Shown: piece by piece, positions 1 through 33,272 of the stretch
Layout of the letters: the number at the start of each line of letters is the position of its first letter
Numbering within the stretch: position 1 is the stretch's first letter
NCBI GenBank assembly: GCA_944324685.1
Contig: CALUXG010000011.1
Span: forward strand, 1 to 33,272
Direction of reading: 5' to 3'
Source of the DNA: an uncultured Elusimicrobiales bacterium
Lineage (GTDB): Bacteria > Elusimicrobiota > Elusimicrobia > Elusimicrobiales > Elusimicrobiaceae
DNA: 33,272 nt
The notes under the pieces: generated by a model
The model's input: only the letters and a program-made list of their open reading frames with translations
What the model was told of the DNA's origin: nothing
Databases searched by the model: none
Program-made: the position numbers and the translations under genes

Positions 1-1427
1 TACGGCCCAACAGCTGTGAATGTGAGAAGTATGCGCAGCAGAACGGGTGTGAATGTGCGCCGTCAGCGGAGACATGCTGTCAGGCGGGAGAAGTGTATAT
101 TAACGGGGTATGTATGAGTCCGTGTGATGCGTATCAGAACACGAGCAGCTGCTGCACGGCGGAAGAGATTGCGCAGGGGAAGGAATATGATCCGAATCCG
201 GACAAAGCCAGCAGTTCCAAATGTTTTTGTCCTACAGGGGAACGGGTAGTATCTGGATATAACGGTGGAGCGTCGCATTGTTGTCCGACGAATACGGCGG
301 TATATAAAAACGGACGCTGTATGACGATGTGTGAGGCCGAACCCAATACGACAAACTGCTGCAGCGGCGAGCAGGAATGGAACGGCAAGGAATGTGTGGA
401 TATATGCAAAGCGGACGTGGGAATTTCCTCCCCCTCCAGCCTGTTTGCTTATGTGGATACCTGTACGGGCGGAGACGGAGAAAACATGTTCAGCTGCCCG
501 ACGAATTTGACCGAAAAATTGGTATGCACGGATGCATATGCGAAGAAAGATGTAGTAGATGCGGAGCGTCTGGGTGACGATATCTTAGTTCCGGGGGATC
601 GGCCATGGGGACCGGGGGGAAGCGTTAGCGTAGACAAACAGAATGCGTTTTTGGCATGGAATGATCCGTTTGCGTCCTTTGCCAATCCGGATACATGGGT
701 GGCGGCGGCGCAACCAGAACATGCCTGTCATTATTGTTCCATGGCTCATGAGGGTAATACTACACTGTGGGAGTGTCCTGACGGATTTTCTTCTGACTCC
801 CAAAGTGTCTGTAATGCTCACTGCTGTCCCCGTGGCACCGGCGGTGGCGGAGTCAGTGATGGTGGCACCGGCGGTGGAATTACGGGCACTCAGACGGAAG
901 GCATAACGTATGTGGAATGTACCACAGATGAGGTCTGTTCACGTTCAATACCTTTGGTAGGATGCCGGGAATGCTGTAAAAGGAGCCTGTATATAAACGG
1001 ACAATGCTGCAACGGAGAAGGACAACATGTAGATGACGGCCTTTGCTGCAATGCGGGAGAACGCAATTCCAACGGAGTATGCTGCCCCGAAGGCAAAGTA
1101 GGCTCCAACGGCGTATGCTGCGATTCCGGCAGCTGGGCGTGGGATAATTCCGGACTGTGCTGTCCGTCCGGCCAGCGTCCTTCCAACGGCGTATGCTGCC
1201 CCAGAGGCTCTACATACAATACGGCCACCGGCCAATGTGAATGTCCGACGGATAAGGAGTGGGATGAAGAACATAAGGAGTGTGTGTCTCTGCGTTGTAC
1301 CACGACGTATCCGCACAGATATAATGGTCAATGCTATAAATGCCCTGACGGTTATACATGGATAGGCGACGGGAAATGTGAGAAGACGGAGTATTTTAAG
1401 CGCAGTATGACCTGCTGTCCCAACTAA
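1..1427 (+). CDS. Cysteine-rich repeat protein, 5'-truncated by the window edge
   Basis: The reading frame is open from position 3 to the TAA at 1425-1427, so the gene begins outside the window; an ATG at 93 is internal. The visible 474 or so residues are extremely rich in cysteine. Short modules recur in which a CC pair is followed by a polar stretch, then NG and another Cys (for example NGRC, NGQCCN, SNGVCCPEG, SNGVCCDSG, SNGVCCPRG). The SNGVCC modules between about 1060 and 1230 are near-identical tandem units. A less regular, glycine- and acid-rich part (about 410-900) separates two Cys-rich blocks, with a GTGGG-type linker near 840-890. This is the composition of a disulfide-stabilised exported or surface protein; no enzymatic motif is visible. 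I do not recognise a named family. A strong terminator follows at 1497-1527. Confident as a coding region, unsure of role. Confidence 0.8.
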   Translation, partial: RPNSCECEKYAQQNGCECAPSAETCCQAGEVYINGVCMSPCDAYQNTSSCCTAEEIAQGKEYDPNPDKASSSKCFCPTGERVVSGYNGGASHCCPTNTAVYKNGRCMTMCEAEPNTTNCCSGEQEWNGKECVDICKADVGISSPSSLFAYVDTCTGGDGENMFSCPTNLTEKLVCTDAYAKKDVVDAERLGDDILVPGDRPWGPGGSVSVDKQNAFLAWNDPFASFANPDTWVAAAQPEHACHYCSMAHEGNTTLWECPDGFSSDSQSVCNAHCCPRGTGGGGVSDGGTGGGITGTQTEGITYVECTTDEVCSRSIPLVGCRECCKRSLYINGQCCNGEGQHVDDGLCCNAGERNSNGVCCPEGKVGSNGVCCDSGSWAWDNSGLCCPSGQRPSNGVCCPRGSTYNTATGQCECPTDKEWDEEHKECVSLRCTTTYPHRYNGQCYKCPDGYTWIGDGKCEKTEYFKRSMTCCPN

Positions 1428-1496
1428 TTTACGGAGCGATTATCTAGACAGGGAAAATCTTTGTCATAGAGAACGTGTTCCGTATCCGTGAACGAG

Positions 1497-1527
1497 AACC
1501 CCGCCGGCAATAAGCCGGCGGGGTTTT
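1497..1527 (+). terminator. Rho-independent terminator after the Cys-rich gene
   Basis: A perfect 10-bp stem CCCCGCCGGC / GCCGGCGGGG (1499-1508 and 1514-1523) with loop AATAA is followed by TTTT. It lies 70 nt after the stop codon at 1427. Confidence 0.9.
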
Positions 1528-1644
1528 GTTGGAGGCATAAACCGGCGTGGAAAACGTTGAAGAGGCCAAGCAGTGAAGCGGCGGAAAAAGAAGGCGGAAA
1601 CTCCATGAAACGTGAAGATTACTTTTTAGTTCACCATATCCATT
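1528..1644. other. Spacer between two terminators, no gene seen
   Basis: This sequence lies between the plus-strand terminator of the Cys-rich gene and the minus-strand terminator of the SEC-C operon. It contains only a 13-codon ATG reading frame at 1605-1646 without a clear ribosome binding site. I see no promoter or RNA gene. Confidence 0.5.
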
Positions 1645-1672
1645 AAAAAACCCCCGTTCAACAAACGGGGGG
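1645..1672 (-). terminator. Rho-independent terminator of the M23/ATPase/SEC-C operon
   Basis: Read on the minus strand, an 8-bp stem (AACGGGGG partner at 1664-1671, CCCCCGTT at 1651-1658, loop CAACA) is followed by six T (1650-1645). It lies directly after the stop codon of the SEC-C gene. Confidence 0.85.
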
Positions 1673-1680
1673 CGATTGTA

Positions 1681-2097
1681 TTATTTATCTTTTCCACAGC
1701 ACTTTTTATATTTTTTGCCGCTGCCGCAGGGGCAAGGATCATTGCGGCCGATTTTTGGCCCTTCGTGCACGACGGTTTCCACTTTTGGCAGATCGCCGGC
1801 CTGTTCGGCTTTTAATTCCGCTTCATGGGCTTTCATCCATTTTTTCATTTGGCGTATGCTTTTGAAGTCCACGCCGTCTTTTTCCATTCGTTTGGCAATG
1901 TCTATGAAACGCTGTTTGATTTGCGGGTCTTTGAGCTTGTTTTTAATCATGGCCGGCAAAGATTCTATTTCCCGCTCAATGCGTTGTTCAATGCTTTCTT
2001 TTTGTTTTTTTTCTTCGGGTTGGTGCACCGCCTCCGGCGCGGCGGCAGCGTCCGGAACGGTTTCTTCGGCGGTTTTTTTCTTAAACGGATTCCACAT
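1681..2097 (-). CDS. Small SEC-C motif protein
   Basis: This 138-residue protein ends in a SEC-C zinc-binding motif, [19 protein letters not shown] at residues 117-135, with Zn ligands C122, C124, C133 and C134. In the known family this module occurs at the C-terminus of SecA, where it binds SecB and ribosomes, and also in many small proteins of unknown role. The rest is charged and alpha-helical: a Lys/Glu-rich segment (about 28-45) and a helical stretch (46-100) with no membrane segment, so it is probably cytoplasmic. It is the last gene of a four-gene minus-strand operon, 23 nt after the second P-loop ATPase gene. A link to export or translation is suggested by the motif only. Confidence 0.85.
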
Positions 2098-2120
2098 GAC
2101 TTTACGACTCCTTGGCTAAA

Positions 2121-2687
2121 TTAGCGGAGCAAATTCTCCACGAAATTTTTAATGATTTCTGCTTTTTCAAAATAATGTTTGCTGCGAGGCACAATCAGAC
2201 GATTGGGATGGCGCTCCCAAATTTTCAGAATTTTGTCGTCAATTTCAAATGCCTGCTGCAGCGTCTCCGTGCGAACGTTGGTAGCTTGGTAATAATCTTT
2301 TTCCGGCGGAGGAGAGAGATGAATGACCGCGTCATAGCGGGCCAATTCCGCCTCCAGAGAGCTGCCCATGGCTTTGAAAAAATCTTCGGGGCCTTTTGGC
2401 CAGTATACGGCGCCGTCTATGGAGCCGCGGTCGCAAACGATGAGCGGCGCGGAAGAAGTGGCGTTGGCCAAATGCTCCAACTGGTGGACGGTATAAAAAA
2501 TGATACGCTGCGCGTGTTCTATATGAAGGGGGCTGTTGTCCTTGCGCGGGAAACCGCCGCTGTAAATCAGCGTTGCCGCTTCCTGCACCAGCTCAATTTT
2601 GCTGCCGAATGTTTCTTTCAATATGGACAGCGCGGTGGTTTTGCCGCCGCTGGGGCCTCCGGTTAAAACGATTTTCTTTTTGTTCAT
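2121..2687 (-). CDS. P-loop ATPase/kinase-like protein (second of a tandem pair)
   Basis: This 188-residue protein starts at the ATG at 2687, which overlaps the TGA of the upstream paralogue as ATGA and is preceded by a strong AGGAGGAG ribosome binding site. The frame is open further upstream but that part overlaps the neighbour in another frame. A Walker A motif, GGPSGGKTT, lies near residues 9-17. A strand ending LIVCDRGSIDGAVYWP resembles the Walker B/DRG region of NadR-type and AAA_28 P-loop proteins, which includes small-molecule kinases. It matches the upstream gene nearly throughout (for example ILKIWERHPNR), so the pair arose by tandem duplication. The substrate is unknown. Confidence 0.85.
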   Translation of the reverse strand: MNKKKIVLTGGPSGGKTTALSILKETFGSKIELVQEAATLIYSGGFPRKDNSPLHIEHAQRIIFYTVHQLEHLANATSSAPLIVCDRGSIDGAVYWPKGPEDFFKAMGSSLEAELARYDAVIHLSPPPEKDYYQATNVRTETLQQAFEIDDKILKIWERHPNRLIVPRSKHYFEKAEIIKNFVENLLR

Positions 2688-3262
2688 TTTTTCTCCTCCT
2701 GAGGAAGAAGGGTTTCTATAAAATCTTTGATGATGCCGGCTTTTTGGAAGAAATGATCCATGGAAGGCAGCACCATGCGGTTGGGATGACGCTCCCAAAT
2801 TTTCAAAATCTTCCGGTCAATGCGGGAAGCCTCCTCCAGTGTTTCCGTGCGTACACGTGTGGATTGATAAAACTCCGCTTTCAGCGGGGGCGAAAGATGA
2901 ATGACCGCGTCGTAGCGGGCTATTTGTTCTTCCAGCGTGGTTCCCATGGAGGCAAAAAAATCTTCCACTCCCTCTGGCCAATAAACGGCGGCGTCCACGG
3001 TGCCGCGGTCGCACACAATCAATTCGGCCGAAGAAGTTTGCAGGGCCAAGCTTTCCAGCTGCTGCGTAGCGTAGAAAATAATGCGCTGCGCCGTGCGGAC
3101 GTGTTCGGGACTGCCGTCTTTGCGCGGAAAGCCGCCGCTGAAAATCATGGTAGCCGCTTCCGGCACGACTTCTATTTTATTGCCGAAAGTTTCTTTCAGC
3201 ACCGACAGCGCGGTGGTTTTGCCGCCGTTTGGGCCGCCGGTAATGGCAATGCGTTTTGTCAT
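2684..3262 (-). CDS. P-loop ATPase/kinase-like protein (first of a tandem pair)
   Basis: This is a 192-residue single-domain P-loop protein. The Walker A motif GGPNGGKTT is at residues 9-17, a hydrophobic strand with VCDRGTVDAAVYW at 83-95 corresponds to the Walker B/DRG segment, and a conserved VRTETLEEA segment lies near 137-145. This pattern fits the AAA_28 (NadR-like) family, whose members include nucleoside and vitamin kinases and predicted ATPases. The ATG overlaps the stop codon of the upstream M23 peptidase (ATGA) and its own stop overlaps the next ATG, so translation of the three genes is probably coupled. The tandem paralogy suggests a heteromer or two related substrates, but nothing in the sequence decides this. 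Confidence 0.87.
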   Translation of the reverse strand: MTKRIAITGGPNGGKTTALSVLKETFGNKIEVVPEAATMIFSGGFPRKDGSPEHVRTAQRIIFYATQQLESLALQTSSAELIVCDRGTVDAAVYWPEGVEDFFASMGTTLEEQIARYDAVIHLSPPLKAEFYQSTRVRTETLEEASRIDRKILKIWERHPNRMVLPSMDHFFQKAGIIKDFIETLLPQEEKK

Positions 3263-4545
3263 TTTTCCTCCTCCTGCGCCTTGTCGGCGGGTTGGATGAC
3301 GTTGGCTTGTGCCAGCGCGTCGTTTAACGCTTTCATGTACAAATCTTTCGCTTCTGTAAAATCCGCCATTTGTTCTTTGGGTATGGAACGCAAAGCGGAA
3401 TTGCGGTTTTTCATTTTCAGAAAATCTATAAATTTATTGTTTTGCTTGATGCGGAAATCCAGATGCGGCCCCGTGGACAGCCCCGTATTGCCCACATAGG
3501 CTATGGTGTCTCCTTGTTTTACTTTGGCGCCTCTTTTTGTTTTTTTTGCATACCGGCTCAGGTGGCCGTAAGATGTAACGTAATTGTTGGCGTGGCGCAC
3601 TTCCACATAATTGCCGAATCCTCCTTTTCTGCCAACGTATGTTACAACGCCGTCTGCCACCACTTGCACCGGCGTACCAGTCGGGGCGGCATAATCAATG
3701 CCTAAATGCGGGCGGCGTATGCGCAAAATGGGGTGCATGCGGTTTGGATTAAAACGCGAAGAAATACGTACTCCCCGAAAACTGATGGGCGATTTTAGAA
3801 ACATTTTTTTGGTAATTTTGCCCGTTTTGTCAAAGAATTCGTCGTTGTAATAAAATGCGTAATTTTCTCCGGTAATTTGTCCGTCGTACATGGCTGCAAC
3901 GAGGTCTTGGCCCGTGATGGTTCCGTCTGCGGTATAATGTTCCTCCCACACGGCGGCAAAACGGTCTTTGTTTCGGGTTTCCGTATTGAAATCAATGTTC
4001 CAAGAAAAAGCGTCCGTCAAATCCACAATCAACGGAACGGTAACGTCATCTTTAAGCATGGAAGAAAAAAGAGAATCTTGTATTTGTCCGGCGGTGCTTT
4101 TAATGCGGGTATGTATTTCCACGTCGGATTGTCCGGCCGCCAGCTGCCCGCCTACGTTCGCCACAAAGTAACGCGTCAAACCTTGGTTCAAAAGCAGCAT
4201 AGCAAATTCTCCCTCCGTCGTAACGGAAATGGAGTAAGGGTCGTCTTTCTGCAATTTGCGCGTATCAATAACGGAGTTTAGCTGGTCTACAATTTCCGAC
4301 ACTTCACGGTTTTCCAGTCCCGCCTCCTGCAAGGCCACATAAATAGGCTTCTGCCCTACGGTATATTCTTGTACGGAAATTTCTTTTTGATAAGAATTTA
4401 TTTCTTCCTGACGATTTTTATCGCGCGTGATCGCCACGGTTAAAAACGTGGTCAATGCTATAACCGCAAGCGTCAGCAGATAAAACATTAAGTCATGATA
4501 ACGGCGGTAATGAGTATTAAAAAAATCAATTATTTTTTTTTGCAT
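3259..4545 (-). CDS. Membrane-anchored M23 (LytM-type) metallopeptidase
   Basis: This 428-residue protein has a single N-terminal membrane segment (about residues 19-40) and a largely polar periplasmic region. The C-terminal M23 domain (about 265-375) contains H280-x3-D284 in HLGIDYAAPTGTPV, then YGHL at 326-329 and GPHLDFRI at 359-366. M23 enzymes are Zn endopeptidases that cut peptidoglycan cross-links. The usual last motif is HxH; here it is H361-L-D363, so an Asp stands where the third Zn ligand is normally His. Activity is plausible but not certain. The gene heads a four-gene operon (two P-loop proteins, SEC-C). No Shine-Dalgarno is obvious, and the start lies just after the terminator of the upstream ptb gene. 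Confidence 0.9.
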   Translation of the reverse strand: MQKKIIDFFNTHYRRYHDLMFYLLTLAVIALTTFLTVAITRDKNRQEEINSYQKEISVQEYTVGQKPIYVALQEAGLENREVSEIVDQLNSVIDTRKLQKDDPYSISVTTEGEFAMLLLNQGLTRYFVANVGGQLAAGQSDVEIHTRIKSTAGQIQDSLFSSMLKDDVTVPLIVDLTDAFSWNIDFNTETRNKDRFAAVWEEHYTADGTITGQDLVAAMYDGQITGENYAFYYNDEFFDKTGKITKKMFLKSPISFRGVRISSRFNPNRMHPILRIRRPHLGIDYAAPTGTPVQVVADGVVTYVGRKGGFGNYVEVRHANNYVTSYGHLSRYAKKTKRGAKVKQGDTIAYVGNTGLSTGPHLDFRIKQNNKFIDFLKMKNRNSALRSIPKEQMADFTEAKDLYMKALNDALAQANVIQPADKAQEEEK

Positions 4546-4551
4546 GGCCGT

Positions 4552-4586
4552 AAAAAAGGCGGCCGGCGTTCGAATCCGGCCGCCTT
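4552..4586 (-). terminator. Rho-independent terminator after ptb
   Basis: A perfect 11-bp stem (AAGGCGGCCGG at 4556-4566, complement at 4576-4586) with a 9-nt loop is followed on the minus strand by a T run (4557-4552). It separates the lpd-trmJ-buk-ptb genes from the M23 operon, whose ATG is only 6 nt beyond; read-through could link them. Confidence 0.9.
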
Positions 4587-4594
4587 GTATGGTT

Positions 4595-5512
4595 TTATTT
4601 TTGGTCTTTCAAGAAAGAACACAGCGCAATGGCGTTTAATTTGACTTTCGGATCATCAGCGCGGGACGGCAATATGACGGGAATGGTCGGCCCCACCAGT
4701 ACGGCGGCCGCTTCCATTTTCTCTCCAAAAAACGCCAATGCTTTGTAAAGCGGGTTTCCGGCGTCCAAATCCGGCAGCATTAAAATGTCGGCGTCGCCCG
4801 CCACCTGTTTGCCCGTGATGCCTTTTTCGGCGGCTTTTTGCTCGGAGAGGGATATGTATAAGTCATACGGTCCTTCCACCACGCAGCCCGTGATTTTTCC
4901 TTCGGCGTTCATTTTGGCCAGTTCTGCCGCGTCTACGGTGCTGGGGATTTTTTCGTTTACTTTTTCCACCGGACATACGCAGGAAACTTTGGGATTTTCC
5001 AGCCCCAGCTTATGCATGGTGTTAACGGCGTTTTGAATGATTTTGGCTTTTTGTTCCAATGTCGGGGCAATGACGACGGCGCTGTCCGTTACGGCAAAAG
5101 GTTTTTTATATTTCGGCGTACTGAACAGTACAAAATGCGACAGCAAAGCTCCTTCCGGCACCAAATGCGCTTCTTTATTCAAGATGGCTTTCATATAGTA
5201 TTTGGTGTCCACCAACCCTTTGATTAAAAAGTCTCCTTTGCCCGCCAAAATTTGGTCTACCGCCAGTTTGCACATGGTGGGGACGTCTTCACAATCAATA
5301 AATTCAAATTTTTCTTCCGGCAATCCGGCCGCTTTGACCATTTCTTTTACTTGGGCTATGGGGCCAATGAGTATGCCGTGCGAAATTAGGCCGTTGTCAT
5401 CGGCCATTTTAATGGCTTGCAATGCTTCGGCATTGTTTGCGCCCGGCACGACGACGCGGTTCGATTTTCCTTTTACTTGATTAATCAAGTCTTCAAAGCT
5501 CTTAAATTTCAT
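4595..5512 (-). CDS. ptb: Phosphate butyryltransferase
   Basis: This 305-residue protein has the length and features of phosphate acetyl/butyryltransferases, including GPYDLYISLSEQKAAEKGI, GDADILMLPDLDAGNPLYK and a VGPTIPVILPSRADDP segment near the C-terminus. It interconverts butyryl-CoA (or a branched-chain acyl-CoA) plus phosphate and the acyl-phosphate plus CoA in the cytoplasm. The start is supported by AAGGAG about 8 nt upstream. The butyrate kinase gene lies 16 nt upstream on the same strand, so the pair forms the standard Ptb-Buk module giving one ATP per acyl-CoA. Presence of lpd in the same run recalls Ptb-Buk-Lpd clusters for branched-chain 2-oxo acids in Firmicutes, so isobutyryl- or isovaleryl-CoA are possible substrates. 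Confidence 0.93.
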   Translation of the reverse strand: MKFKSFEDLINQVKGKSNRVVVPGANNAEALQAIKMADDNGLISHGILIGPIAQVKEMVKAAGLPEEKFEFIDCEDVPTMCKLAVDQILAGKGDFLIKGLVDTKYYMKAILNKEAHLVPEGALLSHFVLFSTPKYKKPFAVTDSAVVIAPTLEQKAKIIQNAVNTMHKLGLENPKVSCVCPVEKVNEKIPSTVDAAELAKMNAEGKITGCVVEGPYDLYISLSEQKAAEKGITGKQVAGDADILMLPDLDAGNPLYKALAFFGEKMEAAAVLVGPTIPVILPSRADDPKVKLNAIALCSFLKDQK

Positions 5513-5528
5513 GCTATTGCTCCTTAAT

Positions 5529-6644
5529 TTATGAATAATGTTTTACTATAGAGGGATCTTCCAATGCGCGCCGCGCCGCATCGCGCAAAGCGTCTTTTTC
5601 TTCACTGCCCGGAAATACGTAAATGGGGGCTATCCAACCCACCTGACGGCCCAGCTCATGCGGAATATATTTGCTGAACATCAGCCCGCCGGTCAGGGCG
5701 ATAAAATCCACTTTTCCTTCCAATACCACGGCCAAAGCGCCGATTTCTTTGGCCATTTGGTAAATCATGGCGTCTAAGGCTTCTTTGGCTTTTTCTTTGG
5801 TGCAATGGATAAGCGAGCCGGGGCGTTTCTTTCCCGTTTGTATATATTCTTCCAACTCTTTGACGTCGTATGTCCCCGTGTATGCGGCCAAACCGCCTTT
5901 TCCGCGCATTTTCAAGCGTATGTCTTTTTGCGTATACTTGCCCGAAAAACACATATTGACCAATCCCGCACAGGGAACGGCTCCGCTGCGTTGCGGCGTC
6001 ATGGGGCCGTCTCCTTCGTATCCGTTACTGACGTCTATCGCTTTTCCGTACCGGTGCGCTCCTATGGATATGCCGCCTCCTCCGTGGCAAATAATACAGC
6101 GCACGTCTTCGTATTTGCGGCCCTGTTTTTCAGCGATGAGGCGGGCAACGTGGCGCTGGCTTAAAGCGTGAAAAATGGAAATGCGCGGATTTTCCGGCAT
6201 GCCGCTGTAACGCGCAATAGGCTGCAGTTCGTCAATGACCACGGGATTGGCTATAAAGCTGGGGCAATTGGCGTATTTGGCAATGTCTCTGGCCAATATG
6301 CCGCCTAAATTGCTGGGATGTATGCCTCCATAGCGTCCCGTTTCCAAGTCGGACACCATTTGGTCATTGACGGCGTATACACCACCTTCCACGGAACGGA
6401 TAAAACCGCCGCGTCCGATAACGGCGTCAATTTCTTTAAGCGGTACTTTATGGTCTAAAAGATAGTCCAAGATGAGCTTGCGGCGCAGCGGCAGCTGTTC
6501 GGTAACGTTTTTGCCTTCATAGGGTTCCAAATCGGTAATGGAATAACGCACCGTAACTTCAAAAACGGGTTTTTCGCCGCGATAATAACCTATATCGTCG
6601 GAAGTGGAGCCGGGGTTAATAACCAAAATATTATAAGAAGACAT
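5529..6644 (-). CDS. buk: Butyrate kinase
   Basis: This 371-residue protein of the acetate/butyrate kinase (ASKHA) family makes ATP from butyryl-phosphate. The N-terminal phosphate-binding strand is VINPGSTSDD (residues about 7-16), followed by GRGGFI, a GGIHPSNLGG segment, ICHGGGGISIGAH and, near the C-terminus, IALTGGLMFSKYI. I chose the ATG at 6644 because the family starts with this strand. An upstream ATG at 6770 would add 42 very basic residues and overlap the end of trmJ, without family support. The ribosome site is weak (GGTGA). The gene is 109 nt downstream of trmJ and 16 nt upstream of ptb. Confidence 0.93.
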   Translation of the reverse strand: MSSYNILVINPGSTSDDIGYYRGEKPVFEVTVRYSITDLEPYEGKNVTEQLPLRRKLILDYLLDHKVPLKEIDAVIGRGGFIRSVEGGVYAVNDQMVSDLETGRYGGIHPSNLGGILARDIAKYANCPSFIANPVVIDELQPIARYSGMPENPRISIFHALSQRHVARLIAEKQGRKYEDVRCIICHGGGGISIGAHRYGKAIDVSNGYEGDGPMTPQRSGAVPCAGLVNMCFSGKYTQKDIRLKMRGKGGLAAYTGTYDVKELEEYIQTGKKRPGSLIHCTKEKAKEALDAMIYQMAKEIGALAVVLEGKVDFIALTGGLMFSKYIPHELGRQVGWIAPIYVFPGSEEKDALRDAARRALEDPSIVKHYS

Positions 6645-6753
6645 AGCTTGTTCACCGTGTGTTTGTTTATATTTTAACATTTTCCGCGCTCTTGCGCCGA
6701 CCGGACCTAATGTGCGGGTTTTTTTCTTGATTTTGGTGAGTAAATCTTTGGGG

Positions 6754-7482
6754 TCAATGTGTGCGTGCATGTTTGGCCTCCGTGAATTTGCCCCGCATAT
6801 ACAGGGCGAAATTTTTAATAAAAAACAAATCGTTTTTTCCCAACTCCGCCTTGCGTACCAGTGCGCGCAGCAAAGCCTTGCGCTGTTGGGCGGTATAGTC
6901 GGTTTTGAAACCGCTTTGAACCATTAATTCTTCTAATTCGTCAATGACCAGTTCCGTCTGTGCAAACGAAGCCCGCTGCAATGGATTTGGCTGTGCGGCA
7001 GGCGGGGTTTGCCGCGCCAGTTCATAACAAGTCAAAATAACCGATTGGGCCAAATTCACGGAAGGTTGTTTGGCGCTGGTCGGTATATGCAGTACGGCGC
7101 TGCAAAGTCCAATGTCGGCATTGGACAGACCCGTTTTTTCATTTCCAAACACAAGCGCGGTTTTGCCTTGGATTTGTTTGCTGAGCCAAAGGGGCAAATC
7201 CGGCAGTGAAATGACGGGTTGGTCCAAGCGGCGGTCTTTGAGTGCCGTGGCAGCCAGCATGAGCGTGCAGTCGGCCAGTGCCTGCGGCAAAGCGTCAAAC
7301 AGCTTTGCCCGCTGCATAATATCCTGCGCTCCCACCGCGCTGACAGCATCGCGCCAACTGGGTGCATACGGCGTTACCACGCGTAAATCCGCAAAGCCGA
7401 AATTGGCCATTGCTCTGGCGGCGGCTCCTATATTGTTCGGATCGCGCGGACTGACTAAAACGACAGCAAAACGATTCATCAT
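6754..7482 (-). CDS. trmJ: TrmH/TrmJ-family (SPOUT) RNA 2'-O-methyltransferase
   Basis: This protein of about 242 residues carries the SPOUT motifs: an N-terminal VLVSPRDPNNIGAAARAMAN, motif 2 ALVFGNEKTGLSN and motif 3 IPTSAKQPSVNLAQSV. These form the S-adenosylmethionine knot of TrmJ-like enzymes, which methylate ribose 2'-OH (position 32 of tRNA in the characterised TrmJ). A C-terminal helical extension follows, as in TrmJ. The start is ATGATG at 7482/7479 and overlaps the TGA of lpdA, so translation is likely coupled; the longer frame to 7623 is only overlap with lpdA. The exact target (tRNA or rRNA) is not determined. Confidence 0.85.
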   Translation of the reverse strand: MMNRFAVVLVSPRDPNNIGAAARAMANFGFADLRVVTPYAPSWRDAVSAVGAQDIMQRAKLFDALPQALADCTLMLAATALKDRRLDQPVISLPDLPLWLSKQIQGKTALVFGNEKTGLSNADIGLCSAVLHIPTSAKQPSVNLAQSVILTCYELARQTPPAAQPNPLQRASFAQTELVIDELEELMVQSGFKTDYTAQQRKALLRALVRKAELGKNDLFFIKNFALYMRGKFTEAKHARTH

Positions 7483-8852
7483 CGGGCCAAAGCGTCCGCT
7501 ACGGCCTCGCTGACCGTAGGGTGCGGAAATACGACGCGGCGCAGCTGCTGCACCGTGAAACCAGCTTCCAATGCTACCGTAAACAGGCTGATGATTTCTG
7601 ACGCATTGGGCGCGGCCAGACACACCCCCAGCAATTTCCCGCTTTCGGCATGGCTGACAATTTCCACAAATCCTTCCGCCGCGTCTTGCGTTAAGGCGCG
7701 TCCGTTGGCCAGCATAAAAGCTTTTTGCACTTTTACGTTCAGGCCGCGTTGCTGCGCTTGGGTGCGCGTCAATCCCACGGAGGCCAGCTCCGGCGACGTA
7801 TATACCGCGCTGGGAATCAAATCATTGTTATAGGTCATGGGTACGCCGCAAATGTTATGCGCGGCCACTTCGCCTTGGCGCGAAGCCGCATGCGCCAAAA
7901 GAGACAACCCCGTGATGTCTCCCGCCGCATAGATATGTTCTTTTACCTGCAAAGTCTGGGGGTTAATGCCTTGCAGGCCTTTTCGGGTCCACGCTAAACC
8001 GGCGTTTTCCGGATGCAGGGACGTCAAGTCGCAGCTGCGGCCTATGGCCACCAATATATCGTCGGCTTCCAGTTCCGTTCCGTCTGACAGCGTCAATATT
8101 TTGCGTTCTTTTTCCAACCGTGCGTCTACGGCTTGTTTTCCGACAAGCAGACGGACGCCTTTTTTTTGCAGGTTTTGGCTAAGCAGTCTGGCCAGACTTT
8201 CTTCCATGGTCGGCAGTAAACGCGGCTGCATTTCCACCACGCTGACGTTTACGCCCAAAGAAGACATGAGGGCCGCAAACTCACAGCCGATAACTCCTCC
8301 GCCTATGATGGCCAGTTTTTTAGGCAGGCGCGGTATTTGGAAAATATTGCTGTTGTCGTAAATATGTCCGCGTATTTTATCAAACGGTGGAGGTACGAAA
8401 GCGGTGCTGCCTGCGGCGACAATAATATAGTCAAAAACAAATTCTTTGATTTCTTCTCCCACTTGCGCATACAGCGTATGCGGATCCTTAAATGACGCTT
8501 CCGCCGCGACGACATTTATTTTGGCCTGTTTGAACAGCATGCCGATGCCGCCGGTCAATTTACGCGTAACGGCTTGCTGGCGGGCTTGGATTTTTTCCCA
8601 TGAAAGCTGTGTCAGCAGTGTTTGTGCCGTCGTTTCCGCTCCGTCTTGGCAAAAGCGGGCTATATCTCGTATGGCGTCAAAACGGTGAGCGGCGTCCAGA
8701 AGAGATTTGGAAGGAATGCAGCCGCAGTTAAGGCATACTCCTCCCAACGGACCTTTTTCAAACACGGTTACCTGCGCGCCCAAACGCGCGGCGGCCAACG
8801 CGGCCGGATAACCGGCGGGGCCTGCACCTATGACGGCTAATTTTAATGACAT
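7479..8852 (-). CDS. lpdA: Dihydrolipoyl dehydrogenase (E3)
   Basis: This 457-residue flavoprotein disulfide reductase oxidises dihydrolipoyl groups of 2-oxoacid dehydrogenase or glycine cleavage complexes, using FAD and NAD. The FAD-binding GAGPAG lies at residues 9-14, the redox pair C40/C45 in GGVCLNCGCIPSKSLL (with an extra Cys at 43), the NAD-binding GGGVIG mid-protein, an AAGDITG FAD segment, and the C-terminal HPTVSE catalytic His-Glu. The start at 8852 has GGAGG at the right distance; the longer frame to 8921 lacks family support. It leads the lpd-trmJ-buk-ptb run. No E1 or E2 gene is in the window, so its partner complex is unknown. Confidence 0.93.
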   Translation of the reverse strand: MSLKLAVIGAGPAGYPAALAAARLGAQVTVFEKGPLGGVCLNCGCIPSKSLLDAAHRFDAIRDIARFCQDGAETTAQTLLTQLSWEKIQARQQAVTRKLTGGIGMLFKQAKINVVAAEASFKDPHTLYAQVGEEIKEFVFDYIIVAAGSTAFVPPPFDKIRGHIYDNSNIFQIPRLPKKLAIIGGGVIGCEFAALMSSLGVNVSVVEMQPRLLPTMEESLARLLSQNLQKKGVRLLVGKQAVDARLEKERKILTLSDGTELEADDILVAIGRSCDLTSLHPENAGLAWTRKGLQGINPQTLQVKEHIYAAGDITGLSLLAHAASRQGEVAAHNICGVPMTYNNDLIPSAVYTSPELASVGLTRTQAQQRGLNVKVQKAFMLANGRALTQDAAEGFVEIVSHAESGKLLGVCLAAPNASEIISLFTVALEAGFTVQQLRRVVFPHPTVSEAVADALAR

Positions 8853-8920
8853 ATTGCCTCCGCAAAATAAAAAATGCCAAACTTTCTTGTATTCTAGCAT
8901 TAAAACAGCGGGAAAAAACA

Positions 8921-8932
8921 TATAATTAAATT
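8921..8932 (+). promoter_or_regulatory. -10 box for a leaderless radC transcript
   Basis: A perfect TATAAT (8921-8926) ends 6 nt before the radC ATG at 8933, and there is no Shine-Dalgarno. The transcript would start at or next to the ATG. No good -35 is visible. Confidence 0.5.
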
Positions 8933-9619
8933 ATGTCGACAAATTCCAAGCCTTCTTATTTGGGCCACCGCCAGCGGTTGCGTGCTAAATTTTCCGCCTG
9001 CGGGTTGGATCCTTTTTTGGATCATGAAATCTTGGAGCTTTTGCTGACTTATTGCATAGCGCGGCGGGACACGAAACCCACGGCTTGGGCCTTGATACGG
9101 CGTTTTGGTTCTTTAGGCAGCGTGTTGGATGCGCCGCTGGAGGAATTGTGTGCGGTAAAAGGAGTCGGAGAACAAAGCGCGCGTTTTTTAAAACTGATTC
9201 GCGCCGTGTTCAAAAAATATTCTTTGGAAGAAGTGAAAGAACGCGTAACGGTTCGCACGCCGGAACAGGTGTTAAATTATTGCAAGGCTTCTTTGTCCGC
9301 TAATTCCGATGAGTGCTTGGAGTTGATTTATTTGTCCGTGCGCAATACCATTATTGGGACGGAAGTGGTGGCCCGCGGTGGGTTGGACCGCGTCAGCGTT
9401 TCTCCGCGCACCATTGTGGAACGTGCGCTGGCGGCCAAAGCCGCGGCATTGATTTTGGTGCACAATCATCCATCAGGTGATCCAACGCCTTCCATGGAAG
9501 ATATCGTGTTGACCAAAGAGGTTACCCGTGCCGCTGCATTATTGGGCATTGCGGTGCATGATCATATTATTATAGGTAAAGGCGCGCATTACAGTTTGAA
9601 AGCCAACGGGAAAATATAA
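8933..9619 (+). CDS. radC: RadC family protein (JAB/MPN domain)
   Basis: This 228-residue protein has an N-terminal helix-hairpin-helix region (LCAVKGVGEQSARFL, about 72-86) and a C-terminal MPN+/JAMM metal site, HNHPSGDPTPSMED, with H177, H179 and D190 as expected ligands. RadC-like proteins (UPF0758) are conserved in bacteria; a role in DNA repair is historical and not firmly established. The start at 8933 follows a TATAAT with no ribosome binding site, suggesting leaderless initiation. The stop codon directly abuts the ATG of the next gene, so the two are probably cotranscribed. The length is normal for the family. Confidence 0.92.
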   Translation: MSTNSKPSYLGHRQRLRAKFSACGLDPFLDHEILELLLTYCIARRDTKPTAWALIRRFGSLGSVLDAPLEELCAVKGVGEQSARFLKLIRAVFKKYSLEEVKERVTVRTPEQVLNYCKASLSANSDECLELIYLSVRNTIIGTEVVARGGLDRVSVSPRTIVERALAAKAAALILVHNHPSGDPTPSMEDIVLTKEVTRAAALLGIAVHDHIIIGKGAHYSLKANGKI

Positions 9620-10915
9620 ATGATAAACGTACTTAAAGAAGTTTTGAAAAACCAAGTATATCCGGCCATGGGATGCACGGAACCCGTATCCGTGGCTTTG
9701 TGCGGCGCATACGCGGCGCAGACATTGGGGCATACGCCCGATAAAGCCGTATTCCGGCTGGATCCGGGTACGTATAAAAACGGCTGCGGCGTGCGCATTC
9801 CCAATACGGAGGGAGAAAAAGGCAATTTGCTGGCCGCGGCTATGGGGCTTTTGATTGCAAAACCACAATTACAAATGGAAATTTTGTCCGGAGCGGATTC
9901 AAATTTGCTGTTTCGCGCTAAAGAAATGTTGGCGCAAGGCCGCGTACGGCTGGAAGTGGCGGCGGAGAAACACGGCTTTTATATAGAGTCTTTTGTGCAA
10001 GATGCAGCCGGTGCTTCGGCGCAATGCGTCATAGAGGGCAGTCATACGGACGTGGTGTATTTGGCAAAAGGACAAACGGTGCTGAAAGACGTACGCGCCA
10101 AAGAAGAAAAAAGCGCCAGTTTTGCTTTTAAGGACGCTTTGAAAAAGGCTTCATTGGCTGATCTGCTGGCGTGGACGGATGCGGCGGACGCCGAAGATTT
10201 GGCCTATATTAAAAAAGGCGTGGAAATGAATCTGAAGGCCGCGGAGATGGGGCAATCATTAAAAAAAGTTGGTTTTTATATTAAAGAACTGGTGCGTAAA
10301 AATTTATTGCAGATGGATTTGATCGCTTCCACAAAAATTTTGACGGCCTGTGCCGCCGATGCGCGCATGGACGGACAGTCTATTCCCGTGATGAGCAGCG
10401 GTGAATCGGGCAATCAGGGCGTGGTAACCATTTTGGTGCCGTGGAACGTGGGCAAACAAATGGGCGTAGCGGAAGAAAAAATACTCAGGAGCATTGCGCT
10501 TTCTCATCTGTTAAACGGATATGTAAAAGTCTTTACGGGAGAACTGGCCCCCATTTGCGGCTGTGCCATAGCCGCCGGCGTAGGAGCCGCGGCGGCTATA
10601 GTATATCAGCAGCGTGGTGCGGATATACCCGCCATTACGCTGGCCATTAACAATATTATCAGCGATATCGGCGGCATGCTTTGCGACGGAGCCAAAAGCG
10701 GCTGTGCGCTTAAAGTGGTCAGTTCCACCGATGCCGCCATACGGGCCGCTTTCATGGGGATGCATGACTATGGCATTACCGAAGTGGAAGGTTTTGTGGG
10801 CCACAGCGCTGAAGAAACCATACAAAATTTAGGGAATATTTCCACGGAAGGTATGCGGGCGGTGGATCCGATGATTGTAGATATTATGCAGGAGAAAACT
10901 TCCCGCCATAAATAA
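9620..10915 (+). CDS. cyuA: L-cysteine desulfidase / serine dehydratase-alpha-like (UPF0597, CyuA family)
   Basis: This 431-residue protein matches the UPF0597/CyuA family, related to the alpha domain of iron-sulfur L-serine dehydratases. Characterised members degrade L-cysteine to pyruvate, ammonia and sulfide with a [4Fe-4S] cluster. Conserved features are GCTEPVSVAL (C19), LDPGTYKNGCGV, SSGESGNQG, a CGCAIAAGVGAAAA segment and GMLCDGAKSGCALK near 355-370, which holds further candidate cluster cysteines. Its ATG directly follows the radC stop codon. The product would supply pyruvate and thus fits an amino-acid fermenter, but cysteine detoxification is equally possible. No terminator is evident downstream. 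Confidence 0.85.
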   Translation: MINVLKEVLKNQVYPAMGCTEPVSVALCGAYAAQTLGHTPDKAVFRLDPGTYKNGCGVRIPNTEGEKGNLLAAAMGLLIAKPQLQMEILSGADSNLLFRAKEMLAQGRVRLEVAAEKHGFYIESFVQDAAGASAQCVIEGSHTDVVYLAKGQTVLKDVRAKEEKSASFAFKDALKKASLADLLAWTDAADAEDLAYIKKGVEMNLKAAEMGQSLKKVGFYIKELVRKNLLQMDLIASTKILTACAADARMDGQSIPVMSSGESGNQGVVTILVPWNVGKQMGVAEEKILRSIALSHLLNGYVKVFTGELAPICGCAIAAGVGAAAAIVYQQRGADIPAITLAINNIISDIGGMLCDGAKSGCALKVVSSTDAAIRAAFMGMHDYGITEVEGFVGHSAEETIQNLGNISTEGMRAVDPMIVDIMQEKTSRHK

Positions 10916-11393
10916 ACCGTATCACGGCAATTTCAATGGGTGCGTTTAAGACCCGTCCGCCGTTTTGTAAATTTAGTTTATTTTCACTGTTCCATGACCT
11001 GTGTGCGCTGCCGCACCTTGCCTTGATTTGTCGGCGCAAGTTCAGAAGTAGATTCTCCAGTCAGGCCGTCGAGACCGGAAGTTCCCGTTTTTTACCTCCG
11101 GTGCGGCGGCTGCAAGTAGTGGAACGCTCCGAAGCTTATGCGTTAGTTGTGGAGCCATCCCACCTGTCATTGCCAGCAAGCGCTATCCTTATAGTGAGAA
11201 TACAAATGCCGTTATTTCCGAGAGTTTCCTTTGGCAATCTCAGCCTTACAAACAGAGCGGAAGAAATGCCCTGTAAAGACAATTCGTGCCTGATGCAGAG
11301 GTGTGGTTTTTAGGTATATTTATTGTGGTGTTGCGCAGCGGTGTTTATGGCTGTTATGTCGTGGCCGTTTATTTATTGAAAATCCGGTACAGC
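10916..11393. other. Long intergenic region, possible structured RNA, no confident gene
   Basis: About 480 nt separate the desulfidase gene from the prepilin A promoter. A frame at 10936-11313 is open but has a low-complexity composition unlike its neighbours, no ribosome binding site and no recognisable motif. Two local hairpins are visible: GTGCG-CTGC-CGCAC (about 11003-11016), and a nested stem of ACCGGA with TCCGGT, extended by GCCG/CGGC and CAG/CTG (about 11068-11113). I did not find the signature sequences of RNase P RNA, tmRNA or SRP RNA. The last 110 nt resemble the sequence upstream of prepilin D. Confidence 0.4.
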
Positions 11394-11424
11394 TTGATTT
11401 GTTTTTTTTTTTGATACCCTATAC
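11394..11424 (+). promoter_or_regulatory. Prepilin A promoter with an 11-T spacer tract
   Basis: The candidate -35 is TTGATT (11394-11399) and the -10-like box TACCCT (11415-11420). The 15-nt spacer is mostly an uninterrupted run of 11 T (11402-11412). The ATG of the upstream ORF is 4 nt after the -10, so the transcript is predicted to be leaderless. Three other prepilin genes in the window have the same arrangement. Confidence 0.55.
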
Positions 11425-11496
11425 ATGGCGAAAAAACAAACGCCGCTGAGACGTGTTTTTGAACGATTAAACGCTGTTATAGGAAGAAAAAAATGA
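11425..11496 (+). CDS. Upstream ORF of prepilin A (23 residues)
   Basis: A 23-codon frame starts at the predicted leaderless ATG (11425) and ends in a TGA that overlaps the prepilin ATG as ATGA (11493-11496). The peptide is basic, beginning MAKKQTPLRRVFERL and ending GRKK. The same frame occurs before prepilin D (32460) with only one amino-acid change in the first 22 positions. Its last codons contain AGGAAG, which can serve as the prepilin ribosome binding site. It may be a translated leader that couples or gates prepilin translation. It could instead be conserved only as DNA. Confidence 0.45.
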   Translation: MAKKQTPLRRVFERLNAVIGRKK

Positions 11497-11996
11497 AAAA
11501 AGGTTTTACATTAATTGAACTGTTGGTAGTAGTGCTGATTATCGGCATACTGACGGCCATTGCGCTGCCGCAATACGAAAAAGCCGTTAATAAAACCCGT
11601 ACCATGACACTATTGCCTTTGCTTCGTTCCATCAGTGATGCCGAGCAGCGCTATTATATGGCCAACGGAACATATACGCTGTCTTTTTCTGATTTGGATA
11701 TTGCTATGCCTGCAGGGGCGAAATTGTTCCAAGATACAAATTATGAATCGCTGGCATGGCAGAATTTCTCCTGTTTTTTGCGTGCCACTTCTGCCGATGA
11801 GCGTTCTTCCTATTCAGCCTATTGTTATTCCAAGGCGTCCGGTGTGCCGAAATTGGAAAAATATTTTGCCCGTTCTAATTTTATTTGTTGGGCTGAATCT
11901 GCGGATCAAAAAGCACTGGACATTTGCTATTCCATCAGTGGCAAAACGAAGCCGTCACTGACTACAGGTACCCAGGGAATAGGATTTTATTTTTGA
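11493..11996 (+). CDS. Type IV prepilin-like protein (cassette A)
   Basis: This 167-residue protein has a classical class III signal: MKKG before the cleavage point, then FTLIELLVVVLIIGILTAIALPQY with the conserved Glu at mature position 5. The prepilin peptidase would cut after Gly4, leaving a hydrophobic N-terminal helix and a globular domain of about 135 residues with several Cys. A shared block (DAEQRYYMANGTYTLSFSDLDI) is found in the other prepilins here. The protein may be a major or minor pilin or a pseudopilin. AGGAAG precedes the start, which overlaps the stop of the upstream ORF. A bidirectional terminator follows at 12012. Confidence 0.93.
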   Translation: MKKGFTLIELLVVVLIIGILTAIALPQYEKAVNKTRTMTLLPLLRSISDAEQRYYMANGTYTLSFSDLDIAMPAGAKLFQDTNYESLAWQNFSCFLRATSADERSSYSAYCYSKASGVPKLEKYFARSNFICWAESADQKALDICYSISGKTKPSLTTGTQGIGFYF

Positions 11997-12011
11997 GTAT
12001 ATTTTTGTATT

Positions 12012-12049
12012 AAAAAGCCCCGCGCGGTTAAATGCGCGAGGCTTTTTTT
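12012..12049. terminator. Bidirectional terminator between prepilin A and the nucleoside transporter
   Basis: AAAAAGCC and CGCGC (12012-12025) pair with GCGCG and GGCTTTTT (12034-12047), with small mismatches and an 8-nt loop. T runs result on both strands, matching the convergent genes. Confidence 0.85.
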
Positions 12050-12060
12050 GTCTAACTAAA

Positions 12061-13383
12061 CTAATTGGCCTGCGGCGTATGTTTATACTTAAACACCAAT
12101 GCAAAAGCTATGGCTACCACCAGTGCGTAAGCGGCAAAAATAAACCAAGAGCTGGACCAACCGGAGGCTATGGCCTGTGATACGGAAGCGGGATATACCG
12201 CTCCTTGCGCCAAAGGACCGTGTACGGCTGTATAGGCATTTTGCGGAGCATACACGAAATGATTGATGATTTCTTGTGCGCCCAACGTGCCTATTGTGGC
12301 GCCCACGCCGTTGGTCATCAGCATAAAAAGTCCCTGTGCGCTGGAGCGGATGGAAAGATCGGTTTCTTTTTCTACGAACAGCGAACCAGACACGTTAAAG
12401 AAGTCAAACGCCACTCCGTATACAATCATGGACAGAACCAGCATGGAAATACCCGGGAGCGTTACGGGGTTGCCAACGCCGAACAATCCAAAACGAAGCA
12501 CCCATGCAAACATACTGATCAACATGACTTTCTTAATTCCATACCGTTTGAGGAAGAATGGAATGAGAAGGATACAGAACGTTTCAGACAATTGCGACAG
12601 GGAAATCAAAGCGTTTGCGTTGCTGGCTCCCCAACTGCCGGCCAAACCTTCCAGCGTATTGTAGCTGTTGATGAACGGATTGGCATAACCGTTGGTGATT
12701 TGCAGACAGCTGCCTAAAAGCATGGAAAAGATAAAGAAAATAGCCATTCTTTTGTCTTTGAACAGTTTGAAAGCGTCCAAGCCCAACGCTTGCGCAAAAG
12801 ATTTTTTCTCTTTGCTGGTGCTGACGGGACAGTTGGTCAGCGTGAAGCTGTACATGCCCAACACTAAACCCAAAACGCCGGAGAGATACCATTGTGCGTA
12901 AGTGTTTTGAAAGCCGGTAAAGTTAGATACCAGCATGGTGCATATGAAGCCTACCGTTCCCCAAATGCGCAGGGGCGGAAAAGCCTGTACGGGGTCTAAG
13001 TTTACCGTGTGCAAGGCCGTGTAAGATACGGAGTTTGCCAAAGCAATCGTAGGCATGTACAAAGCCACGCTGAGCAGATAAAACGTATAAATGGAACCGA
13101 AACTGACCGGCGACTGTGAACCGAAATATGCCGCGCACATCATGAAAAAACCAGCCAGAATATGACACAGCCCCAGCATTTTTTGGGCCGGCATCCAACG
13201 GTCAGCCAAAATGCCGATAACAGCGGGCATAAACAGAGACACAAAGCCCTGTGTGGCATAGAACAAGCCAATGTGCTGCGCCTGCCCCACGTTGGCTAAA
13301 AAAGCCCCCATGGAGGTTAAGTACGCGCCCCAGACGGCGTACTGGAGGAAAAGCATAACGACTAAACGCAATTTCATTTTCAT
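12061..13383 (-). CDS. MFS nucleoside:H+ symporter (NupG-like)
   Basis: This 440-residue polytopic protein has about 12 hydrophobic segments and typical nucleoside:H+ symporter features: an N-terminal LQYAVWGAYLTSMGAFL, a loop-2/3 GILADRWMPAQK motif, the inner LRIWGTVGFI, and YGVAFDFFNVSGSLFVEKE in the C-terminal half. NupG/XapB relatives import nucleosides with protons across the inner membrane. It stands alone, transcribed divergently from yajQ and convergently with prepilin A. No good ribosome binding site precedes ATG 13383; an alternative ATG two codons later is possible. Nucleoside salvage suits a fermentative gut bacterium, but the exact substrate cannot be read from sequence. Confidence 0.85.
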   Translation of the reverse strand: MKMKLRLVVMLFLQYAVWGAYLTSMGAFLANVGQAQHIGLFYATQGFVSLFMPAVIGILADRWMPAQKMLGLCHILAGFFMMCAAYFGSQSPVSFGSIYTFYLLSVALYMPTIALANSVSYTALHTVNLDPVQAFPPLRIWGTVGFICTMLVSNFTGFQNTYAQWYLSGVLGLVLGMYSFTLTNCPVSTSKEKKSFAQALGLDAFKLFKDKRMAIFFIFSMLLGSCLQITNGYANPFINSYNTLEGLAGSWGASNANALISLSQLSETFCILLIPFFLKRYGIKKVMLISMFAWVLRFGLFGVGNPVTLPGISMLVLSMIVYGVAFDFFNVSGSLFVEKETDLSIRSSAQGLFMLMTNGVGATIGTLGAQEIINHFVYAPQNAYTAVHGPLAQGAVYPASVSQAIASGWSSSWFIFAAYALVVAIAFALVFKYKHTPQAN

Positions 13384-13500
13384 AAACGTTGCTTGAATGA
13401 CAGCGTCCTCTCCGTATTAAAATAAGGCGGCAGGGCGGCGTGAATGCGCAGCCGCCTCCAAAACCCATTGTACAAAAAATATATAATATGTGTACGCGTT

Positions 13501-13518
13501 GCGCGGCTGCAGCCGCGC
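13501..13518 (+). promoter_or_regulatory. Perfect 18-bp palindrome abutting the yajQ ribosome site
   Basis: GCGCGGCTGCAGCCGCGC is a perfect palindrome (7-bp stem with TGCA loop in RNA) lying directly before the GGGGAGG ribosome binding site of yajQ. TATAAT at 13482-13487 places it in the leader. It could modulate ribosome access or be a protein site. Confidence 0.45.
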
Positions 13519-13529
13519 GGGGAGGATGT

Positions 13530-14024
13530 ATGGCAGATTACAGTTTTGATGTGGTCAGCAAAGTGGATATGAACGTGATTGCCGAGGCCGTCAGCGCTGC
13601 GGGCAAAGAAATTTCTAACCGATATGATTTCAAAGGAACGCAATCCTATATTGAGCTCAATGAGAAAGAAAATGAATTAAAACTTACTTCCGCCGATGAA
13701 TATAAAGTGGGCGCTTTGCGCGATGTCTTGTTTACGCGCTTAGCCAAGCGCGGCGTGGCTCTGAAAAATCTGACGTTAGGCAAAGTGGAGGCCGCCTTGG
13801 GCGGAAACGCCAAGCAAAGCATTAAAATCCAACAAGGTATTCCATCGGAAAAAGCCAAAGAAATTTCCCGTTATATTAAAGATTGCAAACTCAAGGTAGC
13901 CGCATCTATACAGGCAGACCAACTGCGCATATCTTCCAAATCCAAAGATGAATTGCAAGCCACGCAGGCCAAGTTGCGCGAGAAAGATTTCGGGCTGGAT
14001 TTGCAATTTGTTAATTACAGATAG
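13530..14024 (+). CDS. yajQ: YajQ family nucleotide-binding protein
   Basis: This 164-residue protein matches the YajQ/UPF0234 family over its full length. Conserved features are the start ADYSFDVVSKVDMNVI, the NRYDFKGT segment and the C-terminal AKLREKDFGLDLQFVNYR. Family members have two ferredoxin-like domains; some bind cyclic di-GMP and act as transcriptional co-regulators, while others have been linked to RNA binding. I chose ATG 13530, preceded by GGGGAGG, over the longer frame from 13440 that adds 30 non-family residues. A signalling link to the pili is possible but only an inference. The TPR gene begins 8 nt downstream. Confidence 0.92.
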   Translation: MADYSFDVVSKVDMNVIAEAVSAAGKEISNRYDFKGTQSYIELNEKENELKLTSADEYKVGALRDVLFTRLAKRGVALKNLTLGKVEAALGGNAKQSIKIQQGIPSEKAKEISRYIKDCKLKVAASIQADQLRISSKSKDELQATQAKLREKDFGLDLQFVNYR

Positions 14025-14032
14025 GAGACAAA

Positions 14033-15280
14033 ATGAAAAAAATCGTTTTATCGGTATGTTTTGGCGTTTTGGCTTTGCCGCTTTTTGCGGCGCAGGACGC
14101 CGTATTGAATTTTTACCAAAGACAAGCTTTAATGCATGGCGACGGCGCGCGTGCGGACCGCGCTTTTGCTTCGGCTTTGGCCCGAGAAACAAAACTCTGG
14201 GCCAAACAACACCCGCAAGATGAAGAATTAAAAGAAGCTTTGCTGATGCAAGCCACTTTTCATTTGCGCGCCGGCAACGATGCTGAAGCCTTATTGGCTT
14301 TGTATCAGGTCCGTTTTTATTTTCCTTCTTCTCAGGATTTGACGCTGCTGTCTTCGGCGGTGGAACAGGCTATGGGGAACATCAGCCGCGGGCAGAAGGG
14401 CCAAGCTTTGCAGATTTTGGCCGTCAATACCGAAAACATGCCGCGCCAACGCCAGCAGGCGGCCTTGCTGGAGAGTTTGGTGAAGGCGAACTTAAAAGAC
14501 ACGTATGAACCGGTCAATAATTTGTTTGACGAGTTTTTTGTCATGTATCCCGACAGTAAATTGACTGACAAATTGACTCTGTTACAAGGGGATTGGCACC
14601 GGCAAAACGGCAATTATAATGCTGCCATACTGGCTTATAAAAAAGTAAACGAATTATTCCCCGATACGGTGTACAAGGCGGCCAGTTTGCGTATGACTGC
14701 CGACGTATATTCGGGGGATTTGGAAGATTATGAAACGGCTTCTTCGCTGTATAAACAAGTATTGGAACAATACCCGAACTCTGCCGAAACGGGCGTAGTA
14801 TACAAACATTTGGCGGTCATGGAAGAAAACCGTAAAGATTATGCGTCAGCTATGGCGTGGTATGAAAAAGCTATTTCCGTATTGGATACTCGTCCGGAAG
14901 CGTATGAAGCATGGATGGGGAAAGCGGACGTTTTGCAGAAAAACAAAGATTATCAAGGCGCTTATGACGCACTGCTGAAAGCGGCGGAGCTTTTCAAAGA
15001 CGATGAAAATAAATATGTGGCCGCTTTGACGGATGCGGCGGAATTGGCGCGCCGCCGGCTGAAAAAACCTTCGTTGCGCGCCGGCGCACTGGAGAAAATT
15101 CTGCTTGTTTATCCTTCTTCCCAGCATACGCCGCAGGTGTTATATGATTTGGCTTATACTTATGAGCAGCTGGGCAAAGACGCACAAGCGGAAGACGCGT
15201 ACAAACGTTTGATTATTAATTATCCGACGGATAAATACGCCTCCCGCGCGCAAAGCCGCTTAAGCCGGTTGGAAAAATAA
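14033..15280 (+). CDS. Exported tetratricopeptide-repeat protein
   Basis: This 415-residue protein has a signal peptide (MKKIVLSVCFGVLALPLFAA, residues 1-20) and then TPR-like helical repeats throughout, with typical spacing of Ala, Tyr and Gly (for example YNAAILAYKKVNELFPDT, ETASSLYKQVLEQYPNSAE, DYASAMAWYEKAI, AQAEDAYKRLIINYPTDKY). The C-terminal repeats resemble those of periplasmic BamD/CpoB-type proteins. It probably acts as a periplasmic scaffold; no lipobox is present. A good AGGAG lies before the start. It follows yajQ closely and is followed by a terminator at 15292. The specific partner is unknown. Confidence 0.85.
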   Translation: MKKIVLSVCFGVLALPLFAAQDAVLNFYQRQALMHGDGARADRAFASALARETKLWAKQHPQDEELKEALLMQATFHLRAGNDAEALLALYQVRFYFPSSQDLTLLSSAVEQAMGNISRGQKGQALQILAVNTENMPRQRQQAALLESLVKANLKDTYEPVNNLFDEFFVMYPDSKLTDKLTLLQGDWHRQNGNYNAAILAYKKVNELFPDTVYKAASLRMTADVYSGDLEDYETASSLYKQVLEQYPNSAETGVVYKHLAVMEENRKDYASAMAWYEKAISVLDTRPEAYEAWMGKADVLQKNKDYQGAYDALLKAAELFKDDENKYVAALTDAAELARRRLKKPSLRAGALEKILLVYPSSQHTPQVLYDLAYTYEQLGKDAQAEDAYKRLIINYPTDKYASRAQSRLSRLEK

Positions 15281-15291
15281 GCTTTTTTGCG

Positions 15292-15323
15292 TCCCCGTGT
15301 TGTTTGACAGCACGGGGATTTTT
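15292..15323 (+). terminator. Rho-independent terminator after the TPR gene
   Basis: An 8-bp stem TCCCCGTG / CACGGGGA (15292-15299 and 15311-15318) with an 11-nt loop is followed by TTTTT, 11 nt after the stop codon. Confidence 0.88.
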
Positions 15324-15343
15324 ATGGCGCAATGAGGTTTTTG

Positions 15344-15356
15344 TAAAATATACACT
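15344..15356 (+). promoter_or_regulatory. -10 box for a leaderless dedA transcript
   Basis: TAAAAT (15344-15349) ends 7 nt before the DedA ATG, with TTTATG 17 nt further upstream as a poor -35. No Shine-Dalgarno is present. Confidence 0.4.
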
Positions 15357-16016
15357 ATGGAATTTTTAGCTCAAGTTTGGGATATTTTTTTGCATTTGGA
15401 CATACACTTAAATGCATGGGCCGGCACGCTGGGGCCGTGGCTGTATGTGGTGCTGTTTGCGGTGGTGTTCTGTGAAACGGGGTTGGTCGTTACGCCTTTT
15501 CTGCCCGGGGATTCTTTGCTTTTTGCGGCGGGGGCTTTGGCTTCTCGTGTCGGAAGCCCTATTGATTTGTGGGTATTGATTCCCGTCATTTTTGCGGCGG
15601 CGGTCATTGGAGACAGCGTAAATTATGAAATAGGTAAATGGCTGGGACCTAAAGTCTTTACGCGAAAAGACAGCTGGCTGCTGAATCAAGATCATCTGCA
15701 TAAAGCTCATGCCTTTTATGAAAAATACGGAGGCAAGACGATTATTTTGGCACGCTTTATTCCCATTATACGTACTTTTGCGCCGTTTGTGGCGGGTATT
15801 GGCAAAATGACGTATTTTCATTTTATTTCTTATAACATTATCGGGGCGGCTTTATGGGTTTTACTGTTCTGTTTGGGCGGATATTGGTTTGCCGATTTGC
15901 CGTTGGTGCAAAATCACTTTCACTATGTGATTGTGGCGATCATCGTCATTTCCGTTCTGCCGGCAGTGTATGAGGTTTGGGCCGAGCGGCGTAAAAATAA
16001 GAGCAAGCGGCGCTGA
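15357..16016 (+). CDS. DedA family membrane protein
   Basis: This 219-residue integral membrane protein has the DedA/VTT signature: an E-x-G segment (FCETGLVVTPFLPGDSLLF, residues about 40-58), then NYEIGKWLGPKVF, FYEKYGGKTIILARFIPIIRTFAPFVAGIGKM with the conserved R/P cluster, and a final GGYWF segment. DedA proteins are half-transporter-like and in several bacteria flip undecaprenyl phosphate or phosphatidylethanolamine, or support envelope homeostasis. It is flanked by its own promoter-like box and a terminator, so it is probably monocistronic. There is no ribosome binding site. Confidence 0.92.
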   Translation: MEFLAQVWDIFLHLDIHLNAWAGTLGPWLYVVLFAVVFCETGLVVTPFLPGDSLLFAAGALASRVGSPIDLWVLIPVIFAAAVIGDSVNYEIGKWLGPKVFTRKDSWLLNQDHLHKAHAFYEKYGGKTIILARFIPIIRTFAPFVAGIGKMTYFHFISYNIIGAALWVLLFCLGGYWFADLPLVQNHFHYVIVAIIVISVLPAVYEVWAERRKNKSKRR

Positions 16017-16039
16017 CTTTTGCCGATACGTTTTTCTGT

Positions 16040-16075
16040 TCCGCCCACGGAGTCAAGCCGTGGGCGGACTTTTTT
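16040..16075 (+). terminator. Rho-independent terminator after dedA
   Basis: A perfect 11-bp stem TCCGCCCACGG / CCGTGGGCGGA (16040-16050, 16058-16068) with loop AGTCAAG is followed by a T run, between convergent dedA and the GH3 gene. Confidence 0.9.
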
Positions 16076-16084
16076 CAGCGGAAG

Positions 16085-17731
16085 TTATTTTTCTTTCGGC
16101 AAATCTACCGGCAGATGTCCTTGCGGTTTGATGTTTCCCAAAATGATGTTGGCAGCCGTTTGCAGCACATATCTGTTCAAACCGTATGTGGCCAAGACGG
16201 TGTCCGCCTCCGGATAACTGGGAATATCATAAGGACTCATGGTGGAAATGAACACATTGTTCGGATGTTGCTCAAATAGGGCATGAATGGTGTTCTTTTG
16301 ATTAATGTTGGTGCGGTCTGCCCATTGCAGACTGGTAACCACCAACAGATCCGCTCCTTGGGCGCATTCTTTGGCGCGGCGGGCGTCTACGGCTCGGGGA
16401 GTCATGGCGGCATTGTAGCTGCGTATATGCCAGCCTTTTTCCAAAAAAGGTTTTGAAAAACTCATCAGTTGGTCCGCAAAGCGAGACGGGGCGAAAAAGA
16501 CGGCGCATACGATGGGCTTGTCTCCGTCGCTTTCCTGAGGGTGAAAGGGCAGCAGTTGCTTGCGGTCGCGCACCAGCGTAACAGCTTGGTCGCTTATTTT
16601 TTCCAACTCGGCTTGATAAGCTTTGTCTATAGGCTGCGGCGTGGGCAGCGGACCGTTGAGCAAGCCTAAATCTTTTTTTAGTTCAAATATTTTTTTTGCC
16701 GAATCTTCCACCTTTTGGCGCAGGGCCGCATTGGCGGTCACTTGTTTGTAAATACGGTTAAATGTTGTTTGCGGTTTAATATAACGTCCCAGTAAAATTA
16801 AATCCGAACCCGCGTCCAGTGCGCGTACGGCGCAATCGGCAATAGTGCAAAACGTGGTGGCAGCTTTCATGTCCAAACTGTCGGTAACGATTAACCCCTC
16901 AAATCCCAGCTGTGTACGCAACAAGTCCTGCAAAATGGGCCGCGAGAATGTGGCTATATTTTTATTGTCCAGCGCCGGATACAAAATATGGCTGGTCATG
17001 ACGCCTTGTACGCCGTGGCGGACGGCTTGCGCAAAAGGAGCGATGTGTATTTGCCGCAGTTCTTTGTCCGAAGCTTGTACAGTGGGTACTTGATAATGGG
17101 AGTCTACGGATGTGTCGCCGTGTCCCGGGAAATGTTTGACTACGCTGACGATGCCTGCCGCTTTGAAACCGTTCATGAGGGACAGTCCCATTTTAGTTAC
17201 GTTGGCCGGATCGGAACCGAAAGAACGCACGCCGATAATGGGGTTGTTTGGGTTGCTGTTGACGTCCAAGACCGGAGAAAAGTTTATATGCACGCCGGCG
17301 CGGCGCAATTCCTGCCCCGCCAGATAGGCTATGGCGGCGGCGCTTTCTTCACTGGCGGAAGCCGCCAGCATCATGTTGGTGGGCAAATAGTCAAAGCCCA
17401 GCGTGATGGGCGTATAAACGGTGCCTCCTTCATAGTCAATGGAAATAAGCAAAGGTATTTTGTGCGGGCTTTTTTGCGCCCAATTTTGCAGTTTTTGTAT
17501 TAATTGGCGCGTTTGTTCCAGCGAATAGTTGCCCCACTGAATGAGTACGCCCCCCACCAATCCTTTTTCTATGATGGGACGAAAAATTTCCGCGCTGTCC
17601 ACATCGGCAAATACCACCAGCGTCTGCCCCAGTTTTTCCTGCGGGGACAAGTCTTCAAAATGCGTTGCCGCCGCTTGCGCCATGGCACAAGCCAACAAAC
17701 ATGTCAGGCAAAATAAGCTTTTTTTAATCAT
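16085..17731 (-). CDS. Exported GH3 beta-N-acetylhexosaminidase (NagZ-like)
   Basis: This 548-residue protein has a signal peptide (about residues 1-22, ending AQAAA) and a GH3 catalytic domain. The NagZ-type signature KHFPGHGDTSVDSH (199-212) carries the Asp/His general acid-base dyad, and VTDSLDM holds the expected nucleophile D284. A second alpha/beta domain (about 375-548) follows, as in two-domain NagZ homologues of Bacillus type. Such enzymes release GlcNAc from muropeptides or sugar chains. Export suggests periplasmic peptidoglycan turnover or chitobiose use. The start overlaps the end of the upstream phosphoesterase gene by 8 nt (ATGATTAA), so they are translationally coupled. Confidence 0.92.
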   Translation of the reverse strand: MIKKSLFCLTCLLACAMAQAAATHFEDLSPQEKLGQTLVVFADVDSAEIFRPIIEKGLVGGVLIQWGNYSLEQTRQLIQKLQNWAQKSPHKIPLLISIDYEGGTVYTPITLGFDYLPTNMMLAASASEESAAAIAYLAGQELRRAGVHINFSPVLDVNSNPNNPIIGVRSFGSDPANVTKMGLSLMNGFKAAGIVSVVKHFPGHGDTSVDSHYQVPTVQASDKELRQIHIAPFAQAVRHGVQGVMTSHILYPALDNKNIATFSRPILQDLLRTQLGFEGLIVTDSLDMKAATTFCTIADCAVRALDAGSDLILLGRYIKPQTTFNRIYKQVTANAALRQKVEDSAKKIFELKKDLGLLNGPLPTPQPIDKAYQAELEKISDQAVTLVRDRKQLLPFHPQESDGDKPIVCAVFFAPSRFADQLMSFSKPFLEKGWHIRSYNAAMTPRAVDARRAKECAQGADLLVVTSLQWADRTNINQKNTIHALFEQHPNNVFISTMSPYDIPSYPEADTVLATYGLNRYVLQTAANIILGNIKPQGHLPVDLPKEK

Positions 17732-18809
17732 GGCCTTTTAGATGCAGCAAAGGTATTTCCGCTGGAGCCAAAAAGCGCAGCGGCACGCCCCAGTAGAACA
17801 TGCCGGAAGTAACATAGATGCGGGATTCCGGTCCGGTTTGATACATTCCGTATACATAGGGATAAACGCGTTTGACGAAGAAGTTAAAGGGGAATATTTG
17901 GCCGTTGTGCGTGTGTCCGCTCAGCATAAGCGGGATATGGTGTTTGGCGGCGGTTTCGGTTAAAAGCGGCTGATGGCTTAGTAAAATGCGTGTGCGCGCC
18001 GGATCGGTTTTGGCCAGCCAGCTGTCCAGTTCTTGTTCCGTGATGCGAGCGGTGCGTATATCATTGATTCCTATCAGCTGTATGCCGTTTGGCAGTGTAA
18101 GAATCTCATTATTCAGTCGCCGTATTCCCGCCATCTTAAAAAAATCTGCCGACTGGTCATATCCCGTGTAATATTCATGATTTCCGAATACGCCGAAAGA
18201 GCCGTATTTGGTTTGGAAGTCAGCCAGCGCCTGTGCATATTTTTCTCGGTGCATGCCGTATTCGAACAAATCTCCCAGCACAAACAGCGCATCGGGATGG
18301 TGTTCTTTCAGCCGAGCCAATGCTTTTTCAAACCGCGCCAGCGGTACGCCTATGCCCAGATGGCTGTCCGAAATAACGGCTATGGTCATTTCCGGAGCGC
18401 CGGAGAGAGCGATGTCAATATGTTTTATTTTCGGCTGGCGCAATCCGCCGTACACGGCCATGCAGGCAATGGCCGCCATGCACAGTAAACTTAATGGTCC
18501 CAGCAGGGGTTTGGCGTGCAGGTGAAACAGTTGGCAAATGGCTTGTATGATGGCAAAAGCCATGAGGGCGAAAAAAAGGATGAATACCAGTCCGGCGTAT
18601 GTATAGGCCAAATAATACGCGATGCTTTCCAACGTGCCGTAATGCGTGCGCGTATACGCCATGCACAGCCGCATGCCCGTCGTCAGCATGAGGGGCAACA
18701 GTACGGCGGGTATTTTCCAACCGATAGATGGAAAAAGAAAATAAAACCACAGGCCTATGCCAACCTGCATAAAAAGTAAAATCAAACTGGCAAAAACAAA
18801 AAAACTCAT
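17724..18809 (-). CDS. Membrane-anchored metallophosphoesterase (YkuE/YaeI-like)
   Basis: This 361-residue protein has about four N-terminal membrane segments (residues 4-122) followed by a calcineurin-like phosphoesterase domain. Metal-site motifs are D148-S-H150, GD180, GNH (209-211) and GHTH (298-301). The second motif reads GDLFE where GDxxD is usual, a conservative change. Relatives include YkuE and YaeI, the latter an enzyme acting on lipid-linked phosphates such as UDP-diacylglucosamine. The catalytic domain side of the membrane is not certain. AGGA precedes the start. The GH3 gene follows with an overlap, pointing to a shared envelope role. Confidence 0.88.
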   Translation of the reverse strand: MSFFVFASLILLFMQVGIGLWFYFLFPSIGWKIPAVLLPLMLTTGMRLCMAYTRTHYGTLESIAYYLAYTYAGLVFILFFALMAFAIIQAICQLFHLHAKPLLGPLSLLCMAAIACMAVYGGLRQPKIKHIDIALSGAPEMTIAVISDSHLGIGVPLARFEKALARLKEHHPDALFVLGDLFEYGMHREKYAQALADFQTKYGSFGVFGNHEYYTGYDQSADFFKMAGIRRLNNEILTLPNGIQLIGINDIRTARITEQELDSWLAKTDPARTRILLSHQPLLTETAAKHHIPLMLSGHTHNGQIFPFNFFVKRVYPYVYGMYQTGPESRIYVTSGMFYWGVPLRFLAPAEIPLLHLKGHD

Positions 18810-18882
18810 CTGTTGTTCCTGATATAAAATTTCCGCATTTGTCCGTACAAGGTGACGGAATATTCTTCCCTTTTTATCTATT

Positions 18883-18911
18883 TTAAAAAATTTTGCATAA
18901 ATAAGTATAAT
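18883..18911 (+). promoter_or_regulatory. Probable gltX promoter
   Basis: TATAAT at 18906-18911 is preceded, after a 17-nt spacer, by TTAAAA (4 of 6 matches to the -35 consensus), giving a leader of about 45 nt with a normal AAGGAAG ribosome site. Confidence 0.5.
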
Positions 18912-18960
18912 ATATTCTGGAAGTAACTAAATTTTAACGTTTACAAAGGAAGATGCCAAG

Positions 18961-20424
18961 ATGACAGTCAGAGTCAGGTTTGCCCCTTCGCCCACGGGGT
19001 TTTTGCATATTGGGGGCGTGCGCACGGCGCTTTTTAATTATCTTTTTGCCAAAAAGAATAAAGGCGTTTTTTTGCTTCGTATTGAAGATACGGACGAAGA
19101 ACGCAGCACACAGGCTTCCACCGACGCCATTTTTGAGGGCATGCAGTGGATGAAACTGAATTGGGACGAAGGTCCGATGCCTGACGGTACGACTAAGGGT
19201 CCCGACGCTCCTTATTATCAAGCGCAGCGGGCGGATTTAGGCATTTACAAAAAATATATTGACCAGCTTATTGCGGAAGGAAAAGCCTACAAATGCTATT
19301 GTACGGAAGAAGAATTGGAGGCTAACCGTCAAAAATGTCTGGCTGAGCACCGTCCTCCAAAATACAGCGGAAAATGCCGCGATTTGACGCCTGAACAACA
19401 AAAAGAGTTGGAAGCGCAGGGACGCAAGTACGTCATTCGCTTCCGCATGCCCCAACAGGGGGATGTGGAGTGGGACGATATGATCCGCGGTCATGTCAAA
19501 TTTGCCAGCAAAGATTTATATGATTTGGTCATCCAAAAAACCAGCGGTTATCCGACTTATAACTTTGCGGTGGTGGTGGACGATCACCTCATGCGCATGA
19601 CGCACGTTATTCGCGGCGACGACCATATTTCCAATACGCCGGCGCAAATACAGATCTACCGCGCGCTGGGTTGGCAGGAACCCGTATTTGCCCATTTGTC
19701 CATGATTCACGGTCCCGACGGCAAAAAACTGTCCAAACGCCACGGAGCGACCAATGTGGTGGAATTTCGCAATATGGGCTATTTGCCCGAAGCGTTAAAA
19801 AATTATCTCGCGCTTTTAGGTTGGGCTACGCCGGATTCCCAGCAATTGTTTGCCGAAGGGGAATTGGAAGAAAAATTTGATATAGCCGGTTGCCAGCCCA
19901 GTCCCGCGGTCATGGATCCTGAAAAATTAAATTGGATGAACGGGGAATACATTCGGCAGACGCCCGTTTCCGTATTGACGGACTATGCCATGCCATTTAT
20001 TGAGAAAGCCGGCATAGATGTTTCCGGCGTCAGCCGCCAGCGTCTGGAAGGCATCGTGGGGTTGGAGCAGGAAAAATACAAACTGCTTACGGAAATACCC
20101 GATTTGATTCGCTTTTTCTTTGAAGAACCGGTGTTTGAACAGGAGGCGCTGGATAAAGTGTTTTCCAAATCGGAAGCAAAAGACGTTTTGGAAGGCATGA
20201 TAAAAACATACGGCGAATTGGAAGATTTTACGGAAGGCCCGCTGGAAGCGGCTGCCCGCGGTTTTGCCAAAGCCAATGGGTATAAAGCGGGTCAGGTATT
20301 TCATCCGGTTCGCGTAGCCGTGTCCGGCCGTACGCACGGCCCGACGCTGTTTAAGATGCTGGAATATATGGGAAAAGATACGGTGGTGCAGCGTTTGAAA
20401 AACGCTTTGCAGTACTGTAAATAA
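18961..20424 (+). CDS. gltX: Glutamate-tRNA ligase
   Basis: This 487-residue class I aminoacyl-tRNA synthetase charges tRNA(Glu), and possibly tRNA(Gln) if a GatCAB amidotransferase exists elsewhere. The HIGH-type motif is FAPSPTGFLHIGGVRTALFN near residues 6-25, and the KMSKS-type motif is KKLSKRHG near 257-264. Cysteines at CYCTEEELEANR indicate a zinc-binding SWIM-like segment typical of bacterial GluRS. A conserved VVVDDHLMRMTHVIRGDDHI precedes the KLSKR loop. An AAGGAAG ribosome binding site and a promoter are visible. A GYF-like membrane protein and pilT follow on the same strand without a clear terminator, so the three may share transcripts. Confidence 0.95.
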   Translation: MTVRVRFAPSPTGFLHIGGVRTALFNYLFAKKNKGVFLLRIEDTDEERSTQASTDAIFEGMQWMKLNWDEGPMPDGTTKGPDAPYYQAQRADLGIYKKYIDQLIAEGKAYKCYCTEEELEANRQKCLAEHRPPKYSGKCRDLTPEQQKELEAQGRKYVIRFRMPQQGDVEWDDMIRGHVKFASKDLYDLVIQKTSGYPTYNFAVVVDDHLMRMTHVIRGDDHISNTPAQIQIYRALGWQEPVFAHLSMIHGPDGKKLSKRHGATNVVEFRNMGYLPEALKNYLALLGWATPDSQQLFAEGELEEKFDIAGCQPSPAVMDPEKLNWMNGEYIRQTPVSVLTDYAMPFIEKAGIDVSGVSRQRLEGIVGLEQEKYKLLTEIPDLIRFFFEEPVFEQEALDKVFSKSEAKDVLEGMIKTYGELEDFTEGPLEAAARGFAKANGYKAGQVFHPVRVAVSGRTHGPTLFKMLEYMGKDTVVQRLKNALQYCK

Positions 20425-20432
20425 ACAACATC

Positions 20433-22172
20433 ATGAAATACTGTCTCTTTGACGGCGGAGATGTGGTAGGACCGTTTTCGGCGCAAGAACTGTTGTCTCG
20501 CGCGGGCTTCGGTGCGCATTGTTTGGTCTGCCCTCAAGAGCATAGTGAAGAAGAATCTTACTGGAAAGAAGCCCGTTTCTACGAGGATTTCGGTTTTTCC
20601 TCTTCCGCCGATGCAAAGCCGGCGCCGCCCGTGCAGGAATCTGCTCCACCGGTGGAAGGCTTTTTGAATGAAATGAATCACGCGGCGACGGAGTTTTCCG
20701 CCTTTACCGTACAGGAAAATGCGCTGCCGTCCGCTCCGGCTTCTACGTCAAATGTTCCGCCCACGCCGGCCGCTTCGGAGGCGGCGGACAAGGCTGAGCC
20801 GGTGCCGTCGTCTGTACAAGAGCAGGTCCCTGCCGATTCCAAGCCGGAAAAGAAAAATAAACTTTCTTCCATTTTGCTTAGAGCTTCCGAAGAAATGAAA
20901 CGCCAGCGCGTGGCGCGGGCGGCCGCTTCGGAAGCGGAAGAACAACAAAAAGCCAATGCCAAGACCTCCGTTCACCGTTCTTCTGTTTTGCCGTCTGAAC
21001 AAAAGGAGAATGAGATATCCGTTCCCGCGCAGTCTCCGCTTTCCGGCGATGATTCCAAATCTCAGGTTGTACAGCAGACCGTTTCCAAGCTCAGTCCGAT
21101 AGAGGAATATTTTGATACGATAAAAAGCGGCGATTTAGGACGCATTTTAGGGATTCCGGGGCCTAATGAGAATTCCGATTTGAATTTGGCGCGGGCCTTG
21201 GAAAGTCAATTTGAAAAAACCGATCCCGGTACGGGAAAACTGATGGATGAAGATCCGTTTGACGAGTTTACGCCCCAGCAGTCTCCCACCCAGTCGGGCC
21301 AAGAATTGTTGGACGAAATTTTGCCGGAAGAAGCGGACAAGAAAACCGAAGAAAATTTGAACCGTTCTTTGCCGGATTTGGAAGATGCGCAATCTTTGTC
21401 CGTAACCGGAGAAAAAAAAGCAAAGCCGTCCGAGGGGGCGGCGGATTCCGCCGCCGTACAGGAAGTGGTGGTCTCTGCACAGGCGGATGATGATCCGAAC
21501 GACAAAACCGTCAAAACCATTTTGGAAGGGAAGCTGAAAGTGGACACGCTCAGGCAGGAGATTCCCGAACCAATAAAAGAAGTGCCGCCGGAAACCGCAA
21601 ATCAGCCTCACAGCCACGCGGCGCAAATGGCGCGGGAATATACGAGACAGCATGCGCAAGAAGAAAGACAAAATAAATCCGGAGCTAAATTTCTCTTTTT
21701 AGGTTTGGGGGCAGTGGTGCTGCTGGCGGGCGCTTATTTGAACTGGGTTCATCAGTCCGCGGCGGACGAAACGGCTCCCTCCGTGTCGGATGCGGCGGTT
21801 GGCGCCGAGGCCGAACCGGCTCCGCAGCCGCAAGTGCCTGATGCCAAAGAAGTGCTGCGCGTGCAGCCGCCGGTTTCGGAGGTGGATCCTTTGGAATTGG
21901 CCAAACAAATTGTACAGAATTATCAGCTGGACAAAGGACGCGGCACGGTGGAACAATATTTGAATAAGCGCTACAGCAAGCAATTGCAGCAAGGTTATGC
22001 CGCCATGTGGTCCGCCGAACTGCTGCATAAAGATTCTTACGTGGTCAAATACCGTTTGGCCAAAACGCGCAAGGAGCCTATCGTTTATATATTTCAAGCG
22101 GATACGGCCAAAAAGAAATTGACCGGCGCGCTAAATAATATTACACTGGATTTAGTGGGAAAAATTAGTTGA
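20433..22172 (+). CDS. GYF-like domain membrane protein of unknown function upstream of pilT
   Basis: This 579-residue protein has four parts. An N-terminal domain (residues 1-50; YCLFDGGDVVGPFSAQEL, later YWKEA) resembles the GYF_2/DUF4339 fold, a peptide-binding module. A long acidic, Ala/Pro/Ser/Glu-rich disordered region follows (about 55-415). A single membrane helix lies at about 418-437 (FLFLGLGAVVLLAGAYLNWV). The C-terminal domain (about 475-579; LAKQIVQNYQLDKGRGTVEQ) may be folded outside the membrane. No ribosome binding site precedes ATG 20433, 8 nt after gltX, so coupling is possible. Adjacency to pilT suggests a role at the pilus base, which is inference. Confidence 0.8.
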   Translation: MKYCLFDGGDVVGPFSAQELLSRAGFGAHCLVCPQEHSEEESYWKEARFYEDFGFSSSADAKPAPPVQESAPPVEGFLNEMNHAATEFSAFTVQENALPSAPASTSNVPPTPAASEAADKAEPVPSSVQEQVPADSKPEKKNKLSSILLRASEEMKRQRVARAAASEAEEQQKANAKTSVHRSSVLPSEQKENEISVPAQSPLSGDDSKSQVVQQTVSKLSPIEEYFDTIKSGDLGRILGIPGPNENSDLNLARALESQFEKTDPGTGKLMDEDPFDEFTPQQSPTQSGQELLDEILPEEADKKTEENLNRSLPDLEDAQSLSVTGEKKAKPSEGAADSAAVQEVVVSAQADDDPNDKTVKTILEGKLKVDTLRQEIPEPIKEVPPETANQPHSHAAQMAREYTRQHAQEERQNKSGAKFLFLGLGAVVLLAGAYLNWVHQSAADETAPSVSDAAVGAEAEPAPQPQVPDAKEVLRVQPPVSEVDPLELAKQIVQNYQLDKGRGTVEQYLNKRYSKQLQQGYAAMWSAELLHKDSYVVKYRLAKTRKEPIVYIFQADTAKKKLTGALNNITLDLVGKIS

Positions 22173-22190
22173 TCAGGAGAGGGTTTACGT

Positions 22191-23270
22191 ATGATACTGA
22201 TGGATGATTTGTTCAAGCTCATGAAGGCCAAAAACGCTTCCGATATTCACTTGACGGTTGGGGTTCCTCCGGTCTTGCGTATTCAGGGCAAACTCTATGC
22301 CACGCAGTTTGAAACGCTGACGCCAGAAACGGCGCAAGCCCTGATTTATTCCATTATGACCGATGAACAACGTCAGCAGTTTGAAGATACACTGGAACTG
22401 GATTTTTCTTTCGGCATGAAAAGCTTGGGCCGTCTGCGCGTAAACGTCTACAAGCAAAAAGGCTGCGTCGCCGCGGCTTTGCGCTCCATTCCCAATGAAT
22501 TCAAAAGTTTTGAGGAGCTGGGTTTGCCTGCCGTCGTATACAACCTCATGAAGCTGAATAAAGGATTGGTGTTGGTTACCGGTGCGACGGGGTCCGGTAA
22601 GTCCACCTCTTTGGCCAGCATGATTAACTATTTGAATATGCACGAAAGCAATCATATCATCACCGTAGAAGATCCTATAGAGTTCGTGCATCCGCATAAA
22701 CGCAGTATCGTCAACCAGCGCGAAGTGGGCGCCGATACAAAATCCTTTCAGGCCGCATTAAAACACTTCCTGCGCGAAGACCCCGATATTATTCTGGTAG
22801 GCGAGTTGCGCGATATTGAAACGATTGAAGCCTGTTTGACTTTGGCCGAAACCGGCCACTTGGTATTTGCCACGCTGCATACCAATGACGCCATTCAGTC
22901 CATTAACCGTATTATAGACGTATTTCCCGCCAACCAACAGCCACAGGTGCGTACACAGCTTTCTTTCGTGCTGGAGGCTATTATCTCCCAGCAGTTGCTG
23001 CAGGGCGTAGACGGCAAACGCGTGATGGCGGCCGAGGTGTTGATTGCCAACTCCGCCGTACGCAACCTTATCCGCGACGGTAAGGCCGAACAAATTATGA
23101 GTACCATGCAGACCAATGCCAGCATGGGTATGGTAACGATGAACCAGACCTTGGGCGATCTGTATATACAGAAAAAAATTACGTTCCAAGAAGCTATATT
23201 GCACTCCAGCGATCCGTCCGGTTTGAAAGGATATTTGCAACAAAAAACAGGTCAGACAACCTTTAAGTAA
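22191..23270 (+). CDS. pilT: Type IV pilus retraction ATPase
   Basis: This 359-residue hexameric secretion-type ATPase drives pilus disassembly and retraction at the inner membrane. Visible are an N-terminal KNASDIHLTVGVPP domain, Walker A GATGSGKST (near 130-138), the Asp box ITVEDPIEF, Walker B DIILVGELRD, the His box TGHLVFATLHTN and the PilT-specific AVRNLIRDGKAEQI, which matches the AIRNLIRE motif needed for retraction. The length is normal. AGGAGAGGG lies 8-11 nt before ATG 22191; ATG 22200 is an alternative. No other pilus assembly gene is nearby, but four prepilin genes are in the window. Confidence 0.96.
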   Translation: MILMDDLFKLMKAKNASDIHLTVGVPPVLRIQGKLYATQFETLTPETAQALIYSIMTDEQRQQFEDTLELDFSFGMKSLGRLRVNVYKQKGCVAAALRSIPNEFKSFEELGLPAVVYNLMKLNKGLVLVTGATGSGKSTSLASMINYLNMHESNHIITVEDPIEFVHPHKRSIVNQREVGADTKSFQAALKHFLREDPDIILVGELRDIETIEACLTLAETGHLVFATLHTNDAIQSINRIIDVFPANQQPQVRTQLSFVLEAIISQQLLQGVDGKRVMAAEVLIANSAVRNLIRDGKAEQIMSTMQTNASMGMVTMNQTLGDLYIQKKITFQEAILHSSDPSGLKGYLQQKTGQTTFK

Positions 23271-23637
23271 AACAGCGTCGGGGTTGTTGCCATAAAATCT
23301 GACAGATTTTTTGTTTCGGATTATTTCGCTCCGCCTTTGGCTTGTTGACGTACTGTTGTGCACAGGCCAAACCGGCGGGGCGATTTATTTATAACGGCGG
23401 ATACATTTGGGCAGGCGGCATGAGAAATACATTTCTTTTCTAAAGCAATAATACATATAAGCATACATGGACGGCGCCGAGAGATAAAATAGCGCTGTTG
23501 CATAGGACAAAAACAGCTCTGTTTTCTTACAGCCTGCCTCGTCATTGTCCGGAAGACTCAGCCGATCATCTCAGTCTTATAAAAAGTGAATACGGCGCGG
23601 ATATTCGGCGAAGTCCGTTTTCCCGAGGGGGGAGGAT
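23271..23637. other. Intergenic region between convergent pilT and uvrC
   Basis: These 367 nt hold a weak terminator-like palindrome after pilT (AAAATCTG/CAGATTTT around 23293-23312, followed by T). Near 23463-23505, ATACATGG, GCTGTT and ATAGGA occur in the same order as in the prepilin A/D leader, perhaps a decayed cassette. I see no gene. Confidence 0.35.
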
Positions 23638-25008
23638 TTATTTGGTAAAAGTGTCGCCGTCTTTTGGAAGAGGCTTGACATGCCCCTCGTTGGATATGCT
23701 GGCTTTGTCTCGCAATTTGCGGTGATAGGTAACGGCAAAACGGTGTACTTCGTCGCGTATTTCCATGAGCAGGTTTAAGGCGGGGTCTCCCAAAGGCAGT
23801 TTAATACTGGTTTCTTGCCCGGGGACATAAATGCCTTCATGTGTTTCTGCCAGTGAAATCATCGGAATATACAAATTGGCTTTGTCGCAGGCGTTTAGTG
23901 CAGCGGTGATTTGCGCTTTTCCTCCGTCCAACAAAAACAAATCGGGTTTTTGGGAAGGATCTCGTTTGATTTGGCGCAGGCGGCGGTAGACGCTTTCCTG
24001 CATCATGGTAAAATCACTGCCGCCTTTTTCCGGCAAGGCAGAACGTATCTTAAAACGCCGGTAATGCTCGTGATTTTTTTCTCCGTTGATATAGCAAACC
24101 ATGCAGCCCACCGCCTCTCTTCCAAACAGATGTGAATTGTCAAACGCTTCAATATGCACAGGCATGCGCGTAAGTCCTACAATATGCGCCAATCGTTTTA
24201 ATTTGTCGGAATTGGCTATGGCGTCCGTGATTTTTTCGTCTTTGTATTGGCTGACGATGACTCGTTCGCGCATATGGTCAAGCGCCTGCAAAAAATTGCG
24301 GTATACGGCGGCTTTTTCGTATTGCAGGCTGTCGGAATATTGCCGCATAAGCGCGGTAATTTTTTGTGTAATTTCCTGAAAGTCTCCGTTTAAGAATATG
24401 GCCATTCTTTGCGCAATTTGACGGTAGTTCTCATAAGATGTTTTGCCGGCGCAAGGAGCGGGACATAAGCCCGTGTGATAGTACAGACAGGCATTTATTT
24501 TGCGCTTGTCCAAAGGTTTTTCCCGCGAGAAATTCCATCGGCACGGGCGAAGAGGGGCATACTTGCTTTTCCATAAAAAATGCATTAAACTGCGCACCAT
24601 GCTGGATTTGGGATAGGGGCCGAAATATAGATCTTTGCCGGCCAGTTTTTTGCGCGCGATGCTGAGGCGTGGAAAATCTTCTCCCATAGACAGTTTTATA
24701 TAAGGGTAGCGTTTGTCATCTTTGCCTAAAGAATTAAAAAAGGGTTGGTATTTTTTTATTAGTTTTTCTTCCAGTACCAAAGCGTCGCGTTCGGAAGCGG
24801 TAACAACATAATCTATTTTCCAGATTAAAGGCAGCAGGCTGGGCAGTTTCCATCCGCGGGAATAAAGATTGCTGTCCTGAAAATATTGTTTGACGCGGTC
24901 GGCCAAGTTTTTGGCTTTGCCTACGTAAATAACCGCGCCTTCGCGCGAACGCATAATGTATACCCCGGGTTTGCGGGGAAGCAATTCGGTTCTGGGATCC
25001 ATTCCCAT
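23638..25008 (-). CDS. uvrC: Short UvrC (excinuclease subunit C) lacking the C-terminal HhH domain
   Basis: This protein of about 456 residues has the UvrC order: an N-terminal GIY-YIG nuclease (KPGVYIMRSREGAVIYVGKAKNL), a Cys-containing segment (INACLYYHTGLCPAPCAGK), a UVR-like helical region, and the RNase H-like C-terminal nuclease (EAFDNSHLFG, LLDGGKAQITAA, IRDEVHRFAVTYHRK). Typical UvrC has about 600 residues and ends in tandem HhH motifs; here the protein stops 22 residues after TYHRK and no HhH coding appears beyond the stop. It incises damaged DNA on both sides of a lesion with UvrAB. The start is 25008 or 25002: TACAAT lies 6 nt before the second ATG, with no ribosome site. The longer frame to 25392 is antisense to rpsT. 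Confidence 0.9.
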   Translation of the reverse strand: MGMDPRTELLPRKPGVYIMRSREGAVIYVGKAKNLADRVKQYFQDSNLYSRGWKLPSLLPLIWKIDYVVTASERDALVLEEKLIKKYQPFFNSLGKDDKRYPYIKLSMGEDFPRLSIARKKLAGKDLYFGPYPKSSMVRSLMHFLWKSKYAPLRPCRWNFSREKPLDKRKINACLYYHTGLCPAPCAGKTSYENYRQIAQRMAIFLNGDFQEITQKITALMRQYSDSLQYEKAAVYRNFLQALDHMRERVIVSQYKDEKITDAIANSDKLKRLAHIVGLTRMPVHIEAFDNSHLFGREAVGCMVCYINGEKNHEHYRRFKIRSALPEKGGSDFTMMQESVYRRLRQIKRDPSQKPDLFLLDGGKAQITAALNACDKANLYIPMISLAETHEGIYVPGQETSIKLPLGDPALNLLMEIRDEVHRFAVTYHRKLRDKASISNEGHVKPLPKDGDTFTK

Positions 25009-25047
25009 ATTGTAGCATTTGGCGTCTTGGCGGGGAGTGGGTAAAAT

Positions 25048-25076
25048 TTGACCAGTTCTTCCAAATAGAGTAAAAT
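25048..25076 (+). promoter_or_regulatory. Strong sigma-70-type promoter of rpsT
   Basis: TTGACC (25048-25053), a 17-nt spacer and TAAAAT (25071-25076) form the best canonical promoter in the window, 36 nt before the rpsT start codon. Confidence 0.85.
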
Positions 25077-25112
25077 ATATACCAAGAGATTTTCTCGCGA
25101 GGAAATAATTAC

Positions 25113-25424
25113 ATGGCAAAATTGAAAACCGGAAGACATACCGGCGCTTTAAAAGCGCAAAGACAAGCTGAGAAGAGAACTTCCCAGAACAAAGGATTGA
25201 TGAAAAAAGTACGTACGGCCACCAAAAAAGTGTTGGCCGCCGTAAAGGCTGAGGCCTCCACCGTGGCGGAAGATTTGAAAGCCGCCGCATCCAGCATTGA
25301 CAAGGCCGCCAAAAAGAAAACCATTCATTGGAAAACCGCCGCGCGCAAAAAATCGCGCTTGGCCAAAGCCGTAAACAAAGGCAAAAAAGCACCGGCTAAA
25401 AAAGCCGCCGCCAAAGCCAAATAA
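25113..25424 (+). CDS. rpsT: 30S ribosomal protein S20
   Basis: This 103-residue, highly basic protein matches S20: an N-terminal KLKTGRHTGALKAQRQAEKR, a central KVRTATKKVLAAV helix, and the family's KTIHWKTAARKKSRLAKAVN near 69-88. It binds 16S rRNA early in 30S assembly. The N-terminus differs slightly from the usual form (KxGRHTGALK rather than SAxKR), and the Lys/Ala-rich tail after residue 90 is longer than in many species. It has its own canonical promoter and terminator. A GAGGA segment about 10 nt upstream is the probable ribosome site. Confidence 0.93.
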   Translation: MAKLKTGRHTGALKAQRQAEKRTSQNKGLMKKVRTATKKVLAAVKAEASTVAEDLKAAASSIDKAAKKKTIHWKTAARKKSRLAKAVNKGKKAPAKKAAAKAK

Positions 25425-25444
25425 TTCGGCCTTGCTATCCATTT

Positions 25445-25470
25445 AACCCGCGCAAAAGCGCGGGTTTTTT
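25445..25470 (+). terminator. Rho-independent terminator after rpsT
   Basis: An 8-bp stem ACCCGCGC-AAAA-GCGCGGGT followed by a T run (to 25470) lies 20 nt after the rpsT stop codon. Confidence 0.92.
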
Positions 25471-25485
25471 ACGTCTATTTATATT

Positions 25486-25501
25486 TACTTACCGGTAAGT
25501 A
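25486..25501. promoter_or_regulatory. 16-bp perfect palindrome, probable operator of the beta-barrel gene
   Basis: TACTTACCGGTAAGTA (25486-25501) is a perfect palindrome without a spacer. It ends 33 nt before the beta-barrel ATG and about where a -35 box would lie for the -10-like TACCAT (25523-25528). The form is that of a dimeric repressor site, for example of the TetR type. No regulator gene is nearby. Confidence 0.55.
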
Positions 25502-25534
25502 GATTTTTTGATTAAAAAAAGCTACCATATATAC

Positions 25535-26194
25535 ATGAAGAAAATGACCGTTTTTATATGGGCGCTTTTCCTGTGTGGTACGCCCGCCGCCGCGGCGGAA
25601 GGGCTTATGCATCGGTCGGGGGAGTGGAATATCGGCGTGGGGCTGAAAACTTCCACCCCCGGCCTAGGTACGGACTGGGGCGAATTTAATGTGGACAATG
25701 AAACGCTGGGCATATCTCATGACGCCAAACCCGGGACGACGAGCGGCGGCTTTGACGTGCAAATTTTACGTTTTTTCAGCTCATGGCTAGCGGCGGGGAT
25801 CGCTTTTGGAGACGAGTATTTTGACTATGACGTGGCCAGCAGGGTAAATATGGATGTGGACAGCCGTGTGAACAATTTTTTGGCGCTGGCGCGTATTTTC
25901 TTGAATTCATCTCGGAGGTATAAATACTATATTTCTCTGGCCGTGGGAGTGGGACACATCATGTCGAATATAGAGATGCAGCCGAAAGAAAGCTTCCACT
26001 ATACGGGTTTTGCCGGCCATGCCGGCTTAGGGATGGAAAGACTGATAAACGAACATTGGGGGCTGGCGGCAGAACTGCGCTACAATTACAATAAATTTCA
26101 TAGTACGCAGATAAACGCCCGCGGAGAACGATATCGTGTGTATCCGAGACTGAATTATTTTTCTTTTTCTTTGCGAACCGATTATCGATTTTAA
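25535..26194 (+). CDS. Predicted outer-membrane beta-barrel protein
   Basis: This 219-residue protein begins with a signal peptide (MKKMTVFIWALFLCGTPAAAA, residues 1-21). The rest is rich in alternating aromatic and polar residues typical of small beta-barrels: WNIGVGLKTST, FDVQILRFFSSWLAAGIAFGDEYF, YYISLAVGVGHI, HAGLGMERLINEHWGLAAELRYNYNKF and the C-terminal FSFSLRTDYRF, which ends in Phe as outer-membrane barrels often do. I do not recognise the family. ATG 25535 is chosen over an upstream TTG because the signal peptide starts there. TACCAT ends 6 nt before it and there is no ribosome site, so initiation may be leaderless. A palindromic operator lies upstream. Confidence 0.75.
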   Translation: MKKMTVFIWALFLCGTPAAAAEGLMHRSGEWNIGVGLKTSTPGLGTDWGEFNVDNETLGISHDAKPGTTSGGFDVQILRFFSSWLAAGIAFGDEYFDYDVASRVNMDVDSRVNNFLALARIFLNSSRRYKYYISLAVGVGHIMSNIEMQPKESFHYTGFAGHAGLGMERLINEHWGLAAELRYNYNKFHSTQINARGERYRVYPRLNYFSFSLRTDYRF

Positions 26195-26214
26195 TCATTC
26201 AGAAGTTCGGGGGG

Positions 26215-26247
26215 AAAAAACGTAAGGCGCGAAACCTTGCGTTTTTT
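26215..26247 (+). terminator. Terminator after the beta-barrel gene
   Basis: AAAAAACG-T-AAGG (26215-26227) pairs with CCTT-G-CGTTTTTT (26235-26247), with one U-G wobble and a 7-nt loop. The A and T runs would allow function on both strands. Confidence 0.85.
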
Positions 26248-26309
26248 GTGGAAAATTTTCGGATACAGACGAAGATTTATAAGTGTTTTGCAGGGTATTT
26301 TAAAAGGGC

Positions 26310-26343
26310 TTGCATTGTTTTTTTTTTTTGATAAATTTTGCGT
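26310..26343 (+). promoter_or_regulatory. Prepilin C promoter with a 12-T spacer tract
   Basis: Candidate -35 TTGCAT (26310-26315), a 16-nt spacer containing 12 uninterrupted T (26318-26329), and -10-like TAAATT (26332-26337). The ATG at 26344 is 6 nt after the -10, so the transcript is predicted to be leaderless. Confidence 0.55.
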
Positions 26344-26365
26344 ATGAACAAAATTTATCAAAAAA
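26324..26365. repeat. 17-bp inverted repeat around the prepilin C start codon
   Basis: The arms 26324-26340 and 26349-26365 (core GATAAATTTTG / CAAAATTTATC, flanked by T6/A6) are perfectly complementary. The 8-nt centre CGTATGAA contains the start codon. The left arm covers the -10 box. The same repeat occurs in cassette E. Confidence 0.85.
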
Positions 26366-27102
26366 TGTATCTGAAGGGAAAAAAGAAGTCTAAAGGCGTT
26401 TTAGGCGGCTTTATTGATAACGTCATTCTGAGAGGTTTTTACTCAGGATCGCGACCTTTTGGGAATCTAAAGTGGTTGGGATGCCGAGTAAAAGCGTCTC
26501 GGCATGACGCTAATATAAATAACGAGAATATAAATGATGACACTATAAATAACGTCATTCTGAGAGGTTTTTACTCAGAATCTCGACCTTTTTCTATCAA
26601 ACGGGCCGGCTTTACGCTGATTGAACTCTTGGTCGTGGTGCTGATTATCGGTATATTGGCGGCCATTGCCCTGCCGCAATATCAGGTGGCGGTATTAAAA
26701 AGCCGGTTTATGAGTTTTATGCCCACCGTGCGCGCTCTGATAAACGCGCAGGAAGTCTATTATATGGCTAACGGCAGATATGCTTATAATCTAAGTCAGC
26801 TGGATGTACAAATTCCGGAGGATTGCCGCGCGCGTTCTAATACCAGTGCTCCCAATGAAATTTTATGCGGGACGGACTGGTTGCTGGATAATGTTTCCTT
26901 AAGAATGGAACCGTTAGGGGTGATGAGTGTTAGTTATTGCCCGGGGAATAATACAAACGGCAGCACTTCTTGTGAACCTGTGTTGGAAGTGAAGCTGACC
27001 TTTTATTATTCTCAGCATGCGGAAAAACCCGATCAGGTCTCTTGCAGCGCAAAAACAAAAAAGGGAACCTTGCTCTGCCATACATTGAAGGGAATTTTTT
27101 AA
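26344..27102 (+). CDS. Type IV prepilin-like protein with an 89-residue N-terminal extension (cassette C)
   Basis: This 252-residue frame has a normal prepilin core, KRAG before the cleavage point, then FTLIELLVVVLIIGILAAIALPQY from residue 90, and a Cys-containing globular domain (YYMANGRYAYNLSQLDV). Before it lie 89 residues instead of the usual 5-30. These begin MNKIYQKMYLKGKKK, then hold two copies of NVILRGFYS(G/E)SRPF 132 nt apart and an Asn-rich stretch of three 5-residue units. The frame is open throughout and no ATG, GTG or TTG lies close to the KRAGF site, so translation from 26344 is the simplest reading. It could also be a cassette disabled by repeat insertion. The stop overlaps that of convergent holA. 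Confidence 0.75.
   Translation: MNKIYQKMYLKGKKKSKGVLGGFIDNVILRGFYSGSRPFGNLKWLGCRVKASRHDANINNENINDDTINNVILRGFYSESRPFSIKRAGFTLIELLVVVLIIGILAAIALPQYQVAVLKSRFMSFMPTVRALINAQEVYYMANGRYAYNLSQLDVQIPEDCRARSNTSAPNEILCGTDWLLDNVSLRMEPLGVMSVSYCPGNNTNGSTSCEPVLEVKLTFYYSQHAEKPDQVSCSAKTKKGTLLCHTLKGIF
26419..26592. repeat. In-frame palindromic repeat cluster inside the prepilin C leader
   Basis: Two 42-bp copies (26419-26460 and 26551-26592) differ at two positions. Each contains ATTCTGAG pairing with CTCAG(G/A)AT across a 9-nt loop. Between them, ATGCCGAG/CTCGGCAT (26481-26505) forms a third palindrome, also with 8-bp arms and a 9-nt loop. A 15-nt tandem repeat of three units (26509-26553) precedes the second copy. 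All units keep the prepilin frame open. Confidence 0.85.
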
Positions 27103-28112
27103 CGTCCGGAAAACAGCGTCATGATCACACCTTTGATGGCGGTTTTGGGGTCGGATACGGCGGAAGTTTTGAAGGATTTGTCCGTTTCTATAATACGGTC
27201 CAGCGTTTTCAAAAAGACCGTTTCCGGCGGAAAACGGCGGACATTGTTTATCAAGGAAGTTTCCCAAAACATTAGTCCCGCTGCGCGGGTGATTTCAGCC
27301 GGCGCCATGCCGGCGTCGGCCATACGTTTAATGCGCGCCATTTTTAATACCGGATAGGCAATCTTACCCAATACTCCGACGGGGTCTTCCCCGTTGTCCA
27401 AAAGTTTGTCCGCCAGCGACAATGCGCGTTTTTTGTCCATATATTGTATGGCATTAGAGAGGGCGAAAGGGTTTTCTTCTTTAGCAAAGCCTATGCAGGC
27501 CAGTACATCTTCTTTGGAGATATTCTTGTCGGTACGGTCAGCCGCATAAAGCGCCAATTTTTCTATTTCCTGCGACAAAGCATGTAAATCCGCCCCGACG
27601 ACTTCACACAATGTTTCCGCCGCGTCAAATTGGGCGTTTATGCCTTGTGCCTGAAAGCGCGCAGACACCCAGCGGAGCAGTTCTTCGTGTTTTAACTCGT
27701 CAAAGTTGGCGCTCTCACCGTGTTCGGCCGCGGCCGCGGCGAGGGCTTTTTCCGTTTTGAATTTTTTGGCGTCATTGTGTGTCAGCACCAAAACAGTGGT
27801 ATTCAAGGGGTTTTCCAAATAGCGAAGAAGAGCTTCCTTAGGCTCTTTGCGCAATTTTTCTATACCGGTCAATACGACTATTCGGCGCGGAGAAAACACG
27901 GGCGCCGTACTGGCTAAAGCCAAAACTTCGCCTATGTCGGCTTTATCGGCGGAAGAAGAATAAATATTAAAATCGTCCGGCTGCACCGCCGCAGTGATTT
28001 TTTGGATGATTTCCTGTTTGCGAAACAAATCTTCTCCCGTCAGCAAATAGACGGGAGAAATTTGTCCTTTCTCAAGGGACGCGGTAATTTTGGCGGCGGT
28101 GGTTTTGGGCAT
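27099..28112 (-). CDS. holA: DNA polymerase III delta subunit
   Basis: This 337-residue protein fits the delta subunit, the wrench of the clamp loader that opens the beta sliding clamp at the replisome. Visible are an N-terminal SPVYLLTGEDLFRKQEIIQKI segment, the middle PRRIVVLTGIEKLRKEPKEALLRYLENP, GADLHALSQEIEKLALYA, and an AIQYMDKKRALSLADKLLDNGEDPVGVLGKI C-terminal domain. The start overlaps the lptE stop codon as TAATG (28114-28110). The order leuS-lptE-holA is the same as in many Gram-negatives including E. coli, which supports all three calls. The 3' end overlaps the prepilin C stop on the other strand by 4 nt. Confidence 0.92.
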   Translation of the reverse strand: MPKTTAAKITASLEKGQISPVYLLTGEDLFRKQEIIQKITAAVQPDDFNIYSSSADKADIGEVLALASTAPVFSPRRIVVLTGIEKLRKEPKEALLRYLENPLNTTVLVLTHNDAKKFKTEKALAAAAAEHGESANFDELKHEELLRWVSARFQAQGINAQFDAAETLCEVVGADLHALSQEIEKLALYAADRTDKNISKEDVLACIGFAKEENPFALSNAIQYMDKKRALSLADKLLDNGEDPVGVLGKIAYPVLKMARIKRMADAGMAPAEITRAAGLMFWETSLINNVRRFPPETVFLKTLDRIIETDKSFKTSAVSDPKTAIKGVIMTLFSGR

Positions 28113-28693
28113 TATTGGGTAATGGTGGTATATTCGGGATTTTGCATGACTTTCTTTTTATTCTCACTCATAACCGAACCAAAGCCGTCTACCGTACGTT
28201 TGACAATGTCTTTGGAGAGCTTTTCCCAAATGCGTTCGCGCGCCTGCTGTTCGGTAAGTCCTCCGGGCAAGGTAGAAGCGGAATACGTCTGCGTACCCAG
28301 AAAGGCGGGTTCGCGCCAAACGGGCTGATTGGTGGTCTTGTCCATGAGTACGACGTCCAGCCATACGTCCATTTTGTATACGGTGGGAATGAGTTGGCTG
28401 TCGTATTGTATGGGGACGTTCAAATAACGCGTGATGGTCGTAATGATGACGCCTTCCGCCCCGTCGTCTTCTCCGACGATTTGATATGTGCCGTTTTTAA
28501 GGAATTCGTCATACAACTCAATAAAAAACTTATCTTCCATAGCAAAAATTTCCGTCTTGTTGAGTATGGGGCGTATGGCCACTTTCCTTATGTGCTGGGG
28601 CATAATTTGCGCTTGCGGTTTATAATAGGCCCCTTCGGAGGCACAGGCGCCCACGCAGAACGCGGCCAAAAACGGCAAAAGCAATCTTTTCAT
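28112..28693 (-). CDS. lptE: LptE-like LPS-assembly lipoprotein
   Basis: This 193-residue protein has a lipoprotein signal peptide ending in a lipobox (CVGAC, lipidated C17). The mature part contains a VAIRPILNKTE strand and the alternating pattern GVIITTITRYLNVPIQYDS... common to LptE/RlpB-type proteins, which plug the LptD barrel in the outer membrane. Sequence identity in this family is low, so the call rests largely on the lipobox, size and the conserved leuS-lptE-holA order. AGGAG precedes the start, 9 nt after leuS. It implies a lipopolysaccharide-type outer membrane. Confidence 0.8.
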   Translation of the reverse strand: MKRLLLPFLAAFCVGACASEGAYYKPQAQIMPQHIRKVAIRPILNKTEIFAMEDKFFIELYDEFLKNGTYQIVGEDDGAEGVIITTITRYLNVPIQYDSQLIPTVYKMDVWLDVVLMDKTTNQPVWREPAFLGTQTYSASTLPGGLTEQQARERIWEKLSKDIVKRTVDGFGSVMSENKKKVMQNPEYTTITQ

Positions 28694-28702
28694 ACGATTC
28701 TC

Positions 28703-31216
28703 CTATTTTTTGGGTGCGGCGATAATACTGACGATGCGCGCCGGCACGGCAATGATTTTTTTGATTTCCATACCCTGCAAGTTTTTTTGTATTTTTTCGG
28801 AAGCAAGGGCGGCTTTTTCCATTTCTTCTTTTGACGCATTGGCCGTGATTTTTATACGGTCGCGCACTTTGCCGTTGATTTGAACAGCCACTTCCACGGT
28901 TTCCTGCGCCATTAAACGTTTGTCCGCCTTTGGCCAAGACTGCTGCACCAAAAAACCGCTGTGGCCGTTGGCCTGCCATATTTCTTCGCTTAAATGCGGG
29001 GCAAACGGATGCAGCAGTTTCAAAAACGTGTCAAAGGTGTCTTGGCTGACGGTGTCCAGTTTGCTGATGTCGTTAAACATGACCATCAGGGCGGAGATGG
29101 CCGTATTGAAATGGAAATTTTCAATGTCTTCCGTTACTTTGGCAATGGTTTTATTGGTCAGGATTTCAATTTCTTTCGGGTTGCTGGCCGTAGTTAATTT
29201 GACCCCGGCGTTCCATGCCATAATGCGGCGCAGAAAACGCGCTATGCCTTCTATGCCTTTCATGTCCCACGGCTTGCTGGCTTCAAAAGGCCCCATAAAC
29301 ATTTCATACATGCGGAAAGCGTCCGCTCCATATTGAGACAAAATATCGTCAGGGTTAATGACGTTTTTCTTGGATTTTGACATTTTTTCCACCATGGGGG
29401 ACAATTCTTCTTTGGTGGTTTTTAAGAATGCCTTTCCGTCCTTAAAGTCTATATCTTCATAAGCGTGGTAGGCCCCCATTTTGTCTCGGTATGAAAAGGC
29501 CAAAATCATGCCTTGATGGCGCAATTTTTGAAAAGGCTCTTTGGTATGCACCACTCCCAAATCATACAGTACTTTATGCCAAAAACGCGCATACAGCAGA
29601 TGCAGTACGGCATGTTCTGCTCCGCCTATATAACAATCCACGGGACCGTATGCTTTTTCAATTTCAGGGTCCACGAGGGTTTGTTCATTATGCGGATCCA
29701 TATAACGCAGATAATACCAACAGGAACCGGCCCATTGCGGCATGGTGTTGGTTTCCCGCTTGGCCGGTGCGCCGCATTGCGGGCAGACGGTATTGACCCA
29801 ATCGGCAGCATTAGCCAGCGGGGATTCCCCATTCCCTGACGGTTCAAAATTTTTCATGTCGGGCAGTTTTAGCGGCAGCTGGTCTTCGGGCAGAGGCACG
29901 ACACCGCATTTTTCGCAATGTACCAGCGGTATGGGTTCGCCCCAATAACGCTGGCGCGCAAAAACCCAATCGCGCAGTTTATACATGGTTTTGGCCTGCC
30001 CTGCGCCTTTTTCTTTCAGCCATTCAATCATTTTGGCTTTGCTTTCACGTACGCGCAAACCGTCCAAGAAACCGGAATTGACTAGCTCACCGTCTCCGGT
30101 ATAAGCCGCTTCTTTTACGCCTTGCTGTGATTTGATAACTTCTATGATTTCCAGACCGAATTTTTTGGCAAAAGCATAGTCCCGCTCGTCATGCGCGGGT
30201 ACGGCCATAATGGCTCCCGTTCCGTAGCCCATCAGTACATAATCGGACGTCCAAACGGGTATTTTCTTTCCGTTTACGGGATTAACGGCGTAAGCGCCGG
30301 TAAACACGCCGGTTTTTTCTTTGTTTAAGTCCGCCCGTTCCAAATCGCTTTTGGAAGCGGCTTGCGCCTGATAAGCGGCCACGTCCTGTTTTTGCTGAGG
30401 GGTAACAATGCGTTGTAAAATAGGATGTTCCGGCGAGACGACCATATACGTTGCGCCAAACAGCGTGTCCGGCCGTGTGGTAAAAACCGTCAGTTTGTCT
30501 TTGCTGCCGTCTATTTGGAACAAAACTTCCGCCCCTTTGCTTTTGCCGATCCAGTTTTTTTGCATGGCCAGAGTGCTTTCGGGCCAGTCCAAGCCGTCCA
30601 AATCTTCCAGCAGGCGTTCGGCGTATGCGGTGATTTTTAACATCCATTGACGCAGCATTTTGCGTTCAATGGCGTGGCCGCAGCGCTCACACTTTCCGTT
30701 AAATACTTCTTCGTTGGCCAACCCTGTTTTGCAGGAGGGACACCAATTGATGGGGACGGTGGCTTCATATGCCAAACCTCTTTTGAAAAGCTGCAGGAAA
30801 ATCCATTGTGTCCAGCGGTAATAGGCGGGATCGGTGGTATTGATTTCACGGTCCCAATCATAAGCCAGCCCCAACGATTTAATTTGGCGGCGGAAATTGT
30901 CTATGTTTTTTTGTGTCGTAACGGCCGGATGAATGCCGGTGGCTATGGCGTAATTTTCTGCCGGCAGGCCGAAAGCGTCCCAACCCATGGGATGAAGTAC
31001 GTCAAACCCGTTCATTAGTTTATAGCGCGTAATAATGTCGGACGCGGTGTATCCCTCAGGATGTCCCACGTGCAGGCCCGCTCCGGACGGATAGGGGAAC
31101 ATGTCCAGACAATAAAATTTTTTGTCCTTAGGCAGGCGGGGGCTGGCAAAAAGTTTTTCTTTTTCCCAGCGCGCTTGTTGTTTCTTGTCAATTGCTTGAA
31201 GGTTTTCGGTACTCAT
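28703..31216 (-). CDS. leuS: Leucine-tRNA ligase
   Basis: This 837-residue class I synthetase has the HIGH-type motif in [16 protein letters not shown] (residues about 41-56), a zinc-binding pair of Cys motifs (WCPSCKT, KCERCG), the CP1 editing domain with [12 protein letters not shown], and KMSKS as [16 protein letters not shown]. The C-terminal tRNA-binding domain ends with [11 protein letters not shown]. It charges tRNA(Leu) and edits mischarged isoleucine-like products. No ribosome site is present; TAGAAT lies 7 nt before the ATG on the minus strand, consistent with a leaderless transcript. It heads the leuS-lptE-holA operon. Confidence 0.95.
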
Positions 31217-31280
31217 ATGTTTTATTCTAACAATTTTGAAAGGATAAATCCGCTTTGCTTTTTGATTTTACGGGTGTGGG

Positions 31281-32180
31281 TTAACCTCTGGGGTGGAATT
31301 TTTTGTGCTTGTTTTTCAAATCAGAAACATCTAAATGCGTATAAATTTGCGTGGTGGCCAAACTGGCGTGGCCCAGCATCTCCTGTAAGCTGCGCAGATC
31401 GGCCCCGCCTTGGAGCAAATGGCTGGCGAATGTATGGCGGAACAGATGCGGATGCAGCGGGCGGGAAATACCCGCTTTGCGGCCCAGATCGGCCAATTCC
31501 TGCCATACGCATTGGCGGCTGATTTTTTTGCCGCGGTTATTCAGGAACAATTCCGATCCGATATGAGTTTGGGCGGCAAAGTGCGCCTCACGGATGTCTA
31601 AATAACGGCGCAGGCGTTGGCAGCAGGCGGGATGCAGCGGCACAAAACGCTGTTTGCCTCCTTTTCCTAAGGCCAATACCCATCCTTCGTCTAGGTTTAC
31701 GTTTTCCAGCTGTAAATTGATTAGTTCGCTTACCCGCAAACCGGCGGCATAAAGCAGTTCCACCATGGTCAGCGTACGCACCTGACTAAAATTTTCAGCA
31801 GGATAGGACAAAAGCTTGTCCATTTCTTCTCTAGAAAGTTGTTCCGGCATTTGCTGAGGCAATTTCGGTGATTTTAAAAAACGGGTGGGGTCTTCAGAAA
31901 TACGTTTTTCAATCAGAAGAAATTTATAAAACGCTTTCACGGCTTCCAGTTTGCGAAAAACGCTGGTGGCGCTGAGCCGTTCTATCACGCGCAGCTGGTA
32001 GGCATATTGGTCCAAGAAGTGGGCGGGTGCGGCTTGGGGCGGAAGATCGTTGGCCGTGCAATATTCCAGATAATGCTCTATGTCCGCCACATAGGCCTTT
32101 ACCGTGTTTTTGCTCAGTTGGCGTTCAAAAGAAAGATGATTTTTGAAATCTTCCAAAATAGGATACGTTTGTTCAGGCAT
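31281..32180 (-). CDS. XerC/XerD-type tyrosine recombinase
   Basis: This 299-residue protein has an N-terminal SAM-like core-binding domain (residues about 5-95) and a catalytic domain with the full set of residues: R149 (GLRVSEL), K173 (LGKGGKQR), H245 and R248 (HPHLFRHTFASHLL), H271 (LGHASL) and Y280 (TTQIYTHLD). Length and motifs are those of XerC/XerD, which resolve chromosome dimers at dif; the sequence does not tell which of the two it is. A TATAAT (minus strand, 32217-32212) lies 31 nt upstream. There is no integrated element or att repeat nearby, so a housekeeping role is more likely than a phage integrase. Confidence 0.92.
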   Translation of the reverse strand: MPEQTYPILEDFKNHLSFERQLSKNTVKAYVADIEHYLEYCTANDLPPQAAPAHFLDQYAYQLRVIERLSATSVFRKLEAVKAFYKFLLIEKRISEDPTRFLKSPKLPQQMPEQLSREEMDKLLSYPAENFSQVRTLTMVELLYAAGLRVSELINLQLENVNLDEGWVLALGKGGKQRFVPLHPACCQRLRRYLDIREAHFAAQTHIGSELFLNNRGKKISRQCVWQELADLGRKAGISRPLHPHLFRHTFASHLLQGGADLRSLQEMLGHASLATTQIYTHLDVSDLKNKHKKFHPRG

Positions 32181-32211
32181 AAGTGTGCCGCCGGTTATTT
32201 GAATTACTTTT

Positions 32212-32217
32212 ATTATA
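32212..32217 (-). promoter_or_regulatory. -10 box of the Xer gene
   Basis: TATAAT on the minus strand, 31 nt before the ATG at 32180. No convincing -35 is seen. Confidence 0.4.
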
Positions 32218-32268
32218 GATTTTTTGAAATAGACATGGCCGGTCTATCTCAAAAGTCTTAGTTCGTTG

Positions 32269-32354
32269 TTTGATAAAGCGGGTCCATGAAACAATTTATC
32301 AAATGTGAAAGAGGAGCAAACGCGTGGCAGAGATGTTCCGCCATGACGAGATGA
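32269..32354 (+). other. Vestige of a C/E-type prepilin leader
   Basis: TTTGATAAA (32269-32277) and TTTATCAAA (32295-32303) flank an ATG at 32286 that opens MKQFIKCERG (23 codons to a TGA at 32354). Layout and sequence resemble the C/E leader, where the same arms flank ATG and the peptide starts M(N/D)KIYQK. The T tract and -10 box are missing, so this looks like a decayed copy. Confidence 0.4.
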
Positions 32355-32449
32355 ATTGGATTTTGATATTGGTCGATTTTTTTCTTTACGCCGTTGCCGT
32401 TTATTTGCCGAAAGCCGCCCAAGCCTTGACTCGTCTTTTTTTTTTTTGA
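32324..32449 (+). CDS. Candidate 41-residue membrane peptide
   Basis: A GTG start at 32324 follows AAAGAGGAG by 7 nt, a very good ribosome binding site. The 41-residue product has one hydrophobic segment (NWILILVDFFLYAVAVLF, residues 11-28). The frame ends in FFF and a TGA formed where the 11-T tract of the prepilin D promoter ends, so its end depends on the tract length. A frame of similar size (11286-11414, GTG start, no ribosome site) ends the same way before prepilin A. The role is unknown, and this may be chance. Confidence 0.3.
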   Translation: MAEMFRHDEMNWILILVDFFLYAVAVYLPKAAQALTRLFFF

Positions 32450-32459
32450 TACCCTGTAC
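32427..32459 (+). promoter_or_regulatory. Prepilin D promoter with an 11-T spacer tract
   Basis: Candidate -35 TTGACT (32427-32432), a 17-nt spacer with 11 uninterrupted T (32437-32447), and -10-like TACCCT (32450-32455). The upstream-ORF ATG is 4 nt after the -10. Confidence 0.6.
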
Positions 32460-32595
32460 ATGGCGGAAAAACAAACGCCGCTGAGACGTGTTTTTGAACG
32501 ATTAAACGCTGTTATAGGAAGAAAAAATGAGAAAAGGTTTTACATTAATTGAACTGTTGGTAGTAGTGTTGATTGTCGGTATATTGGCGGCCATA
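32437..32595 (+). repeat. Cassette D leader and prepilin N-terminus, direct repeat of 11402-11562
   Basis: From the T tract to the start codon the two cassettes differ at only two bases and a one-base A indel. Similarity then continues through the hydrophobic N-terminal helix, and falls off in the globular domain. Confidence 0.85.
32460..32552 (+). CDS. Upstream ORF of prepilin D (30 residues, frame-shifted end)
   Basis: It begins MAEKQTPLRRVFERL, as in cassette A. The A run before the prepilin start is one base shorter, so the frame does not stop at the prepilin ATG but continues 26 nt inside the prepilin gene, ending at TGA 32552. It would still overlap and could affect prepilin initiation. 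The AGGAAG site is retained. Confidence 0.4.
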   Translation: MAEKQTPLRRVFERLNAVIGRKNEKRFYIN

Positions 32596-33027
32596 GCGTT
32601 GCCGCAATATCAAACGGCGGTGGCGGCAAGTAAGATGATGCGTTTTATACCTGCTGCCCGAGCCATTAAAGACGCGCAGGAGCGGTATTATATGGCCAAC
32701 GGAGACTATGTGTTGGATTTGGGGAATTTGGACATATCCCTTCCGGCGGGCTGTCGGTTCTATGGGGGTACTTCCATTAAAAACCAAGTATTGTGCGGAG
32801 AGGATTGGGTAATGGATAACGTGGAGGTAAACCAGCGTTCGCAGCGGAAGCTCGCGCTGTATTATTGCCCGGGGAAAAACAGCCTCGGCACGGCTTCTTG
32901 CAATAACAACAGCGCTATAGGAAGAATTACTTTTTTCTATGACCAGCATGCCCGCTACCCGGGAAAAATAGACTGCACTTCCCCGTCAAAGCGATTTTGT
33001 TCGGCCCTGCAAAGTGTTTTGAAATAA
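32527..33027 (+). CDS. Type IV prepilin-like protein (cassette D)
   Basis: This 166-residue protein has the class III leader MRKG and then FTLIELLVVVLIVGILAAIALPQY with Glu at mature position 5. The globular domain carries an AIKDAQERYYMANGDYVLDL block, a GTSIKNQVLCGEDWVMDNV segment like that of prepilin C, and four to six Cys that could form disulfides near the C-terminus. Prepilins A, C and D share the N-terminal helix closely but diverge in the exposed domain. AGGAAG precedes the start. A terminator follows at 33045. Confidence 0.93.
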   Translation: MRKGFTLIELLVVVLIVGILAAIALPQYQTAVAASKMMRFIPAARAIKDAQERYYMANGDYVLDLGNLDISLPAGCRFYGGTSIKNQVLCGEDWVMDNVEVNQRSQRKLALYYCPGKNSLGTASCNNNSAIGRITFFYDQHARYPGKIDCTSPSKRFCSALQSVLK

Positions 33028-33044
33028 CAAGATATGCTGCAAGC

Positions 33045-33076
33045 ACAACGCCCCGCCAAAGCGGGGCGTTGTTTTT
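33045..33076 (+). terminator. Rho-independent terminator after prepilin D
   Basis: A perfect 12-bp stem ACAACGCCCCGC-CAAA-GCGGGGCGTTGT followed by TTTT, 17 nt after the stop codon. Confidence 0.92.
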
Positions 33077-33164
33077 GGTAACAAGCAAATCACCGCCTGA
33101 AGGATATTTATCAGCACAAACAAAAACCCCCATGCTTTAGCAGAGGAGTTCTATCGGAAGGGAG

Positions 33165-33240
33165 TTTTAAAAGGGCTTGCATTGTTTTTTTTTTTTGATA
33201 AATTTTGCGTATGGACAAAATTTATCAAAAAATGTATCTG
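33165..33240 (+). repeat. Cassette E leader, 76-nt direct repeat with cassette C
   Basis: 75 of 76 bases are identical to 26298-26373. The 17-bp inverted repeat (33191-33207 / 33216-33232) is intact; the single difference falls in its centre. Confidence 0.9.
33177..33210 (+). promoter_or_regulatory. Cassette E promoter with a 12-T spacer tract
   Basis: TTGCAT (33177-33182), a 16-nt spacer with 12 T (33185-33196), TAAATT (33199-33204), ATG 6 nt later. The layout is identical to cassette C. Confidence 0.55.
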
Positions 33241-33272
33241 CCAGAAAAAAGCCACTCTAAAGACGTTTTAGA
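33211..33272 (+). CDS. Start of a fourth prepilin-type gene (cassette E), cut by the window end
   Basis: The first 20 codons read MDKIYQKMYLPEKSHSKDVL, close to the start of the cassette C extension, and the frame is open to the window edge. By analogy with C it should lead into a prepilin core, possibly through in-frame palindromic repeats, but that part is not visible. The promoter and start codon are intact. Confidence 0.55.
   Translation, partial: MDKIYQKMYLPEKSHSKDVL

Follow-up and report, generated by a model that had tools for sequence, protein, structure and literature searches.

A tandem pair of AAA_28 P-loop genes overlapping an M23 peptidase gene in gut Elusimicrobiota

Introduction

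Why should a cell-wall peptidase be encoded in the same run of overlapping genes as two kinase-like P-loop proteins? The question is raised by a 33,272-nucleotide stretch of DNA (hereafter the window) from an Avelusimicrobium-type gut member of the Elusimicrobiota. The initial annotation of this stretch saw two paralogous NadR/AAA_28-like genes joined to an M23 peptidase gene, called the combination unfamiliar, and proposed that the pair could be a heterodimeric kinase or a control module for the peptidase. Here we compare the gene run with its counterparts in the same genus, in other genera of the same family, in the second family of its order (hereafter the sister family), and beyond. The gene cluster is real and conserved, its components are ordinary, and a duplicated nucleoside-type kinase is the best reading of the P-loop pair.

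Results

The gene run lies on the minus strand of the window. It includes buk, an acyl kinase gene of the Acetate_kinase family whose longest open reading frame spans 5529-6770; its true start is probably near 6644, because homologues align only from residue 39-47 on. Downstream of buk come ptb (4595-5512), a phosphate acyltransferase gene of the PTA_PTB family, and a gene for a 428-residue M23 peptidase with a Csd3_N2 domain and one N-terminal hydrophobic segment (3259-4545). These are followed by two AAA_28 (NadR/TTD14-type) P-loop genes, P1 (2684-3262, 192 residues) and P2 (2121-2687, 188 residues), and by a gene for a 138-residue protein with a C-terminal SEC-C motif (1681-2097; Pfam SEC-C, E 9.8e-11). 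The M23 stop and the P1 start share an ATGA at 3259-3262, the P1 stop and the P2 start share another at 2684-2687, both on the minus strand, and the SEC-C gene starts 23 nucleotides after the P2 stop; both junctions and the downstream SEC-C gene had been recognized in the initial annotation and are confirmed here. A search of the genome returned two AAA_28 copies of the P1/P2 type and no third.

Other features of the window were noted in passing. On the same strand, upstream of buk and ptb, lies a gene (7479-8921) that we take to be dihydrolipoamide-dehydrogenase-like and that, together with buk and ptb, would presumably fit the breakdown of keto acids to acyl phosphates. At 3-1427, open at the window edge, a protein of 474 residues or more is rich in cysteine and has many CC and GxCCP repeats, and three separate proteins (11493-11996, 26338-27102 and 32527-33027) have the prepilin-like start FTLIELLVVVLIIGILxAIALPQY.

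Both P-loop proteins match Pfam AAA_28 (PF13521) far above the cut-off of 27 (P1, E 1e-25, 91.3 bits; P2, E 2.5e-26, 93.3 bits), and the only other match is to AAA_18, below threshold. Aligned over 184 residues, the two show 68% identity (E 6e-102), which rules out chance similarity and therefore indicates a duplication, so that the tandem paralogy proposed at first is upheld. Among 49 AAA_28 sequences, 37 columns are invariant, including the P-loop TGGPxxGKTTA (with Walker A positions G10, G11, P12, G15, K16 and T17), DRGxxD, RxE, W157, H160 and K175. The signature residues checked, the Walker A lysine and threonine among them, are the same in 57/57 P1 and 54/54 P2 proteins, and the possibility that one copy is a degenerate relic is thereby ruled out. 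P1 is the faster-evolving copy and P2 the slower: the mean distance in 32 genomes is 0.258 for P1 versus 0.154 for P2, and the P1 distance is the larger of the two in 458 of the 496 pairs of genomes, the median ratio being 1.66. Six differences between the two are fixed, of which four are changes in P1, one is a change in P2 and one is not attributable; among the six are position 12, in the P-loop, and position 91, next to the conserved D90. Because the signature residues are intact and the few fixed differences touch the P-loop and the vicinity of D90, two working enzymes of different specificity would fit better than a relic. A phage or defence origin was also rejected, since PADLOC gave no match for P1, P2 or M23 and only SEC-C-motif-type matches for the SEC-C protein. 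AAA_28 proteins of the P1/P2 type are present in several bacterial phyla, and a literature search found no functional paper on a bacterial one.

The structure model of P2 (pLDDT 88.6, pTM 0.85) has a predicted nucleoside-kinase fold. Its best structural match is NadR (8x7f; Z 18.3, rmsd 2.5 over 175 residues), and the next are NadR and dCK (both Z 16.7) and thymidylate kinase (Z 16.4). The top Foldseek matches are dCK (E 3.3e-7) and thymidylate kinase, ranging from E 3e-7 to 2e-6, and NadR is not among the best 50 Foldseek matches listed; models of phage thymidylate kinases (phrog_2107) were matched at E 1.3e-6 and 1.1e-4. Searches of the PDB by sequence gave no usable relative, either with P1 alone (best E 0.0081, a designed protein) or with an AAA_28 profile (best E 0.048, a thymidylate kinase), and neither P1 nor P2 matches the deoxynucleoside kinase (dNK, PF01712) or thymidylate kinase Pfam models at E 0.1. 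The AAA_28 match and the P2 model support a predicted NadR-like P-loop kinase fold, in agreement with the kinase-like nature first assigned to the pair.

A shared fold raises the possibility that P1 and P2 are nicotinamide riboside kinases, as in NadR. The NadR kinase domain is the best structural match, and the Pfam family, which we take to include NadR by name, is shared. However, these proteins of 188-192 residues carry neither the adenylyltransferase nor the DNA-binding part of NadR, their profile meets E. coli NadR only weakly (probability 52.7), and NadR is without DRGxxD at the corresponding place. The transporter PnuC (PF04973) was also not matched in the window's genome, and it was matched in only 8 genomes of the window's genus, a genus that had at least 66 genomes in another draw of equal size. 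We therefore disfavour a nicotinamide riboside kinase and consider it very improbable.

P1 and P2 could also be GTP-binding switches rather than kinases, with the pair acting as a nucleotide-controlled dimer. The precedent is TTD14 of Drosophila, which is reported to bind GTP and not ATP and which loses GTP binding when its Walker A proline is changed; kinase activity is not among the properties described in the accessible part of that paper (PMC4624897). Since TTD14 is reported to bind GTP and not ATP, a binding switch is possible for P1 and P2, which have the Walker A sequence GGPxxGKT with the conserved proline and the hhhhDxG motif, as in the part of TTD14 described there. On the other hand, the conserved lid-type RxE, the DRGxxD and the kinase fold suggest catalysis on a second substrate, and the CYTH domain of TTD14 is absent from P1 and P2 (no Pfam match, and the chain is too short). 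We regard such a switch as rather unlikely.

A contig search with P1 kept 77 loci, 57 of which (L032-L088) carry P1-type genes with 63-96% identity. Their records are named Elusimicrobiota, Elusimicrobiales, Elusimicrobium, Avelusimicrobium or uncultured bacterium; we infer from the P1/P2 pair that all 57 belong to one genus, and some of them are the same organisms as in the genome set. As far as the contigs reach, the order ptb-M23-P1-P2-SEC-C is kept in all 57 loci, and the four-gene order around the pair is thus stable among relatives. ptb and M23 lie upstream in 57/57, both P-loop copies are present in 56/57 and SEC-C in 52/57, and a contig edge explains the five loci without SEC-C and the one without P2. 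The M23 and P1 genes overlap in 55 of the 57 loci (by 4 nucleotides in 30 and by 8-14 in 25) and are 2 nucleotides apart in the other two, which bears out the translational coupling to M23 that had been proposed. The P1-P2 junction, available in 56 loci, is a 4-nucleotide overlap in 17, a 1-nucleotide overlap in 2 and a gap of 2-8 nucleotides in 37. The overlap of M23 and P1 is general in related loci, but the ATGA junction of P1 and P2 is not. In whole genomes of the window's genus, AAA_28 was matched in 62 of 66, with at least two copies in 61 of these 62. Completeness is 66-83% in the four genomes that gave no match, three of which have a contig that breaks off inside M23.

In 21 related loci (L051, L052, L054-L059, L062, L065-L069, L072, L075, L076, L078, L080, L083 and L086), P1 and P2 share one reading frame and are separated by a single stop (TAA or TAG) and one codon. 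A model of the P1-stop-P2 read-through chain (19 loci), built with a short linker and a thin alignment and with neither an interface score nor a control, reached pTM 0.82 and mean pLDDT 80.7 (80.7 to 56.9 among the five models). Such a pTM for two domains suggests that they have a preferred arrangement. It points weakly to a possible P1-P2 heterodimer.

A difference between the two families of the order bears on what the pair might do. dNK was found in 24 of the 24 sampled genomes of the sister family but in only two (G035 and G105) of 90 in the window's family, and a PF01712 search of the window's genome gave no match. As dNK is missing from 88 of the 90 family genomes, P1 and P2 might replace it as a salvage kinase made of two tandem copies, which may pair as a heterodimer and divide the specificity between them. 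The closeness of the P2 fold to dCK and the pTM of the read-through chain agree with such a role, and tandem kinases have precedents. In Lactobacillus acidophilus, the adjacent dAK and dGK genes encode tandem deoxynucleoside kinases that form a heterodimer. The Trypanosoma thymidine kinase is a tandem protein, to go by a title cited in PMC11662666. Against replacement, AAA_28 and dNK occur together in all seven genomes checked of the 12 sister-family genomes with AAA_28, and P1 and P2 do not match the dNK profile. Furthermore, the window's genome has both a thymidylate kinase and a thymidine kinase (the latter over cut-off in 84 of the 90 family genomes), and the loss of dNK is one event at most, in small gut genomes that have lost much. 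Because AAA_28 and dNK co-occur in the sister family and the loss may have been a single event, it is a lead rather than a test, and we consider replacement of dNK unlikely. The related idea that P1 and P2 fill in for a missing thymidylate kinase was ruled out, since the window's genome contains PF02223, which was matched in 59 of 61 genomes.

Outside the genus, AAA_28 is a single gene. Among 24 genomes from other genera of the window's family, 19 have a match, one copy each, and the order ptb-M23-AAA_28-SEC-C is found in all 15 loci fetched (from 15 of these 19 genomes). In the sister family, 12 genomes have one AAA_28 copy. M23 is absent from all 12 of these loci, and in 11 the P-loop gene directly follows ptb, with SEC-C downstream; the ptb/P-loop junction in these 11 is a 4-nucleotide overlap in 4, abutting in 3 and a spacing of 4-145 nucleotides in 4. 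Free variation of the neighbours, which the initial annotation had named as evidence against a meaningful grouping, is therefore not seen within the window's family, but the sister family does without M23. ptb and SEC-C lie on the same strand at most 1.2 kb apart in 22 of 24 sister-family genomes, with AAA_28 between them in 6. The twelfth AAA_28 locus (L111) has AAA_28-SEC-C without ptb. At this locus (1988-4616, genome G045, which has no ptb match), the two genes come after hydroxyacyl-CoA dehydrogenase- and thiolase-like genes (named by eye), and the AAA_28 frame contains one TAG.

Farther away, the associations disappear. In other families of the class, none of SEC-C, AAA_28 and M23 accompanies ptb within the stretches retrieved for 12 loci from 10 genomes. 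Outside the phylum, ptb, M23 and SEC-C gave no match at E 0.01 within the retrieved stretches of 20/20 AAA_28 loci (L089-L108), and AAA_28 has no constant partner among the neighbours listed for them. In four Colwelliaceae loci (L093, L096, L101 and L105), the related gene comes after a molybdenum-oxidoreductase-like gene, which in some is itself preceded by an FdhD-like gene (named by eye).

The M23 protein is, to judge by its sequence, an envelope endopeptidase (Peptidase_M23, E 7.1e-31, 106.7 bits; Csd3_N2, E 5e-15, 56 bits), with NCBIfam scores under the cut-offs for ShyC (189 vs 700 bits) and MepM (159 vs 341 bits). About 20 residues precede its one hydrophobic segment at around residue 21, and the enzyme domain follows. 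Since P1 and P2 have no hydrophobic segment (nor does the SEC-C protein), the pair and M23 probably lie on opposite sides of the membrane. The last zinc-site motif in M23 enzymes is usually HxH, of the GPHLHF type. It was observed as GPHLDF in 57/57 loci of the same genus, 15/15 from other genera of the family and 8/9 from the sister family (L032-L088, L124-L132, L138-L143, L145-L149 and L151-L153; the pattern has no match in the sister-family locus L150).

Do P1 and P2 then control the peptidase, by phosphorylating or binding M23 or its cytosolic tail? The persistent overlap of the M23 stop with the P1 start and the presence of M23 in the run in every sampled genus of the family would be expected of such a module. 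Yet the P-loop gene occurs without M23 in all 12 sister-family loci fetched and in all 20 stretches retrieved from outside the phylum, the best M23 matches of the sister family lie elsewhere in the genome and never beside ptb, the stretch of M23 before the hydrophobic segment is short, and the predicted fold of P1 and P2 is that of small-molecule kinases. As the P-loop gene of the sister family manages without M23, and ptb outside the order manages without any of these neighbours, the control module suggested at first is not supported, and we hold it to be highly improbable. The neighbours of M23 also differ among nine sister-family loci, and because M23 is variable in its neighbours and not beside ptb there, its coupling to P1 is most likely a matter of joint expression. 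The overlap is nonetheless kept so widely that a selected ratio or timing is suggested, and this retention is the best argument left for a functional tie.

In a quick tree of 98 AAA_28 rows, made without bootstrap, the 31 P1 rows form a single group (SH-aLRT 95), and so do the 31 P2 rows (SH-aLRT 91). The rows of the two do not mix, and the tree thus indicates one duplication before the sampled radiation and gives no hint of gene conversion. The family's single copies are not united in one group. Those of G104 and G105 (L126 and L127) fall away from the others, so that the insertion history appears blurred by transfer or loss, and the single copy at L132 has a very long branch.

Discussion

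The gene orders reveal a run that grew in layers. ptb is the oldest neighbour, common to the sister family and beyond, and since it stands alone in the 12 outgroup loci, the additions came in the order SEC-C, AAA_28, M23 and second AAA_28 copy. By parsimony on gene order, rather than by a reconciled tree, SEC-C became a neighbour of ptb within the taxonomic order, AAA_28 was added or retained in part of that order, M23 entered between ptb and AAA_28 in the window's family, and the duplication followed later, in the window's genus only. The combination was rightly called unfamiliar, but it is specific to one lineage. Growth in such steps makes the run a clean example in which shared expression can be told apart from shared function.

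We give somewhat better than even chances to the explanation that P1 and P2 are cytosolic AAA_28 nucleoside-type kinases which arose by one duplication and are co-expressed with M23 without controlling it. Its observed part consists of the duplication, the place in the tree, the gene orders, the intact signature residues and the predicted fold. A single AAA_28 gene, already part of a ptb-SEC-C run into which M23 was inserted ahead of it in the window's family, would have given rise to P1 and P2. Both would phosphorylate a small nucleoside-like molecule, and they may have drifted apart in substrate or pairing, with P1 as the altered copy. M23 would be coupled to them for expression, through overlapping genes on one message, and not as their target; it is probably their synthesis, and not their function, that the P-loop pair and M23 share. 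What speaks against this explanation is that coupling to M23 is near-universal in the window's genus, a regularity not required of a pure passenger. The single-copy homologue of a cultured relative would offer direct access to the substrate.

A bolder conjecture, and a long shot, is that AAA_28 in gut Elusimicrobiota took over deoxynucleoside salvage after the loss of dNK and, in Avelusimicrobium, split into a tandem, obligately heterodimeric kinase that shares its message with a cell-wall endopeptidase. If this were true, a salvage kinase of the AAA_28 family on a shared message would tie the supply of DNA precursors to wall growth.

Among known systems, the NadR kinase domain (PDB 8x7f and 6gye) has the same P-loop kinase fold as the P2 model over the whole chain; P1 and P2 differ from NadR in being stand-alone domains and in having DRGxxD in place of the NadR segment. 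Human dCK and thymidylate kinases also resemble P2 in fold (Z 16-16.7), but their sequences are only 14-18% identical. The M23 protein has the same Csd3_N2 plus Peptidase_M23 layout as the endopeptidases MepM, ShyA and ShyC, from which it is set apart by GPHLDF and by scores below the ShyC and MepM model cut-offs. Like P1 and P2, the dAK and dGK genes of L. acidophilus are adjacent paralogues with a nucleoside-kinase fold, but they belong to a different sequence family, and their products are a heterodimer, whereas a heterodimer of P1 and P2 is a possibility to which the read-through model points weakly. TTD14, which combines an AAA_28-type P-loop domain with a CYTH domain, has in common with P1 and P2 the proline-containing Walker A and the hhhhDxG motif, as far as the available part of its description goes (PMC4624897); P1 and P2, by contrast, are bacterial, are without CYTH and form a tandem pair in an operon.

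What the first reader, a model, noticed from the sequence alone, without database searches (positions are those of the whole stretch)
8921..8932. Frequent leaderless gene starts
A -10-like hexamer ends 6-7 nt before the start codon, with no Shine-Dalgarno, at radC (TATAAT), dedA (TAAAAT), leuS (TAGAAT), the beta-barrel gene (TACCAT) and uvrC (TACAAT before its second ATG), as well as the prepilin cassettes. Other genes here have good AGGAG sites, so both modes coexist. Leaderless initiation at this frequency is known in actinobacteria and Deinococcus but not, to my knowledge, described for this group.
Basis: partly seen in the sequence, partly recalled or inferred. Interest (0 to 1): 0.55.

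Follow-up and report, generated by a model that had tools for sequence, protein, structure and literature searches.

The report
Leaderless gene starts in gut Elusimicrobiaceae
In this gut bacterium about one in five genes at the head of a transcription unit has its promoter placed so that the messenger RNA should begin right at the start codon, a known way of starting protein synthesis without a ribosome-binding site, here seen in a little-studied bacterial family.

Summary
At radC, dedA, leuS, the beta-barrel gene and uvrC a TANNNT hexamer ends exactly 6-7 nt before the ATG, without a Shine-Dalgarno (SD). In 433 kb of the 1.40 Mb genome, 36 of 154 operon-first genes (prepilins excluded) have TATAAT (<=1 mismatch) at that offset, against 3.7 in shuffles and 5.6 at other offsets. 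Operon-internal genes show little, E. coli none; Deinococcus radiodurans plasmid MP1, the positive control, shows a similar excess, about 20%. The element is often an extended -10 (TGnTAtAAT) with no visible -35; SD in 1 of 40. Orthologues keep it: uvrC in 17 of 17 same-genus genomes at exactly 6 nt, conservation confined to the -10 footprint; control gltX is SD-led in 30 of 30. Genes can switch: radC has TATAAT 6 to 19 nt from ATG within one genus. One sub-claim fails: the common prepilin cassette has its hexamer 4 nt from an ATG whose frame is not kept. No RNA data were on hand. A new member of a known kind; earlier surveys may have included this phylum unnamed.

The parts
8921..8926 (+). 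radC -10 hexamer TATAAT, 6 nt before ATG
   Evidence: TATAAT 6-7 nt before ATG in 5 of 15 same-genus and TANNNT in 13 of 15 other-genus orthologues of the family, further away or absent in the rest
8933..9619 (+). radC, leaderless start ATG 8933
   Evidence: NCBIfam RadC equivalog, profile position 1 at residue 17, so the model itself does not fix the start
15344..15349 (+). dedA -10 hexamer TAAAAT, 7 nt before ATG
   Evidence: TANNNT at 6-7 nt in 14 of 17 same-genus orthologues
15357..16016 (+). dedA, leaderless start ATG 15357
   Evidence: NCBIfam DedA equivalog, profile 1-217 on residues 1-217
25523..25528 (+). beta-barrel gene -10-like hexamer TACCAT, 6 nt before ATG (weakest of the five)
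   Evidence: not tested in orthologues
25009..25017 (-). uvrC extended -10 TGC-TACAAT, hexamer 25014-25009, 6 nt before ATG
   Evidence: 17 of 17 same-genus orthologues keep TGnTANANT-N6-ATG
23638..25002 (-). uvrC, leaderless start ATG 25002
   Evidence: TIGR00194 equivalog, profile position 6 at residue 6
31224..31232 (-). leuS extended -10 TGT-TAGAAT, hexamer 31229-31224, 7 nt before ATG
   Evidence: 20 of 21 same-genus orthologues with TGnTANNNT 6-9 nt before ATG
28703..31216 (-). leuS, leaderless or nearly leaderless start ATG 31216
   Evidence: TIGR00396 equivalog, profile position 2 at residue 5
8849..8901 (-). contrast: divergent neighbour of radC with its own TGC-TAGAAT about 40 nt upstream and GGAGG before ATG
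   Evidence: sequence read
18940..18963 (+). contrast: gltX SD-led start (AAAGGA ... ATG 18961)
   Evidence: SD in 30 of 30 orthologues, no TANNNT at 6-9 nt

Best explanation
These are leaderless genes. A sigma-70-type -10 element, often extended (consensus about AAATTTGnTAtAAT, no fixed -35), lies so that its last T is at -7 or -8 relative to the A of ATG, so RNA polymerase should start at or within 1-2 nt of that A; the mRNA then begins with AUG and is translated without an SD, most likely by 70S or fMet-tRNA-loaded ribosomes as for other leaderless mRNAs. Shown here: the position-specific element, absence of SD, restriction to operon-first genes, ATG only, conservation in the genus and partly in the family. 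Inferred from established promoter geometry and published leaderless biology: the transcription start point and the mode of ribosome entry. About one fifth of operon-first genes use it; most of the rest that can be classed are SD-led.
For: Enrichment 36 of 154 against shuffle mean 3.67 and other-offset mean 5.64; TGnTAnnnT 23 of 154 against 0.58 and 2.14; peaks at offsets 6 and 7; operon-internal genes 3 and 1 of 128 at offsets 6 and 7; E. coli 1 of 90; positive control D. radiodurans MP1 TANNNT 9 and 3 of 53 at offsets 6 and 7 against 0.61 per offset. TA-led genes: SD in 1 of 40; other first genes: SD at some candidate start in 74 of 129. Other Elusimicrobiaceae, TATAAT (<=1 mismatch) at 6-7 nt: G016 9 of 36, G015 7 of 32, G047 9 of 39, G071 14 of 96, G073 7 of 81. 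uvrC 17 of 17 at exactly 6 nt; columns -16 to -14, -12, -11, -9 and -7 invariant while columns upstream of -18 reach at most 10 of 17 and the 6-nt spacer varies. Mode kept between orthologues found in five relatives: TA-led 10 of 12 (0 SD), SD-led 19 of 22 (1 TA). Starts fit family models near residue 1: DedA, MntP, Ndk, FolD, UvrB, TatD, GlyQ within 6 residues.
Against: No transcript 5' end was measured. G073, same genus, is only marginal with the hexamer alone (7 of 81, P 0.05). leuS orthologues place the hexamer 8-9 nt from ATG in 12 of 21, implying leaders of 1-3 nt, not strictly zero. radC has TATAAT 13-19 nt away in 10 of 15 same-genus genomes. Outside the genus the mode is often lost: dedA 1 of 13, uvrC 5 of 13, leuS 0 of 9. 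About 13 of the 45 TANNNT hits are expected by chance, so single weak sites such as TACCAT may be accidental.
Confidence: 0.88

Rival explanations
1. The hexamer is a real -10 but the chosen ATG is not the start: transcription begins at it and translation at a later ATG with an SD.
For: Start calls rest on my own gene finder, which sometimes chose a later codon (radC 8960, gltX 19003).
Against: Family models begin within a few codons of the ATG: DedA profile 1 at residue 1, UvrB 1 at 3, MntP 1 at 1, Ndk 3 at 1, FolD 3 at 2. uvrC and dedA N-termini and the in-frame ATG are kept in all 17 same-genus genomes.
Confidence: 0.05
2. Transcription starts further upstream; the A/T-rich hexamer is an AT-rich, S1-binding or unstructured stretch in an ordinary but SD-less leader.
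For: SD-less leadered genes are known (PMC5397173, passages read, discusses S1 and AT bias as alternatives). 55 of 129 other first genes have no SD by my criterion.
Against: The signal is confined to offsets 6-7, TGn is enriched with it (19 of 36 near against 21 of 100 farther away, Fisher P 6e-4), and uvrC conservation is confined to the -10 footprint. The shuffles keep the AT-richness. E. coli shows nothing.
Confidence: 0.05
3. Chance or artefact of choosing starts that fit.
Against: All offsets were scored with the same freedom in choosing starts; P 1.3e-17.
Confidence: 0.02

Closest known systems
-10-motif-adjacent leaderless ORFs of Deinococcus-Thermus (PMC12340547: outline, passages, section 11 read)
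   Same: TANNNT ending 6-7 bp before the ORF, no SD, SD-led genes in the same genome; similar share in my MP1 control
   Different: Here the hexamer is closer to TATAAT and often preceded by TGn; Elusimicrobiota not named in the parts read; no experiment here
TA-led genes of Zheng et al. 2011 (PMC3160421: abstract, section 7 and passages read)
   Same: TA-like signal about 10 bp upstream of the start; they note a TATAAT form at medium and low GC and a TG peak in some low-GC genomes such as Lactococcus
   Different: Elusimicrobia not named in the text read; may sit in 'Other Bacteria' (8 of 20 genomes)
Mycobacterial and other actinobacterial leaderless transcripts (PMC4633059, PMC3898074: search listing only)
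   Same: Leaderless and SD-led genes side by side
   Different: GTG leaderless starts are recalled as common there; none seen here at 6-7 nt (0 of 58 first genes with a GTG candidate)
Extended -10 promoters (general knowledge, recalled)
   Same: TGn directly upstream of the -10, weak or absent -35
   Different: Here combined with a start codon at the expected +1

Membership tests
Leaderless (TA-led) bacterial genes | -10-like hexamer about 10 bp upstream of the start codon, position-specific | tested here: met
   five window sites
Leaderless (TA-led) bacterial genes | no Shine-Dalgarno | tested here: met
   SD in 1 of 40 TA-led first genes
Leaderless (TA-led) bacterial genes | first gene of its transcription unit | tested here: met
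   36 of 154 first genes against 3 and 1 of 128 inner genes; units inferred from gene spacing and strand only
Leaderless (TA-led) bacterial genes | start codon correctly placed | tested here: met
   family models and orthologue N-termini; not for every gene, and not fixed by the model for radC
Leaderless (TA-led) bacterial genes | mRNA 5' end at the start codon | not testable with these tools
   no transcript data
Leaderless (TA-led) bacterial genes | translated without a leader | not testable with these tools
   needs a reporter or ribosome profiling
Extended -10 promoter | TGn upstream of the -10 | tested here: inconclusive
   19 of 36 sites; uvrC 17 of 17 and leuS 20 of 21, but radC 0 of 15 and dedA 8 of 17 same-genus: true of part of the class
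Extended -10 promoter | no -35 needed | tested here: inconclusive
   no information at -35 at fixed spacing; variable spacing and need not tested

The most novel reading that the evidence does not exclude
Elusimicrobiaceae run a standing leaderless class of roughly a fifth of their operon-first genes on -35-less, often extended -10 promoters with ATG only, and single genes move between leaderless and leadered SD translation within one genus: radC keeps TATAAT while its distance to ATG runs 6, 7, 13, 16-19 nt, and an SD-like AGGA is flagged only at 17-19 nt (5 of the 10 genomes with distances of 13 or more).
Probability: 0.6. Interest if true: 0.55.

Novelty: new member of a known kind. Interest (0 to 1): 0.4.

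Why it matters
It extends large-scale leaderless expression to Elusimicrobiaceae, a mostly uncultured gut family, so start-codon annotation and promoter prediction in these genomes should use a leaderless model. The radC series offers a natural experiment on how a gene gains or loses a leader and an SD by sliding its start codon against a fixed promoter.

Tried and rejected
Rejected: the common prepilin cassette as leaderless (hexamer usually 4 nt from ATG; frame not kept). The first, upstream ATG of uvrC as start: the second is the conserved one. GTG or TTG leaderless starts: none above background. Base before ATG as a start-point signature: pyrimidine in 33 of 36 TA-led but also 53 of 69 SD-led, so weak. 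A phylum-wide claim: no clear hexamer signal in G129, G110, G062 or G034 (1-3 genes each), though TGnTAnnnT in G110 is nominally 3 against 0.36; clear in G027 (11 of 101). The 16S tail pattern was absent from the window's own assembly, so the anti-SD was checked in relatives only: present in 7 of 8. Dropped before counts: prepilin-like genes (23 in the own sample), genes next to the end of a stretch, genes without an ATG candidate. For leuS, L071 was scored 'none' because my script took a TTG; by eye an ATG lies 9 nt after TACAAT.

Led nowhere: paper searches brought no report on this question in this group; only confirmed radC by homology.

Full report
What the window is. The window is contig 11 of a 1,397,896-base assembly in 49 contigs. 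Its nearest named relatives by LeuS are uncultured Elusimicrobium, Elusimicrobiaceae and Elusimicrobiales, several of them from rumen samples by title. G+C of the sample is 48%.

The five sites. radC, dedA, leuS, the beta-barrel gene and uvrC each have a TANNNT hexamer ending 6 or 7 nt before ATG and no SD. The genes are RadC, DedA, UvrC and LeuS by curated models; the beta-barrel has no hit. Other window genes, including the divergent neighbour of radC (GGAGG) and gltX, carry SDs.

Genome sample. I took 20 stretches of 20 kb plus the window, 433 kb of 1.40 Mb, and called 388 genes with a dicodon gene finder of my own. For every offset I counted operon-first genes (divergent upstream neighbour, or a gap of at least 60 nt) having some ATG candidate near the predicted start with the hexamer at that offset, so the freedom in choosing starts is the same for all offsets. 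TATAAT with at most one mismatch peaks at offset 6 (26 genes) and 7 (10 genes) of 154, against 2.87 per offset elsewhere. Shuffling gives 3.67 for the pair. Operon-internal genes give 3 and 1 of 128 against 0.74 per offset. GTG and TTG candidates show no peak. Prepilin-like genes were left out of these counts.

Form of the element. Among 40 TA-led first genes (TATAAT-like or TGnTANNNT) one has an SD; among 129 others 74 have one at some candidate start. The aligned consensus is about AAATTTGCTATAAT with no information around -35. Selection on TG inflates that logo; using TATAAT-like sites only, TGn precedes 19 of 36 at offsets 6-7 and 21 of 100 at 12-60 nt (P 6e-4). In five other Elusimicrobiaceae it is 16 of 47 against 30 of 230 (P 0.001).

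Controls. E. coli K-12, 200 kb: 1 of 90. D. radiodurans MP1, 150 kb: TANNNT in 9 and 3 of 53 first genes at offsets 6 and 7 against 0.61 per offset, an excess near 20%. The window's genome gives the same excess, 19.6-20.7%.

Relatives. TATAAT-like at 6-7 nt, operon-first genes: G016 9 of 36, G015 7 of 32, G073 7 of 81 (same genus); G071 14 of 96, G047 9 of 39 (same family; G071, one contig of 1,643,562 bases, is by recalled size Elusimicrobium minutum); G027 11 of 101 and G034 1 of 29 (same order); G129 2 of 42 (class); G110 2 of 68 and G062 3 of 52 (phylum). The signal is clear in the family and in one of two genomes of a neighbouring family, and not established beyond. G073 is marginal by hexamer (P 0.05) though 4 against 0.86 with TGn (P 0.01).

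Orthologues. I read 30 loci for each of five genes (36 to 41 genomes had a match, the best 30 were taken). uvrC, same genus: 17 of 17 with TANNNT at exactly 6 nt, all with TGn; columns A-16, T-15, G-14, T-12, A-11, A-9 and T-7 are invariant, the spacer varies and everything upstream of -18 is diverged. dedA: 14 of 17 at 6-7 nt. leuS: 20 of 21 at 6-9 nt, all 20 with TGn. radC: 6 of 15 at 6-7 nt in the genus (one of them, L239, has its TATAAT at 19 nt, so 5 by TATAAT) and 13 of 15 elsewhere in the family. Control gltX: SD in 30 of 30 and no such hexamer. Outside the genus the mode is often not kept: dedA 1 of 13, uvrC 5 of 13, leuS 0 of 9. Searching the 40 TA-led and 58 SD-led own genes in the stretches of five relatives gave 12 and 22 usable orthologue starts (3 and 9 skipped): 10 of 12 TA-led (none SD) and 19 of 22 SD-led (one TA).

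Switching. Within the genus radC has TATAAT 6, 6, 6, 6, 17, 17, 18, 13, 13, 19, 7, 18, 16, 18 and 19 nt from ATG in 15 genomes; an AGGA-like SD is flagged in 5, all at 17-19 nt. So a gene seems able to pass from a leaderless start to a short leader and to an SD; the direction is not shown.

Mechanism. Shown: the element, its position, absence of SD, conservation. Inferred: the start point (+1 about 7 nt after the -10, textbook geometry) and SD-independent ribosome entry. The anti-SD tail is present in 7 of 8 relatives checked, in keeping with coexistence of both modes.

Novelty. Zheng et al. 2011 (abstract, section 7, passages) found leaderless genes in 207 of 953 bacterial genomes, including 8 of 20 'Other Bacteria'; the 2025 Deinococcus-Thermus paper (outline, passages, section 11) scanned bacteria at large. 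Elusimicrobiota are not named in the parts I read. Search of the held library for leaderless with Elusimicrob- found two papers: one (passages) gives only an anti-SD class for Elusimicrobia, the other was seen in the listing only. Search with transcription start site found four, none on the subject by listing. I file it as a new member of a known kind.

Noticed in passing
11402-11493, 32436-32527, 26317-26344, 33184-33211; loci L004-L030: Prepilin genes (76 prepilin-type N-termini in the genome) carry repeated upstream cassettes with a poly-T tract of varying length (about 7-14 T) abutting GATACCCTATAC or GATAAATTTTG. Slippage in such a tract next to a -10 could make pilin expression phase-variable.
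   Followed up: partly
26325-26360: The second cassette is a palindrome (TTGATAAATTTTG ... CAAAATTTATCAA) spanning promoter and leaderless ATG; an operator or terminator role is untested.
   Followed up: no
26420-26595: A repeat starting GTCATTCTGAGAGGTTTTTACTCAG occurs twice inside the long N-terminal extension of a prepilin and is translated; related stretches appear in other prepilin extensions.
   Followed up: no
23638-25002: UvrC is 454 aa, while the TIGR00194 model has 574 positions; most family orthologues have open frames of about 440-510 aa, so a C-terminal part may be missing in the whole family.
   Followed up: no
8849-8932: Back-to-back promoters: leaderless radC on one strand and an SD-led gene with its own TGCTAGAAT on the other.
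   Followed up: partly
2121-3262: Two adjacent, overlapping reading frames of similar size on the minus strand, with look-alike DNA at both ends, probably tandem paralogues; not identified.
   Followed up: no

Follow-up and report, generated by a model that had tools for sequence, protein, structure and literature searches.

In an uncultured gut Elusimicrobiales bacterium, about 55 of 76 type IV prepilin genes each have their own promoter, which is built around a run of about 12 T. The length of this run changes faster than its flanks and thus each pilin may be tuned or switched separately, although switching itself is inferred rather than demonstrated. The promoters form a genome-wide class, CTTGaYTYG-T12-GMTAnnnT, with a 16-nt spacer between the -35 and -10 boxes. 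T12 is the set point of this class, whereas tract length is nevertheless labile.

Promoters with T tracts upstream of prepilin genes

We examined a stretch of 33,272 nt (hereafter, the window), which is contig C11 (CALUXG010000011.1) of a 1.4-Mb metagenome-assembled genome (MAG) in 49 contigs (GCA_944324685.1; G000 below). An earlier note reported four prepilin cassettes in the window with runs of 11, 12, 11 and 12 T between -35-like and -10-like boxes, giving spacers of 15, 16, 17 and 16 nt. We found exactly four homopolymers of ≥10 nt in the window, each located between TTGNNN and TANNNT boxes. The observation was therefore confirmed, except that the third tract is T12 instead of T11, is preceded by CGTC, and has a spacer of 18 nt instead of 17 nt. 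The features are as follows:

11394-11420 (+): prepilin promoter 1; TTGATT (11394-11399), a TG-T11-GA spacer of 15 nt (T11 at 11402-11412) and TACCCT (11415-11420)
11493-11996 (+): prepilin 1 (167 aa; PF07963 N_methyl, E = 1.3e-7)
26310-26337 (+): prepilin promoter 2; TTGCAT, a 16-nt spacer with T12 (26318-26329) and TAAATT (26332-26337)
26330-26359 (+): palindrome GATAAATTTTG-CGTATGAA-CAAAATTTATC overlapping the -10 box and the start codon
26344-27102 (+): prepilin 2; ATG exactly 6 nt after the -10 box (leaderless geometry), with a long N-terminal leader before GFTLIELL
32426-32455 (+): prepilin promoter 3; TTGACT, an 18-nt spacer CGTC-T12-GA (T12 at 32436-32447) and TACCCT (32450-32455)
32527-33027 (+): prepilin 3 (166 aa; PF07963, E = 9.4e-8)
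33177-33204 (+): prepilin promoter 4; TTGCAT, a 16-nt spacer with T12 (33185-33196) and TAAATT; the prepilin continues on contig C6

The first three tracts precede prepilin ORFs. The fourth runs off the contig, but its last 127 nt are identical to the start of contig C6, where a prepilin follows at C6:393. In the long leader of prepilin 2 (26344-26600), there are two in-frame copies of NVILRGFYS(G/E)SRPF, resembling a palindromic repeat element read in frame. The window also encodes a PilT-like ATPase (PF00437; 22191-23270), so that a pilus motor gene lies in the same window, and two adjacent, similar ATP-binding proteins (GGPSGGKTTALS / GGPNGGKTTALS; 2121-3262).

To determine whether the association of T tracts with prepilins exceeds chance, we analyzed the entire genome, using stretches around hits. 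A search with PF07963 identified 76 prepilin genes with the N-terminal GF(T/S)LIE methylation motif above the curated cut-off, and the window proteins also satisfied this criterion. Of the 72 runs of T≥9 in the genome, 56 were located within 700 nt upstream of a prepilin on the same strand and none on the opposite strand (binomial expectation, 1.4; P about 1e-81). One of the 56 (C9:4882) is a terminator T run, leaving 55 promoters, located 27-507 nt upstream of a prepilin. Several of the other 16 are the same promoter cut off by contig ends (C8, C17, C10, C40 and the end of C11), and C47:531 is a promoter (T13) followed by no recognizable prepilin, a likely remnant. Of the 21 prepilins without a T≥9 tract, two have a similar promoter with T8, and five adjacent prepilins (C18:27839-30026) form a tandem run without any tract, which serves as an internal control.

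We next examined the positions of the boxes in 209 tracts from three genomes. The consensus was CTTG(A/C)(C/A)T(C/T)G-T12-GATA(C/A)(A/C)(T/C)T. TANNNT started exactly 2 nt after the tract in 198 of the 209, and TTG started exactly 8 nt before it in about 95%, so the two boxes were not picked by eye. The spacer was 16 nt in 144 of 187. In the two types GATA.ATTTT and GMTACACTTTT, the ATG lies exactly 6 nt after the -10 box in 104 of 126 promoters (26344 and 33211 in the window), and 80 of 90 such ATGs tested in two related species opened the prepilin frame. This geometry fits leaderless mRNAs, which are thus predicted for these prepilins, and supports the -10 assignment independently of the T tract. 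Promoter function is inferred from this sequence geometry. In family A (11394, 32427), the start codon is about 80 nt further downstream. We considered a leader peptide ahead of the family-A prepilins (ATGGCGAAAAAT...TGA) but rejected it, because the ATG is not conserved across copies. The AT-rich palindrome at 26330-26359 is kept in most copies of its promoter type with some paired changes (such as GATATATTTTGCG...CGCAAAATATATT), and is a possible operator or hairpin.

When genomes were searched with the pattern CTTGNNTYG-T9+-GMTA, matches were found in 46 of 66 same-genus genomes, with up to 56 per genome, and the reversed pattern gave zero matches. In a draw across the phylum, the pattern was present in 33 of 46 same-genus genomes, 1 of 18 other genomes of the family, and 0 of 184 genomes beyond it. 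The number of prepilins in other genomes of the genus ranged from 22 confirmed matches in the poorest to about 250 first-look candidates in the richest.

Tract length in paralogs and related species

To examine whether tract length is fixed or labile, we compared lengths within and between genomes. T12 accounted for 180 of 225 promoters (80%) in 16 other species, and for 73 of 97 and 49 of 63 in the related species G068 (CALUXH01) and G058 (CASFOP01), respectively, with a few T7 runs counted in. In G000, 29 of 55 were T12 and the rest ranged from T9 to T17; including the two T8 promoters, lengths range from 8 to 17. A homopolymer that keeps one length while its -35 variant and flanks diverge is probably under selection for that length.

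Nevertheless, length has little memory. In G000, the five closest paralog pairs (93-97% flank identity over 100 nt) were T11/T14, T10/T11, T9/T11, T14/T12 and T9/T14; a 99% pair was left out because it is one locus seen on two contigs. The share of pairs differing in length was already 10 of 13 at ≥90% identity and did not rise with distance, although paralog pairs share members and are not independent. Between G058 and G068, 29 of 40 best-hit pairs, some of which are not syntenic, were T12/T12, 11 had one non-12 member, and none had two. One locus was T12 versus T13 with identical adjacent flanks. Of the syntenic sites defined by the upstream flank alone, most were T12/T12 and one pair shared T13, though with different prepilins. 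A scan of genome contigs for strain-level comparison returned other species only, and these lengths are from one consensus assembly per species. Further, all 26 prepilins behind non-12 tracts in G000 keep open frames of 154 to 293 aa, and thus off-length loci are not dead genes.

In G000, the variation was concentrated in promoters with TTGATTTG (1 of 11 at T12, including one TTCATTTG) compared with TTGACTCG (15 of 19 at T12; Fisher P = 4e-4), so that perhaps only a subset is labile. However, in another genome (G069) the TTGATTTG class was nearly all T12, indicating that this is not a property of that sequence alone. A MutS gene is present and intact in the genome. Thus, judged by MutS, the genome is not an obvious mismatch-repair mutant, and such a defect as the cause is not supported.

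Genomic sites and orientation of the prepilin cassettes

The promoter often coincides with a join between one upstream flank and different prepilins. In G000, the last 127 nt of contig C17 read towards its end (C17:1-127; its own flank, T12 and GATACCCTATACAT) are also the first 127 nt of C21 (1-127) and of C15 reversed (18198-18324), which continue into different prepilins. This flank occurs nowhere else in the genome. In the assembly, this could reflect strain mixture or cassette exchange. In G058 and G068, sites with 84-99% identical upstream flanks often carried different prepilins (for example, 96% identity upstream and 59% downstream), and one cassette that was 99% identical downstream had a different upstream flank. 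In several pairs, however, upstream similarity ended 60-170 nt before the tract, and the join is therefore not always there. At the site between the yhaM-like and MFS genes of the window (10915-12061; intergenic 10916-12060), relatives had no cassette (G020, G001, G072, G066 and G016), a different prepilin with a T12 promoter (G062), or a prepilin without a tract (G049, G059, G041 and G010).

Neighboring tract promoters on one contig shared a strand in 149 of 153 cases over four genomes. In the two-contig genome G062, the single switch of strand (185-265 kb of C1) brackets the GC-skew sign change at about 225 kb, and all 38 tracts match the leading strand, whereas other long ORFs sampled in the same stretches do not follow this rule. 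Across G062, G058, G068 and G000, the tract-bearing cassettes are almost strictly co-directional with replication. The window has a positive GC skew and all of its tracts are on the + strand.

Interpretation and comparison with known systems

The earlier note proposed that slipped-strand changes in the tracts set different expression states, so that different pilins could be expressed in different cells. This interpretation is partly supported. The tract is the spacer of a promoter class specific to prepilins and its length changes faster than its flanks, but the strong T12 mode argues against the picture of many different states at once, because most copies sit at one set point. The family is also far larger than four. 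We consider it most likely (probability about 0.55) that these are members of a large, genus-restricted family of single-gene prepilin cassettes, each read from its own sigma-70-type promoter with a hypermutable T tract as the spacer. In this view, T12 is the reference, presumably strong, state, and slipped-strand gain or loss of T would change the spacer by one or more nt and so raise or lower that one gene independently of the other ~55. Our analysis demonstrates the promoter class, its link to prepilins, its T12 mode, and the lability of length relative to flanks over evolutionary time. In contrast, slippage as the cause, the effect of length on transcription, the mixing of lengths within one population, and a use in antigenic or adhesive variation are inferences. 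Phase variation requires a high rate and reversibility, and homopolymer indels far above the substitution rate are not enough by themselves (PMC11868660). Further, 16 and 17 nt are both normal sigma-70 spacers, and T12 and T13 need not differ much.

The main rival, which we consider possible but less likely, is that T12 is a required structural spacer of a shared, co-regulated prepilin promoter held by purifying selection, and that other lengths are slow mutational noise without phase variation. The T12 mode in 16 species, the 29 T12/T12 best-hit pairs despite differing -35 variants and flanks, the constant -10 offset and the presence of MutS are consistent with this, and a freely switching family might be more spread. 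However, close paralogs in G000 differ in length as often as unrelated ones, the range of lengths is wide, and genes behind off-length tracts stay intact. It is more doubtful that the conserved block is mainly the short homology at which prepilin cassettes are exchanged between genomic sites, with length variation as a by-product. The contig joins, the different prepilins behind similar upstream flanks in G058 and G068, and the yhaM-MFS site, where the cassette is absent, different or of another promoter class in relatives, suggest such a seam, but it does not explain why the tract is always a correctly spaced promoter or why T12 is preferred, and it does not exclude slippage. Assembly or sequencing errors are very unlikely to explain the lengths. 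All data are consensus contigs of MAGs, and ±1 errors occur in T12, but lengths such as T9, T15 and T17 in G000 and the tight T12 mode in independent assemblies are not what random error gives.

A more speculative and rather unlikely possibility is a two-level system of pilin diversification, in which tens of leading-strand-oriented cassettes per genome move or recombine at a shared promoter seam and each is also tuned by slippage. Both which pilins are present and how strongly each is made would then vary clonally, and the mRNAs of many would be leaderless. If the tracts switch, this would be a very large promoter-spacer contingency family (about 55 loci in a 1.4-Mb genome and about 90 in one relative), in a phylum for which the papers searched describe no such case, and would give a reason for the unexplained excess of prepilins in this gut genus. 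Our literature search, which covered an incomplete collection, found no description of this promoter family.

With respect to simple-sequence contingency loci of the promoter-spacer type, the homopolymer lies between the -35 and -10 boxes, its length varies between closely related copies, and the genes remain intact behind off-length tracts, whereas the reversible, high-rate change within a population and the dependence of expression on tract length that also define such loci are here only inferred. The closest functional analogue is the Vlp system of Mycoplasma hyorhinis, in which random indels in a poly-A tract in the promoter of every vlp gene switch each of these surface-protein genes on or off independently (Citti and Wise 1995, as reviewed in PMC10502178). 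The present family may work like Vlp but is not a member, because it comprises type IV prepilins instead of lipoproteins, poly-T (coding strand) tracts with a T12 mode, and 55 dispersed loci in an unrelated phylum, where switching is only inferred. In Neisseria porA and fetA, which the earlier note cited as examples, a homopolymer likewise lies between -35 and -10 and its length changes the spacing, but those are single genes with poly-G/C, whereas here a whole gene family carries poly-T. Neisseria pilE/pilS also comprises many pilin variants per genome, with possible recombination among copies as may occur here. However, pilS copies are silent and promoterless, in contrast to the present cassettes, about 55 of which have their own promoter and start codon.
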